Shown here: positions 1 through 64,000 of the stretch, piece after piece
Layout of the letters: each line of letters starts with the position of its first letter
How positions within the stretch are numbered: position 1 is the stretch's first letter
Assembly (NCBI RefSeq): GCF_003144245.1
Contig: NW_020289980.1
Span: 558,001-622,000, forward strand
DNA length: 64,000 nucleotides
Direction of reading: 5' to 3'
Source: Jaminaea rosea
Lineage: Eukaryota > Basidiomycota > Exobasidiomycetes > Microstromatales
Position numbers and translations under genes: made by a program
The notes under the pieces: model-generated
What the model was told of the DNA's origin: nothing
Database searches by the model: none
What the model saw: only the letters and a program-made list of their open reading frames with translations

Positions 1-2436
1 ACGTGGATGCTGCGGATTCTGCAGACTTTCGTGAACGCTTTTCTCGTCCTTGCTGGGGATGCGTTGGGTTGAGCAGCTCGGACAGAGCGGACTGATGAGG
101 CAGCTTGGGCGCGCCTTGGGGAGCATGGAACGTGAAAGCGGCCGACGAGGCGGATGACGCGCCGGGAACGAACGTAGGTGCGGCTGCGTTGAGGAGAGAG
201 CCCCTGCTAGTCTGGCGATCACGACTGACGCCCACGAGCGTTTCATTGCCCGCCTGGCTGTCCTCGCCACCGTGAACCATCGCCGAGGACCCAAAGCTTG
301 AATTGTTGATGCTGGGTAGACGGAAATGCAGTGCATTCCCAATGCCCTCCCCACGGCGATGACCTCCGCTGCCAATCATAGTAGAGACATCTTCAGCAGC
401 GCTGCGCTGACCAAATGTGCCCTCGTCTGCGTCTGAATCGTCGTGGGCAATGTAGCGACCGTGGTTGCTGGCTTGCGCACCTCGGGGAAGAGGTCGTCGT
501 AGGCCTGGACTAGGGTGCAGCTGGCTACTTGCGTACGTTTCGTTCGTGTCGGCTCGAGGTCGTCCTTGTGGCTTGCCACTATCGCTGACTGGCGGTGCGT
601 GTGTCTGGCCTTGTGTCTGACGCAGCGTTCGGCGACGTCGTGGCCTCTCAATGCGCTCCTGCCTTGCTCGCTCTTCGTCTGAGGGGTTACTGAAGTCACC
701 GAGCGAGCTGCTGTCGGAAGAGTCGCCCAAGTCATCCAGACTATCCCTTCGCCAGTGACGGGTCGTAACGTCGTCAGCACCACGCTGTTCATCTTCCTCT
801 GCGCCGGATGCATCGGCGTCTTCTGATGGATTGGTGCGGAGGTCATCTTCGATCTCGTGGCCTTCCTCGGTGACGTCTTGAAGCGAGTAGCCCTGTAGAT
901 AGCGAGAATTACAGAAAGTATCAGCACAGGTACGAGGCCGGCGCTCCTTAGTGGTACGATACCCACGAAACCGGCTGAGAGATCTTTCCACGACGGCCTG
1001 CCGGTCGTTGAGGATGAGCTCGCCCCGGTAGACTTGACGGCGGCAGCATCAATTTGGTGCTGCGGATCTTGAGATGCGTCGTCATCACTTTGGTCCCCTA
1101 CTGCTCGAGCCTTGGCCTCTGCCTCAGAGAGACCGAGCGCTGACATTGCGCCCGATGCAAAGGATCCCCCAGACGGACGGATGCTGAGTGACATAGCTCG
1201 AGGCACATGACCGGGTGGTGAAGACGAACGTCGGAAAGCCCTTGGAGAATTGGCGAGATAGTCCCTCACCTTCGTGTCGTTGTCGTCTGGCTTTCCAATG
1301 CATTCATCGTGAGCTTGAAGTATCGTCTCTTGCAGTGGGCTGCCTTGGGGTTGCATTTGTGGTCGCTGCTCATTCCATTCATCTGCAGAGGGCAGGTAGA
1401 TGTCGATGCTGTGGGGTAAGCCTTTGACGGCGAGCTCTGGATGCGCGAGCCTAGTGACCATGTCTGCTGAATTGGGCTGAAGATCACAGAGGGCAAAGTC
1501 AGTTGTATCGACGGGCGTACGTCGGGTCCACTGGCTGCGCAGCTTGAATCGTCTGACTGCCTCCTGGCCCTTGCGAGCCACGACGTCTTCATCATCGCCA
1601 GCTTGGCGGGCTGCGTCCTGCGCCTTGGTCCTGGCAGCCTCTTCATTGTCGTCAGAGCAGTTGGCTTCGATGGGCAGCGATACATGCACCGCTTTACGCT
1701 TGGCAGGTTTGGGTGGTTCCAAGTGGAGAAAGCTGATGGATGGCTTGGAGTTATGGCCGGTAGAGCGCAGAGGGGTGTGCACGGGATGAGGCTTTGAGCG
1801 TCTTGCTTCGTAGCTGTGACGTCGTGCACTGTTGATTGGCCCCACTTCGTCAACGACAGCCAGCGAAGACGCACTGGCGGGTAAGGTATGCGGGCTCGGT
1901 GTACGGATGGCAGGTCGAGGTGAGAGGCTGAAGCCGCTGCTTGCGCCGGGCGAAGATGGGCCGTACAGCGACGTAGTGGGCTGTAGCAGATGAGGCGATG
2001 GCATGCGTGGCGGGATCGTACCCGCTGACAACGGGGTCGAGACATGATCGGCTGGCGAGATGGGCTGCGGACAAATGGCGAGTAGGTCAGCTTGTGAACA
2101 GCGCCCTTTGCGGAGGATCATTGAACCTACCATGTATCCTGCAGGCATGGCTTGAGGTTGCCAAGCTCCTGCGCTCAAAGATCGCTGCATGGCAGGCACA
2201 CCGCTCATGGCCATTGGCTCGAAGGCCGGGGCAGCGACATTGAGTGATGTTGGCCTTGCGGCGGAAGGTGTGAAGGAAGGAGCCGTTGGCTGTCAAGGAA
2301 ATTTTCAGAGTGAGTGTCGCAAAATCCTCGCTACACCACCAATCGTGGCTGCTCTCACGGTGAGGTTGCTCCGTTGTGCGCTCTTGACATTTCTTTGCCT
2401 CCCGGGCGTGGCGTCTGGCCCGCCGGGAGAAGCCAT
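1..2436 (-). CDS. PAM2-motif protein, Upa2-like candidate (partial, 3' end outside window)
   Basis: Exons on the minus strand are 2436-2359, 2289-958 and 892-1, and the gene runs off the window. Start ATG at 2436 opens MASPGGPDATPGR, and both introns (69 and 65 nt) join in phase 0. At least 735 residues are visible, mostly disordered Ser/Pro/Ala/Asp-rich sequence. Two PAM2-type motifs fit the pattern L-N-x-x-A-x-x-F-x-P: LNVAAPAFEP (about residues 42-51) and LNAAAPTFVP (about 704-713). PAM2 peptides are known to bind the MLLE domain of poly(A)-binding protein. In Ustilago the long disordered scaffold Upa2 carries several PAM2 motifs and works in endosomal mRNA transport, so a Upa2-like role is my inference. 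Upa1 (FYVE/ankyrin) or an unrelated PABP-binding protein remain possible because the C-terminal part is not visible. Confidence 0.7.
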
Positions 2437-2905
2437 TGCGTCAACTGGATACCACGTCGAGCCTTCGCGTTTCTACCTCTCAGTGGTACTCGAAAGTGAT
2501 GACGGCGGGCAATATTAGGCGTAGCGACGTAGCGGTCCTGGTGATGCTGCTGGCGATGAGGTCTGTGATTAGTGATGAGAAAGAAGGAAAGGCTCAGCGT
2601 CCATCGATGCATCAAGGCTCTTTCCTTCCCCCTTTCCTCGTGGCTCGCCCAATGGACTCACGACTGCCGCGAGTGTTAATTGATCCGCACGGCACTTGGC
2701 CCGACCATGCAGCTCGTCCAACACCGAACAATTTTTCAACTCCGCTCCAGAAGCTCGTCCGGGGAAAAGGCAAAGCCAGGATGGGCCGTCACGACCTTCT
2801 AAATCAGGCAACGTCCCATCGGCGACCACATCGCATCGCAGTGTAGCATTACTCTCGTGTCTCAACTGGGTATCGAACATCAACCGCCATCGCCTCTCTC
2901 TGCCA
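2437..2905. other. Intergenic region between two minus-strand genes
   Basis: This 469-bp gap lies between the DOCK gene stop and the start of the PAM2-motif gene, so it should hold the DOCK 3' UTR and the promoter and 5' UTR of the PAM2 gene. Open frames on both strands are short and biased, with no recognisable domain. I see no RNA gene or repeat. Confidence 0.5.
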
Positions 2906-5900
2906 TCACGCCTTCCTCCTCACGCTCATCAAACGACTCAGCCTGCCGCCAGACGAGCCGCCCAATGTGCTAGCCCCGCTCGACGAGAAGATGCTCTTCG
3001 ATCCTGCCCTGACGCTGTGTCCGTCGTTTGACTGCATTGGCGAGCCAGCAGATGTCGACGCTCGCGGCTCACGCGGCACAGGCGTGCCTGCAACTCCTCC
3101 TCCACCGCCGCCGCCGCTATTACCTCCTGAGGGTCGAGCTGTCGAGGCGAGCGAAACCGTGTCCATCGCTGGTCCCCTTGCCGCCACTGCAGACGGCAAT
3201 GCATCCCCACCCGTGACGATGCTGCTCTTCTGACCTGCACTGGCCTGCTTGGCAAGCAAAGCAATATGTCGCTGTAATGGGCTAGTCGCAGAGCTCAGAG
3301 CTTCATGCGAATCGTACTCGCGCCTCTGCAATCGGTTGCTCGAGTCCAAGGAGTAGGCAGCCGGACGAAGCGGAGCTGCAGAGGCCGTCATCTTGCCTGC
3401 GGCATCGAGGTGAGCCCGTGAGGCCTCTTCGTCTTCCTTTTGTTGGTCGAAGGCCTTCTTCTCGGTCAGCTCGCGGGCCTCTCCTGCAAAGTTCTCCGCA
3501 AAGAAGCGCTCCAATGTCTCATGGAAGGGTTTCATCTCTGGTGGACAGAGACGCGCGTGCAGCTTGATGCAGCGTGAGATGACAGTCGCTTGACGGAAGA
3601 TGCTTTCGCGCAAGCGGCCTGCCTCGTCACCATTGATCACGTCGTTGCCCGAGAGAAAAGCCTTCTTGTAGAGCGGAATGCCGCCATTGACTGGCGCATC
3701 TACGGCACCATTGAGGGCCATTGCTAGTCGATTGGTGTTGACACCAGGTTTGGCACGCGCATACTTCTTCTCCAAACTATTGAGCTCCGCCGTCTTACCC
3801 TCAATGTCATTGATAGCGTTCTCGAGCGGCGAGATCTCGACGACGTGAACCTCGGCGACTTCGCTTCGACGCAGCACCGTAGGGAAGGCGTCTTCGCAGC
3901 GCAAATACGTCTTCTCGACCCATCTCTCCGCCACATTGTCTCCGCCGCGAAGGGGCCGCGAGAAAGAAAAGAGGCTCGTGGCGTTGTGCTCGTAGTAGCT
4001 GCGCACGTTGGGAGGCACGTCGGGATTGACGAAAACGTCGCGGCTGCGGTCCGGCTCTGGCTGAAGCATCGTGACCTGAAGGTACAAGCCTTCGGCGTCC
4101 GGCGGTTCGGCTGTCTTGATGAGAATGGCCCCAGGATGCTTTTGCTGGAGTCGCTCGCAGAAGACAGGAAGTTTTTCCCAGTCCAGGCCGCGGTAAACGA
4201 ACATCTTTTGCTGAAGCGAAGCCGGCCCTGCGAGGCGGTAAAGGGACAGGGGTGTTAATTGGGCGTAGTTCTGGTGGATGAGCTGATCTTCGCGTGTACT
4301 CACATCCACCGCCGTAGTAGGCCACACGAAAGTAGGCGGGGAAGACGCGCTCCGTGGCTGCAATCTTGCGGAAGAGCGAAGCCTGATAGGTCATCACTTC
4401 TGCCAATCGTAGATAGTCGACAGCTCGGTACTCGTACTGCTGTGCCAGCTCTCGGCAGATGTCTATGGAAATCTCCCATGCCTGACCCTTGCCCAGATAG
4501 TCGAGGATCAGCATGTAGAGCGTCTCGCGTCGCGCAAAAGTCGATTGGCGCGGTAGGGATAGCTCAGCGATGGGTTCAACGTAGCTGTCTGTCTCCCATG
4601 TATGCAGGTCAGCGTGCAGCTTGAGCGTGAGCGCTGCCTCGATGTAGTCGTGGTTGCCGAGGTGCAGGTTGACCAGATTCAAGACGTGGCTTGAGAAAGC
4701 GCTGACGCGGTTGGCCTGGCGGAGGAAACCGAGCAGCTTCAAAGTACCAGCAATGCGGTCGTCCTCAAAGCCGGAGTCTAGGGGCAGGGCCCGCACGCTG
4801 AGGAGCAGATCGAGGAAGCGATTGACCGATACGAGGCAGGAGAAGACTTGCTCTTGCAATTTCTCGTCAACGTCGGCACCTTCGAAGAGGGCACGCAGCT
4901 GGCCAATGAAGAACGCTCGGGAAATCTCGTCGCCGCGTGATCTCATGAGTACATCGAGCTTGTCGATGATTTCTGCCTCGATGACGGAGAAGTTGCCATT
5001 GAGGTGCCACTCGGAGGTTATCATGGTAGCCAAGACTTGCACCGCACATGTCCTCAGCTCGTCATGGTGAGAGAGGCAGAGCTCCAGAACAGGCTCTACA
5101 AGATCCGGTACGAACTGCACTTGAAAGCCGCCAGTAGTGAGGGACTGTGGGCCGATATGATGTTGCTCCGCCTGTGCATCGCCGATCGAGTTCCAGAGCT
5201 TGGCAAAGATGCGCGCACCTTCACCTCGAATGTCGCCAGCCAAACGCCAGACCGCTCGCCTTCTCTGCGGTTTGAAGTTCTCGACCACCAGCTGCTCGCT
5301 GCAGAGGAGGGTGAGCAGCATCGTCAAGCACCCTTTCCACAGCGGTGTGTCGAAGGACGATGCTCGGTCTGGCGCAGGTATGAAGTCGCGCACCATGAGC
5401 GCGGCCAGTGGGTCTGCCATCTTGAGTATCATTTGATGAGCAAGAACGTTGATGTTCAGCCAGCTCGATGGGTATGCTTCATTGCGCAGGATTGACGTTG
5501 CCACCGCAAAGAAGTCGTGAAGGAAGTGCGCCAGCTTCTCCGGTCCTTCGAGGTCGAGCTGCTCCTCTAAGAAGCCAGCGAGATGCTTGCGCGGGCTCAG
5601 AGTGACCAACATGGTGAGGATGGCTGCAATCTCGCCCAAGCCGCAGTTCAGGATGGCGTCTGAGCTGGCGCTGTCGTTCGCGTGAGGTGGGGATGCAGCG
5701 ATGATGGCAAATGGGTAGCTTGAAGGGAAAATGACCGGGATAGCGGACGCCACCGTCGAAGGACTGCGATGACACTCGATTGCTTTGATTGTCTCCTCGC
5801 TGCGCAGCTCCTTGTAGGTCTCGAGGAGGCGTGGGATCATAGAAAGGACGTAATCAACGTTGTCCTGCTCCTGTCTGACTTCAGCTGGCGTGGCGGCATC

Positions 5901-8900
5901 TCTCAGAGCCGTCTGCAGGCGATCCAGGATGATGGCCAAGACGGTAGTGGCGAGGCGGGCGCTATCAAAAGGCGAAATGAACGTCAGCTCAGGCTCTCAG
6001 ACAGTAGGCGGGCTCACTTTCTCACCTCTCGACCCAAGTGATGCGGGCAGCATCTGTACTGGTAGCCTCGTTGCCTTTCTCCGGCGCAAAGTGCGGACGG
6101 ATCCACCTTATGACGCTGGGTATCAGATGAGCGCGCGATGAAGGGTGGTCAAACAGCGGGCCTTCACAGACTTGAATGATGTGTAGCAGCTTCCACACGA
6201 CGAGACGCCCCTTCGTTATGAAGATGGCGTCAGCAAAAGCCGCCTCAAGGCCGATGAGCTCGTCAATGTCGTAAACGCGGGCCAGGTCCGGAAGGATCTC
6301 AGCAAAGTGCTGCAGAGCTAGCGTCTGCGTGCCGACGATCGATGGCGGCTTCGTTGCTGACATGAGGCGGTTGATGCTACGCAGCAGAGAGTCGAGGTCT
6401 GTGCGGAACTTGGCTTGAAGGTGGTCGCCCAGAGCCCCTACGTCGCGTTGCAGTTCGCGCGATCGCACGATGAACTTGAAGAGGTAGGACCACACCTTGA
6501 TCGACGCCCTTGTTGCAGACCCAGCCGCATCGTCATTGTTGGCCAGTAGACGCGACATTGAAGCCATTAAGCGCGTGTGTGCCGTCTGTGAGTGGAAATG
6601 GCGTTCGATGTAGACGTCTAGAGTGGCTCGGAAGTTGTTGAATCGTCGATCCTGCACGATGCCGAGCACCGTCACCAAGGCATTGAAGACCAGATCGTCG
6701 CAGTCGGAGGCACGCGTCACGATTGCGAAGAGGGCGTCGAAGATGTCACGCAGGAATTTGACAATCTCGACTTCGCCGACGAAGGTGAACTTGGTCAATA
6801 CACTCTTGAGTTCCTCGTGGTCTTCGATGCGCTCCCAGTGCAGGAGCTTCAGCAGGACGTCGTTCTGCGTGTAGCGAGTGGAAACGAGGAAGGAGCGAAG
6901 CATGATGGTGTCGCGAAGCGGCTGAATGACCGTAGTGAGGCTGGCAGGCACAACATCGGAGAGGGAGCCATTCGTTGGCACGGTGGCTGGCAGAGAGAAG
7001 TAGAGCTCGGGACTCGCTGGTCCACGCCAGAGGAGTAGAGTGTGGGAGCCGTCTTGGATGAATGCAGAGTGCGGGCCGGCTTCGTGGTGTCCAAAGAGGG
7101 GTAAGTAGGCGTGTGCAAAGGGAGATGACTCCATCGCCGCGCCAGTCGCCTCCTTCGAGCTGCGGTGACGGAACGTCAAGAAAAGGTGGCACTGCTCCAA
7201 CGCCTCGTCGGGCAGCTCTAACTTGATGAGTTCTCCCCATGTCGGCGCATTCTGGTGATAGAAGACCATCGAGTCGAATTGCGTCATGCGTGGCTCTCCT
7301 GAGCCCCGCGAGATGACTCTCTCAAGCACTCGACCGTCCCTCGTACGCACATCGATGGACACTTGGACATTCTTTGCAGAAGATGCGCCTGGGATCTTGC
7401 CCGCCGAAGGGAAGAACTCGCCCGACCATAGCTTGATGTATGCCTCATTGCGGGAGTCGCCGGGAAAGACGACGTCGGGAAAGCCTAGACGCGCGGTGAG
7501 AGCGGCGTCGCGTAACAGTGAGGCGTTCTCGCGCACCAGTGACGGGGTGTCGCCGTGTAAGACCTGTAAAGAGGGACTTAGGAGTAAGCGAATTGAAGAG
7601 TGCGTCACCTTTGGATACGCTCACTCACCTTGACGTCGACATTGATGACGTCTGCGCGAGGAGACTTTTCAAATTCTCGTATCCTCGATGCGATGATGTC
7701 CTGATGCAGCGTGCTGAAGGCCGCCTCGTTGACGGGAACAAAGATGGGCATGACGTGCTCCTTCTTGACCGACGACGAGTTAACGTCCGTCTCGAATTGA
7801 TGCTCCTGTCCCAACGAAAGTACGCCACACCCGAAAGGTCGTCGGAAGTTGCTCGTCATCGCTAATGAGCTGTCTTCTCGCGGACCGGTACGAACGATGC
7901 GGCAGACGACGTTGAGGTCTTGCATATCGCTGGCGCTCATGTCGGTGAAAAGGCACGTCATGCGCTTGGCTTGTTCGGTACGATGGTCAAGCACGACGCA
8001 GTACTCTTCTGTAAGGAAGCGTGCCTCTGGCTTGTTGTAGAGGGAAAAGTAGAGCTCGACGGGCGCGTCGAAGCTGGCTATGATGTTGCGCACCTCGAGG
8101 AAGAGGTGATAGTATTTGACGATTGGTGCCGGTGCAGGCTGAGCCGAAGAGGGCTCCTCGGACTTCCTCATCATTGAGCCAGCGCTCGACGACGAAGGGA
8201 GGGACGACATCGAGATTTGGCGCGTCTGCCTCTTTGCACGAATGCTCGTCGGTGCTGCGGCAAGGCTTGTGGCTGGGGCGACGACGCCGAAGGCGTTGGA
8301 TGCCGGTGCAGACAAAGCTCCTTCACCGTGTTGGTGTGGCTGCTGCTGTTGCTGGTCTACGTAGGCTAATGCGACTTGAAGGGCGTAGAGGCGAATGCCG
8401 CTGACCCAATTCTCGCCGCGCCCACCATCGTCTGGAGTGACCAGACCACCTCTATTCGGGTGTCGCACGATGACATCGAGACCTTGGGCGACGTTGCCCT
8501 TGACGAGTCTGGCCACGCACTCCTTGCGTAGCTTTGCTAGCTCCTCCTCACCGAGCGTCTGAGCCAAAAGCTGCCTGCGAGCAGCGTACAGAACATCAAT
8601 GTGCTGCCTGACCGTATCAAAGAGGGTATAATCGCGACGTTGGAGGTATGAATAGAGGAGGGTGCTCCATTCGCGCAATGCGCATGCAATCTCGTCTGCC
8701 AATGGCTCTGCTGTCCCACTGATTGTCTCATCGCCGCACTTGAGGCTGGGTAGCGGAGGTGGTGGCCTTGTTCGCGGTGCAGGTGCTGTTGAAGACTTCT
8801 CCTTCTGTCCTACCATGGCAGCTGGACTGTTGGGTACTGCGTTATCCTCATCCTCTTCCTCTTGAAGGGTGTGAAGTGCATTGCTCTGTGGCCCGCCACC

Positions 8901-9350
8901 TACGAGGCCGCTGGATCCGGCATTGGCCTCTTTGGCTCGAGCATGCATCTCTGCTAGTCGCATTTCAGCATCATCGAGGTATTCCCTCACATGAATGTTG
9001 GCAAAGGGGAAGACGCCGACGTAGACCTGAGGCTCTGCAGCGCTGGAGCTCGATTGGGCGGCGGACGAGACGACGTAGCCCCTCGCCCATTCGCTGCCCA
9101 ATGTCTCGAAGACATAAACCTCATCACCTACCTCGAGGCTGATCAGATGAGCTTCGAGGGCTGCCCTTGAGGCGTCATCAAGGAGACGCTGTGCCTGCGG
9201 GAGGATGTCGGCCTCGAGGGAAAACGGGCAGACGGCAAAACCATACTGGATCTTGGGCAGAGGTTGCCATGATGAAGGAGGTGGCGCTGTTGCAGAGGAC
9301 GAGTGATCGAGAGATGTCGCCGCATTCATCGCCATCAGCGACGAGGTCAT
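2906..9350 (-). CDS. DOCK-family (CDM/zizimin) Rho/Rac guanine nucleotide exchange factor
   Basis: Four exons: 9350-7629, 7563-6026, 5961-4304 and 4227-2906, joined by introns of 65, 64 and 76 nt, giving 2079 aa. An SH3-like segment lies at about residues 35-121. It is followed by a low-complexity linker, the conserved N-terminal DOCK block (HLFLEVRN, RRPFGCGVLSL), and the DHR-1/C2 domain from about residue 575 (GFPDVVFPGDSRNEAY, LFLTFRHRSS). The C-terminal DHR-2 exchange domain contains FRVAYYGGGWPASL, KMFVYRG and NAINDIEGKTAEL. DHR-2 catalyses GDP/GTP exchange on Rac/Rho/Cdc42-type GTPases, usually with an ELMO partner; yeast Dck1 is the best-known fungal relative and is similar in length. 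The last 200 residues are Ser/Gly-rich. An in-frame upstream ATG at 9539 exists, but the intervening sequence looks like 5' UTR. The exact GTPase target cannot be read from the sequence. Confidence 0.93.
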
Positions 9351-10062
9351 CAATTGGCCAAGTCGATCGGTGGTGTGGCTGTTAGCGAGAATGGAGCAAA
9401 GAGAGAGGCAGAGACAGCTTTCAGCTCGAGGGCAGGTCGTTGCAGCACGAAGGATGTCCAGTCGCCCTCCGTCTCGCCTCTGAGCGCAGCGCAGCCAGGG
9501 ACGTGCGTCGGCGCAACGCAAGTCGAGCACGACGCCCATTCGATTCGTCTTCGAGGCGGGGGGACGAGGCGGGCGGACTTTGAAACCAGGGGGGCGGGTT
9601 GACGGACGCCCGTCCACCGTAGCTCTTGACGCCACGGCGCTAGCGTCCAACACAGTCGGCCGGTCGATCTTCCGTACAAGCACATCGAATTGCGATCCTG
9701 CTCATCATCATGAGCTACAATTCAGATGTACAGGCCTCAGATCGTATCCTGCGTTCTCGAAATCTCACTTTGACCATCTCACGCCCTTCTCTCAAGCCCT
9801 CTGCTTCTCCCTCAGTCGCTGGAGCGAGGGGGATTCCCAGCCTAAAGAGCAGATCAGCAGCCCTCGATGAGCTTCCACAGACTCTGCATTAGTGTGAACA
9901 CGAGCGAATGGTGTGCAGCAAGTTCAGCGTCGCCTTGCAAGGCCGTCGTCCCGACTCCCTGTGCCTTGACGTCGATTGATACTTACTTGTGCATCGCAGA
10001 GAGGCCCAGTCGAGGAACCAGCTCAATCGTCGATGCGATGAGGATTCCGTCGTTCTGGTACA
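9351..10062. other. Intergenic region, DOCK promoter and dehalogenase 3' flank
   Basis: This 712-bp stretch lies upstream of the DOCK start and downstream of the dehalogenase-like gene. It holds only short unrelated open frames (for example a 60-codon frame at 9710-9892, plus) without domain signals. I see no tRNA, repeat or clear promoter motif. Confidence 0.5.
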
Positions 10063-11378
10063 TTACAACTTTGCTGACGTCTGCCCAGCACTCGGTGCCA
10101 TCCAATGCGCCTCCCACGTCTTTCCATCCTCTGACTGGGTCGCTACGGTCCTCTGTCTCGCCTCGCTACTCCACGCAAGATCTGCCAGCTTCGGGACATG
10201 TGCCGCCCATTCCTGAACGAAGTGCCCTCCCTCCGGTATGACATGACGCCAGCATCCCAGCTGCTTCCCCCAGGTCTGCGCAGACAGGTCGTCCATGACC
10301 TTCTCCGGGAAGACAGGATCTGCCGCGCCTATGCAGACGAAGACTTGGAGCGGCGTGCGTACCTGAGTCGATGCTGACGCAGTGTTGTCACTTAGCTGCT
10401 CCGGCTGTAGGGATCCGTAATAATGTAGAGCGGATTGAGATTCGGCGACGCCTGCTTGAGAAGGGCGAATGGGGACGAGTTGCTGCGGAGAGGGGCTCGT
10501 GGGGCATCAGAGAAGTGCTGGAGTTGCCCATCAATCACTCTCACTTACAGGAAATCGTCGCACGCCGGCCTTTGCACGCCCGTCGTGACTACCCGAGCCG
10601 TAGAACGGCAAGTCGTAATTGTCGATTTCCGACTTTGTCATGCTCTTTCGACCTCTGCTGAGCATGCGACCCACGGCAAGGTCGTGAGTCGAGGCCATGT
10701 ACTTGCGGAAATTTTCCCAGCCAGGCGAGGGAGACTTGCCCAAGCCGAGGGCGGTGTTCATGACGAGGAGATGCGTGAACAGGTGGGGAAAGAGGGGTGG
10801 GAGAATGAGGCCCAGGATGCCGCTACCGAGCGAGCAGAGCGTGAGCATGACGAAGGATTGCAGTCTCAGAGCGCTGTTACTCACCCCCAGTCTTGCACGA
10901 CAAGGACGCTTCTCGTCACAGGAGTCGATCCCTCCCTCTGCTCCACATGCTGGCGCACAAATTCGATGAGCCAATCCCGGTGTGACTGCCAGGTGTAGTA
11001 CTCATCCTGCACCGGCTTGTCACTGCGCCCGAAGCCAATGAGATCCGGTGCGACAACCCGGCGACGAAGGTAACGAGGCCCAGTGGTGCGTCTGGCAGGC
11101 GGATCTTCGAGCCAGCTCTTGATCATCTTGCGGTACAGATAGCTCCATGTCGGCTCGCCGTGGAGGCAGAGTATCGTCTCTGTCGCTACTGATTCTCCCG
11201 CGGGTGGATCATGTGGCTGACTCATGGCAACTCCCTGGCGCACATCGAAAATGCCAGATGTCTCATCTATCCAGGCATAACGCAGCCCGCGATAATGTGC
11301 GTAGTGAGGCGAGTAGGGGAAGTCTGGCAGCGCTGGAATGTCGTTGCAGCGAAAGACGGTCGAGGGCTTCGTTGACAT
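10063..11378 (-). CDS. Haloalkane dehalogenase-like alpha/beta hydrolase (HLD-I/DhlA type)
   Basis: Exons 11378-10885, 10822-10549 and 10482-10063 (introns 62 and 66 nt) give 395 aa. The ATG at 11378 was chosen because the more upstream in-frame start is TTG. The protein carries HGEPTWSYLYRKMI (oxyanion region, H73-E75), PDLIGFGRSDKP, and the nucleophile elbow VVQDWGG with D163 followed by W164. It also has a cap segment with W200 (SPGWENF), AGVRRFP, a likely acid D311 (GAADPVFPE) and H343 (GGHFVQEW). In DhlA the nucleophile Asp, the Trp next to it and a cap Trp hold the halide, and all three have counterparts here. The family splits carbon-halogen bonds in short haloalkanes; the real substrate of this fungal protein is unknown, and other alpha/beta hydrolase chemistry is possible. 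The bacterial-like motifs in an intron-bearing fungal gene suggest an old transfer (inference). Confidence 0.85.
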
Positions 11379-11531
11379 GACTACTATTGACGACGATGGA
11401 TTGGGTTTGGTATACAAGAAGAATGGGAAGCGAACTAGGACATACGGCCGTGACAGGTGGAGGCCGTCTTCGGCAAAGCGGTGAAGGAGGACGCAGCAAG
11501 ATAGGCGAGGTAGCTTGGTCCAACTCCCTCT

Positions 11532-12699
11532 TCACTCCCAATCGGAATCATCGCTATCATCTTCCTTCGCTTTTGCCTTGGCAGCTACCTCCTCTGCCTT
11601 ACCCTTAGGCTGCTCCTTGTCATCACGCTGTCGCAGCTCATCCGCATCGACCTGCGAAGGCGCCGAGCTGTCCTTGCTGTGCCCGCCATCCGTTGCTGCA
11701 TCCTCCCACGAGAAGGCATCCGAGTCCGTCGTCTCTGCGGCCAGCATGCCTTGCGTATCAGATCGTGACGCTACCACTCCTGCTCCTGCTGTCGTCTCCC
11801 ACTTTGCCTTGCCGTTAGACGCCTCCTCAGCAGGCACGACCTTGACCAGCTCGCCCATCATGTCCTTCCACTCTTCGCCCGCCTTGCCCATTAGATCCTG
11901 CCCAGCTTGAAGGTAGCGCTGAGCATACGCCTTGCCCTCTGGCCCGCTCAGCTGACGCAACGACGTCGATGCATCTTGCAATGCTGCCTGAACGGAGCGC
12001 GAGAGATTCTGCGTCTGAGTGTTGGACTGGGAGAAGAGGGTGGAGAGGCGTTGTGTCACGTCGGATTGGAGAGAGGCGACGCGAGGATCCGTCGACATTG
12101 TCTGCAGTCGTTGGAGAAGCGTGCTAGTGCTGGCTGACTGTTCACCTGAGGAAGCAGTTTCGGAAGGTGCAATGCCTGCGTCCGGCTTATCGCTGCGAGG
12201 AGCAGCTTCGCCGCCATTAGGGTGCGCGGCCTCACCCTCTGCGGCCTGCTCATTTCGCTTCTCTGACCTCTCCTTCACATCCTGCGCTTCTCTCTGAGCC
12301 TTTGCCTCTTTGCGTGTGTCTTCGAGCTGCGCTTCGATCTTTGCAGCCTCGTTTCGTGCAAATTGGACTATGCCTCCTTGATCTGCGATGCGAGTCTGCG
12401 CCGACGCAAGCTGCTCTTGTGTCTGCAGACGAGAGTGCGAGGAGGACTTGGATGTCAGTAAGAGCTTATACCAGCTCTGAATCTTTGCACGTATTCACCT
12501 TCTTGCTGAAGCCAGACCACCATGAAGAGACGCTGTTGGCAATGTGTCGGACATCTGCCTCAAGGGTCACGTCCTCTTCCTCTTCTCGAGGAACGCCCGC
12601 ATCCTCTTCCCTCTGCTTTCCCTTTCCCTTGATATCCGGAGATGGGACACTCCGATCATTCTCGTGTTCTGCTGTGAGGGCGTATGACTCGAGGTCCAT
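11532..12699 (-). CDS. Conserved-looking coiled-coil protein with WW motif, unknown function
   Basis: Two exons, 12699-12499 and 12422-11532, joined in phase 0 across a 76-nt intron, give 363 aa. The N-terminus is acidic and charged, followed by IANSVSSWWSGFSKK at the exon junction. Next comes a long predicted coiled coil (QTRIADQGGIVQFARNEAAK and on through KAQREAQDVKERSEKR). A helical segment follows, with LQSDVTQRLSTLFSQS and EEWKDMMGELVKVVP, and then an acidic tail ending DDSDDSDWE. The WW-helix followed by a coiled coil resembles the N-termini of BSD/SYAP-type adaptor proteins, but I cannot see a BSD domain, so no function is assigned. The gene is divergent from PAM16 with 217 bp between start codons, and its stop lies 153 bp upstream of the dehalogenase-like start. 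Confidence 0.75.
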
Positions 12700-12916
12700 C
12701 TTCCTGGCTTTTCTGAATGGATGAAGGTCGTGAGTGTTGGTCAAAAAGGAAACCTCGCGACTCTCCACCACGTCGGACGTCGACTTCGGACCGGCGAGCC
12801 ACGCGAGCGGCAACGGAAACGAGGCAAATCTCAAGTCGAGTCCAGAGATTCAACGACGATCCTCTACTCTTGACCATCTCAGATCAATCGGTAGTGACAA
12901 AGACGGTCTACGACGA

Positions 12917-13578
12917 ATGGTGAGCGACGCTGCGCCGTAGCTTCTATTCCGCAACGGAATTCGTTTGCTCATTCCCCCTCTTTGATTCCTTGCGCTCGCA
13001 GTCACTGCCCCAACTTCTGGCTCGCGTCCTCATCCAAGGATCGCAGATCCTGGGAAAAGCATTTCTAGAGGCAGGCAGGCAGGCTGGAAGGAATCTCAGA
13101 GCTTCACCAGAGGCAGCAGCATCAGCTCAGTCAGCTGGACCAGCTGGATCCAAGATCGATGAGCTCACACGAGCACACAAGATGACAGTAGAGGAGGCGA
13201 GGATGATTCTCAACTTCAAGCCGGCCGCCGAGGGAGAAGCAATTGAGGTTGCGAGAGAAAGGATGGCAAAGGTGAGTGACCACCACGAGGGTCGATGGGA
13301 GCCAATCAGTGCATTCCTTGACCGTCTTGGCCCTTGTTCTCCTGGCCGCACAGACGTACGACCACCTCTTCGCCGTCAATGCCCCGCCCGCGCCCAAAGG
13401 ACAAAAGGGCGGTGGATCAGGATCGTTTTATATGCAGTCAAAGGTTGTAAGGGCCAAGCAGAGGATCGAAGCCGAATGGGAGCAGTTGGCAAAGAATGTG
13501 GGCGAGGCAGGACAGGGAGGAGGAGCTGCAGCAGAGTCGACATCGGCACCGCCACCGCCGCCCCCTCCGGCAGCGTGA
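12917..13578 (+). CDS. PAM16: Mitochondrial import motor subunit Pam16/Tim16
   Basis: The first exon is only the start codon ATG (12917-12919). It is followed by an 82-nt intron, exon 13002-13271, a second 82-nt intron and exon 13354-13578, all in phase 0, giving 165 aa. The N-terminal hydrophobic segment (LPQLLARVLIQGSQILGKAF) and EAGRQAG match the Pam16 membrane-tethering start. The degenerate J-like domain is visible as MTVEEARMILNFKP and ARERMAKTYDHLFAVN, where the HPD motif of true J proteins is absent, as expected. KGGGSGSFYMQSKVVRAKQRIEAEW is the classic C-terminal J-like helix. Pam16 pairs with Pam14/18 and restrains its stimulation of mtHsp70 at the TIM23 translocon on the matrix side. 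The tail is a proline run. The ATG-only exon is the main point on which the start depends. Confidence 0.92.
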
Positions 13579-13679
13579 AGGGAGGGGTGTTAGGGTGGCT
13601 GGAAATGCTAATGTCAAACACATCACTCAGTAAAGTCGATTCGAGGCAGAAGGGCTTTGCTTCATTGACGGGCGCCGCA

Positions 13680-15494
13680 TCACGCAAGTGCGGCCTCTCT
13701 TCCAATACGCCCCGCCATCCTCTTCCCGCACCGGTATCCCACGATGCCAAAGCACGCATATCCCACGCCCGCAAACAAGGCGAGGAAAAGCATAGCGAGC
13801 TCACAAGCCCAGATGCTGCACCAGGTAGACGCCCCAGCTGCCTTGCCCGCACTGCAACTCGTCGCTTTGCCTCCACTCATGAAGAGAGCGGCACACAGAG
13901 CGGCGAGGACGACGATGCAGAAGCCCGTGAGCCATAGCAGCGTGTGTAGGAGAGAGCCAAGCGCCAAGGAGTGAAGACGTTCCGCCCGCATCCGTGCCAG
14001 GAAGCCACCGCCTCCACGACTATGTCTACGGCGACGACGACGTTGGCGAGAGGAGCGGCGGAACTCGCCTGGCAGTGCGTCCCACTCATCATCTTCGTCC
14101 GAGCTTCCGTCGTCCGTATCGTCGTCCGAGCGATCGTCTCCCTTGCGGCGCCCACCACCGAGCATCGTCGGATCCACTATGAGATTGACTGTCGGCGGCG
14201 CTTGTGGACCCATCATGATCTGTCCCTTCTTCTTTCTGCCAAAGAAACCGCCGCCCTTGCCCTGCTGAGGTCCTGCGCCAGCCAGCACTGGGATGATCAT
14301 GCCACCCATGCCACTGGCAGGCCTAGCCCCCGGCCCACCATCACCCATCTTCACAGCCTTGCGCCCAGCGTCGCAGCAGCACGGTCGGAAGAGGAAAAGC
14401 CACGTAGCCCCTAACGCGCAGATCAAACTGGCCGCATGGACGACGTAAGAGCCCCAGCTGCTCTTGATGGCAGGCGTGTCGCTTGAGGTTGGTATCTTGA
14501 CGACGACCAGATCTAGGATGGCGCAGAGAAATGCAGCGAGGGCGAAGAGGACAAAGCTGATCTTGAGGGTGAGCAGAGTCTTGCGCCAGGGCAAGACCAG
14601 CGTGCCTCGCGACGTCACGCTGCCTGGGTACAGGTCGGCATCTGGATCTGCCTCTGCCTCTTTTGCCTCCTCGGCTCCCTCGTCGCCATCGTCTTCACCG
14701 CGATGCTTGACTTTGGGTTTGCCAAATTTGCGCTCAAGCATCTTGATCCGCTCTTCCTTGACAAAGTCGTCGTAGCCGGGCGTGCCTGCCCCGGGTTGGC
14801 GATTGTAGCTGTGCTTCCCTGATCGCGTCATCGTTTCGCTCTCCCAGCCTGAGACGCCCGAAGGAGGTCGAATGGAGGTGTAGGCATGACCATTCGCGCT
14901 CAGGTGGCCATCATACCACGTTGCACTCCATTGTGGGAAGGAGGGGAGTCGGTCAGCGGCACCCCTAGGCGAGGAGCTGTGCCCGCGTGAGGAGGGTATG
15001 TGGTGGGCTGCATGTATGCCGAAGATGGCCGGCGGTGTTTCTGAGGCAGGGGATGCTGGATAGAGTGAGATAGGATGCGTTAGGGTGTGGTCGCTGGATG
15101 AGACATTGGATGGAGGTCGCCCAGGAGGGGCGTGGGCATAGGCGTACGGGTCGTGGTAGGTAGGCGCCATCCCATACGGATCATGATGATGATGGCCTGG
15201 CGCTGCATACTGCGGCCATGATACCGATGATCGTGGAGGTGGTGGGGGATGAGCAGGCGCTCCTGCAAAGTAGGGGTTGTATGCCGCGACCGAATGTGGT
15301 TGAGAATGCGCATAGCCGCCAACGGCTGAGATGCTGTCCGCTACGTCGTCATAATGAGCACCGCCAAAGTCTGCTAACCTTCTCTCCTCGTAGTCTGGAT
15401 CGATGTCTTCATTGGCGTGAGCGTTCCCGTATTGTGTTGAGTAGCGTGAGAGGGGAGAGGGAGTGTAGCGATGACCCGCGTATGCGTGGTCCAT
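13680..15494 (-). CDS. Four-helix transmembrane protein of unknown function
   Basis: Single exon of 604 aa. The ATG at 15494 (MDHAYAGHRYTPS) is the first real ATG in the frame. The N-terminal 250 residues are disordered, rich in Pro/His/Tyr/Ser. Four hydrophobic helices follow: two at about residues 300-335 and 345-370 (LFALAAFLCAILDLVVV, ASLICALGATWLFLF), and two at about 510-540 and 555-585 (LLHTLLWLTGFCIVVLAALC, LAMLFLALFAGVGYACFG). The two pairs are separated by a cytosolic-looking loop with Gly-rich, acidic and strongly basic (SRQRRRRRRHSRGGG) parts. The arrangement suggests a fungal plasma-membrane or endomembrane tetraspan protein, but I recognise no family. It is convergent with PAM16, with 101 bp between stop codons. 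Confidence 0.8.
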   Translation of the reverse strand: MDHAYAGHRYTPSPLSRYSTQYGNAHANEDIDPDYEERRLADFGGAHYDDVADSISAVGGYAHSQPHSVAAYNPYFAGAPAHPPPPPRSSVSWPQYAAPGHHHHDPYGMAPTYHDPYAYAHAPPGRPPSNVSSSDHTLTHPISLYPASPASETPPAIFGIHAAHHIPSSRGHSSSPRGAADRLPSFPQWSATWYDGHLSANGHAYTSIRPPSGVSGWESETMTRSGKHSYNRQPGAGTPGYDDFVKEERIKMLERKFGKPKVKHRGEDDGDEGAEEAKEAEADPDADLYPGSVTSRGTLVLPWRKTLLTLKISFVLFALAAFLCAILDLVVVKIPTSSDTPAIKSSWGSYVVHAASLICALGATWLFLFRPCCCDAGRKAVKMGDGGPGARPASGMGGMIIPVLAGAGPQQGKGGGFFGRKKKGQIMMGPQAPPTVNLIVDPTMLGGGRRKGDDRSDDDTDDGSSDEDDEWDALPGEFRRSSRQRRRRRRHSRGGGGFLARMRAERLHSLALGSLLHTLLWLTGFCIVVLAALCAALFMSGGKATSCSAGKAAGASTWCSIWACELAMLFLALFAGVGYACFGIVGYRCGKRMAGRIGREAALA

Positions 15495-15893
15495 TGCAAT
15501 GAGGAGCAAGAGGCGACGAGGATAGCAGAGGGGTATGGGCGCGATGCGCTATTCGTAAGAGCTGTCGTCAAGTCGTTAGATCGTGAGATGGTCGTGAAAG
15601 CCGTATGCTGAAGCAGTCGTCTAAGTCATGAAGAGAGCAACATTATGAGTGTGGATTTGGATTGATGGACGCGCGGCCGGATCGAGGACACGAGGGGTTG
15701 AAGCGGACGTCGGCAACGACGCTCCCTCGTTCCGTCTTCGACAGGGGCCAAAGCCAAGCGCAAAGGGTGATTGAAGCACAGCCGTGCTGCTCCCTTGCTT
15801 GACCACAATCACAATGCACAGTCGATCTCACTAAAATGGTCATGGCTATTGTTACATGGTGATATCACGTCGTTCGCTACCTCGTAGTCATCG
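15495..15893. other. Intergenic region between membrane protein start and CHK1 stop
   Basis: A 399-bp gap that should contain the promoter of the membrane-protein gene and the 3' flank of CHK1. Only short minus-strand frames of about 60 codons occur, and nothing is recognisable. Confidence 0.5.
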
Positions 15894-18050
15894 TTACGCC
15901 GTGCCCGAGGGCGCCTCGGCGTAGACACACTCTCTCACTCCGGCGTCCTTTACCACCTTGCCGAAGACTCGACGCCACTCCAGTGGATTGCCTCGAGATC
16001 GCCTCATCATCACTAGGCAGATGGGCCCAGTCTCATCACCACCTGATGCACGGAGCCGCTCGATGCGTACCTCGCCCTTGAGGGGACACTTGCGACTATC
16101 CATGAGGCCGAGGCGGATACGGATGCCCTTGGCGCCCTCGCTCACTCCAGCTACTTGCGCCGTGCTGTCTCTCCCCTCTGTACCCGTTCCTACCGCTGTT
16201 GCAGGTCCATTGGGCCCTGCCGTCACGTCGGAGCCCGACGAAGAGCGCGACATAGCAGCTGCGCCTGTAGACGGCCCCGCTGCCTCGTCCCCATCCAACT
16301 CCATCTCTTGGTCGCCCTCGCGAGGAGCTGGCACAGCATCGCGGTCCTCGTCATCGACGTTGGCGTCGCCCAACGGTTCAATACTGTTCTGGATTCGCAT
16401 GGCGTGGAAGACGGTCGTGAGACGGAGAGCGACGATGGGCGGCGACGAGTGCGAGAGGAAACGAGTGAGGTTCGGCGTGAGGGACAGGGTGGAGCGAGAG
16501 AGCGCAGTCGAGGGCTGAGTGAGGAAGTTGAGCGCCTGCGTGAATTGACTACCCTGCAGGTCCATTGCAGCTGTAGTTGGCCTGTTCGCGGTGCTCTGGC
16601 TCTGTGCAAAGTTCTCGCGCCTCGTTGTGAGTTGCTGACTGAGACTGTCCAGAAAGTCGCTTCGTCTGACGTTGCGGGGAGCTGCAGTTGATGAGGGCAG
16701 CGAGTGGCCGTAGGCGTCTGATGATGAGCCTCCGAGGTGAAGCGTCTTGCTCTGCATGGCCTCTGGCTGAGTGAAAGAAACCGTCTCTGGCACATCCGCG
16801 CGTGCACCGTCCGAATGTAGCTGGTTGGCCCTCTCGTCGGCGGTTAGAGGCGCTGCGTAGTCCATCTCTCCATTCATGATGAGGCCTTGCAGAAGACGTT
16901 CGGCCAGTGTTGCTGGGTCGTTGCACTGGGTGCTCTTGGCCTCCAGAAGGCTGTTGGATCGCTGGTACCATCTATGCCTCTTGATGGCTTCGAGACTGAG
17001 TCGCTTTGTAGGGTCTGGGTGCATCATGCCTCGGAGCATAGCTAGGCGTAGAAGTAGGAGCTAGACATCCGTCAGTGTCGGGGTCTTATCTGCGCTGCGC
17101 GCCATGCCGAGCGCACTCACACATCTCATCACCAGGGATCCTGTTCCAGGGGTCGTACTCAAAGATGGTCTTGTCCAGGTAGGCGGTGTACTCTGGCGCC
17201 CTGGCGGTGGGTTCATCCCAAGGAGTGTTGCCTACAAGGAGGGCAAAGAGGACGACCCCTGCCGACCAGACATCGACGGGCTCTCCACGGTAAGGCCTGC
17301 CGTTCATTTCAGGGGCAATGTATGGCAGAGAGCCGCAAGCACCGCGCATCTCCCTCTCCCTCCCCTTGTGCTTGTAGACGGAGCAGAGGCCAAAGTCTGC
17401 AATCTTGAGGTTGCCAGAATTGTCGAGCAGCCTGCGTGAAGGGAGAAGGCGCGTCGATGTGTGAGCTGATGCGGGATGCTGGCTGGACCTACTGTGCTTG
17501 CTTACATGTTCTCTGGCTTGATGTCGCGATGAGCTACGCCCTGGCCGTGAATGTACTCGAGACCAGCGACGAGCTGAGTGAAGTAGAAGTGGGCGAGGTC
17601 CGTCTCTACGCCTACGTCTGGCGTGATCTTGTCAAATAGGTCGCCACCGCCTGCCATCTCGAGGACGATGTATACACCAGGGAGGTATCTGCCGCGCTCT
17701 TCTGCCTTGACGCCTCGCTCTTCGACGCCGAGGAACTCGAGAATGTGTGAGTGGCGGAGGATAGCATGGATCTGTACCTCCTTCTGGAGCGCTCTACGAT
17801 CGGGTGGAGGATTGCGTAACAGTGAGACGACTTTGACGGCAGCTACGCTATGCGATGGGTGTGAAGGGTTGACGCCGCGAAAGACTCTGTAACAAAGGAT
17901 GCAACTAGGTGAGTACTAAGTCGATGAATTTCTCTCACGGCTGCCGACTCACTTGGAGAAGCCACCGCCTCCAATATGCTGTTTCAGCGACCAGCCTAGA
18001 ACTCGCGGATAAGCCAGTCCCGTCGATGATTTCGGCGTTGCCGCTGTCAT
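15894..18050 (-). CDS. CHK1: Checkpoint kinase Chk1
   Basis: Exons 18050-17953, 17886-17506, 17431-17121 and 17041-15894 (introns 66, 74 and 79 nt) give 645 aa. The kinase domain starts at LGWSLKQHIGGGGFSKVF (Gly loop) and has K51 (AAVKVV), HRDIKPEN with D154, and DFG at D172. The activation segment leads into GSLPYIAPE, followed by EPVDVWSAGVVLFALLVGNTPWD. PVDVWS and NTPWD/PWNRI are typical of Chk1 rather than other CAMK kinases. The C-terminal regulatory part has TPNLTRFLSHSSPP and a KA1-like end (LVMMRRSRGNPLEWRRVFGKVV). Chk1 is phosphorylated by ATR/Mec1-type kinases after DNA damage and delays mitosis. Intron 3 has two candidate acceptors; the downstream one at 17042-17043 keeps the frame and matches the family spacing. 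The gene is divergent from PRP22, with 256 bp between starts. Confidence 0.93.
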
Positions 18051-18306
18051 CGCAAGGTGGCGATGAGAATGGGATGCTGCGTGGTGCTGAGGAGAGAAGA
18101 CGGAAAGAGCTGCAACTCAGCTCTTGGAAGTGTTGCTCGAGGAGCGTGTCGCGTTCGCGGCTCGACCTAAATTGGCCTGCCTGGCCCTCCCTGACTCGCC
18201 ACGTGACGCCTTCCGATGCTTGAGCAAGTGCCGCCGTTGGACGGCTGAGCGAGGCGCCTTTCGACATTTCCCATCGCATACGCCTCGCTGCATCCCCCCG
18301 ATCATC

Positions 18307-21300
18307 ATGTCGTCGTCGGAGCTGGCGAAGCTTGAGGAGCTCGCCGTCGTCAACAAGCTCACGCAGGAGATTGCAAAGTATACGTCCATCTCGGATGGCA
18401 CGCTGGCTGAGTTCGTCCTTTCGCTCCACCTTGCAGCGCCTACCTTTGAAAGCTTCAAGACGAAGCTCAGCGAGGTCGGCGCTGGCGAGGATAGCGGCTT
18501 TACTATGAGCCTCGTCCAATCCATCGACCGCATCATCCGCAGAGGACATCCGAAATTTCAATCGGCTGCCAAAAGGAACGCAGCTGCGTCGTCGTCCAAG
18601 GCAGCTGCAGACGACTCCGCCACTCGTAGTAATGATGACGATGAGGAGAAGGCGGCAAAGAGGAGACAATTCCCTGGTCTGAGCATTCCAGACACTCAAC
18701 TCGATACCGATGAGAAGAGGAGAGCGGCAGCGAGGGACGAACTGGAGGCCAAGAAGGGAAAAGCCAGCAGTAGTGCAGGCATGGGCGGCGTCGACGACTT
18801 CATGAAGACGTTAGAGGACATGGAAAAGACGCATAGACAGACTGGTGCTGCGAGGGATGGCAGAAGACGGTCGCAATCGCCGCCATCAAGACGGGGGGCA
18901 GAAGATACCGGGCGAGGCTACGGGCGCAGCGATAGTCGCGGCGGCTACGATGACCGCTACCGCAACGGCAATGGCGTAGCTGGACCGTCATCCCGCCTTG
19001 ACGACAAGCCCATCATCTATAAGTGCTACTCTGGTAGAGTAACGAACATGAAGGACTTTGGTGCATTCGTCGCACTCGATGGCGTCAAGGGAAAATGGGA
19101 AGGCATGGTCCATGTCGGCAGCATTGCGCAAGGTCAAAGGCTCAATCACCCCTCGGATCTCTTGGCTCGCAACCAGCCAGTCAAGGTCAAGGTCATGTCC
19201 ATCGCTGGCACCCGCCTCTCGCTTTCGATGAAGGACGTTGATCAGGAATCAGGTCGTGATCTAACACCGCATCTTCGCATCAAGACTGAAGCAGAGCTGG
19301 AGGCTGAACGCAGCCGACTCAATGCCCGCGCCTCAACTGGCGCCAACAGCCAGCCGTTGGGAGGTGGAGCCGGTAGCAGCAGTAGCGGTGGCAGAGGACG
19401 CGTCGAGATCGACGACGAGGCAGATCGTCGCGGGTCCCGCGTCAAGCGCTTGACATCTCCTGAGCGATGGGAGTTGCGCCAGCTCATTGCTTCCGGCGCT
19501 GCCAAGGCCTCTGACTATCCAGAGCTGCAGGCAGACGAAGAAATCGCTATTCCCTCTGCGAAGCAATTCGGCGCCAGTGCGGATGATGAATTGGACATCG
19601 AAGTGAATGAGAAGGAGGCGCCCTTCCTACGAGGTCAGACCTCAGCGACTCTCGAGCTATCGCCGGTAAAGATCATCAAGGCGCCCGACGGCACCCTTAA
19701 TAGAGCAGCGCTGGCTGGTGCCTCCTTGGCCAAGGAGCGACGAGAGATGAGACAGCAAGAGCAGAACGACAAGGCCGATGCAGAGATGCGCGACACGTCT
19801 ACGGGATGGCAGGATCCAATGGCCAGCAGTGACCAGCGTCTCTTCGCCCAAGACGTACGCAGCAATTTGGCAGCCGGCGGAGGTCCAGGTCAACTCGACG
19901 ATCGTCCAGCGTGGAAGAAAGAGACGTTCAATAAAGCCACGACATTCGGCAAGGTCACCAACAAGACGATCAAGGAGCAGCGCGAGTCTCTGCCCATCTT
20001 CAAGCTGCGCGAACAGCTCGTCAAGGCTATCGACGACAACCAGGTCCTAGTTGTCGTTGGAGACACTGGATCAGGCAAGACGACACAGATGTGCCAGTAT
20101 CTAGCTGAGGAAGGTTTCTGCGATGGTCGAGCCGGTGGACGCAGGGGCAAAGTTGGATGCACACAGCCTCGTCGCGTCGCTGCCGTGAGCGTCGCAAAGC
20201 GTGTCGCCGAAGAGGTTGGCTGTCGAGTAGGTTCCGAAGTCGGGTATACGATCCGTTTCGAGGACTGTACAAGCCCAGAGACACGCATCAAGTACATGAC
20301 CGACGGCATGCTCCAGCGAGAGTGTCTCATCGACCCAGACGCCTCCAACTACTCGGTCATCGTCCTCGACGAAGCGCACGAGAGGACCATCGCCACCGAC
20401 GTCTTGTTCGGCCTCCTCAAGAAGACACTCAAGAGGCGAAAAGATCTCAAGCTTGTAGTCACCTCGGCTACGCTCGATGCTGAGAAGTTCTCGTCGTACT
20501 TCTTCGACTGTCCAATCTTCACCATCCCTGGCCGAACGTATCCCGTCGAGATTCTCTACACCAAGGAGCCTGAGCCAGACTATCTCGACGCTGCGCTCAT
20601 CACAGTGATGCAAATACATCTCTCGGAGCCGCAGGGTGACATCCTTGTCTTCCTCACGGGTCAAGAAGAGATCGATACGGCGTGCGAGATCCTATTCGAA
20701 CGCATGAAGGCGCTTGGTTCAGCGGTACCAGAGCTCATCATCCTGCCCGTGTACTCGGCGTTGCCCTCCGAGATGCAGACGAGGATCTTTGAGCCGGCTC
20801 CACCTGGTGCGCGCAAAGTCGTGCTGGCCACCAACATCGCCGAGACGTCGATCACCATCGACGGGGTCTACTACGTCATCGACCCCGGCTTTGTCAAGCA
20901 AAATGCCTACGATGCGCGACTGGGCATGGACTCGCTCGTCGTCACGCCAATCTCACAGGCGCAAGCTCGTCAGCGCAGCGGCCGAGCAGGAAGGACGGGA
21001 CCTGGCAAGTGCTACCGGCTGTACACCGAGGCAGCGTACCGCAACGAAATGCTTCCCAACCCTATCCCGGACATTCAACGCCAGAACTTGAGCTCTACGA
21101 TTCTGATGCTCAAGGCCATGGGCATCAATGACCTGCTAAACTTCGACTTCATGGATCCGCCGCCTAGTCAGACGCTGCTCACTGCCCTCGAGAACCTCTA
21201 CGCCCTCTCTGCCCTCGACGACGAAGGCTTGCTGACCCGGCTTGGCCGCAAGATGGCCGACTTCCCCATGGAGCCTCAGATGGCCAAGATGCTCATCGCC

Positions 21301-22008
21301 TCGGTCGACATGGGCTGCTCAGAGGAGATTCTTTCCATTGTCGCCATGCTCTCTGTCCAGAATGTCTTCTATCGACCCAAGGACAAGCAGGCGCAGGCTG
21401 ACGCCAAGAAGGCTCGCTTCTTCCAGCCAGAGGGTGATCACCTCACCCTTCTGACCGTCTACAAGGGATGGGAGTCGAGCGGATACTCGCAGCCGTGGTG
21501 TTCCGAGAACTTCATCCAAGGACGATCGATGAAGCGCGCGCAAGACGTGCGTAAACAGCTGCTGGGCATCATGGACCGCTATTCACATGACGTCGTTTCA
21601 TGTGGCAAGAACTACAATCGTGTACGACGAGCCATTGCATCAGGCTTCTTCCGCAACGCGGCCAAGAAGGACCCTCAGGAGGGCTACAAGTGTCTGGCGG
21701 AAGGATCAGGATCCGTCGTCTACTTGCACCCCTCGTCTTCGCTCTTCAACCGCGCGCCAGAGTACATCATCTATCACGAGGTGGTCTTGACGACGAAAGA
21801 GTACATGAGAGAGGTGACGGCGATTGAGCCAGCTTGGCTTGTCGAGGCAGCGCCGAGATTCTTCAAGACGGCGGATCCCAATGCCATCTCGAAGCGCAAG
21901 AAGGGCGAGCGCATTCAGCCCCTCTTCGACCGCTTCGCCACGGACCAGGATGCTTGGCGTATCAGTCGCGTCAAGCGTGCCACGAAGAGCAGCAGCACCT
22001 TTGGATGA
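18307..22008 (+). CDS. PRP22: Pre-mRNA splicing DEAH-box ATP-dependent RNA helicase Prp22/DHX8
   Basis: Single exon of 1233 aa. The ATG at 18307 ([15 protein letters not shown]) is the first ATG of the frame and matches the conserved Prp22 N-terminus. An acidic/RS-like region ([14 protein letters not shown]) precedes an S1 RNA-binding domain at about residues 239-310 ([16 protein letters not shown]). This S1 domain separates Prp22 from Prp2, Prp16 and Prp43. The helicase core has Walker A GDTGSGKT (585-592), DEAH (688-691), motif [13 protein letters not shown] and motif [20 protein letters not shown], followed by the winged-helix/ratchet and OB-fold. Prp22 releases spliced mRNA from the spliceosome and proofreads the second step. 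A gene of this size without introns stands out among intron-rich neighbours, but the sequence is intact. Confidence 0.96.
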
Positions 22009-22294
22009 GCTGGAGCCTGTGCGATTTGATGAATGTAAAGATGCTCTTTTCTGGAATCTCGCGTGGCCGTCGATGCGAGTCATGTGCACGGGCCGCGTCG
22101 GCTCCTCTTGCGCCCCTTTACACCCCCCTCTCGTTGCCCTCGCCCTCCTTGCTCCTGCCACACGCCGCGCTCGCAAAAGTTCATTTAGAGCCGGCGGCAA
22201 TGTCTGGCCCTTAGAGGGCACAGAGCTGCTTGGCGTTTTGCCCCAACGAGCGACTTGTCCCCTAACCACTCGAAACAATAGCCCCAAGCTCACC

Positions 22295-24152
22295 ATGAAG
22301 ATGGTTTCCGTCCTCGCCCTGACAGCTCTCTTTGCAGCCAGCGCTAGCGCGCTCAAGCTTAATGGCCGAGAGCTGCCAAAGGACTTCAAGTACGGCTGCG
22401 GCGTCTCTGCTTATCAGGTCGAGGGAGCTTGGAATGCTGACCGCAAGTCGGCATCCATCTGGGATCGCTTCGCTCAAATGCCTGGCAAAACTGAAAAGGG
22501 TCAGAATGGTAACGTGGCCATGGACTTTTACCATAGCTACGCCAAGGACGTGAGTAGCGCGCGCGGTCGCTTGGTCCTCCACAGCCTCCTCACACGTCGC
22601 TCCTCTCATACAGATTCCACTTTTCTTCTCGGCCACGGGCATCAAGACTTTCGACACGACCTTGGCGTGGACGCGAATCCTGCCGCAAGGCACGGGCAAG
22701 ACGGCCAACAAGGCCGGCATCGACTACTACCGACGAGTCGCCCAGGCCACGCACAAGGCGGGTGGTACCTTTACCGCTACTCTCTATCACTGGGATTTGC
22801 CCGAGGCTCTCCAGCAGCGCTACAAGGGCTGGGTCTCGCCCAAGATCGTCGATGACTTTGGCAACTATGCCCGCGTCGCAATGACTGCTCTTGGCGATGT
22901 CGTCGACGAATGGATATCGCTGAATGAGCCTCGCACCTTTTGCACCGAGGGCTACGGCCCTGAGCCGGTTTCTGCCCCTGGCTACAACGGCACCCTCATC
23001 GACCAGTATCGCTGCTTCCACCACGCGCTCCTGGCCCACGCTCGTGCCGCTGAAGTCTTCGCCGACCTCAAGAAGCAAGGCAAAGTCAAAGGTCGGTTGC
23101 ATAGAGGCACGGTGGACGGGAACCAGCAGAGGACATGACTGACGTTCCGCGGGTCTCGTTGCTCTCTATACATCCGCATGCATTCCTTTCGCAGGCAAGT
23201 TCTCGATCAAGATTGATGGCGCCCCCGCCAAGCCCTTCGATCCGAAGAGCAAGAAAGATCAGGAAGCTGCGACGCGAATCATGGACATGCAAGAGACTGG
23301 GTGGGCTCTTGGCCCTCTCACCACAGGCGACTACAGTCACTCCCTTCGCGAGGCTTTCGGAAAAGACCTGCCCCAGTTTACCAAGCAAGAGTCTGAGTCG
23401 CTGATGCGGTCGTATGATTCCGTCTACTACGATGTGAGTATGCTGAGCTACAGGACATTACAGTACAGGACGCTGACTCAACACGCGGTGCAGGTCTACA
23501 CATCCGTCTACGCCAAGCACATCGATGGCTGCAAACGCGGTGACGACACCTGGCCCTTCTGCGTTGAAGAGACGTCAGACAAGAATGGCAAGCCCATCGG
23601 CAAGCCTACGGGATCCGACTGGAACTTCCTTGTGGACGACACACTCTACTCGGGTGTGTAAGACCCGACTCATGTCTCGTAGTAGCCGCAGCTGACCTTC
23701 GTTGCTTGCAGGCCTACACTACATGCACGACCGCTGGGGTCTGAAGAAGCCTTTGATTGTCGGCGAGACAGGCCTTGCGGTCAAGGGTGGGGACAAGCAA
23801 AGTCTTGCACAGAAGCTCAACGACAAGGACCGCGTCGAGTGGTGTGAGTACAGCACAAAGCTTGATGTCTCGCCGAGATTGCCTTGCTTACATGATCTTC
23901 CGCCGTTCAGATCGCACCTACTTTGCCCAGATGGATCGCATCTTCAAGGAGGGCAATACAGTCAACCTTCAAGGCTTCACCTTCTGGTCGTGCATCTCCA
24001 ACTTCGAATGGCACAGCGGCTACGGTCCAGACTTCGGCGTCATCTACGCCCCGCCTGGAGCCAACAAGCCCCGTCACGTCAAGAATTCGGCCCACTACCT
24101 GAAGGACGTTCTTGTTCACGGCCTATCTTCTGCCAGCACCAAGTGGGGATGA
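22295..24152 (+). CDS. Secreted glycoside hydrolase family 1 beta-glucosidase-like enzyme
   Basis: Six exons: 22295-22549, 22614-23091, 23195-23433, 23494-23653, 23712-23843 and 23911-24152 (501 aa). A signal peptide (MKMVSVLALTALFAASASA) precedes the TIM barrel. The barrel shows GCGVSAYQVEGAW, TTLAWTRILP, YHWDLPEALQ and the acid/base motif LNEP with E190. The nucleophile strand reads LIVGETGLAV with E396, and a late aglycone/glycone-site motif reads SNFEWHSGYGPDFG. GH1 enzymes hydrolyse beta-glucosides and related beta-glycosides by a double-displacement mechanism with two Glu. The usual nucleophile context is TENG; here it is GETG, so Asn after Glu is Thr. Two donors are unusual (GTCGGT at 23092 and GTGTGT at 23654) but are needed for the frame. 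The signal peptide suggests extracellular or wall-located cellobiose or plant-glucoside breakdown (inference). Confidence 0.9.
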
Positions 24153-24700
24153 CGTGCGCCGGACGGAATCTCGGGACCTCATCGCCGGACGATGAGGCTA
24201 ACCCTCTGCCCTGGCTCTGATTAGCTTGCTTGGGGTGCTTGCTTGGGGTGCTTGCTTCATCAAAGACAATATGATCAAAACTTCATATCATGCCCTGCAC
24301 CCAGACTTCTGCCCGGCTTGCCTTGTCGTCGTCAGCCGTCGCCTACTATCTACTCGGGCCCTCGTTCTCTGAAACGCCGGTCACTGCTGCTCCTCCGGCT
24401 CGCTCCTTGTGAAATAAAGCGCCGTGGGGATTGCGGGGCAGAAATTTCCAATCAGGGACCAGCGGGCCGAAGTCTTTGCGCCGCATGCTATCTCAAAGCG
24501 CCACGGTAGTCGATGAATGGCCGTCGGAGCTGATTGCTTGCGTCGGTCGACCCTCGCCTTGCGCCTTGCTCTTCCTCGCCCCTCGATCTTCCTCAGGCTC
24601 TTCTCACACCAGCTTGCTCCCCTCTGAGACCCCTATCTTCATCTCGAAGCTCTGCCTTACCCCTTAGCTAGCATACTACAGTCACTCTCTTTGACTCGTC
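24153..24700. other. Intergenic region between GH1 and subtilase genes
   Basis: A 548-bp gap containing a 13-bp tandem repeat just after the GH1 stop and a pyrimidine-rich stretch before the subtilase ATG. It should hold the GH1 3' UTR and subtilase promoter. No gene or RNA is visible. Confidence 0.5.
24225..24257. repeat. Short tandem repeat, 13-bp unit, about 2.5 copies
   Basis: Two perfect copies of cttgcttggggtg (24225-24237 and 24238-24250) plus a 7-bp partial third copy. It lies 73 bp after the GH1 stop codon, probably in the 3' UTR. Confidence 0.85.
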
Positions 24701-27700
24701 ATGCCGCCTTTCCTTACATCAGGCAAGCGGCTTGACGCCCTTGCTCTGCTGACTGCTTGGCTCATTCTCGCTAGCTTCTTCGCCATGGCTACAGCCAGCT
24801 ATCAGGAAGGAGTCTTTCGCTTCGGCTACCATGAACAGCCTGCGACGCATCAGGACATGCTCAAGACTTATATCGAGAGCGCACAGGAGAAGGAGCAAGA
24901 AATGAAGCGCTTCATCGTCGAATTCACAAACGCGACGCATTATCAGAAGATCGAGGTGAGTTGTGGTTGACCAACTCTGTGTTGCACGGCTGACCTGAGC
25001 ACATTTGGGTCACCATCGCCAGAGCGTCTCGGCCACGGTGGCCAAGCACATCGAGAGTCAGGGATACGTGGTCAAGCAGACGCATACCTACGATGATCGT
25101 CAAGCTTTCTGGGGCGCAACCTACCACGTGTCGCCGGCTACGAGCGGGCAGAATCACGATCCTCATCGTGTCATTGCCGGGGTGCAACGTGTCCCTAATG
25201 TGGCCCGCGTCTGGCCCGACTATCAACGTGTCCCGCTTGCTCACGGCAATCACGGTCTGGCACGCCGTCGCCACGCTAAGCAACCTGTCCCGCTTCACAA
25301 TACCAAGCCGGCCAATGGAACCAAGACTCCGCCGACTGGAAATGCCGATGATTTCCCTCCTCATGTCATCACAGGCGTTGCACAACAACATGCGCTTGGG
25401 CGCCTTGGCAAAGGTGTTACCGTCTGCACAGGTAAGCGAGGGCGGATACCTCATCCGGGCTTGAGCATGCAATTGACCGTCTCCGCGTCCGCAGTGGACA
25501 CCGGAGTCGACTATAGCACGCCCAGCCTCAATGCTGGTCGCGCCGCTGGCGTGCCTTGCATCGGTCCGGAGTGTCAGGTTCTGGGCGGAAGGGACTTCAG
25601 TGAGGCTTTGTTGGGCAGGGTCAAGCAAGACAGTACCGAGCTGATCATTCAGAACCTCCCTCACAGTCACGGATCCGTTCGATGGCGAGACGCCCAAGGA
25701 AGGACCTCTCAACTACAAGGACGTTCAGCACCCCGACAGCTCGTGCTGGCACGGCACACACACGGCCGGAACCATCATTGCCAGAGACACCGCGCACGGC
25801 TTCGTAGGTGTTGTACCTGAGGCTAAGCTACGCCACTACAAGGTGTTCGCTTGCACGAGTATCGATCCAAAGACCAACAAGACGACGCCCGGTGGCGGTG
25901 GCGGGTATTTGTCCATCCTTCTCGCTTCCTACCTTCAGGCCAAGAAAGATGGATGCGACGTCATGTCTCTGAGCTTGGGTGGCCCGGGACAGTGGGGCAA
26001 GGACGCCGCGGACATGCTGCAGTGAGCCGCACTGTGCATTCACAAGAGGTTCGTACTTGCTGACGCGACTCGTCTGCAGAACACGTCTGTCCCCAATGAT
26101 GCCCTTTGTCGTCTCAAACGGCAATAGCGGCGACGGTGGCTTGTACACAGGCGTGAGTCGGGCAAAGCATTGCCCAACCCTTGTTTCCGGAGGATTCTGG
26201 AGCTCACCCTCTATGCCCTGGCTCCAGGCTGACTCCGCAGGCACGACCGCAGTCATCGCCGCGGCAGCCGGCTACGCAAATGGATCTGCTTCGTGGGGCT
26301 TCTGGCTTGACTCCGACCCCAAGCGGATTTACTCCGAGTTCTCCGAGCTGCCCTTTGCCCTCAACACGACCAAAGAAAGCTCCTACCCAATCTACTTTAC
26401 GCCTGAAGCTGTCAAGAGCGTCGACGTCATCAACGAGTGAGTGAGGAGAAGCAACAGCGCTGATTGCAAGGTAGACACCCATTGATGACTACACCGCTCG
26501 CTCGCAGCGGCTGTAACGTCAAGAACGGCTCACTACCTGATTTGAAGGGACACGCAGTCTTTGTCTTCAGAGGCGGCGAATGCGATGGAGGGACCAAATT
26601 TCGCCCCTTCTACGAGGCCGGAGCGCGCATCATCATCGCCATCGCCGACTTTCGGTGAGCAAAGCGCGATTATGGTTTTGCACACGAGCTTGAGCTCACG
26701 CCCCAGCTTTGTCTACCAGCGAACCGTTTGCTCTGGCAGCCTTCAGTGAGTCACAGCCTGGCAGACAAGCTGGCATCATGCGTCGTGAGGATGGTCAAGC
26801 AATCCGTGAAGCCTTCATCAAGAGTCAGGGGAAGGTCAAAGTGGTCTTTCCTGGCACCCCTAAGCTCGTCTTCGCCCCGGAGCGTGTTCCTGGCACCCCA
26901 ACCTTCTTCAGCTCACAAGGTCCTAGTGAGTCGGTGCGAAGCCCTTGCCCTGAGCGAGCACCAGCCTGACCCTCTATCTACGTCTTCAGCTTGGAGAGGT
27001 GAGGTCAAGCCCAACGTCAACGCACCTGGCTGGAACATCCTGAGCTCTGCCCCCGTTCCTTGGGAGGCCAGCGTCAAGAGTGGCACGTCAATGTCCGCGC
27101 CGCTCATCGCCGGTGTCGTCGCCTTGTTCAAAAGCATTCATCGCAACGCCTCGACAGAGGATGTGCGCTCTGCCATCACCCTATCCTCAGTACCCTATCG
27201 CGGCATCAACACGAGCGATGAGCTGGCCAGCGTCTTGGCTCAAGGTGCTGGCACGGTCAATGCGACGGCCATGATTGAGCTCACCACCAGAACGCAGCCC
27301 ACGTATTTTGCTCTGCGCGACTCTGTTCACTTTGAAGGGAAGCACCAACTTGAGATTACGAATATCGGTAAAGAAGCTCAGACGTATTCGTTTGATCACA
27401 AGCGAGCCAAATGCCTCTATGCTCTTCACGAGGGCGCACCCAAGTCCGGTGATAGGGACGAGGGCCTTTGGGCTCTTCGACCTGAGGAATGTCCCGATGA
27501 CACGTCGCTGACGGTGGAGCCCAAGACGATCAAAGTCGACCCAAGCAAGACGGGGACGGTGACGGTGACATTGAAGCCCCCTTCGCCCAGCCCTCGCCTC
27601 AAGATGTACTCGGGATGGCTTCTCCTCAACTCGTCGAGCTCCACAGGCGGCGGCGTCATCCCGTATGCTGGCACTGGCGGAGATCTCCAGGCCACGGGGT

Positions 27701-28797
27701 CATTCGACCACACCTTTGACCTGTGGAATACGACGCTTCCAGCTCTCTTCGATGCAGCAGACAAGGAGCAGATCCAGAACGATACGACGACGTTTGTCGT
27801 TGGCAGCAACTCGAGCACTTGGCCAGCCGTGCTGTGGAGCCAAGCTCTTGCCAGTCCTCTGAGCACATGTGACCTCGTCCGCGCCGACATCAACTTCAAG
27901 GCTACGCAGCCGATCGTCGAGGCTCCTAGCAAGCTTGGCAACCTCTTCAACAGCCCCGGAGTCCCCTATTACTCGTCAACGAGACGTGCCGTCGTGGAGG
28001 CCAAGGACATCCCAGTCGTGGCTCGTTATTGGAACTACACCTTTGCAGACTCTCGCGACTCTGCCGACATTACTCACCGTCGCGGTGCCTATTCGTACGT
28101 ATGGCCGCGGAAAGCGCGTCAGGACACGATGGCTGACACGAGCCCTTCATGCGGTTCGCAGGTACTCTTTCTGCAACATTGTGAGTTCCAAGGGCGAGGC
28201 GCGTAGGCGGAATCGTGCTGACTTCGCACGCCCTCCTCTGCTAGAAACCCGAGGCCTACAATCTTAGCGACCCTGGCTTTGCTGCCTTTAATGTCTCGGA
28301 CGGCTACTACCGTCTCTTGATCCGCCTGTGCGTATGTGCGGGATGGGTGCAACGCAACCTACTGACCGTATTTACTGACTCTGCTCGCCTGCAGCAAGCA
28401 AGTCTACTCCAGCGATGACACCAACCACGAGGACCAGTACACGTCATACCTAAGCCATGCGTTCCACTTTGTGAACAATGTGACAGCCCACGTCAAGAAC
28501 CACACCGTCGACGCGGCCAAGGGCAAGCCTGTGGTGCCGAGCAGCAACGACGCCCATCCCAACAAGACCAAGACCGGGACGCCTCCTTCCGTTGACGCCC
28601 ATGTCAACAAGACGGACGAGGGCAAGCCGCCTAGCGGTGACGTTCATGTCAACAAAACGAGCGCGACGGTGCCTCCCACCGACGCGAAGCCGGCGGCCGC
28701 CAACGCAACGCCTCCTGCCAACAAAGGCGATGTCACGCCTGGAGCCAAAGTGGTCCTACCTGCCACGGCGATGACCTCGGCCAAGACACCTCCTTGA
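24701..28797 (+). CDS. Secreted subtilisin-like serine protease (S8 family) with PA-like insert and N-glycosylation-rich tail
   Basis: Twelve exons (24701-24955, 25023-25431, 25495-25599, 25667-26021, 26080-26152, 26228-26436, 26508-26654, 26720-26925, 26990-28094, 28162-28180, 28245-28327, 28395-28797) give 1122 aa. An N-terminal hydrophobic segment acts as signal peptide or anchor and is followed by an I9-like propeptide region. The triad is D223 (TVDTGVDY), H285 (HGTHTAG) and S620 (GTSMSAP), with VVSNGNSGDGG holding the oxyanion Asn. A PA-like insertion (GHAVFVFRGGECDGG, AGARIIIAIADF) sits between the catalytic His and Ser, as in large extracellular Vpr/C5a-peptidase-type subtilases. A long C-terminal beta-rich part follows. 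The last 100 residues hold imperfect repeats with NKT sequons. It would be secreted or wall-bound and degrade proteins. Exon 10 is only 19 nt long. Confidence 0.9.
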
Positions 28798-29570
28798 TTC
28801 GCCAGCGTCGCCTCTGTCCATTGCGAACGCTCTTTCCGCCTCCTCCTCATCTTCTTCTCACTTGCTTATTTAAGCGTTCTCGTGCCTGGCCTAGCCTAGC
28901 CTAGCTTAGCTGCTGCTGGTGCCGCCGCTGTAGTCGCTATCTTACCTTGGCGTGCGTGCTGGCGTGCGTGCTGGCGCGCGTTCTGACTCGCCGACAACTC
29001 TTCTTACTCATCCAAATTGATTTAATCTGCTAGCCATTTGCGCGTTTTCACACAGAGAGGTGAGGGCGCGGAGGGCCAAGGGGTGAAGCTTTAGGTAGGA
29101 GAAGGGGGGAGGAACAACGGGAGAAGGGAAGCGGGGACAAGAGAGCGCTCAAACCTCGCGTCGGTCGTCGGCACTGGCGGCGAGGGCAGGGGGAGGCGTG
29201 GGATGCTGTTGCTGTGCTCAAGTGCCCGTGCATGTCGTGTCCTCTGGCCCCCGCACTCGCGTGGCTGCCGCGCCTTGCTTCCCCGCTTTTTGCTTGAGCG
29301 GACTAAAGCTGCAGCTGGGCCGAATGGCAGAGGGATTAGAAACAGGAGCGACAGCAGCACGAAAGGCAGCGAGGGAGCGCCAGACCGGCCTCCGGCTTGA
29401 GGAATTGGAGATGGCTCCCCGCTCTGCCTCTTTCCTCGCAGCCTGCACTCCCCGGACCGAGTGTTGCATTGCAGTACAAGAGACGGTCGAGGAGATAGGC
29501 TTGCTCCTTCTCTCTGCACGCCACCACCCATCCTAACCCCCTCTCTCCCCACGTCTACTACACTACCATC
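28798..29570. other. Intergenic region, subtilase 3' flank and fumarate reductase promoter
   Basis: A 773-bp gap. It contains short tandem repeats near 28890-28980 and polypurine/polypyrimidine tracts around 29050-29170 and 29520-29560. Frames of 60-150 codons occur on both strands (for example 29091-29552, minus) but are low-complexity and show no domain. Confidence 0.5.
28890..28980. repeat. Two clustered short tandem repeats downstream of subtilase
   Basis: A 5-bp repeat (cctag units, 28890-28910) is followed by a 12-bp unit ggcgtgcgtgct at 28949-28960 and 28961-28972, with a partial third copy to 28980. The position suggests the subtilase 3' UTR or downstream flank. Confidence 0.75.
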
Positions 29571-31900
<2,330 letters not shown>

Positions 31901-34893
31901 GCGTGCGCGCGTGTGACCCGTTCTCCTTCTGTATTTGATTCCATGCTTCTTTGCCAATGTCATGACCACACATGCCACGCACGTCGCGCGATGAGTGAGA
32001 TTAGTGATGGCGGATAGGCGGGGTAGACCTCTCACCATGACCGCCCCGACGGTTGTCGCGTTTGCGTGTGGCGTTGCTGCAACTTGCGCCCTGCTCACCG
32101 CCACGACCACCTCAAAGTCGTGGTTGCCAGCAATGCAAGGCGGGACAACACGCCCCTTGTCAAGCTCGCCCGAGGGACAATAAGAGCAATTTCGTTCACG
32201 TGAAGATTCCTGCGCTCGCTGCGCGCAAAGCAGGGAGGGGATGCCTGTCTCCGCGTCGTCACAGGAATGCACTGCCTTGGACGAGAACATGAAGCGCAAT
32301 GCAGAACTCAGCGAGCAGGCGGCTACAGAGACACAGGTGCGAGGTGCTGATCGATCAAGGTGGGCTTAGGCGACCGTTCGTCCTCTTCTGCTTTTCCCGT
32401 CCACGAGCGAGGACCTGGCAGAGCAGGCCCGGCCGTCGCGACTCCCGTACCGCGGCGCTGCCAACGCACGTAGGCGACTTTGCCTACCAGCCCATCACTT
32501 TCAGCAACAAAATATCATCCATCATCGCCCGCGCGCTTCACGGTAGCGAGTCAGGCATGCTGCTTCACAGGACGTGATACGGCTTCCTTTCGCGCGATAG
32601 ACTTCACTGGATTCGCAGATACCCGATGCGCTGCGGAATCCACATCAATGCTAGACTGCCCGCGACAGATCCTCTGAGTGGCGGCATCATGAGTTTCAGA
32701 GGCGGGAGTGCAAGAGTCACGTTGCAGAGCGACAGAAAGGACCATGGTATGTCCCGGCCACTCGTCAATCCGAGCAATCGCATCAACTTTTCGACCCAAG
32801 GCAGGCGAGAGCCAGTATGTCATTCTACTGCGGAGTCGCCAAACCTAGACAATACAAGCGCTCCGGCTTGTAGCATGCCATTGGGACCGAAGAGTGCGCT
32901 CCGGATGAAGGCAAGCGCATCAATCGCAAGCGACGCCTGGCAGCAGATGTTCCTCGTTGATCTGGTAAAGCACGCCGCCGGCATATCGGAACCGCAATTG
33001 ACGAAAGCGGGGAGGAGCGTGACGGGGAGAAGGAGCGACGAAGCGCAAAATTGCGCCGGCGCGTCACTGAGTGACGCGTGTGACCTCGCATACCACGAAA
33101 TCAGAACATCGTAGCAAACATCTTTGCAAATCGCCGGAGCAGCTTAAAATTTCATTCTTTCCTTCGTCGCAGCACCAGCAGTAACAGGGCGCACTTCATT
33201 CCGGCGACAGACCCACTGCTCCATTCATAGACTTTTGAGCGAGCAATATGACCAATGTCGATATGCTTGCAATCGCCTTTGCTTTGCAGTCCGTTCGCAT
33301 TTTGCATGCCGCGGATACTCACCGGTCCGCGCCACGCATCAGGTGGTCGCAGCACATCTCACATGTGCGGGCTATCCTCAGCCGCAGAAAGCGGTGGGTC
33401 ATCAAATAAGGCGATGTCCGTGCTACCAGATGCATTCCTCGGTGTCATGACCTCTTCTTGAGCGATCGTCCATCAAACACACGCGATGGAGGTTGCATGC
33501 AAAATGTTCAAATGCGGTCGACAATGTCTGTCTATCTGCAATACAAAGAATGAATGACTCCAACGCAAGCTTGAAAGGCTCATAATACCCGTACGGCGAA
33601 GGTGACGTCCAGATGTTGTGTCCTAATGATCGCGCTTGACGCCACAGCGCGCTGCTTGATGCTGAATTTCAATGCTATCCGTTTGCGTCGCCTGCCATGC
33701 TGAATCGAAGGACGTAGCGCAATGCCGAGGTGGTGCGGTGACTCGATGATTGCAGCAGGTGCTGTGAAGACTTCGCCTTGCGGCGCAAAGCACGCCGTTG
33801 AGTCGATCTTGGTGCTGTGGTGCGGAGGACTGCGATCAATGAGCCTGGCGAGACTCGCTCGATCCATCAAGCGCATCGCAAGTGGATTGCGTGACGTGCT
33901 GACTGAGGAAAAGCTGCTGCGGAAATCAGCTGCTTTCAGCGAGATGAAAGGCGTAGGTCTGACAGCAGTTCGACAGTGGGTCGTTGTTGCCGTGCTTGCG
34001 ACAATGAAAGCTGTGCTGGCCAGATGATGGGGCCCGATGCGAGGAGCGCCGCTTGCTTTGAGGTGTTTTGTTGATACATGCCTGGTAGCCGTGAGGCTCT
34101 GTGCTGCGGCCACGCGCGTCTTTGGCGAAGCGTCTCATGTACACTGTCAATTGCGTCGCTGCCGAAGCCATTTCGATAGTCATCGCTGCTGACGCCGTCG
34201 ACGAGAGTAGCTGCGGGGTTCGGCGGCGGCTGGTCTTCAGCCTGACTTATAGACGCCATGCTCGGAATTGAGACCTTGCGTCGAGGTCATGAGAAAGTGT
34301 AGCGGCTCCAAGTTGGTGTGTGTTGGACATGGTGGTGCCGTCGCAAGGATGCGATCGTCGAGCTTGCTCTACTGTGCTTTGAGTCCAGCAGTCTTACAAA
34401 AAGGCGGCGAGCGGCGGCGACGTGAACAATGGGATGGGCCCGTGTAAGCCTTTCACGAGGAGCGGCGTAGGGTCTCCAAATCTCCGAGGAGCATCAAACG
34501 ACACATCTGGGCTGATTGCATGCTGAGGGCGACGCAGACGCAGGAGGGGCGAGAATGGATGGAATGGCAATGAAGGAGAGAAAGGAGAACGCCAAGAGCG
34601 ACTCGGACCAAGAGACGAGTCTCGTGGGCGAGGGCTGACGCAAACGCGAGGACGTGGGCCTGCGAGGCAAACACACCGAGGTGCGACTGCAAAGCGCGGC
34701 CGGCGTAGCTGGCCTCGGGGGGGCCGACCAGGCATGCCATGGCGTGGACCATCCAAGCGGTGACGGCGGGGTTCGGCGCCGAGCCAGCGTCTATCTACGC
34801 TTGTTCTCACCGCTCGCCCATCGAGCTTCTCAACGGTGATCAATGTTCATTAACGGACGTGAAGCAGCAAAGACAGTCTACGTGTATGTGCAA
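31901..34893. other. Gene-poor region of about 3 kb
   Basis: No supportable gene is visible between the fumarate reductase stop and the aquaporin stop. The longest frames are 162 codons (32626-33114, plus), 177 codons (33580-34113, minus) and 149 codons (34394-34843, minus). None shows a known domain, consistent composition or a convincing splice chain. The stretch includes an 8-bp-arm inverted repeat at 33060-33078. No terminal repeats, reverse transcriptase, transposase or tRNA signals were found. Confidence 0.55.
33060..33078. repeat. Perfect inverted repeat with 8-bp arms and 3-bp centre
   Basis: The sequence CGCGTCAC-TGA-GTGACGCG forms a short perfect dyad inside the gene-poor region. 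It could be a dimeric protein-binding site or a chance palindrome; no neighbour start lies close to it. Confidence 0.7.
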
Positions 34894-36224
34894 TTAGCTC
34901 TGCAGGATCACCTTGGCGATGGGGAGTATGGCGATACTGTGCGGAGGCAAATGATCGCGGTCAGCGTTCGCTCGCAGCATCCAATCTCGAGCCGCGGTAC
35001 TCACCCTCCCGACGTTGTACCGGGTACCTGCAACCCGCCTACATCCTGAGCCTCGGGACGCATGCTGGGTACCCCATTTACGAGTTGCGGCGCCGTAGCA
35101 GGTTTGCCATCGGCGGCGGCTTCAGTTGCGACACCAGCCTCCATGTCTGCGGGAACGACAATCGTCGCCTTGCCGTGACGGATGGCCTCTTGCATAGCTG
35201 GGTCGCGCGAATCATACATGACGATGGACTCCGTTGGGCGCGGTGCGCCCTCCTTGGTGTGGTAGACGACGAACTTGCGACCGAGACGGCGGAAGAGGGA
35301 TGAACCTACGACGTGGCGTTCAGCTTCCGTAACTTCGTGGTCGGCGTCCTGGCCGAAGACTACGGACGTGTAGTCAAAGGCCTTGAGCATAAGGTAGAAG
35401 CCCACAGCAAGAAGCGTGCCGATGAGGGGGCCCACCCAGTAGATCCAATGATAGCCAGGGAAGGAGCCCGAGACGACTGCAGGTCCAAAGGACCTCGCGG
35501 GGTTGATGCCGCAGCCTGTCCACGCTACTCCGAAGAGATGGTCCGAGAGGAGGACGAGCCCGATTCCGATGGGCGCGAGGTACGTGGAGCGATGCTTCTC
35601 GGCGGCTAGGAAGAGGACGGTGAGCACGAGCGTGGCAGTGAGAAAGGCCTCGATGAAGAGACCTTGACCGATATTGACGCCGGGCCCCAGCGTTGTTGTC
35701 ACCGATTGTGCTCCGCCGAACGGAGTCAGCGCTGCGACGAGGGCAGCTCCCGCGATTCCGCCTGCGAGCTGGGCGACAACGAGCAAGATGGCGCGCAATG
35801 CGCCGAGCCCACCAATGAGCCAGAGTGCCAATGTGATGGCCGGATTGAAGAGGCCGCCGGTGACGCGATAGAAGACCCAGGCGGTGACTAGGAGCGAGAT
35901 GCCAAACGAGACGGCGATGAAGATGATTGTCTGCGCGGGCGGCGCGGCGCGTCAGCACGTCAGCAGCAGAAAGATCTTCGTACCGGCTCCTCGTCGCGCA
36001 CCCACCTGGTTACCAAGTGCGGTCTGCAGACCCTCCGTCTGGCTCGACGTACGAGTGTACTGCGCAGTCTTGGCGCCTCCCAGCGCGAGAACTGCGGGTG
36101 GAACGAACGGGCGGTCAGCTTAGAGATTAGCTCTCGTCAGTCGATCGAGCTTGAACGCACGCAAAAAGAGCGTCGTGCCCGTGAATTCGCCTAGCGTGGC
36201 AATGAGGTCTTGCTTGATTCCCAT
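34894..36224 (-). CDS. Aquaporin/aquaglyceroporin (MIP family)
   Basis: Exons 36224-36161, 36091-36006, 35930-35005 and probably 34936-34894 give 372 aa. The protein starts MGIKQDLIATLGEFTGTTLF and has six hydrophobic helices. It carries both pore boxes: NPA in GGLFNPAITLAL and NPA in GCGINPARSFGP. The loop E context CGINPARSFG resembles water-selective aquaporins more than glycerol facilitators. A cytosolic C-terminal tail of about 110 residues (VVGSSLFRRLGRKFVVYHTK) is long for the family and may be regulatory. The stop TGA at 35003-35001 lies inside a strong GTGAGT donor. A 68-nt intron with a CTGAC branch site would remove it and add GIAILPIAKVILQS before a TAA at 34896-34894. I prefer the spliced form; ending at 35001 is the alternative. 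Confidence 0.88.
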
Positions 36225-36883
36225 GACAGACGTGAGGAGGGAGGTGAGAGAGGTGCGGGGCGGGCAATGACATTCCAGCAAGCTGCCCTTTCTATACATG
36301 TTCCACTCCCCCCTTCACTGCGTCTTACGTTGAGGACAGCGGTGATGTCACCTCGCCCAACACCGCTTACACGCACGGCCACCAGGAGCGCCACGAACTT
36401 TTTTTGCCGGGCGAGGCGAGGGCGAGGAGTCGAGGACCCTGTGCCGAGGCCCTGACCAGACCCTGAGTGCAGCACTTCCGCTGCCCATCTGGCCGATCTG
36501 TGAGAAAACGGCGGACAAACAGGTCAAACCCCGCGACGCCTTGCGAGCGAGCCTAGAGGGGCAACAACGATTGCCAATTCAGGCGTCGCTACACACTGGA
36601 TCTGGTACGAGATAGATTGCGAAGACGAAAACGCCGAGGGAACGATGACGCGATCATCTCTGCGCATGAGGCCGAGGCCGGGGGCCCTGCTGATCGAACT
36701 TGCCATGGAAGGGCGGGCGGGCAGGCGAACGAGCGTACGTCCCATACACAGCCTACGTTTACGCCACAGTCGAGCACCTCGAGTGAGCAAGAGCACGCCG
36801 CCCGCTCAGGACGTCAAAGCGATGTGACGAGAGGAGTGTGAGCAAAGGACGAGCGCCGAGAAAGAGCGGCAAAAAGAAATCAC
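36225..36883. other. Intergenic region upstream of the aquaporin
   Basis: A 659-bp gap between the aquaporin ATG and the 3' end of the tRNA gene, expected to hold the aquaporin promoter and 5' UTR. Short frames of 60-95 codons on both strands show no domain. The only feature seen is the T-run terminator of the tRNA at its right end. Confidence 0.5.
36871..36875 (-). terminator. RNA polymerase III terminator of tRNA-Lys
   Basis: A run of five T on the minus strand begins 9 nt past the tRNA 3' end, the usual Pol III stop signal. Confidence 0.75.
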
Positions 36884-36992
36884 TCCCAACGAGGGGCTCG
36901 AACCCTCGACCTTCAGATATAAATCGTTCCTGTTTCGCAGGAAGACTCTCGTGAATAAGAGTCTGACGCTCTACCAACTGAGCTAGCCGGGA
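36884..36992 (-). tRNA. tRNA-Lys (anticodon CUU) with 37-nt intron
   Basis: Read on the minus strand, the 7-bp acceptor stem pairs TCCCGGC with GTTGGGA, including two G-T pairs. The D arm is GCTC-AGTTGGTA-GAGC. The anticodon stem TCAGA/TCTGA surrounds the loop CTCTTAA with anticodon CTT, and the T arm is GAGGG-TTCGAGC-CCCTC. The 109-nt gene holds a 37-nt intron after the purine 3' of the anticodon, the canonical place for the eukaryotic tRNA splicing endonuclease. The mature tRNA would be 72 nt before CCA addition. Confidence 0.95.
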
Positions 36993-37247
36993 TGAGTGAC
37001 GCTTCATGTGGAGGTTGCGGTCACTGCACATACATATACCCATGTTCTGTTGAACTGCGCATCACCAGCGGATGCGCTCGCTCAGGCCATCTCAACGCCG
37101 CCTCACAGCTCGCACGCAGTCAAAGAGGCATGTGTTTCGATGACATTGCCCGACGGGTCGCTCTGCTTCCTCACATACACTCAATCTCGCCAGCCCGCCC
37201 ACCCGTTGCATCGCTTTCAAGCCAGGGTACCCCGCCCCGCCGCCCGC

Positions 37248-38315
37248 CTAGAGCTTGGGGAACTCGGCGCGCGGGTACTTGGTCTGCTTCGTCGCAGCAT
37301 CGTCGGCAAACCAGTAGACGTCTCCAGGAGGAGCCGGCTTGACCCTGCTTGCCGGTAGCTTGAGCTCTGGCTGGTCGAGCGCTTTCGCCAGCGACTCCTG
37401 CTTGCCCTCTCCCGCCATAACAAAGGCGATGCGGTGAGCATGGTTGAGGACCGGGTACGTGATGGTGATGCGCTTCGACGGCGGCTTGGGCGAGTCCTCA
37501 ATCGGAGCGACCCAGCGGTCCTTCTCTTCGAGGAGCGGGTGCGAGGGGAACAGGCTGCAGCAGTGGCCATCGGGGCCCTGATGAACGGCAAGCATTTGGG
37601 AGGAAGAAAGGGTCAGTCAGCCGCCCCAATGTGCACGTCGCCGACTACTCGCAGCGCGCTCACCATGCCGAGCAGGATCAAATCAAAGACCGGGTTGCGC
37701 ACGCTCTCCTTGCCGGCAAATGCGCCGACGAGTTCCTTCTCATAGGCATCTGACAGCTCCTCCGGGTCGTCGAGGAGTGAAGTGTCGATGGTGTGAATCT
37801 GCTCGCGCTTGAGCTCCGGTACCTTGGAGAAGAACTCCTTGTCGCAAAGGTAGTAGTTGGAGTCCTCGTGATCGAGAGGTACGAGACGCTCATCGGCGAA
37901 GAAGATCTCCCTGCGTGGTGTTTGCGGCGTGTGGGCAAAATAACATTAGCCGGCATAGACATAGCTAGCATCTCAGGTCACGCGGCCACGCACCACTTGT
38001 CCCATCGAACGGCGCCGTCTGTGCGGTTGATGAGGTCCTTTGCAAGCATCTTTGGCAGCGATCCACCCGAGGTAGCCAAGGTGAACTTGTTCCTCCTCTC
38101 GATGGCTTCGTTCTGAGCCTGGGCGTGCGATGCGGCGTGCAAGGGGAGGAGGTGAGCGGCGGCGAGTCGTGCGCCATTATCATCCACTCGATTTGCGCAC
38201 GCACCTTGATCACAAAAGCGGCGAGGCTCTTGGAGAGATCGTCGGCATCGGGAAAGGAGTAGAGGGTCGGCGGCGAAGGCGTCTTAGTAGGCGCATCAGG
38301 TGCGAAGGGTGCCAT
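37248..38315 (-). CDS. 6-phosphogluconolactonase
   Basis: Four exons: 38315-38205, 38118-37994, 37910-37664 and 37577-37248 (introns 86, 83 and 86 nt), giving 270 aa, the usual family length. Motifs include [14 protein letters not shown], the active-site block [35 protein letters not shown] and [20 protein letters not shown]. The enzyme hydrolyses 6-phosphoglucono-1,5-lactone to 6-phosphogluconate in the oxidative pentose phosphate pathway in the cytosol, so it supports NADPH supply. The yeast relatives are the Sol proteins; Sol3/Sol4 are the catalytic forms, and the intact active-site block suggests this one is catalytic. The gene is divergent from the threonyl-tRNA synthetase with 304 bp between starts. 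Confidence 0.94.
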
Positions 38316-38619
38316 CTTTGTATGGTGATCGGGGCGAAATCGTCGTTGGTAGAAGGACGCCTGGATGCTCCTTGCAACCAAGCGGCGATGGTCCCAGACC
38401 AGACCCGTCGTCCGTCGTCCGTCGTCCGCCCCGGCGCCCGCCTGCGTCACAGCGCGCACAAGCAAAGAGTCGACAGACGACGATGGCAATACACTGTGGC
38501 ACGAGCCACCCAAGCAAGGGCGGATAGAGACGAATGAGAGCAGGCGATGGGGGCGAGAAGATCGAAAAGAAGCCTAGCAAAGCAACTCGGTCGAGCTCCT
38601 CGGCCGGCCATCCTCGTCC
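38316..38619. promoter_or_regulatory. Shared promoter region, 6-phosphogluconolactonase / threonyl-tRNA synthetase
   Basis: 304 bp separate two divergent start codons. The stretch includes a short repeat of cgtcgtc units at about 38405-38431. No TATA box is evident. Confidence 0.5.
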
Positions 38620-41376
38620 ATGGCAGCAAGGCGATTAGCCATCACTGCCACATACCCGCCTCTGATTCGCCAATGCTCACCGCGATGGCAGGTGGTTCGC
38701 GCAACAACAGCGCCGAGGCGGCGGCTCTATGCCAGCGGCCCCTCTGCTTCAACCACCCGCTCCATCGCTCGCAGTCCAGATGAGCGTCGAGACATCAAGT
38801 CACTGCGTCACCTTGTCGAGGGAGACCACGACTTCTTTGCCGCTTTGCCGCTTGATGCTCATGGCAAGCCATTTTCAGACGTCGCCCTTTCGCTGGATTC
38901 CAGGTGGCCGCCACAGGCATCACAGGTCGAGCTCCTCTCCCTCGAAGCTCAACACCCGGGCGCCAGGCAGGCCTTCTGGCTTGTGTCCGCCTATCTCCTT
39001 GGCGCTGCTCTCGAGCAGCTCGGCGTATCCAAGCATAGGGTGATGCTCGCTGGCATGCCAAAGCTCCTCGAAGAGACGGCTCAAGGCGGTACAGGATTCT
39101 CTTACGAGTATATGCTGCTGAAAAGGGGAGACAACGAGGCAGGGCCGTCGACTACGCCCAGCTCCTATCGCGAGGCAGTGCACGCAGTCGCTACATTGAT
39201 GCAGTCCCGGGCAGCTAAGCCGGTAGCTCTGACCGACAAGGACAAGGCAGCTACACAACAGCGTATCTCAGAGTGGGTCAACGCCGACGCCCACGTCGAG
39301 AGAGCCTTTGTCTCGCGCGCAGAGGCAATCGAGATGTTCGCATCAAATCCGTTCAAGCTGGAACGCATATGGGCTACTGCAGGCCATTCAATACCACTCT
39401 TCCTTCTCAAGACTCCCGGTCCGACAGGCGCAGTCATTCATCGCGACCTAGCGCCGCCACCTTCGTACCCTCTTCTTGATCAAACACGTGAGTCGCTGCC
39501 AAGGCGCCACGCAAGGCGAAAACAGCATTCTGATCATTTATTCCGCTCTTCATTCCCCTCTGGCAGGCCAAATCGCCGCTCTCGCCGTCACCGACTGGTC
39601 GACCGCTACCTTCACACCGACAGATGCCAGCGCCGCGTCCGTGGATGAGCTCCCCACCACCCAATGGCTCAGCAACGTCCGCGGATGGTCACACCCAAGC
39701 AAAGAAGTGCTCGAGGTCAGACTCAAGCAAGAAAGGTGAGCAGATGATCGAGCCAAATCGTAGAGGAGCGTCTCGGCTCACAGATCCGCACGCGCAGCGA
39801 CATGAAGCAACAGGGTCGAGAAGGAGGCCACCTCGCAATTGGCAAATCTCAGTCTCTCTTCATGACTCACGCTCACTCTGCTGGCTCGCCTTTCCTCTTG
39901 CCCCACGGCACTCGACTGGCGCGCCGCGTCGAGCGGGTGATTCGCGACCTCTACGATGTCCACGACTACGACGAGGTGATCACGCCGCAGATCTACCGCA
40001 AGAAACTCTGGGAGCAGAGTGGGCACTGGGACAACTATCGTGAGGACATGTTCGGCGTCGAGGGCTTCAAGGAGCAGCAGCGCAAGGAGATGAAGAGAGC
40101 AGCCAAGGTTGCAAAGGTCATAGAAGAGCGACGAGGATGCTGCGCTGCTCATGATGCTGAGGGAAGTGGGCAGAGCGACGCCTCCACCTCTGCGTCCGCC
40201 TCTACATCGACGACTCCGCTCCCGGACATGGATTTCGGCCTCAAGCCCATGAATTGCCCAGGTCATTGCCTCATTTACTCTTCGCAGCCTCGCAGCCTCT
40301 CCGACCTGCCTCTACGCTTCTCCGAATGGTCTCCACTGCACCGCAATGAGCCTTCTGGCTCCCTCTCTGGCCTGACTCGCGTTCGACGCTTCGTTCAAGA
40401 CGACGCTCACGTCTTTTGCGCTCCCGAACAGATCAAGGCTGAGATCGCAACGATGCTCACGATGCTTTCAGATGCTTATAGCGTCTTTGGCTTTCCAAAT
40501 TTCGAGGTCGTCCTATCGACACGACCCAGCAAGAGTCTAGGAAGACAAGAAGACTGGGACCGTGCTGAGCAGGCTCTACAGGAGGCTCTCGATGAAGCGG
40601 GCGTGAGATGGACTTGTAATCACGGCGATGGCGCCTTCTATGGACCCAAGATCGACATTCGTCTCGTCGACTCGCTGCAGCGCAAGCACCAAACGGCGAC
40701 GATTCAGCTCGACTTCCAGCTGCCGGAGCGGTTTGGCCTCACTTACGAGCCAGGCGCGGCTGCCAGCGCGGAAACGACCAGCGTACATCGCCCTGTCATG
40801 ATCCACCGTGCGATTTTGGGCTCCGTCGAGCGCTTCCTTGCCATTCTCATGGAGTCGCGAGAAGGAGCATGGCCCTTTTGGCTCTCCCCTCGCCAAGCGT
40901 GCATCATCCCTGTCACGACGAGTCCGGAGGTGCTAGCATACTGCGAGAAGGTGAGGAAGCAGCTCAGCCTTGGCCTCGACTATGAAGCCGAAGACGGAGG
41001 GGTTGCGCCTCGCTCCCTGCAGCGCTTCTTTATCGAGATGAGTCCGCCCTCGTCGCTGGATATGCGCCTGTCGAAGCGTATCAAGAGGGCGCAGCTCGCA
41101 GGGTACAACTTCCTCATTATCGTAGGCGAGGGCGAAATGAAGGCGTCGACGGTCAAAGTGACGAGGCGAGCGATGCAGGCGGTTGTAGAGGGGAACGGCT
41201 CATGGTGGAAGCGACTGAGAAGCAGCGCAGCAGATGGCGTGGAAGCGCAGCTCTTCGGAGAGAGTGGCGAGCTGAGTAGCAGCGGCGAGCGGGAAGCAGG
41301 ACAAATGGAGATGGGCAGCTACGAGGTTGGCAAGCTGCGAGCACTTTGGGAAAAGATGGATCGATGCCACTTGTGA
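38620..41376 (+). CDS. Threonyl-tRNA synthetase, mitochondrial type, with degenerate editing domain
   Basis: Exons 38620-39487, 39567-39735 and 39798-41376 (introns 79 and 62 nt) give 871 aa. The N-terminus is Arg/Ser/Ala-rich with few acids (MAARRLAITATYPPLIRQ), like a mitochondrial presequence. The catalytic core has GHLAIGKSQSLF, motif 1 around RRVERVIRDLYDVHDYDEV, FGLKPMNCPGHCLIY, motif 2 LRFSEWSPLHRNEPSG with DDAHVFC, GAFYGPKID and motif 3 HRAILGSVERF. An anticodon-binding domain follows. A Ser/Thr-rich insertion lies within the core at about residues 440-480. The first 390 residues look like the N2 editing domain of full-length ThrRS (ARQAFW, LLGAALEQLG, GFSYEYMLL, AIEMFASNPFKLERI). However, the HxxxH that edits Ser-tRNA is LVSAY at residues 121-125. 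The enzyme charges tRNA-Thr with threonine. Confidence 0.9.
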
Positions 41377-41446
41377 GCACGATTGCGAGGGGCACATTGC
41401 ATACCCTCCTCATCAATTAATTGATTGCATAAGACGATCATCGCCG

Positions 41447-43678
41447 CTACGACTTTCCTGCGAACTGTACGACGGCGTATTTGCCATTGACGCGCCACTT
41501 TGCATCCTCCTTCTGCACCCTCTCCTCGACTCCCTCACCCAATCCGACGACGACGTCTGCCTTGCACGTCCTGAGGGCCAGAATGTCGATCTTCCCAGCC
41601 AAGTCGCCCAGCGCAGTCTCGAATGGCGCAGTAGAGGGCCAGCGCAAGTCGCCTGTCAGCTTGCGGTAGTTGAGGTCGCCCTTGAAGATGACGAGGTTGC
41701 TCTTCTCGCGCAGCTCGGCGAGCAAGGCGGGCGCCACAGATGGCATCGCATCGAAACCGACACCCTCGGTCCAAAAGTCGCCCTTTTCGAGGCCAGTGGC
41801 TGCGCCAAGCCTTGTTGTCGGTGGAACGGAGAGCTTGAATTGGCCGCTACGCAGGTACGAGGCCCATGTCGCAGCCAAGCGCTGCGTTGCCGTCGACGAA
41901 GCCGCGCTGCGAGAGACACTGCGGAACCCACTGGCTGAGCGGCCCAGGCTAGCGGTACGAGCAGCGGGGCGACGTCCCCTTCTCTCCTCCTCGCCGTTGT
42001 CGTTGTGCTCCTCGTCGACGATGGCAAGGTCCGAAAAGCTGAGAGCCGTCGAGTCAACGAGGAAGGATCGGCTTGGCGAGACGGTGCGAGAGCGAGATGA
42101 CTGGAAGTAGGCAGGGTCCATTTGCAGCGACCTTGAACCTGCTGGGACCGGAGCATCCTTGGAGCGACCTCGAGCCTCGACACTTCCCTCTCTCGCCTGA
42201 AGCACTCGTGATCCCGCTGGACTCTCTCCCGGCGCAGGAGCGGAGCCATTGTCGGGTTGGTACTGCAAGCTCCTTGAACCTGCCGGCGCAGGATTGACTC
42301 CTCCGGCAAACTCACTCACGTCTGCCTGAGCAAAGCGGTTGCGACTGCTCGAGCGAGCCCTGGCGTGCCTCTCTGCCATCTCCTTGGCCTGGACATCACT
42401 GCGATCCTCGAAGAAGCGAGATTCCTGAAGCGCTTCGATGGCAAAGGCAAAGTCGGGCGGGGTGACATCGCTGACGAACCAGGGCATGGCCTTGGCGTGG
42501 AAAACGACCTCCTTTGCGTGTCCGGTCGCGACGAGCCATTGTCCGAGCATGAGATCAGTGATGAGTTCGAAGCCGGAATTGTCGAGGACAATGTCGACTC
42601 GTCCGCCGCCTGAAGCTCGCAGAGTCTCAATGCGCTTCCACGCTTCGTCGAGGCCGCTGAGCCCGGAGAGAATAAACTTTTCACGACCCTTTTGCGCATC
42701 TGCACCAATGCCGCCTGCTTGGAGAGTCTGGATATCGGCGTGAGAAAGAGAAGTGAGGAGGGACAAGTCGGTAGCGTTGCCCCAAAGGGCGCTCTGAGCG
42801 AGAAGGAAGAAGGTGACCTGAGCGGGTGGGGGCCAGGGACAGAATACCGTCAGCTGAAGTGAGCCAAATTCTCACATCGGGGACGTCAAGCTTACCTTGA
42901 TTCCCTCTGTGCTGGCCGCAGCTGCTCCTGCCTGGCTTTGCTGTTGGCCAATGAGCTTCTCGAGCGTCTGAGAGAGCTGCTCGATGGCTGCTCCTGACGA
43001 GCGGAAGGCGGAGAGCTTCTGAGAAGAAAACGGGTCATAGCTCTTCCAATGTTTGCTGAAGTCGAAGTAGCTGCGCACCTGTGTGAGGGGAGGAGTGACA
43101 CAAATGAGCAGCTGCACGACCATCTGATAGCTCAAGTTGCTCGCTGGCCTGCTCGCTCACCAGCCTGTAGAGGTAGCACTCGGCAAACAACCATGCGGCC
43201 GAGAACCAGGTGGGCTTCTCGCGCTCAAGAATGTCGTTGTAGAGTTTGACATCAGGGCCAGAGTCTTGACGGAGAGGCTCCAGAGGGCGGTCCCTGCCAA
43301 TGTCATGCTTCAGCTTGGAGAGCCTGGCCGAGGGACAAGAGGAGAGTCGATGAGCGTCAAAAGAAGTCTTGCCTGGGTTGCCCGCTGTCCCCCACGCGCC
43401 AACTTACTGCTCAATGATGACCTTGGACTCGTGTACCTTTTCTTGTGTGTCTGTAGCTGAGGAGGATGCTTCAAGGACGGCTGCTGCCTGAAAGAGTGCG
43501 TCGACTGCCTGTGTGAGGATGACTGGAATGCGATTGCAAAGCATGAATAATGGCGGGTTGGGTGGGCTGGCACTCGTCATCCTCGTCACTCACTAGGCCA
43601 CCTCTTTGCGGTGCTCTCGAATGCGAATGACTCGCGGTCTGAGGCAGACCATTCTGGCGGACGTTGCGAAGAGGACAT
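41447..43678 (-). CDS. ARMT1/DUF89-family damage-control phosphatase or protein-glutamate methyltransferase-like protein
   Basis: Five exons: 43678-43594, 43522-43408, 43323-43161, 43078-42896 and 42817-41447 (638 aa). The family signature runs throughout: RWPIILTQAVDAL, WLFAECYLYR, DPFSSQKL, AQSALWGNATDLSLL, the metal-site strand VDIVLDNSGFELITDL, VFHAKAMPWFVSDV, and NLVIFKGDLNYRKL near the C-terminus. DUF89 proteins are metal-dependent phosphatases acting on sugar phosphates and damaged metabolites; human ARMT1 was also described as a PCNA carboxyl methyltransferase. Within the domain there is a long Ser/Arg-rich insertion (about residues 330-450). It carries three near-copies of PAGSRSLQ/PAGSRVLQ, unlike compact relatives of about 440-470 aa. 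It is divergent from the CDF transporter gene. Confidence 0.9.
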
Positions 43679-43964
43679 GCTGGTGAGGATCATGGTATGC
43701 GGCAGAGGAGAAAGCAACTAAGGCCAAGCCCACCGTCGTCGGCCTGGCGGGTCTCGAGTCCCCAAGGGAAAATGACCAACCACGTGGAGTTGGTCCGTGC
43801 TCACCACTTTTGCCCTTGCAGGCCGCCGCTCAGGTGCCTTTGAGTGTGCCTGCGATCATCGCCTCTCTGTTTGGCACACGACGCCCGCACGCCTTGGCGC
43901 AGCGAAAAGAGAGCATCGACTGGCGTCGAGATGAAGACAGTCCCCTCTGTCCAAACCATCGACG

Positions 43965-45553
43965 ATGTCACATATCATAGCCGCAGTCGCCGGCAAGGCG
44001 ACCGGTGAAGGCCCATCATCTCATCAGCCAGGCGTTTCCCCACCCTTGTCACCCAAGAATGTGCGCGACGAGGAAATTGAGCTCACTGCCCCAAAGGCTG
44101 CGCTCCCTCGTCCACCTTCAACGGCAACCGACAGGCATTTGCGCGAGCAAAGTGTCGGAGGGGATGCCTTTACCGCAGCCGGTTGGTCTGAAATCTCCAG
44201 AATTCCCAGCGTCAGCTATGCGGGAATCACGCCGGGCTCAGAGGAGGGCGACCCGTGAGTCGGCGTGGGCCTATAGCCCTCACACGCCTGGCTGACTGAC
44301 CCTCCCCAACCCCCCGTCTTTCATCATGCGCAGCCTCCTTCTTCGCTCCCGACTCGTCGGTGAAAACGACCTGCGACGTCGTCCATCTGGAAAGGGCGGT
44401 CGCAAGGCCGAAAAGAACGTCAAGCGCTTCTACGAGGAGCAGAACGAGCACATTGAGCGACTCCTCAAGCCTATCCACGCTCATGGACAAGACGATGACA
44501 ATGACCGTCAGGACAACGCCTTCAAGGTCAAGATTGCAGTCTACGGCAGCTTCGTGAGTGTGGCAGGCGCGTACCCAGCTTTGGCCTACTCGAACTGACT
44601 GTCCCTTCCCCTCCCGCTCATGCCCAGGCCGCCAACTGTATCCTGGCCATCCTCCAAATCTACGCCGCCGTATCATCTCTCTCTCTGTCCCTCTTCGCCA
44701 CGGCGGCAGATTCCGTCTTCGACCCCTTTGCCAATCTGGCTCTTCTCTACTTGCACCGCAAGTCGACTCGCGTCGATGACAGGAAGTGGTGAGTGGACGA
44801 GCGCGAGGTCCACTAGGTAGAGTGGACATTGACCAGCCCTGAACTTCCGTCAGGCCCACCGGCGGTTCCCGCTTTGAAAATGTCGGCAACTGCGTCTATG
44901 CCTTCCTCATGGGCACCGTCTCATGCATCCTCGTCGTCGAGTCCATTCGAGACCTAGCCACGCACACCAGCGGCGACACCAACAAGCTTCATGTTCCATC
45001 ACTAGTCGCAGTCGGCGTTGCCTTTTTCGTCAAGCTCTGCCTCTTCTTCTACTGCTTCGCTCTCCGCCGCTTCAGCTCCCAGATTCAAGTCCTGTGGGAA
45101 GATCACCGCAATGACTTGGGCATCAACGGCCTGGGAATCCTCACCTCGGCCTTGGGCTCCAAGATTGTGTGGTGGATCGACCCAGCGGGAGCCATGGTCA
45201 TCTCGGCCATAATTATCACGAGCTGGTCGATCACAGCAGCCAGGAACTTCAGAGAGCTCGCCGGCTACGGAGCCCCGCCCGACTTCTTGCAGCTCGTCAC
45301 CTACGCGGCATGGAAGTTCCACGACAAGATTGAAAAGATCGACGCTGTCAAGGCGTATCATACCGGGCCGACCTATACAGTCGAGGTCGACGTCGTCTTT
45401 GATCGCGATACTCCCCTCTGGCAGTCGCACGACGTGAGCGAGGCGCTCCAGAATCAGCTCGAGTCGCTTCCGAACGTCGATCGGGCGTTTGTCCATTGCG
45501 ACTACGAGACGGATCATTCTCCCGAACACATGGCTCGTCGCAAAGTAGTGTGA
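43965..45553 (+). CDS. Cation diffusion facilitator transporter, Mn-type
   Basis: Exons 43965-44254, 44334-44553, 44628-44788 and 44854-45553 (introns 79, 74 and 65 nt) give 456 aa. The N-terminal 110 residues are a hydrophilic tail. The transmembrane core shows ILQIYAAVSSLSLSLFATAA and a DxxxD metal site in helix 2 (DSVFDPFANLALLYLHRKS). A second DxxxD lies in helix 5 (DHRNDLGINGLGI). Two Asp-only sites are the hallmark of the Mn-CDF subgroup rather than the Zn subgroup (HxxxD). The C-terminal cytosolic domain has VKAYHTGPTYTVEVDVVFD and NVDRAFVHCDYETDHSPEH, the dimer-forming CDF tail. It should export Mn2+ by proton exchange into the Golgi/ER, vacuole or outside. Metal specificity rests on motif comparison only. 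Confidence 0.92.
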
Positions 45554-46210
45554 GCGATCAAGACGAGCGAAATACTGTACATAGAAACACACAATCGAAC
45601 GATAGTCAGATGACTGATGTCGCGCAAGCGGATGTGGCGGCAAGCAGCCGCGCCTTGAGTCATTGTGGTCAGCAGGCCAGAGCGCACGGGCCACTACTTC
45701 GGCGCAGATCAACCTTATTCATTCAGCGAGGTGACGGGACCTTTCTGAGCTAGCGTGGGAATCAGTGGCCGTCAAAGGGATGCAAGACTGCAGCCATCTG
45801 AGTCGTGCGACATTTGCGGGGCTCCTACACGAAGTGTGCAGGAAGGGAAACAGGCATTGCAACGTCGCTCTGGCTGGCCGGCGATTGCTTCTCCTCAGGT
45901 GACCACTGCCATATCGTGACCCTTCCGCGCAAGTACCTCCGATCATAGCTTCCCTCTCTTGCTTCGGCCTGATGCAGTGTGTATCTTTATGCACAGGTGG
46001 CCAAGATATGGTCACCGGATCACTGCCTTGTGTGCAAGAGAGGCAAGGGATGTCGCCCGACAGCGAGACGGGCCAGCTAGCTCTGTCCACGTCGCAACCT
46101 GCGCTTCGCGTGTATATAGGTATGTATCTCGACTCGATTTGGTTCGATTGATTTCTCCTCTATCCCTCGTCCATCCAATCTGATCACACATCTTCCGCAA
46201 CTAAACTATC
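45554..46210. other. Intergenic region upstream of alcohol dehydrogenase
   Basis: A 657-bp gap between CDF stop and ADH start. It contains a TATA-like box at 46113-46118 and CT-rich sequence just before the ADH ATG. No gene is visible; short frames are 60-120 codons and lack domains. Confidence 0.5.
46113..46118 (+). promoter_or_regulatory. Probable TATA box of alcohol dehydrogenase gene
   Basis: TATATA in the context tgtatatagg lies 93 nt before the ADH ATG. Most neighbours lack such a box, and strong inducible fungal genes such as ADH often have one. Confidence 0.55.
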
Positions 46211-47505
46211 ATGTCGTCTCAGATCCCTCAGAACCACAAGGCTGCCGTCGCTGAGAAGGAAGGTGGCTCCGTCAACATTGTAGACGTCCCTACGGCCAAA
46301 CCTGGCAAAGGGGAGATTCTCGTCCAACTCAAGTACAGTGGGTGAGTGGGCGAGAAGGCGCGGAGTGCAAATCGGTAAGGGTGCTCACCACTGACCGTCC
46401 TTGGATGCTGTCTCTCCTTTCGCCGCAGCGTCTGCCACACAGACAGCCACGCCCTAATCGGCGACTGGCCAGCTCACGCCTCCTTCCCTCTGATTGGTGG
46501 GCATGAAGGAGCGGGTACGGTGGTTGCACTGGGTGAAGGAGCCGACAAATACCACCAGATCGGCGACCCTGTAGGGCTTAAATGGCTCTACAGCTCATGC
46601 CTCAATTGCGACTTTTGTGCCGCAGGGACAGAGCCTAACTGCCAGAAAGCTGAGTGTCATGGCTTTACTAAGAACGGCACATTCCAGCAGTGAGCTCCCA
46701 CCAGGATCGACCACCGTATTGCGCAGGACTGACTTTCGTTGCTGCGGCGCCTACAGGTACGCCATTACCGACGCGTCTCACGCGACGCCCATTCCCAAAG
46801 GTCTCCCCCTGGACGCCGCCGCCCCGTTGCTCTGCGCAGGCGTCACAGTCTACAAGGCGATCAAGGTCGCAAACCTGAAGCCTGGACAGACCCTCGCCAT
46901 CTCCGGAGCTGGCGGCGGACTGGGTCACTTGGCCTGCCAGTACGCAAGGGCTGCCGGTTTGAAGGTAATCGCCATTGACACGGGAGACGAGAAGAAGAAG
47001 CTGTGCGACTCGTACGGAGTTTCTGCTTTCGTCGACTTTGCTGCTGAGAAGGATCTTGTGGCCGCGGTCAAGGCTGCGAGCGAGGATGGACTCGGTCCCC
47101 ATGCTGCTGTCGTTGCTGCGAGCGGAGCAAAGGCCTACGAGCAGTAAGTAAATCGCGATAGCGCAGTACGCACACTTCGAGTCCATCGCTGATCACTCAA
47201 TGACCTCCTCTCACGCGCGCAGAGCTCTAGAGTACCTGCGCCCCACCGGTGTCCTCGTCCCCGTCGGCCTGCCTCCCAATGCCACGATCAAGATGGACGT
47301 CTTCTGGTCGGTCTTCTACTCCAAGCAGGTACGCCCGAGCTATGTGGGCAACCGCGAAGACGCCAAGGAGTGCCTCCAAATTGCCGACGAGGGCAAGGTC
47401 AAGGTACAATACAAGGTCAAGGGTTTAAGCGAGCTGCCTCAGGTCTACGACGACATGCATCACGGCCGCATTGCGGGACGTATCGTGCTGGACCTCGCCC
47501 GTTGA
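46211..47505 (+). CDS. Zinc-dependent alcohol dehydrogenase (yeast ADH1-like)
   Basis: Exons 46211-46341, 46429-46689, 46757-47143 and 47223-47505 (introns 87, 67 and 79 nt) give 353 aa, close to the 348-350 aa of yeast Adh. Catalytic zinc ligands are in SGVCHTDSH and GGHEGAGTVV. The structural zinc Cys cluster is SSCLNCDFCAAGTEPNC, and the NAD-binding turn is ISGAGGGLGHLACQYA. The C-terminus is YDDMHHGRIAGRIVLDL, also typical. It interconverts primary alcohols, mainly ethanol, and aldehydes with NAD(H). No mitochondrial presequence is seen, so it is probably cytosolic. It is convergent with the epoxide hydrolase gene, with 116 bp between stop codons. Confidence 0.95.
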
Positions 47506-47621
47506 ACATGGCGTGAAACAGGATCGCTTTGCCGCCAGGATTGTTTGTGTCTGCATCGTCTTGCCCTGTATCGCTCTCGTGAATGGAATGTCATTTTGTT
47601 CGGGATCGTAGAGAGACACGC

Positions 47622-49154
47622 TCACAGGTGCGCCGCTCCCGTCTTCTTGTCCTTCTTTCTCTCCTCATCCCACAGTCCTCCACTCTTCCACGACGCTCCT
47701 TGCACAAAGAGCTTGTCCTCATCACCCTGCTTGCCATACACGTCCTTGTTGCTGCTGACGGAATCTTCGCCCTTTGGCGCAAAGGCCGCTCGCATGTGGG
47801 CAATGAAGATGTGAGGCTTTTCGGTCGAGGCGAGATGCCCGCCCGTGGGCGACTTGGCGTACCAAGTGAAGCGCGAGGTATTGGAGCGAGAGGCATTACG
47901 AGCCCAATTGAGAGGGCAATCGATGATCTCGTTGGGGAAGCCCGTGTAGCCAAAGGGCACATCGACGCGGTACGTGGAATCGAGCATGTACAGGACGAAG
48001 GGCTTGTTGAGGGCGTAAGGGAGGAAAGAAGTGGCGGCACTCTTTGTCACCCAGTAGAGGAAAGTTTCGTGGAGGAGCCAGTCGATGTCGAGCTTGCTCT
48101 TTGTCTCGCCGCGGTTGGGGAAGATTGCCTCGATTTGACCCGGTCGCTCCTTGACTTCGACAGGAGCGTCATTTGGCTTGTTTTCAGTCTCATCCTGCGT
48201 GGTGCTGCGGACCTGTGCCCCGATGTTGATGCCGAGCCCGTTGGTAAAGTTGGCCATGTATCCCAAGATGGCGACGGGCGAATCGATCAGGCCGAAGCCG
48301 ATTTGGGAGGGTCGCTCGCGCTGAATTTTGTAGTAAGCTGATCCGTAGTTGTTATAAAGGAGGGCCTTGCGTACAGCTTTGCGTTCTTCTTCGCTCATCG
48401 TCCAGTCTGCCAGCTTTTGGGACACCGACTCGGGCAGAGCCATGAGGAGGCCACCACCGTACTTGCCGCCAGGCACCGTCGGGAGGAAGTTTAGGTGGAC
48501 AGCACGACAGCCGGAGCCATCGTTCTTTGCGAAGCGTGAGGCCAGGACACGGGCGTGAACTGATCCCCAGTCACCACCCTGAGCAGCATACCTGTCGTAG
48601 CCCAGACCTCTCATCAGAGCGTCGAGGAGGCGGCAGTAGCCGTCGACATCTCCAGTCTCGTGCTCCTTCGTCGGTGGTCCACTCGAGAAGGTATAGCCGG
48701 GCAACGAAGGGATGACGACGTGAAATGCCTGAGCGCTGGGATCTTCGGGCTCAGCGAGGGGCTTGGCGATGTGAGCGGCCTCAAGGAACGAGCCAGGCCA
48801 TCCATGGCAGAAGATCAAGGGGATAGCATCTGGCCTCGATGAAGGCTGATGGATGAAGTGAAGCTGCTTGCACCAGTCGATGGACGTCGTAAAGTGAGGA
48901 TAAGTGTTAAGCTCAGCCTCAAAAGCCTTCATGTCCATGTTACGCCAGTACTGAAGAGCACCCTTGATGAGCTCAAGGGTAGGAAATGCCTTTGGCTCGA
49001 CGTCTTTGGACTTGGAGGCCGGGAACATGGGACCATCGGGCAGGCGAGCATCATCGAGCTTGCGGTGGAACTGCTCGAGGTCTGCGTCAGAGAATGAGAT
49101 GGTGAAAGGGGTGGGCGTGGTGATAGCTGGGACTTCAGTCGGTGCGGCAGTCAT
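47622..49154 (-). CDS. Epoxide hydrolase (microsomal/juvenile-hormone type alpha/beta hydrolase)
   Basis: Single exon of 510 aa starting at the ATG at 49154. The N-terminal EHN domain (FTISFSDADLEQFHRKLDDA, ALQYWRNMDMKAFEAELN) precedes the alpha/beta hydrolase core. The core has oxyanion motif FCHGWPGSF, nucleophile elbow QGGDWGS with D195, and VHLNFLP. A late FVLYMLDSTYRVDVPFGYTG segment and His in TGGHLASTEKP (H440) complete the fold. These enzymes open epoxides to diols through an ester on the Asp. There is no clear N-terminal membrane anchor, unlike the mammalian microsomal form, so the fungal protein is probably soluble. The substrate is unknown; detoxification of plant or endogenous epoxides is plausible. 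Confidence 0.93.
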   Translation of the reverse strand: MTAAPTEVPAITTPTPFTISFSDADLEQFHRKLDDARLPDGPMFPASKSKDVEPKAFPTLELIKGALQYWRNMDMKAFEAELNTYPHFTTSIDWCKQLHFIHQPSSRPDAIPLIFCHGWPGSFLEAAHIAKPLAEPEDPSAQAFHVVIPSLPGYTFSSGPPTKEHETGDVDGYCRLLDALMRGLGYDRYAAQGGDWGSVHARVLASRFAKNDGSGCRAVHLNFLPTVPGGKYGGGLLMALPESVSQKLADWTMSEEERKAVRKALLYNNYGSAYYKIQRERPSQIGFGLIDSPVAILGYMANFTNGLGINIGAQVRSTTQDETENKPNDAPVEVKERPGQIEAIFPNRGETKSKLDIDWLLHETFLYWVTKSAATSFLPYALNKPFVLYMLDSTYRVDVPFGYTGFPNEIIDCPLNWARNASRSNTSRFTWYAKSPTGGHLASTEKPHIFIAHMRAAFAPKGEDSVSSNKDVYGKQGDEDKLFVQGASWKSGGLWDEERKKDKKTGAAHL

Positions 49155-49450
49155 GGTGGTGAGGTGGTGATGGTGAGGTGGGGAAAAGCATGTTACGACG
49201 GCTCATCCACTCGTCCGCTCTTTTTATTCCCACGCGTGGAGGGCGGCTCTCGGCTCGTCCGCTCCAAGACGACCAGACCCGGTCGGGGATGCCGAGGCCG
49301 AGGTCACGGCACAAGGTGCGACCCGATCGTGACATCGCAGGGACTGGATGAAATGTATTAAGCGTCTCAAGAGATAAATGATGTCTCACGGGCCCGCGTC
49401 TACTAAGCCGAAAGGGTCGAACACTATCTCGCTACTCTTCCAGCACCGCC

Positions 49451-52400
49451 TCACGTCGTGATCCATCCACCGACATCGATGATGCTCTCCAACTTGCGAC
49501 TCACGAGCGACCCAATCCCACTCCCACCCGTGAGCCACAGTTTTGTCAGATCCAAGTATCGCTTCCTGTGCAGCCGCTGCGGCCTCCCCTTCTGCAGTCC
49601 AACGTCCACCTCACCATGCGAGTCGAGGTACGGCGAGAAGCTGAACATGCCGTTTGAATAGTAGAGGGCAAATATGACGTTTGCCTTGATCTTGAAGAAG
49701 AGGCCAACATTGCCGCCACAGACGGCTACATGGCGATTGCACTCGCCGCGTTCCGAGGACTGGTCCATGCAGCAGAAGTTCTGGTAGCAGACGAGCTCCC
49801 CACAGAGGAGGCACAGCGCCGGGTCAGGCGGGATGGTGCGACAGCGTCGGCAGACGGTGCGTTGCGTGTATTGGAAGAGAGTAGTTAGGTCCAGGGGGAG
49901 GTGGACAAGCTCGTAGATGGCTGGGTGCTCCAATTGTAGAGTCGGGTGAGAGGGAGAGGCGTGTTGCGATGTGGCAAGGCCGTCCTCGTTGAGGCTGGAG
50001 AGGGGACTGGGCGCAATGGGCAAGGGTCTAAACAGCGAAGCTAGCGGTGCATAGCAGTGCTTGATCCAGCCTTCGACGATGCTCGAGATGGGAGCCTGTC
50101 TCTCCGCTCGTACGGGTAAGGCTTGCGATGGTGGGACGATCTCGAGGTCTCGAAGTAAGCGGAGGTATTCGACGCCACCATCGCGACCGCTTCCAGCTCC
50201 ATCGCCCGTGCTTGTGCCGCAGAGCGTGCGCTTCAATATGGCCGCTCTACGCAGGAACGGGAGCGTGTACGTGCAGAGCATCTTTGCCAGGCTGACATCG
50301 TCGAGAGAGTCGACACCGAGCGTTATGTTGCCCCTCGCATATCCGACGAAGCCCACGATGTTGCCCACCGTCCATCGCACGTCGGGAAAGCACTCCAGCA
50401 GGGCCGCCTTCTCCTCTGCACTCAGCCTCGACGGACCAGAGATGTGCGCGAGCCCGCGAGGCTGCGGTGAGCCGGCCGTGGCCTGTGCACCGGCTTGAGG
50501 CCAAACGCTGGGCTGCGCGAGACCAAAGACGGTCTGTACCAGTGTGGCGTAGTACATGAGCGTGGTCACCTGCGTAAAGTACTCCGGTACGATGGCTGCC
50601 GCCTCGACTAGGATGGCAAGCGGGTCGCGCAAAAGTAGAGGGAAGCGCACAGCCTCGTCTGAGCTCCAGTGGGGGAGCAGACGCTTGAGAAGACCCTGTC
50701 GCAGCGAGGCTTGGCCGCGGCCTTTGGTCTGCAAGGAAGCCACACTGCGCAGCGCAAAGACGAGGGAGCGCAGCAGCCCAACGCTGGTATCGCTTAGCCC
50801 GTCCGCAACGTTGTTGCCCTTGGACTCGATGCCACGCTGCGATACCTCGAGCATACTAATCGTGTAGGCGACCAGCTCCTCGGGAATGTACATCTTCCTG
50901 CTGATGGGCGCCAAGATGGTACGGCTTTGCCAGGCCACTCTTTGATGACGCGTCGAAGAGGCAAGCGGCTTGAGCACCTGAAAGATGCGGTCAAGCATGA
51001 TCAAGGTGCTCTCATCGATGCCGTCTGGATTCTCGGCAATGGATGCCGGATCCCACAGCGAAGAGAGGGAGCTGTCAGCGTACCAGGCAGAGAAGCAGCC
51101 CGTGCCCGTCGTCATCTCTTGCACGCTGCTTGCTGTGTGAGCGCCAGACGTCTTGAGGATGTCGATGTTGATCTTGCGGAGCCAGTCACCGATGGGGGCG
51201 CGATCCAGCCTTTGATCGCCCAATCCTGAGCCTGGAGTTGCAGGCGACGTGGCTGCAGATCGCCTTGGTGGGATGGGGACGGGCAATAGGATGTTGCCCA
51301 AACTCTTGCAGAGCGGGCAGACGAACTCGCTCCTGCTGAGGTCCTCGGCCTGATTGCGGGCAATCTGACTCGCATGGCGCTGTTCAATGCTGCGATAGTA
51401 CGAGTCGAAGCATCGCACATGCATCAGATGCCCACACGTCGAAGCCACGAAACCGCTTTTGTGATCGCCTCGCGGGAAGCCACCACTGGCAGGCGCAGCT
51501 TGAGGGTCGAAGGGAACCCCACTCTTCGAATCGCTCATCTGCTCATAGCGCTTCTGCACCTTCTCCTCGTGGTCAATGCAAAGACGGTCGAGCGTGAGAG
51601 GCACGTCGTTGACAACCTCGTTGAGTGCGGCGAGGCTATTGCGCGGTGTTGTGCGGATAGTCATACTCGGTGTGACGAGGGCCAAAGAGCCAAAAGGACT
51701 GTCTCGACGGAGTTGCTCTTGGCACATAATGCAGGAACCAAGGTGGCTGAGATCCTCGTCCTCGCCTTGCTGTTCGTCGTCCACCTCCATATCGTCATCG
51801 ACGGCTGTGGCGCCAGACTTGTCCGCCTCTTCGTCATCTCCGCCGAACTTGTCCATGAGCGTCTTTTGACGAGCGTTGAAGTCCTTCATGATAGCCTGCT
51901 GACGCGCCTTTGCTGCCGCACGACGTGCCTCCAGGCTATTAGCACCCGATTTGGCCTGCGAGGGCGCTGTCACCTTGCGATGCGTCGAGAGCGCAGCCGC
52001 AGCCTGAGGCGCCGTCGCTGCCTCTACCTTTGCCACCTTGTCGAGACACCACGTGATCCTCGCCTTGAGAGCGGGTATTTTCACAGACTCCTCGAGAGAG
52101 CACAGCAAGTGGATGGCTGTCATCTTGCCGAGGGGGGCGGCAAGTACCGTTTCGATGAAGGTATCGCCTGCCTCGACAATGCCGATCATGACGAGCTGGA
52201 GGCCAGCGTCGACCACAGCTTCGGGGAGAGCAAAATTCGCGCTGGAGGCTCCAGGTGGTATGTATCCCTTGATCAGAGCACAGATGAGGATGCGTTGATA
52301 GATTCTGCTGGTGAAGAGTCTGCTGACGCCAAGACTCATGGGCGACGTCTCCTGCGCAAAGCCACCGAGAGGCACGGTGACCATCGAATCGGGGTTACGC

Positions 52401-55400
52401 CCGGCCTTCTTCTCCCTCGCGCGCAGCTGCTCATCAGCTCTCTCCCGCTGGTTGCGCGAAAAGTGAAAGAAGAAGGGATCGATCTCCTTGTAGCACTCTG
52501 CTTTAAGCTCAAAGATGCCCAGATCTGTTGTCCCGTCAGGCGCTTTGAAGTTGCTGACCTGCGCCAGGATCTTCTCAAAGGACGGATGGCTGCTGATATG
52601 CTCCGGGATGTGCCGCGTAAGCGCAGAGTATGTCCCCTGATTGAGCGCGAGGAAGTGAACCATCTCTCGTCGAATGACCTTTTCAATAGGCCAGCTGTGG
52701 ACCATAGACGTCTCGGACAGCATCGTGATGAGGAAGAAGAGGAACTCCTCGGCAAAGAAGTGCTGCTGTTCATGATCGAAAGGGTCGGCCTCGGGCGTGT
52801 GGTTGAATCTGCGGATGTCGAAGTACTCGAGGAGGCGATAGCGGTCAATGATGGTTACGAGGAGCTCTTCCGGGTTCTTGAGGAAGGCGAGGCCGGCTTG
52901 CATGAGGAAGACGTCTTGATCGTACATGCTTGAACGCATGGCTACGTCGCGGTAGTGGGCGGCCTGACCACGTGTGGATGCGCCGTTGCGGACCCAGATC
53001 CCAGCACGCACTTGAGCCAGCTTGACGATGACACGTAGTGGGAAGTCGAGAGCGATCATGATGCGGCTCTGGTCGATGTCTCCGCAGGCGAGGCTTTGAA
53101 GAGAGCTATGCCCGATCGTCTGTATGTCCCGCTGCGTCAAGGACGCCATACGCCTGGAGAGCTCAGCCAAAAGCCAATGCATCGGATGATGGAACGACGT
53201 CTCCTCTCGCTCTACGGCGAAGTCGATGACCCTGCAGAGCTCCCCTCCCACGGAGACGCCAGCAAGGCGATTAGCAATAGCATGCGTGCGTAGATTAATC
53301 CGCTCGACCGTCTTGACAAACGCACGGGCAATGGCAGCGGGTGGGGCCTTCTCGTACGCCTCGCCGAACAGCTTTGCCTTCCTCGCAAGGAGCTGGCATA
53401 CACCAAAGACGGCCACCCACACCTCGCTCTCATACTCGACGTGGTGCTGCGTCTGCCTCGCCTCGGGCAGGAAGGAGTGGAAGAGGGAGAGAAAGTCGAG
53501 GAAGTACTCGAGGTGACGCTCGTCTGCCACAATTTGCTGCTGAACGCCCTCTGCTTGGAGGAGATAGCGAGCATCGTAGAAGACGTGACGACAGTAGATC
53601 TGGCGCAGTAGCGTGCACTGAGGATTGGCGCTCGCCATGGGGTCCATCTTAGCTGGGAGCATGAGGGTACCGGTGGGCGGAATGAGCTGTCCGGTGTAGA
53701 TGCTTTGCAGGATGAGGAGCAGCCTCTGCAAGAAGTTGTAGTGGCGCACAAGATCCGACCCAATGGATGGCACAGAGAAGAGCTGGACGGTCATGAGGAC
53801 GACGGAGTGCTCCGGCTCGCGCTCGCGGAGGATGAAGGTCTCGATGATCTTTGGGTACATGGCCGCAAAGTGGAAGGCGACGGAGCGACGACCTTCCTTG
53901 CGGGCGATGATGGTCATGTACCAGCCGCGAACCCAAGCGCGAGCTTCCTTCCAAAGCTTCTGATCCATCAGCAGAAGCCCGTCGAGGCGGGTGAGCTCAC
54001 GAGGGTCAAAGAACTCAGTCGACATGTGATTGGAGAGGAAAGAGTCTGCTTGCCGCTTGGAGGCGTCCCACGTCTTGAGAAGCTCGGAGCAGAGGAGCAG
54101 TCGAGGGATCGAGGCGTTGGCATTGACAAGGCCGTAGGGGTCGCTGTTGCTGCGAGGGAGGTAGGCGACGCCCTCTGCCAAGTCCTTGATGACGGAAATG
54201 AGTGCGTGCGCTACCTCTTCGCAGTAAACGTCGAATCCCGGTCGAATGGTGACCTCGAGATCGATGCCTGCCATTCTGCGCGCAAAGCCGACCATGGCTC
54301 GCGAGTCAGTCGAGACGGCGAGGATGTCTCGGCCGTGCACGTCGACGCGCTCAGCGACAGCTCTGGCTTCCTCGTCTGAGACGTCGAGTGCCTCCTTAAC
54401 CGTATCAATGACCTCGCGGAAGCTGTGCTTCTCATCGTTCCAGAGTATGAGAGCGTACTCGCGCTCGTGACCACCTTGTTGAAGAACTGCGGGCGAGCTC
54501 GGAGGCAAAGTACCCCACTTCATGCCAGGCGTCTCTGCACCAGCGCTATTGGTGGGTCCATCGGCGTCGACGTAGAGATCAAAGGCGTCAAAGGCTCCCG
54601 GTGGGAGAGGAGTGCGCACTTCTGGCGACATCAAGCTGTCCCGCTCCTTCTTGGCTCCGGCAGGGGCGGACGAGGCGGCTTCTGGCCGACCCCACTGCCT
54701 CAAATCGGGCAGGTCGTCGACCTTTTTCGTTGCTTCTTGGGCTGAGGCGCGAGCGAAGGAGCGAGGGAAGAGCTTCTGCTCGTTGGGCGCGTGATTGAGG
54801 ACGATGAGAATGAAGTCAATCCAGGTAGCCAAGAGTTGGGAGATGCGCGGATGTGAAGTAGGGTTGAAGTGCTCGGCGTGGAGGGCATCATGGACTTCTC
54901 GTGCGACATCGGGGGGCCGCGACGAGTCTGACGTTGAGTTAGCTTCCTCGTCTGCTGCCATGTCGGTGTCGCCGCGCTGTACCGAATGATAGCCACAGCA
55001 GACATCCTGCTTCCAAGCCTCCTCGTCGCCACAATCGCAGCATCCTCCCGAAGACGATGAGACGGAGAAGACGACGTCATGGCCCTCTCTTACGTGGATT
55101 GAGGCGTTGAAGCAAGGAGCGCATTGCACACATGTGTCGTCGAGTGCGCAGTCTCTGCATCTCCAGATGGCTTCTCCCTTTTCGAATACGTGGCCACAGG
55201 GCATGCCTCGACGTTCTTCGCCGTACTCAGGCGCCGATGTTGGGTCAATGGGAGCAGGAGTCGATGGACGACTGGACTGTGGAGTACCGGCGGCTGATGT
55301 CATTGTACTATTGCTGCTGCTGCTGTGAGACCGATGCTGAGGTGCTTTGCCCTTGAAGGCGGATGACGCCGAGGCAAAGGGGTTGTGAGTGGAGCGAGTC

Positions 55401-55828
55401 GACTCCTTGTGCTGTTCTCTGAGCTGAGAGATGCTCTGCTGTACTTTTGCCAGTGACCAGCCATACTTTTGTATGGTGTCTACATAGGCTGTTGGGTCTC
55501 TAGCTAGTCGTGGCTCAGCCTCTGCAGGGTCGAGTACGAGTCCGACATCTGCGCTGAGGAGGCGATGATACATCTTGGCCTTGAGTGCATCTCTGCTGGC
55601 CTTTGTGAGTGGGAGACGATGGTCGAGGGCGTCATTGGCGTTGAGTCGAGCTGGCGCTGTGGGACCGTAATGGGCAAAATGCCTGGAACCCTGATAACCC
55701 AAGTCCTTGAGGACCGACTCGATGGGATGCCAATCAGCTGAGGCAGCGTCGAGGGATGCCGTCGATGCATAAGGGAAGCGCGACGACGACGCCTGGCTCG
55801 AGGCCAGGAGGTGCGATTGCGACTCCAT
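49451..55828 (-). CDS. UBR1: E3 ubiquitin-protein ligase UBR1 (N-recognin)
   Basis: Single uninterrupted exon of 2125 aa from the ATG at 55828. The UBR box zinc finger at about residues 209-280 has CGHVFEKGEAIWRCRDCALD, then CVQCAPCF and GGCCDCGDEEAW; it binds type 1 (basic) N-degrons. A ClpS-like type 2 site follows (YALILWNDEKHSFREVIDT). The middle is helical. The RING-type zinc domain spans about residues 1360-1510 (CIMCQEQL, then CGHLMHVRCFDSYY and FVCPLCKSLGN). The C-terminal cap holds a Cys-rich cluster (CRRCRTIPPDPALCLLCGEL). UBR1 works with the E2 Rad6 to ubiquitinate N-degron substrates in cytosol and nucleus. The large acidic break around residue 1350 (DDDMEVDDEQQGEDEDL) is low-complexity. 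Confidence 0.95.
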   Translation of the reverse strand: MESQSHLLASSQASSSRFPYASTASLDAASADWHPIESVLKDLGYQGSRHFAHYGPTAPARLNANDALDHRLPLTKASRDALKAKMYHRLLSADVGLVLDPAEAEPRLARDPTAYVDTIQKYGWSLAKVQQSISQLREQHKESTRSTHNPFASASSAFKGKAPQHRSHSSSSNSTMTSAAGTPQSSRPSTPAPIDPTSAPEYGEERRGMPCGHVFEKGEAIWRCRDCALDDTCVQCAPCFNASIHVREGHDVVFSVSSSSGGCCDCGDEEAWKQDVCCGYHSVQRGDTDMAADEEANSTSDSSRPPDVAREVHDALHAEHFNPTSHPRISQLLATWIDFILIVLNHAPNEQKLFPRSFARASAQEATKKVDDLPDLRQWGRPEAASSAPAGAKKERDSLMSPEVRTPLPPGAFDAFDLYVDADGPTNSAGAETPGMKWGTLPPSSPAVLQQGGHEREYALILWNDEKHSFREVIDTVKEALDVSDEEARAVAERVDVHGRDILAVSTDSRAMVGFARRMAGIDLEVTIRPGFDVYCEEVAHALISVIKDLAEGVAYLPRSNSDPYGLVNANASIPRLLLCSELLKTWDASKRQADSFLSNHMSTEFFDPRELTRLDGLLLMDQKLWKEARAWVRGWYMTIIARKEGRRSVAFHFAAMYPKIIETFILREREPEHSVVLMTVQLFSVPSIGSDLVRHYNFLQRLLLILQSIYTGQLIPPTGTLMLPAKMDPMASANPQCTLLRQIYCRHVFYDARYLLQAEGVQQQIVADERHLEYFLDFLSLFHSFLPEARQTQHHVEYESEVWVAVFGVCQLLARKAKLFGEAYEKAPPAAIARAFVKTVERINLRTHAIANRLAGVSVGGELCRVIDFAVEREETSFHHPMHWLLAELSRRMASLTQRDIQTIGHSSLQSLACGDIDQSRIMIALDFPLRVIVKLAQVRAGIWVRNGASTRGQAAHYRDVAMRSSMYDQDVFLMQAGLAFLKNPEELLVTIIDRYRLLEYFDIRRFNHTPEADPFDHEQQHFFAEEFLFFLITMLSETSMVHSWPIEKVIRREMVHFLALNQGTYSALTRHIPEHISSHPSFEKILAQVSNFKAPDGTTDLGIFELKAECYKEIDPFFFHFSRNQRERADEQLRAREKKAGRNPDSMVTVPLGGFAQETSPMSLGVSRLFTSRIYQRILICALIKGYIPPGASSANFALPEAVVDAGLQLVMIGIVEAGDTFIETVLAAPLGKMTAIHLLCSLEESVKIPALKARITWCLDKVAKVEAATAPQAAAALSTHRKVTAPSQAKSGANSLEARRAAAKARQQAIMKDFNARQKTLMDKFGGDDEEADKSGATAVDDDMEVDDEQQGEDEDLSHLGSCIMCQEQLRRDSPFGSLALVTPSMTIRTTPRNSLAALNEVVNDVPLTLDRLCIDHEEKVQKRYEQMSDSKSGVPFDPQAAPASGGFPRGDHKSGFVASTCGHLMHVRCFDSYYRSIEQRHASQIARNQAEDLSRSEFVCPLCKSLGNILLPVPIPPRRSAATSPATPGSGLGDQRLDRAPIGDWLRKINIDILKTSGAHTASSVQEMTTGTGCFSAWYADSSLSSLWDPASIAENPDGIDESTLIMLDRIFQVLKPLASSTRHQRVAWQSRTILAPISRKMYIPEELVAYTISMLEVSQRGIESKGNNVADGLSDTSVGLLRSLVFALRSVASLQTKGRGQASLRQGLLKRLLPHWSSDEAVRFPLLLRDPLAILVEAAAIVPEYFTQVTTLMYYATLVQTVFGLAQPSVWPQAGAQATAGSPQPRGLAHISGPSRLSAEEKAALLECFPDVRWTVGNIVGFVGYARGNITLGVDSLDDVSLAKMLCTYTLPFLRRAAILKRTLCGTSTGDGAGSGRDGGVEYLRLLRDLEIVPPSQALPVRAERQAPISSIVEGWIKHCYAPLASLFRPLPIAPSPLSSLNEDGLATSQHASPSHPTLQLEHPAIYELVHLPLDLTTLFQYTQRTVCRRCRTIPPDPALCLLCGELVCYQNFCCMDQSSERGECNRHVAVCGGNVGLFFKIKANVIFALYYSNGMFSFSPYLDSHGEVDVGLQKGRPQRLHRKRYLDLTKLWLTGGSGIGSLVSRKLESIIDVGGWITT

Positions 55829-56098
55829 GTCTGCTAGATGAGCAGCAGTAACAAGACGATGTCAAGTCGAGACGAAGTGCACAGCAGACGGTGATTGGAG
55901 CGATGATCAATGGGCTCGAGGGCCACTGACGCCAAAGTGGATCCCGGCCCACCCATCAACGGAACGGAACAATCGACGAGGGCTCGGGGGTTGTGGGCGG
56001 GAGGCGGGAGGGCGTCGAGGTCGACTTTCTTCGACTTTGACCAACTGCTCCACGCTCATCCACGATCCCTCACCCTTGTCAACGTCGCAACACAAACG
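55829..56098. promoter_or_regulatory. Shared promoter region, UBR1 / MRPS16
   Basis: 270 bp separate the divergent start codons. No TATA box stands out. Bidirectional regulation is inferred from the arrangement alone. Confidence 0.5.
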
Positions 56099-56687
56099 AT
56101 GCCTGTCCGCCTTCGCCTCGCAAGGCACGGCACTCGCAATGCTCCCTTCTACCACGTCGTTGCCATCCCAGACCACAAGCCCCGTGATGCCCGGCCCATC
56201 GAGAAGCTGGGCGAATACGACCCGATTCCTCGTGTTCGCAAGTTCACGCCGCCGCAAATGAGCCCGCATGCCAACATGGCAGTGACGTCGAGTGGATTGC
56301 CGAGTAAAGAGCAGCTGGAAAAGAAGGAGAAGAGGCTCGAGTGGAACACCGAGAGGATCAGATATTGGCTCAGCGTGGGAGCACAGCCGTCGAAGCCCGT
56401 CGCCAAGATGTTGGACAGGGTGGGTAGCCAGCCAGGCGAGGCGAGAGGGCAGAGAAGGCATTGCGATACTGACTTGCCTCCCCGCACTTCTGACTCATTC
56501 CCAGGCCGGTCTCATCCCCGAGGGCAAATGGTTCAAGGGAATGTATCGTCCGCCAGCAGAAGCATCCCACTTCAACCCGCAACTCGAGACAGCCGATGGC
56601 GCTGCCTCGGCCTCATCATCGTCAAACGCAGCATCATCAGCAAAACCACCACCACCAGCACCCGCAGAAAAGCCTTCAGCAGCATGA
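56099..56687 (+). CDS. Mitochondrial small-subunit ribosomal protein bS16m
   Basis: Exons 56099-56419 and 56505-56687 (intron 85 nt, phase 0) give 167 aa. MPVRLRLARHGTRNAPFYHV is the highly conserved S16 start. It continues with VAIPDHKPRDARPIEKLGEY and NTERIRYWLSVGAQPSKPV, where bacterial S16 has the same order. After KMLDRAGLIPEGKWFKGMY there is a Ser/Ala/Pro-rich tail absent from bacteria. The protein belongs to the mitoribosome 37S subunit. Fungal S16 often lacks a classical cleaved presequence, and none is visible here. Confidence 0.95.
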
Positions 56688-56774
56688 GCGAGACGCCCTT
56701 GGTCCATCTTTACCATGTACTATTAGATTCTCGTCCGACCCAATCAACACAGCTTCAGCACAGCTCTGAAGCTT

Positions 56775-59450
56775 TTACTGAGCAGCCTGCAGCTCGTTGA
56801 CGAGGGCCTTGAGCTTTGCTTGGAGCTCTGCGTCATCCTCGTCATCTCCTTCGCTGATCTTGGGCAGCTCGAGCCCTCTATTCGCCTCGCCATCAGCGAC
56901 CACATCAGCCCAAGCCTTTGCCAGCTCGAGCAAAGTCGTCTCCCCTCGAGTATCCCTCGCTGTCTCTGACTTCATCTGCTCCTCTTCCTCTCTCTTCTTC
57001 TGCATCGCGCGATAGTGCAGATAGTCCAACGAATGGCTAGCCTTCGCCTCACGCCCAACGAGGTCGATGGGAGCCCCCGCGTACCATTGAACCACCTTCT
57101 GCTGACCCTCCCCGCTCCGCGCACGTCTACCGTTTGCTGGTGCTACCGAATCGCCAAATCTTTCAACAGTCTCGTTAGGCAAAGTCTCCCAATACGCATC
57201 GATCCCGCCCAGTGCAGACTCCAACGTACGCTCAATGCCCGGCGGAGGAGGCGCGGGTGCCGAGGGGCCGCCACTCTTGCCGCTGCCACCAGCCTTGGGT
57301 CCTGGAGTTGCCGTGCTTGAGGGGGGTGGCATGCCTGACGACTGGCGCGGACCGACGGATGGTCTGCTGCTACCTCCGCCACTGCCCTCGCCTCGACCCG
57401 CAGCCATAGATCGCGCCAGCACGATGCACGCGTCCCTCAAGCGTACCAGAGTGGGCACGTCGATGGCACCGCGTAACGAGTGACTGACTGCGTACAGATC
57501 AACCTGCATGGCCCCCGGCGCCGAAAGGATGCTCGCGGTCCGCTCTACTTCTCGTCGTCCGATGACGCGGGCCATCGTGCCGCAGATATCGTTGTAGTCT
57601 CGATGGGCTGCGTTGACTGTCTGAGGTGGGTATCCTTGTGGTCCGGCTGGGGCCAGGTAGGTGGTCGGGTAGCGAACGCTGGAGGTTGGAGCGAGGTGCG
57701 CTTGCTGTTGCTGAAGGAGATGCTGCTGCGGAGGATACTGGCCTCGCGACCCGCTGCCGCTGGCTTGGACGTTGAAGTTTGAGTCCGAGGCTTTTCGCTT
57801 CTTGCTCGACGACTCAGACGCGGCAAATGGATCTGCGACGCTGTCCGTACTGGCCTTGCCTACCTCACTCTCGTCGCAAAGTCGGCCGGGTCCGGGCACT
57901 CCTCTCAAGAACGGCGACTCGATTCTCTGCGGCGGTGGTCGAGGCTCCGAAAAGGGCACCAGAGGCTGTTCTGCACCCCTCAGCTCTTCGGGCAGACAGC
58001 TGTTCCAGTTCTTGATGATGTTGTAGTCGTGGACTTTCTCGTTGTACCGCGCCTCGCAGAAATAGATGGGTGCCTTTGGACTCCAAATGGCCGGTGGTGG
58101 GCGGCCGCGCGTCCACTTGGTGAAGAAGAGGACGTGCGTCTGCTCGAGAACGTCGTCCACTGCGTGGTCTGCGAAGAGGCCCGTCTTGAATACTTCTTCA
58201 AGGGCGAACTTGCGTGAGGGAGGGTGCACGGTCTGCTCTGGGCGGAAGTACCAGCAGCAGGACAAGAGGGGAGGGGAGTTCAGGTCCTCTTCGCGCTTGG
58301 AGATCTTGAAGACTTGGGCAAGTGTGGGCTTTGTGGGGTCTGCGGGGTTCATCAGGTGGACCCAGTCTCCTACTTTGAGAATGATGCCTTTGTGGAAGGC
58401 ATGAGTGTAGTAGATCTTCCCCTTGATCACAGGTCGAGTGGTGAGTTCCGTCCCCTGCTGTCCACGCTGAGCATGCCCGGGGCCAAAATGGACGCTCGAA
58501 TAGTAAAAGACGGAGTCGCGGGTATTAAGATTGTTCTGGACGTATGCAAGGTCGGAGGTCTGGGAGCGAGGCAAGGTACGGGTCATTCGCTGGTAGAGGC
58601 GTTGAAGAATGCAGATGTCGCCGTGCTCTTGCGTCCCCAAAGGATGGCCCCGCCTGAAGGTGGTGAAGACTTGGCAGAGGTCCACTTCGAATGCGCGGGA
58701 GTCGGAGTACTCCTGTCGCGATATCCTGGCCTCGACGTCTGCCATGAAAGTGGGCTTCTCTGCATTGTCCAAGAAGCCTGGGCGATCGGCGTACGCTGGA
58801 TCGAGGGACTGGGCGCATCGTCGGCCGTTGGGCAGTGTGTGGGAGTGTATCGTCGAAATGATGAAGCTGTAAATGGCAGTTGCTTCTCCAGCCGTCGCTG
58901 GTGGGGGAAGCCAACCAGAATCCTCTGGGCTGGGCGAGATGACGTTCTCGATAGCCTGGATGCGGGCGTCGGAGAATCGCTTGTAGACTGCCTTGCTCAC
59001 TCGACCCGACGGTGCCTTCCTAGATGGCTTTGCTGCTTCGTATGGATACGCTCCACCAGCTAAGGCTGCGACTTGCCTATGTTTGGCAACTGCTCCTCGC
59101 AGTCGAGCCAGATCGTCGTTGTGGGCTCCTGATTCGTCATTGCCTCCGGCATCAGTGTCATTGCCGGCAGCGTCTTGCTCTTGCTCCTCCTCGTCGACAT
59201 CTCCTTCTGCATCTTCATCCCCGTCGTCATCATCGTCGTCGTCTTCATCACCTCCATCAATGCGACCGTCTGCGCTTGTCCCTTCTTCGCCGCCTGCTCT
59301 GCTGCTCATTGCACTTCCCTGGCGCGTTCTGCCCTCGTCTGCGTCGTCGTACTCGCCGCGGCTACGGCGCTCAGTCAAGTCTCCCGACACTCTAGCAGCG
59401 CCGAGGGCGGCATTGCGAGGCGGCCTCGACGCAGACGGCTCCGACGCCAT
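56775..59450 (-). CDS. Bromodomain and BAH domain protein, RSC1/RSC2-like chromatin remodeller subunit
   Basis: Single exon of 891 aa from ATG 59450 (MASEPSASRPP); the longer upstream frame begins with CTG and is not used. After an acidic stretch (GGDEDDDDDDDGDEDAEGD) comes a divergent bromodomain at about residues 165-297 (TFMADVEARISRQEYSDSRA, FEVDLCQVFTTFRR). A BAH domain lies at about 330-460 (GKIYYTHAFHKGIILKVGDW, LLSCCWYFRPEQT, EEVFKT, IYFCEARYNE). The C-terminal half is Pro/Ser/Gly-rich and ends in a charged coiled coil (MQKKREEEEQMKSE). Bromo-BAH proteins of this arrangement are RSC-type SWI/SNF (polybromo-related) subunits that bind acetylated histones. Yeast Rsc1/2 have two bromodomains; I see one clear one here. 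Confidence 0.87.
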   Translation of the reverse strand: MASEPSASRPPRNAALGAARVSGDLTERRSRGEYDDADEGRTRQGSAMSSRAGGEEGTSADGRIDGGDEDDDDDDDGDEDAEGDVDEEEQEQDAAGNDTDAGGNDESGAHNDDLARLRGAVAKHRQVAALAGGAYPYEAAKPSRKAPSGRVSKAVYKRFSDARIQAIENVISPSPEDSGWLPPPATAGEATAIYSFIISTIHSHTLPNGRRCAQSLDPAYADRPGFLDNAEKPTFMADVEARISRQEYSDSRAFEVDLCQVFTTFRRGHPLGTQEHGDICILQRLYQRMTRTLPRSQTSDLAYVQNNLNTRDSVFYYSSVHFGPGHAQRGQQGTELTTRPVIKGKIYYTHAFHKGIILKVGDWVHLMNPADPTKPTLAQVFKISKREEDLNSPPLLSCCWYFRPEQTVHPPSRKFALEEVFKTGLFADHAVDDVLEQTHVLFFTKWTRGRPPPAIWSPKAPIYFCEARYNEKVHDYNIIKNWNSCLPEELRGAEQPLVPFSEPRPPPQRIESPFLRGVPGPGRLCDESEVGKASTDSVADPFAASESSSKKRKASDSNFNVQASGSGSRGQYPPQQHLLQQQQAHLAPTSSVRYPTTYLAPAGPQGYPPQTVNAAHRDYNDICGTMARVIGRREVERTASILSAPGAMQVDLYAVSHSLRGAIDVPTLVRLRDACIVLARSMAAGRGEGSGGGSSRPSVGPRQSSGMPPPSSTATPGPKAGGSGKSGGPSAPAPPPPGIERTLESALGGIDAYWETLPNETVERFGDSVAPANGRRARSGEGQQKVVQWYAGAPIDLVGREAKASHSLDYLHYRAMQKKREEEEQMKSETARDTRGETTLLELAKAWADVVADGEANRGLELPKISEGDDEDDAELQAKLKALVNELQAAQ

Positions 59451-59691
59451 TGCTGTGGTCGTCGTGATGTGGTGTAATGATGGAGAGGATGGAGGCTTCG
59501 GAAGGAGCACAGGCGGGCAGCAATCAAAGTCGCGACGCGGACTCGAGTCGAGTCGAGCTCAGTCGTCGACGTTGTCTCTCCGCCGGCCTGAGTGAGTGTC
59601 CGAGCACTGATCAAGGCGCGACCGACCAAACGCTTCAGGCTTAACGCTTCAACGCCCTCGCTCAAGCCCTGCTTGCCTATCAAATCATCAC

Positions 59692-60449
59692 ATGGAGCCC
59701 TCATCTTCACGCCTATCGTCGCCATCAGCGTCACCGCCAGGATCACCGCCAGCGGACACCTCCCCGGCCTACCTTGACGACCTTGGCGGCGAAGCAGCGA
59801 CGCAATTGCAGCTCTCCCTGTTGCAAAGCGGTCGAGGGTCAAGTCCTCGTTACCACAGCAGCAACGATGACTGGCAACAGATGAGCAGTAGCGCCAACAG
59901 CAGCAGCAGTAGCAGGTCATCCAGCCGGCCGCCACTCTATCCACTAAGGCGGCATCAGCAGCAGGACATGTACGCTTCTCGTTCCCCCTCCCCTCCAGGT
60001 CCGCCACAAGACCCTGACCCGCGAGACTGGTCGTATCGCACCAACCTCATCGACCCACTTACACCAGATGACGCTTCGTCCTCTGACTCCGACGATGGCT
60101 CTGAGGACTCTGACGACTACTCGACTACAACATCGCAGTACATCGCAGAGCAAGAAGCACAGCTGCGTGAGGCATTGGATCAGCTCGAGTTGGCGCTCAA
60201 GGTCATCCTGTGCCCGCTGGTGGGGAAATGGTTGGGCAGGCGGTGGGCTTATTGGGGTGAGTACCCACCGCTGAATGGTCATAAAGAGAGGCTCAGCTCA
60301 CCTTTCCCCCTTCGCCGACAGCCTTTAGAAGATACAATGCTCACGGCGGCCTAACTCTGCGCTTCTTTGGCCTCTCTTGGGTGCCAGAGACCAAGATACC
60401 TAGCTGGCTTGCTGTGCTCGCTTTGCCAATAACAGGGGGAGAGTCGTAG
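59692..60449 (+). CDS. Small Ser-rich protein with C-terminal membrane helix, possible Mim2-like mitochondrial outer membrane insertase subunit
   Basis: Exons 59692-60256 and 60322-60449 (intron 65 nt, phase 1) give 230 aa. The N-terminal 150 residues are disordered and Ser/Pro-rich with an acidic patch. Then follows QLREALDQLELALKVILCPL and GKWLGRRWAYWAFRRYNAHG. The short hydrophobic helix flanked by GKWLGRRWAYW recalls the fungal Mim2 family, a subunit of the MIM complex that inserts alpha-helical proteins into the mitochondrial outer membrane. That link is from memory of the pattern and is only tentative. The upstream region is shared with the divergent bromo-BAH gene (241 bp between starts). 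Confidence 0.75.
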
Positions 60450-60539
60450 CGACTGGAGCGACGAGGAAAGACAATCATAGAGCAGTGGAATCGATAATCA
60501 CCATTTCATCTGACGCAAGTGTATGCTTGCATCTCGCCC

Positions 60540-62570
60540 TCACACCTCCCAAACCTTTTCCTGCCCATCCTCCCTCGGCATACCACGGCGATCCATCTCT
60601 CCTCCATTAGCCTGCGGGACCAGTTCCTGTAACCTCCGCAGCGCTTCATCTGTCGGGTGCTCTTCCCCAGCGGCGCTGCTACCCGCCCGCGCTCGTCCAT
60701 TGCTCTCTTGGCCAGCCTTGGCCAAGAGCTCATCGAGTTTCAACCGACTCTCCCTCTCCTGCTGTTCCGCGTCAGTCCCACCTTCATGCAGTTCACGACG
60801 CTTCTTCGCCTCCTCACGTCGTTTGCGGTCCATCTCCTCTGCCAAGTGGCGATGGCGCTCCACCTCCTCTAGGATAGCTTTTGCCCCTTTCTCATCGCGC
60901 AGCTCGCGGGCGACACGAATGCCGAGTTGGCGGGCGGCGCTGATGTCAGGAATGCTGGCCGAGTGCGTTGTTGAACAAGAGCGAGATCCGTCCAGCGAGA
61001 CGACGATTGCTGTCAAGGTCAGGGTCAGCGGCGAGGGAGGGGGTAGATGCGCTTGCGTGATCGGGGAGGAAGAGTAGGAGGATGTAGAAGGAAGGGTATC
61101 CAGGGGTGATGGATGAGGAGCCGACGCTGAGCTGCCATTCGCTGACGAAGATGCCTTTGTGTCTGCGGCACTGCCATTGCTTTGAACCTCGGCCGCAGCT
61201 CTGTCCGTCGCCAGCCGTCTGAGCGAAGGAGCTGCCGTCTTAGTGGCCGGGACAGGGCTCTCTGCTCCCTTGCCACTCTGCAACGCTTCCACAGCCCTTG
61301 CTGCAGTCTTGGTGACCGCATGACCTTCCGCTGACGCCTCTCCCTCGACGCCTGTCACGACGTCTCCCTGCTCCCTTCCCGCTCCCTCGACGTCCTCGTG
61401 GTCCTCAAACCTCGTCTCTACCCCCACAGGAATAGAGCAACCACCTTCCAGCTCCTTGAGCAGAGCCCGTTCTGCCTCCTGCCTCGCCGTAGCCCGCCAG
61501 TCTCCAATCGTTTTTACCATTTCCAATATCCTCGCGTCTCGATCCGTCTTGGGGTCCGCCCCTTCCTTCGGCTTTCGCACTTCGATGGCGAGCGAACCCT
61601 GACCGACCGAGTAGAGGAGGACAGGCTTCTGCAAAAATGCGGTGATGCGATGTCCGAGATTGATGCGCAACAGACCCGCCGCAGCGAGGACGATTGCTGT
61701 ATAAGGGCCTTGGGGGGCGTCGAGCTTTGAGATGCGGGTTCCTAGATTGCCACGCACGTCCGAAAAGACCAAGCCAGGGTAGCGGCGTCTGAGCTGAGCT
61801 ACCCGTCGCACAGAGCTGGTACCAATGACACTACCTGTGGGCAACTCATCCAGAGTCTTGTACGGCAAGCCCGCTTTGACTACCAGAGCGTCACGCGGGT
61901 CCTCCCGCTCGAGGATGGCGCCAATGACAAAGTCGTCGGGTATTGTGGTCGGCACATCCTTCAAGCAGTGCACCACGGCATCGATTGCTCCGAGCTTCAG
62001 TGCCACCTCGAGCTCCTTTGTCCAGATGGCCTTTCCCTCTCCGCCGATGACGTACAGTGGAGACTTGAGGTTGTGGTCGCCCGCAGTGCTCATTGATGTG
62101 ATGGGGAAGCTGGCGGGGCGGTTGGACGAAGAAGGCGCTGATGGGGAGTCTGTGCCGTACCTCTGCGAGAGCATATGGCTGACGTGGCTTGCCTGAACGA
62201 GGGCCAATTGGGAATTGCGGCTGCCCAGGACAAACGTCGTCTCGGGATCAGCGGTCCTTGCCTCCTGCTCGGCCAACGGATTGATGTTGGCTGCAGCGAG
62301 GAGCTCAGCGCGTGATCGCTCAGAGGTGGGCGTGTTGGTGCCGCTGGCACTAGCACTCTGCACATCGTCCTGCGTACGGAAGAAGATGCAGCGTGGGTCT
62401 GTTGGCGGTTTGAGTGAGGAAGAGGGAGCCGTGGCAACTGCCGGGTGGCCAGGAGGGAGGGGTTGCTGAGCTGCATGTGGTACGGGACATTGTGCGTCAC
62501 CTGCGTGTGGTGGGGCCGGGTTAGATGCAGATGCGGATGCTGAGGCTGTTGATGATTCTGACGATGTCAT
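60540..62570 (-). CDS. HEM3: Porphobilinogen deaminase (hydroxymethylbilane synthase) with long N- and C-terminal extensions
   Basis: Single exon of 676 aa from ATG 62570, about twice the usual 330-360 aa. The enzyme core spans about residues 112-400: FVLGSRNSQLALVQASHV, GAIDAVVHCLKDVPT, EREDPRDALVVKAG, GSVIGTSSVRRVAQLRRR, DVRGNLGTRISKLD, GQGSLAIEVR. The dipyrromethane cofactor Cys is C378 in LEGGCSIPVGVE. It joins four porphobilinogen molecules into hydroxymethylbilane, the third shared step of heme synthesis, in the cytosol. The first 111 residues are Ser/Ala/Pro-rich and include a Cys-Pro motif (QCPVPH). The C-terminal domain 3 is expanded by low-complexity insertions and ends in a charged coiled coil (VERHRHLAEEMDRKRREEAK). 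These parts have no counterpart in yeast Hem3. Confidence 0.94.
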   Translation of the reverse strand: MTSSESSTASASASASNPAPPHAGDAQCPVPHAAQQPLPPGHPAVATAPSSSLKPPTDPRCIFFRTQDDVQSASASGTNTPTSERSRAELLAAANINPLAEQEARTADPETTFVLGSRNSQLALVQASHVSHMLSQRYGTDSPSAPSSSNRPASFPITSMSTAGDHNLKSPLYVIGGEGKAIWTKELEVALKLGAIDAVVHCLKDVPTTIPDDFVIGAILEREDPRDALVVKAGLPYKTLDELPTGSVIGTSSVRRVAQLRRRYPGLVFSDVRGNLGTRISKLDAPQGPYTAIVLAAAGLLRINLGHRITAFLQKPVLLYSVGQGSLAIEVRKPKEGADPKTDRDARILEMVKTIGDWRATARQEAERALLKELEGGCSIPVGVETRFEDHEDVEGAGREQGDVVTGVEGEASAEGHAVTKTAARAVEALQSGKGAESPVPATKTAAPSLRRLATDRAAAEVQSNGSAADTKASSSANGSSASAPHPSPLDTLPSTSSYSSSPITQAHLPPPSPLTLTLTAIVVSLDGSRSCSTTHSASIPDISAARQLGIRVARELRDEKGAKAILEEVERHRHLAEEMDRKRREEAKKRRELHEGGTDAEQQERESRLKLDELLAKAGQESNGRARAGSSAAGEEHPTDEALRRLQELVPQANGGEMDRRGMPREDGQEKVWEV

Positions 62571-63310
62571 GCTGTGGTCCTGTATGGGGGGTTGAGGACG
62601 TTGAAGAGGAGAAGAAGCAAGGCGAGTGGAGATGCCGGTTGTCGATCACCGTCAGCCGCTCAGCCGTCGGTCGGTCAGGCCAGTCGAGTCGGACCGCGCA
62701 GACGGAGACGAGACGAGCGAGTCGAGGCAGAGGAAGAAGAAACCGGGGCTCTCTTCCTCTTCTTCCTGTCAATCCATCTCTCTTCTCGACCATTCCTCCT
62801 CTCAAATCTCAGCCACTACCACATGACCAGCCTGACACCCCGCCTGTAGTATCTCAGCCTGTCTCCATCCCCGCAAACCCCCATCTCCCTGCTTCGTACC
62901 CCCTCACCCAACGCTCCCCACTACTAGAGTCACCTGCCCTTTCTCTTACACCATGAATGCAGTTCTGCAGGCGCTCGTGGGGAGCAAGACCAAACCACCA
63001 ACACGCCGCCAGTGCTTCGAATCCTCGAATCAGAGCCCGGATACCAAACTGCTCAAGGTCGTCCATTGTGGACTCTCGAGTGGCCGGGTGCTGGTGATCG
63101 CTAGGGGACGACTGTGCTGCGGGGACAAATCTGCGTCTCCTCTTTCTTTTGTCAATGCGACCATACATTACGATGCCTATCTCGCGATGACAGTGTGTGA
63201 GACGGCAGGAATTCGTGTGAGATGGATTGGGGGGCACGCCGAGTGACAACAACATGTTGATAAGAACAGCAAGGTAGAGAGGTATGAAATGTAGAGAACG
63301 GTCGCCGCCC
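62571..63310. other. Intergenic region between HEM3 start and zinc finger gene stop
   Basis: A 740-bp gap expected to hold the HEM3 promoter and the 3' flank of the zinc finger gene. A 97-codon plus-strand frame (62953-63246) and a 190-codon minus frame (62854-63426) overlap here, with no recognisable domain. The zinc finger frame ends in a GTATGAG donor-like sequence, so a further 3' exon cannot be excluded. Confidence 0.45.
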
Positions 63311-64000
63311 TCATACCGCAGGTACGAGGGATGGCTGGCTCGTGCCTTGCTGACCGCCCCCAAGCGGCTGAGCCTGACGACTTGTTTCCCTTCCATCGCC
63401 ATCACCTCCACCGCTACCGCCACCATTCACATCCTCCATCTCCTCATCCTCATCATCCTTCCCACCGCCGGTATCATTCCGCCTCTCCGCCGCCTCCGCT
63501 ACACTCTCCAAGCTCGTCCGGCATATATTACAGCATACTGCCCTCTCCTTGGGCTGCTGTGAAGAAGGCGGACGCGTAGTACCATGGCTATTTGACGATG
63601 AGGACTGGCTGCTGCTTTGACTGTCGTCCGTCGCGGTCGAGCGATTGGAGACTGGCCACCAGATCGGGGAGAAGGTCGTATCGCAACGCACGCAATGCTT
63701 GGGGTAGGGTTTGGGGATCTTGGGTGGTGCGGGCGCGCCGTGACTTCGCGATGCGAGACCAAGCGGCGTGCTCGAGATTGGCTTGGAGGAAGATGATAGG
63801 CGGGCCGGGGTGGCTGGCGCTGAGGCTGCAGTAGGAGGTGGACCTGGCTTGGGTACCCCTTCCGTCTCGCCAAAGACGGCATCAAAGCGCTTGGCTCGTC
63901 GGAGTAGAGCGTACGTCGCATCTCCTGCTGCCGCCGACGATGCTGCTGATGCTGCCGCTGGCGCGTTGGCACCTCCTGCGGCCGCTTGCGGCGGCGCAGC
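63311..64000 (-). CDS. GATA-like zinc finger protein, C-terminal part (partial, 5' end outside window)
   Basis: The minus-strand frame is open from the window edge to the stop at 63311 (229 aa visible). After Ala-rich sequence and ATYALLRRAKRFDAVFGETE there is a Pro/Ser linker. Next comes a finger half KHCVRCDTTFSPIWWPV and, about 45 residues on, a second half AVCCNICRTSLES. CxxC-TT-SP-W strongly recalls GATA fingers (CxxC-TTxTPLWR). The spacer to the second CxxC is much longer than the usual 17-18 residues and is Ser-rich, so it is a divergent or stretched finger. The tail is acidic and Gly-rich. A nuclear regulatory role is likely but the family is not certain. Confidence 0.7.
   Translation of the reverse strand, partial: AAPPQAAAGGANAPAAASAASSAAAGDATYALLRRAKRFDAVFGETEGVPKPGPPPTAASAPATPARLSSSSKPISSTPLGLASRSHGAPAPPKIPKPYPKHCVRCDTTFSPIWWPVSNRSTATDDSQSSSQSSSSNSHGTTRPPSSQQPKERAVCCNICRTSLESVAEAAERRNDTGGGKDDEDEEMEDVNGGGSGGGDGDGRETSRQAQPLGGGQQGTSQPSLVPAV

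Follow-up and report, generated by a model that had tools for sequence, protein, structure and literature searches.

A spliced haloalkane dehalogenase-like gene of Jaminaea rosea with an apparently displaced cap tryptophan and a PTS1-type C-terminus

The 64,000-nucleotide stretch of Jaminaea rosea DNA analysed here (the window) carries a gene with the motifs of bacterial haloalkane dehalogenases, which raises the question of whether a fungus has taken up such an enzyme from bacteria and, if so, what has become of its active site and of its place in the cell. Building on the observed sequence, open frame, catalytic residues, kinship, column positions and terminal tripeptide, we lean slightly towards the reading that the gene is a horizontally acquired member of haloalkane dehalogenase subfamily HLD-I, with a product retargeted to peroxisomes and a rearranged halide site. 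Exon joining showed that positions 10063-11378 hold one gene, which lies on the minus strand (11378-10063), a point absent from the preliminary description of this locus, and comprises 395 codons closed by a TAA stop (Table 1). The three exons with typical local introns that had been described there were recovered, as both introns are short, have canonical ends and are similar to those of neighbouring genes; the GH1 neighbour gene has a 64-nt intron, and a 64-nt intron in the DOCK neighbour gene is one candidate among several splice choices. When left unspliced, the frame of exon 1 meets an in-frame stop at 10881-10883, just inside intron 1.

Table 1. Positions of the gene's parts and of the residues discussed, with the relatives that carry an altered cap (L numbers denote relative loci, with positions in their own sequences)
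Feature	Position	Strand	Remark
Exon 1	10885..11378	-	ATG at 11378; residues 1-164 and part of 165
Intron 1	10823..10884	-	62 nt, GTGAGT..GGTAG, phase 2
Exon 2	10549..10822	-	contains most of the cap
Intron 2	10483..10548	-	66 nt, GTAAGT..CGCAG, phase 0
Exon 3	10063..10482	-	TAA stop at 10065-10063
HGEPTW, residues 73-78	11145..11162	-	oxyanion-hole motif; HGEP as in DhlA
Nucleophile D163 and halide-binding W164	10887..10892	-	PDB and relatives alignments
W200, cap Trp	10717..10719	-	at DhlA F172 column
F203	10708..10710	-	at DhlA W175 (second halide Trp) column
Acid D311	10318..10320	-	conserved column
Base H343 in GGHFVQE	10222..10224	-	conserved column
C-terminal extension, residues 361-395	10066..10170	-	past the end of most prokaryotic relatives
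C-terminal tripeptide AKL, PTS1-type signal	10066..10074	-	protein ends ...GQTSAKL
W-x-x-F haloarchaeal loci	L018:562-1470, L022:562-1461, L023:565-1464
W-x-x-F Chloroflexota-search loci	L157, L161, L164
F-x-x-F loci	L046, L119, L122-L126, L130, L132

Relatives of the protein were gathered by several routes. A single-protein search of genome contigs and viral contigs found none, while plasmids yielded 31 records, from which 10 places were fetched. An alignment-based search of genome contigs gave 511 matches, of which the best 80 were taken, and the same kind of search of viral contigs gave three loci that were left out of the analyses. Three phylum searches were started from Lokiarchaeota, Chloroflexi and Eremiobacterota contigs and their best loci fetched; at a threshold of E 1e-40 or better the alignment matched 66 of 195 genomes in the Lokiarchaeota phylum, 30 of 251 in Chloroflexi and 21 of 148 in Eremiobacterota, not every such match being HLD-I. 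The resulting alignment held 171 distinct relatives, and for the cap counts the 144 scoring at least 250 bits were kept and the 27 weaker ones dropped. Across the 171 relatives, which include the best 80 of the 511 genome-contig matches, the nucleophile column is Asp throughout, the column after it is Trp in 170 and Tyr in one, the acid column is Asp in 167 (three gaps, one Glu) and the base column is His in 168 (three gaps). The window protein carries all four residues, D163, W164, D311 and H343, in an open frame. Thus HGEPTW, the D163-W164 elbow, the acid and GGHFVQE, as listed in the preliminary description, were all found again in the spliced protein. Its wider statement that all DhlA-type active-site residues are present did not survive, since F203 stands where DhlA has its second halide-binding Trp, W175.

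The protein was compared with solved structures and family profiles. In a search of PDB sequences the top match was DppA (2xt0; E=2.4e-51, residues 16-356), followed by 7avr (DpaA), the DhlA entries and 5esr, and the nine best matches are all named haloalkane dehalogenase. We take DppA (2xt0) and 5esr to be HLD-I enzymes. DpaA has been described as a member of subfamily I (PMC10503415). Among the NCBIfam profiles PRK00870 gave 192.1 bits and two other haloalkane dehalogenase models, PRK03592 and PRK03204, gave 68 and 34.5 bits; the PRK00870 score falls short of that model's cut-off of 265 bits, which five prokaryotic relatives run as a control, DhlA included, passed with 302-386 bits. The closest relatives among the matches listed are prokaryotic, and the mainly alphaproteobacterial proteins among which the window protein nests reach 46% identity with it. 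The variable position of HGXP is reported to hold N or E in haloalkane dehalogenases and an aromatic residue in epoxide hydrolases (PMC5605520), and the window protein has HGEP. The Asn of HGNP that acts as a halide ligand in HLD-II and HLD-III, as in LinB with its HGNP, is likewise absent, E75 standing in its place; this Asn alone does not separate the subfamilies, because N fills the HGXP column in 33 of the 144 HLD-I-like relatives, whose genome-contig members come from the best 80 of 511 matches. The likeness to bacterial HLD-I that the motifs had suggested is thus borne out by the PDB search, the family profile and the tree described below, and judged from sequence the gene very probably descends from a bacterial HLD-I gene. 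What is claimed is descent from HLD-I and not a standard HLD-I site, because F203 occupies the second-Trp column.

The cap Trp that the preliminary description had pointed out does exist, as W200, but it sits at the place of DhlA F172, three residues from the W175 column. When the protein is aligned with DppA, DpaA, the DhlA entries or 5esr, F203 is the residue that falls at the place of the halide-binding cap Trp. The marker letters read GWTAWKYD in 1hde (Trp at 172), GFTAYKYD in 1bee (Tyr at 175) and GFTAWKYD in DhlA, and against 1hde and 1bee W200 falls on 172 and F203 on 175, with the nearest gap at least 5 residues upstream; the DppA alignment is gap-free across the cap region and gives the same placement, as do DpaA and 5esr. 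These letters were read from the alignments, while the DhlA position numbers and the mutant identities of 1hde and 1bee are in part our assumption. Column 203 was W in 86 and F in 4 of a first set of 90 relatives and W in 129 and F in 15 of the 144, and column 200 was W in 7 of the 144, the genome-contig relatives in all of these counts coming from the best 80 of 511 matches. Pairwise local alignments, which are noisier than the multiple one, gave W in 119 and F in 25 of the 144 at column 203 among the matches listed.

The W-x-x-F arrangement of the window protein was found, among the matches listed, in six relatives, namely three haloarchaeal plasmid proteins and three proteins from the Chloroflexota search, and F-x-x-F in nine, which are the Lokiarchaeota locus L046 and eight loci from its phylum's search. 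Loss without a swap therefore also happens, because these nine have Phe at the Trp175 column and no Trp at 172. A single W-x-x-W member, L073, is a possible intermediate in the swap. A rule by which the cap Trp is lost only where HGNP supplies an Asn was tried and rejected, since the nine F-x-x-F relatives have Q (seven) or E (two) at that position and none has N. The rings of three DhlA residues, W125, W175 and F172, are positioned in front of the leaving group (PMC8197811), and an F172W mutant of DhlA was reported to have elevated activity with 1-chlorohexane (PMC1539030). Given that the W175 and F172 rings of DhlA face the leaving group, W-x-x-F keeps a Trp and a Phe there with their order reversed. 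By this analogy the swap may keep the chemistry, and a Trp at the 172 place may also fail to point its indole NH at the halide. No description of a W-x-x-F halide-site architecture was found in the literature searched.

A further feature, absent from the preliminary description, is the C-terminal -SAKL, a peroxisomal targeting signal (PTS1). From HFVQE to its end the protein runs for 53 residues, whereas in 148 relatives among the matches listed this stretch has a median length of 21 and never exceeds 37; no ending of the form [SAC][KRH][LM] occurs in the 151 relative loci (including 7 duplicates) from those same matches. By chance such an ending closes 7 of the 1240 six-frame ORFs in the window (0.56%), and composition predicts 0.35%. 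The -AKL tripeptide also matches the end expression [SA][RKHQNS][LI] that was applied to Ustilago maydis (PMC11842775), and a Pex14-type protein is encoded in the host genome (Pex14_N match at 5.5e-18). The product is likely, as predicted from its sequence, to be located in peroxisomes.

The origin of the gene was addressed with two trees. In an 81-row tree built with the two cap columns blanked, the window protein falls in a 9-row set (95/88) with proteins of Hyphomonadaceae, sphingomonads, Phenylobacterium and Methylobacterium and one acidobacterial protein; DhlA lies in the starred sets around it, which have 23 and 25 rows (96/93 and 96/94), and the HLD-I clade holding the window protein has 51 rows (100/100). 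The exact sister of the window protein is unsure, because its branch is long (2.13) and several of the inner branches that lead to it have low support (54/41, 63/63 and 77/56 among them). A broader 40-row tree, which also took in LinB, further hydrolases and six alpha/beta hydrolases of the fungus's own genome, again placed the window protein in the HLD-I group (94/98), with a starred 13-row set (98/100) that holds it together with DhlA. Grouping with the six own-genome hydrolases was tried and the window protein stayed apart from them, a comparison that is coarse because those rows are long and partly filled. The outcome of the phylogenetic check that had been suggested for this gene, run with prokaryotic relatives and the six own-genome hydrolases, is thus a place in the HLD-I clade and not among the latter. 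Nesting among mainly alphaproteobacterial HLD-I proteins, together with the two spliceosomal introns, agrees with the bacterial origin and later intron gain put forward earlier, and an old horizontal transfer from bacteria appears supported. The coding sequence has 58.8% GC and the window 58.6%, in keeping with an old gene that has ameliorated.

The same 81-row framework was used for the cap swap. Joining the window protein with the three haloarchaeal W-x-x-F rows cost 54.8 log units, joining it with two of the three Chloroflexota-search W-x-x-F rows cost 61.2, and a single clade of all seven W-x-x-F rows cost 153.4; each grouping was rejected, with AU p-values of 0.015, 3e-6 and 5e-9, respectively, that are somewhat optimistic because the groups were defined by motif after a quick tree. 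On the tree W-x-x-F needs at least 4 changes. Given these rejections and changes, the swap is best read as recurrent.

In the proposal that we favour, an HLD-I-type gene would have passed long ago from bacteria, probably alphaproteobacteria-like ones, into the fungal lineage and there acquired two spliceosomal introns as well as a C-terminal extension with PTS1 at its end, so that its product would most likely be imported into peroxisomes by a Pex5/Pex14 route. Catalysis would most likely follow the two-step course of alpha/beta-hydrolases, in which D163 attacks the substrate carbon (SN2) and displaces the halide, and the resulting ester is hydrolysed by a water that H343 and D311 activate. 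The leaving halide would be held by W164 and by the cap residue W200, which we suppose to replace the usual second Trp, with F203 filling the former Trp175 place. In the cell the enzyme might help to clear peroxisomes of halogenated compounds or other electrophiles. That the enzyme actively releases halide is a prediction in which we place moderate trust. Only tentatively would we extend the proposal to a general one, in which a peroxisomal eukaryotic HLD-I has its second Trp moved by about one helical turn (175 to 172), the same rebuilding took place independently in haloarchaea and Chloroflexota, the halide site thus has two interchangeable architectures, and fungi clear organohalogens or similar electrophiles in peroxisomes.

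The readings that compete with this proposal differ in how much of it they give up. One keeps the HLD-I descent and drops dehalogenation, the enzyme instead hydrolysing a peroxisomal lactone, ester or epoxide from lipid breakdown, and we hold it possible although on balance doubtful. F203 at the W175 column and the peroxisomal ending would suit such an enzyme, and there are precedents in the HLD-III relative OleB, described as mainly a beta-lactone decarboxylase (PMC10503415), in a peroxisomal epoxide hydrolase reported from Ustilago maydis (PMC11842775) and in an HLD-related luciferase of a brittle star that has no dehalogenase activity (PMC12059646). The retention of W164, the whole triad and HGEP speaks against this reading, as does the fact that the Phe/Trp pair is swapped, not lost, in a swap that recurs.

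A reading closer to the preliminary description, by which the protein is an ordinary DhlA-type dehalogenase of the cytosol, its cap Trp serves as W175 usually does and -SAKL is there by chance, seems to us improbable. It has the strong HLD-I match and the intact triad on its side, and the chance frequency of a PTS1-like ending, at 0.35-0.56%, is not nil; yet the cap Trp stands three residues off the W175 column in all four sets of PDB alignments, Trp is retained in the usual column by 129 of the 144 relatives among the matches listed, none of the 151 relative loci has a PTS1-like ending, and the tail exceeds all 148 that were measured. Still harder to sustain, and in our view very improbable, is the absence of any transfer, whether the gene be a eukaryotic alpha/beta hydrolase that was inherited vertically and whose motifs are look-alikes, or bacterial DNA contaminating the assembly. 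A contaminant would not be expected to have two spliceosomal introns, host-like GC and fungal-genome neighbours such as the DOCK gene on the same contig, and vertical descent is at odds with the nesting in HLD-I with starred support and with the distance from the six own-genome hydrolases tried, even though the long branch of the window protein and a tree without fungal relatives speak in its favour.

Set beside known systems, the window protein resembles DhlA of Xanthobacter/Ancylobacter (HLD-I; L020, PDB 1edb and others), with which it shares the Asp-His-Asp triad, HGEPTWSYLYRKM, the Asp-Trp elbow and GHFVQE at 37.4% identity over 297 columns; DhlA has Phe172 and Trp175 where the window protein has W200 and F203, and the loops, introns and PTS1 tail seen in the window gene are missing from DhlA. 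In DppA of Plesiocystis pacifica, the best solved relative, the canonical cap Trp stands where the window protein has F203, and nothing in the 297-residue chain corresponds to the tail. The haloarchaeal proteins L018, L022 and L023 and the Chloroflexota-search proteins L157, L161 and L164 have the cap exchange and HGEP in common with the window protein; L018 and L022 are annotated as haloalkane dehalogenase and L023 as alpha/beta fold hydrolase, the haloarchaeal ones are 299-302 aa long, and the W-x-x-F relatives lack a PTS1-like ending. Among fungi, the epoxide hydrolase Ylehd of Yarrowia lipolytica is an alpha/beta hydrolase with promiscuous dehalogenase activity, but it is of the HGFP epoxide-hydrolase type and was placed away from haloalkane dehalogenases (PMC5605520), whereas the window protein has HGEP. 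The epoxide hydrolase of the Ustilago maydis peroxisome core, a fungal peroxisomal hydrolase for which xenobiotic detoxification was suggested (PMC11842775), is likened here by description. The HLD-II genes of animals and some fungi, luciferases included, are also of bacterial origin (PMC12059646), while the window gene is HLD-I. A Phytophthora capsici epoxide hydrolase gene from Methylobacterium is another alphaproteobacterial alpha/beta hydrolase in a eukaryotic microbe; in that case the host is an oomycete, the enzyme is an epoxide hydrolase and the transfer looks more recent, with 68% identity (PMC5023847). Elsewhere an up-regulated "haloalkane dehalogenase" has been reported in Aspergillus fumigatus (PMC11457522) and five dehalogenase genes in Schizophyllum commune (PMC9604129), which could be related to the window protein.

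In a 2025 study all eukaryotic sequences of the tree, drawn from the top 50 hits per query, fall in the HLD-II clade (PMC12059646), and because of this a eukaryotic HLD-I would widen the picture. A search of the open-access literature, with subscription journals mostly outside its scope, found no report that brings together peroxisomes, haloalkane dehalogenase and a fungus, which is weak evidence that no such report exists. If fungal relatives are common and already filed, the gene would be an ordinary member with two unusual features. The recurrent W-x-x-F cap offers a natural experiment on halide-site rearrangement, and the present case illustrates that a "DhlA-type" label taken from a motif list can put the second Trp in the wrong place. 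What haloalkane dehalogenases do biologically has been described as unclear to date (PMC10503415), and the present gene would be an approachable setting for studies of that role because it is a single-copy, spliced fungal gene with an organelle signal.

The host genome comprises 16.6 Mb in 21 contigs. It has 24 matches to the Fungal_trans domain, 22 of them above the family cut-off, against none in 14 control genomes. Searched with the window protein itself, it gave the HLD-I-like gene as sole match; searched with PRK00870, it gave scores of 100.5 and 42.9 bits for the gene's exons and 36.5 for the next place, all below the cut-off. Around the gene, 10 neighbouring ORFs within part of positions 1-32000 were compared with Pfam, and 8 had a match and 2 had none; the matches were to DOCK parts, a kinase, a DEAH-type helicase, GH1, a subtilase and an FAD enzyme, and there was no sign of a halogen-related cluster among these 10. 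The DOCK-family neighbour (2906-9701, minus strand) shows DOCK_N, DOCK-C2, TPR_DOCK and DHR-2 spread over three ORFs and is split by short introns. At 30127-31065 on the plus strand lies an ORF with a Pfam FAD_binding_2 match, and the ORF just downstream of it (31109-31900, plus strand) resembles, by eye, a cytochrome-b5-type end; the region 30127-31900 on the plus strand is possibly a fumarate-reductase-like gene.
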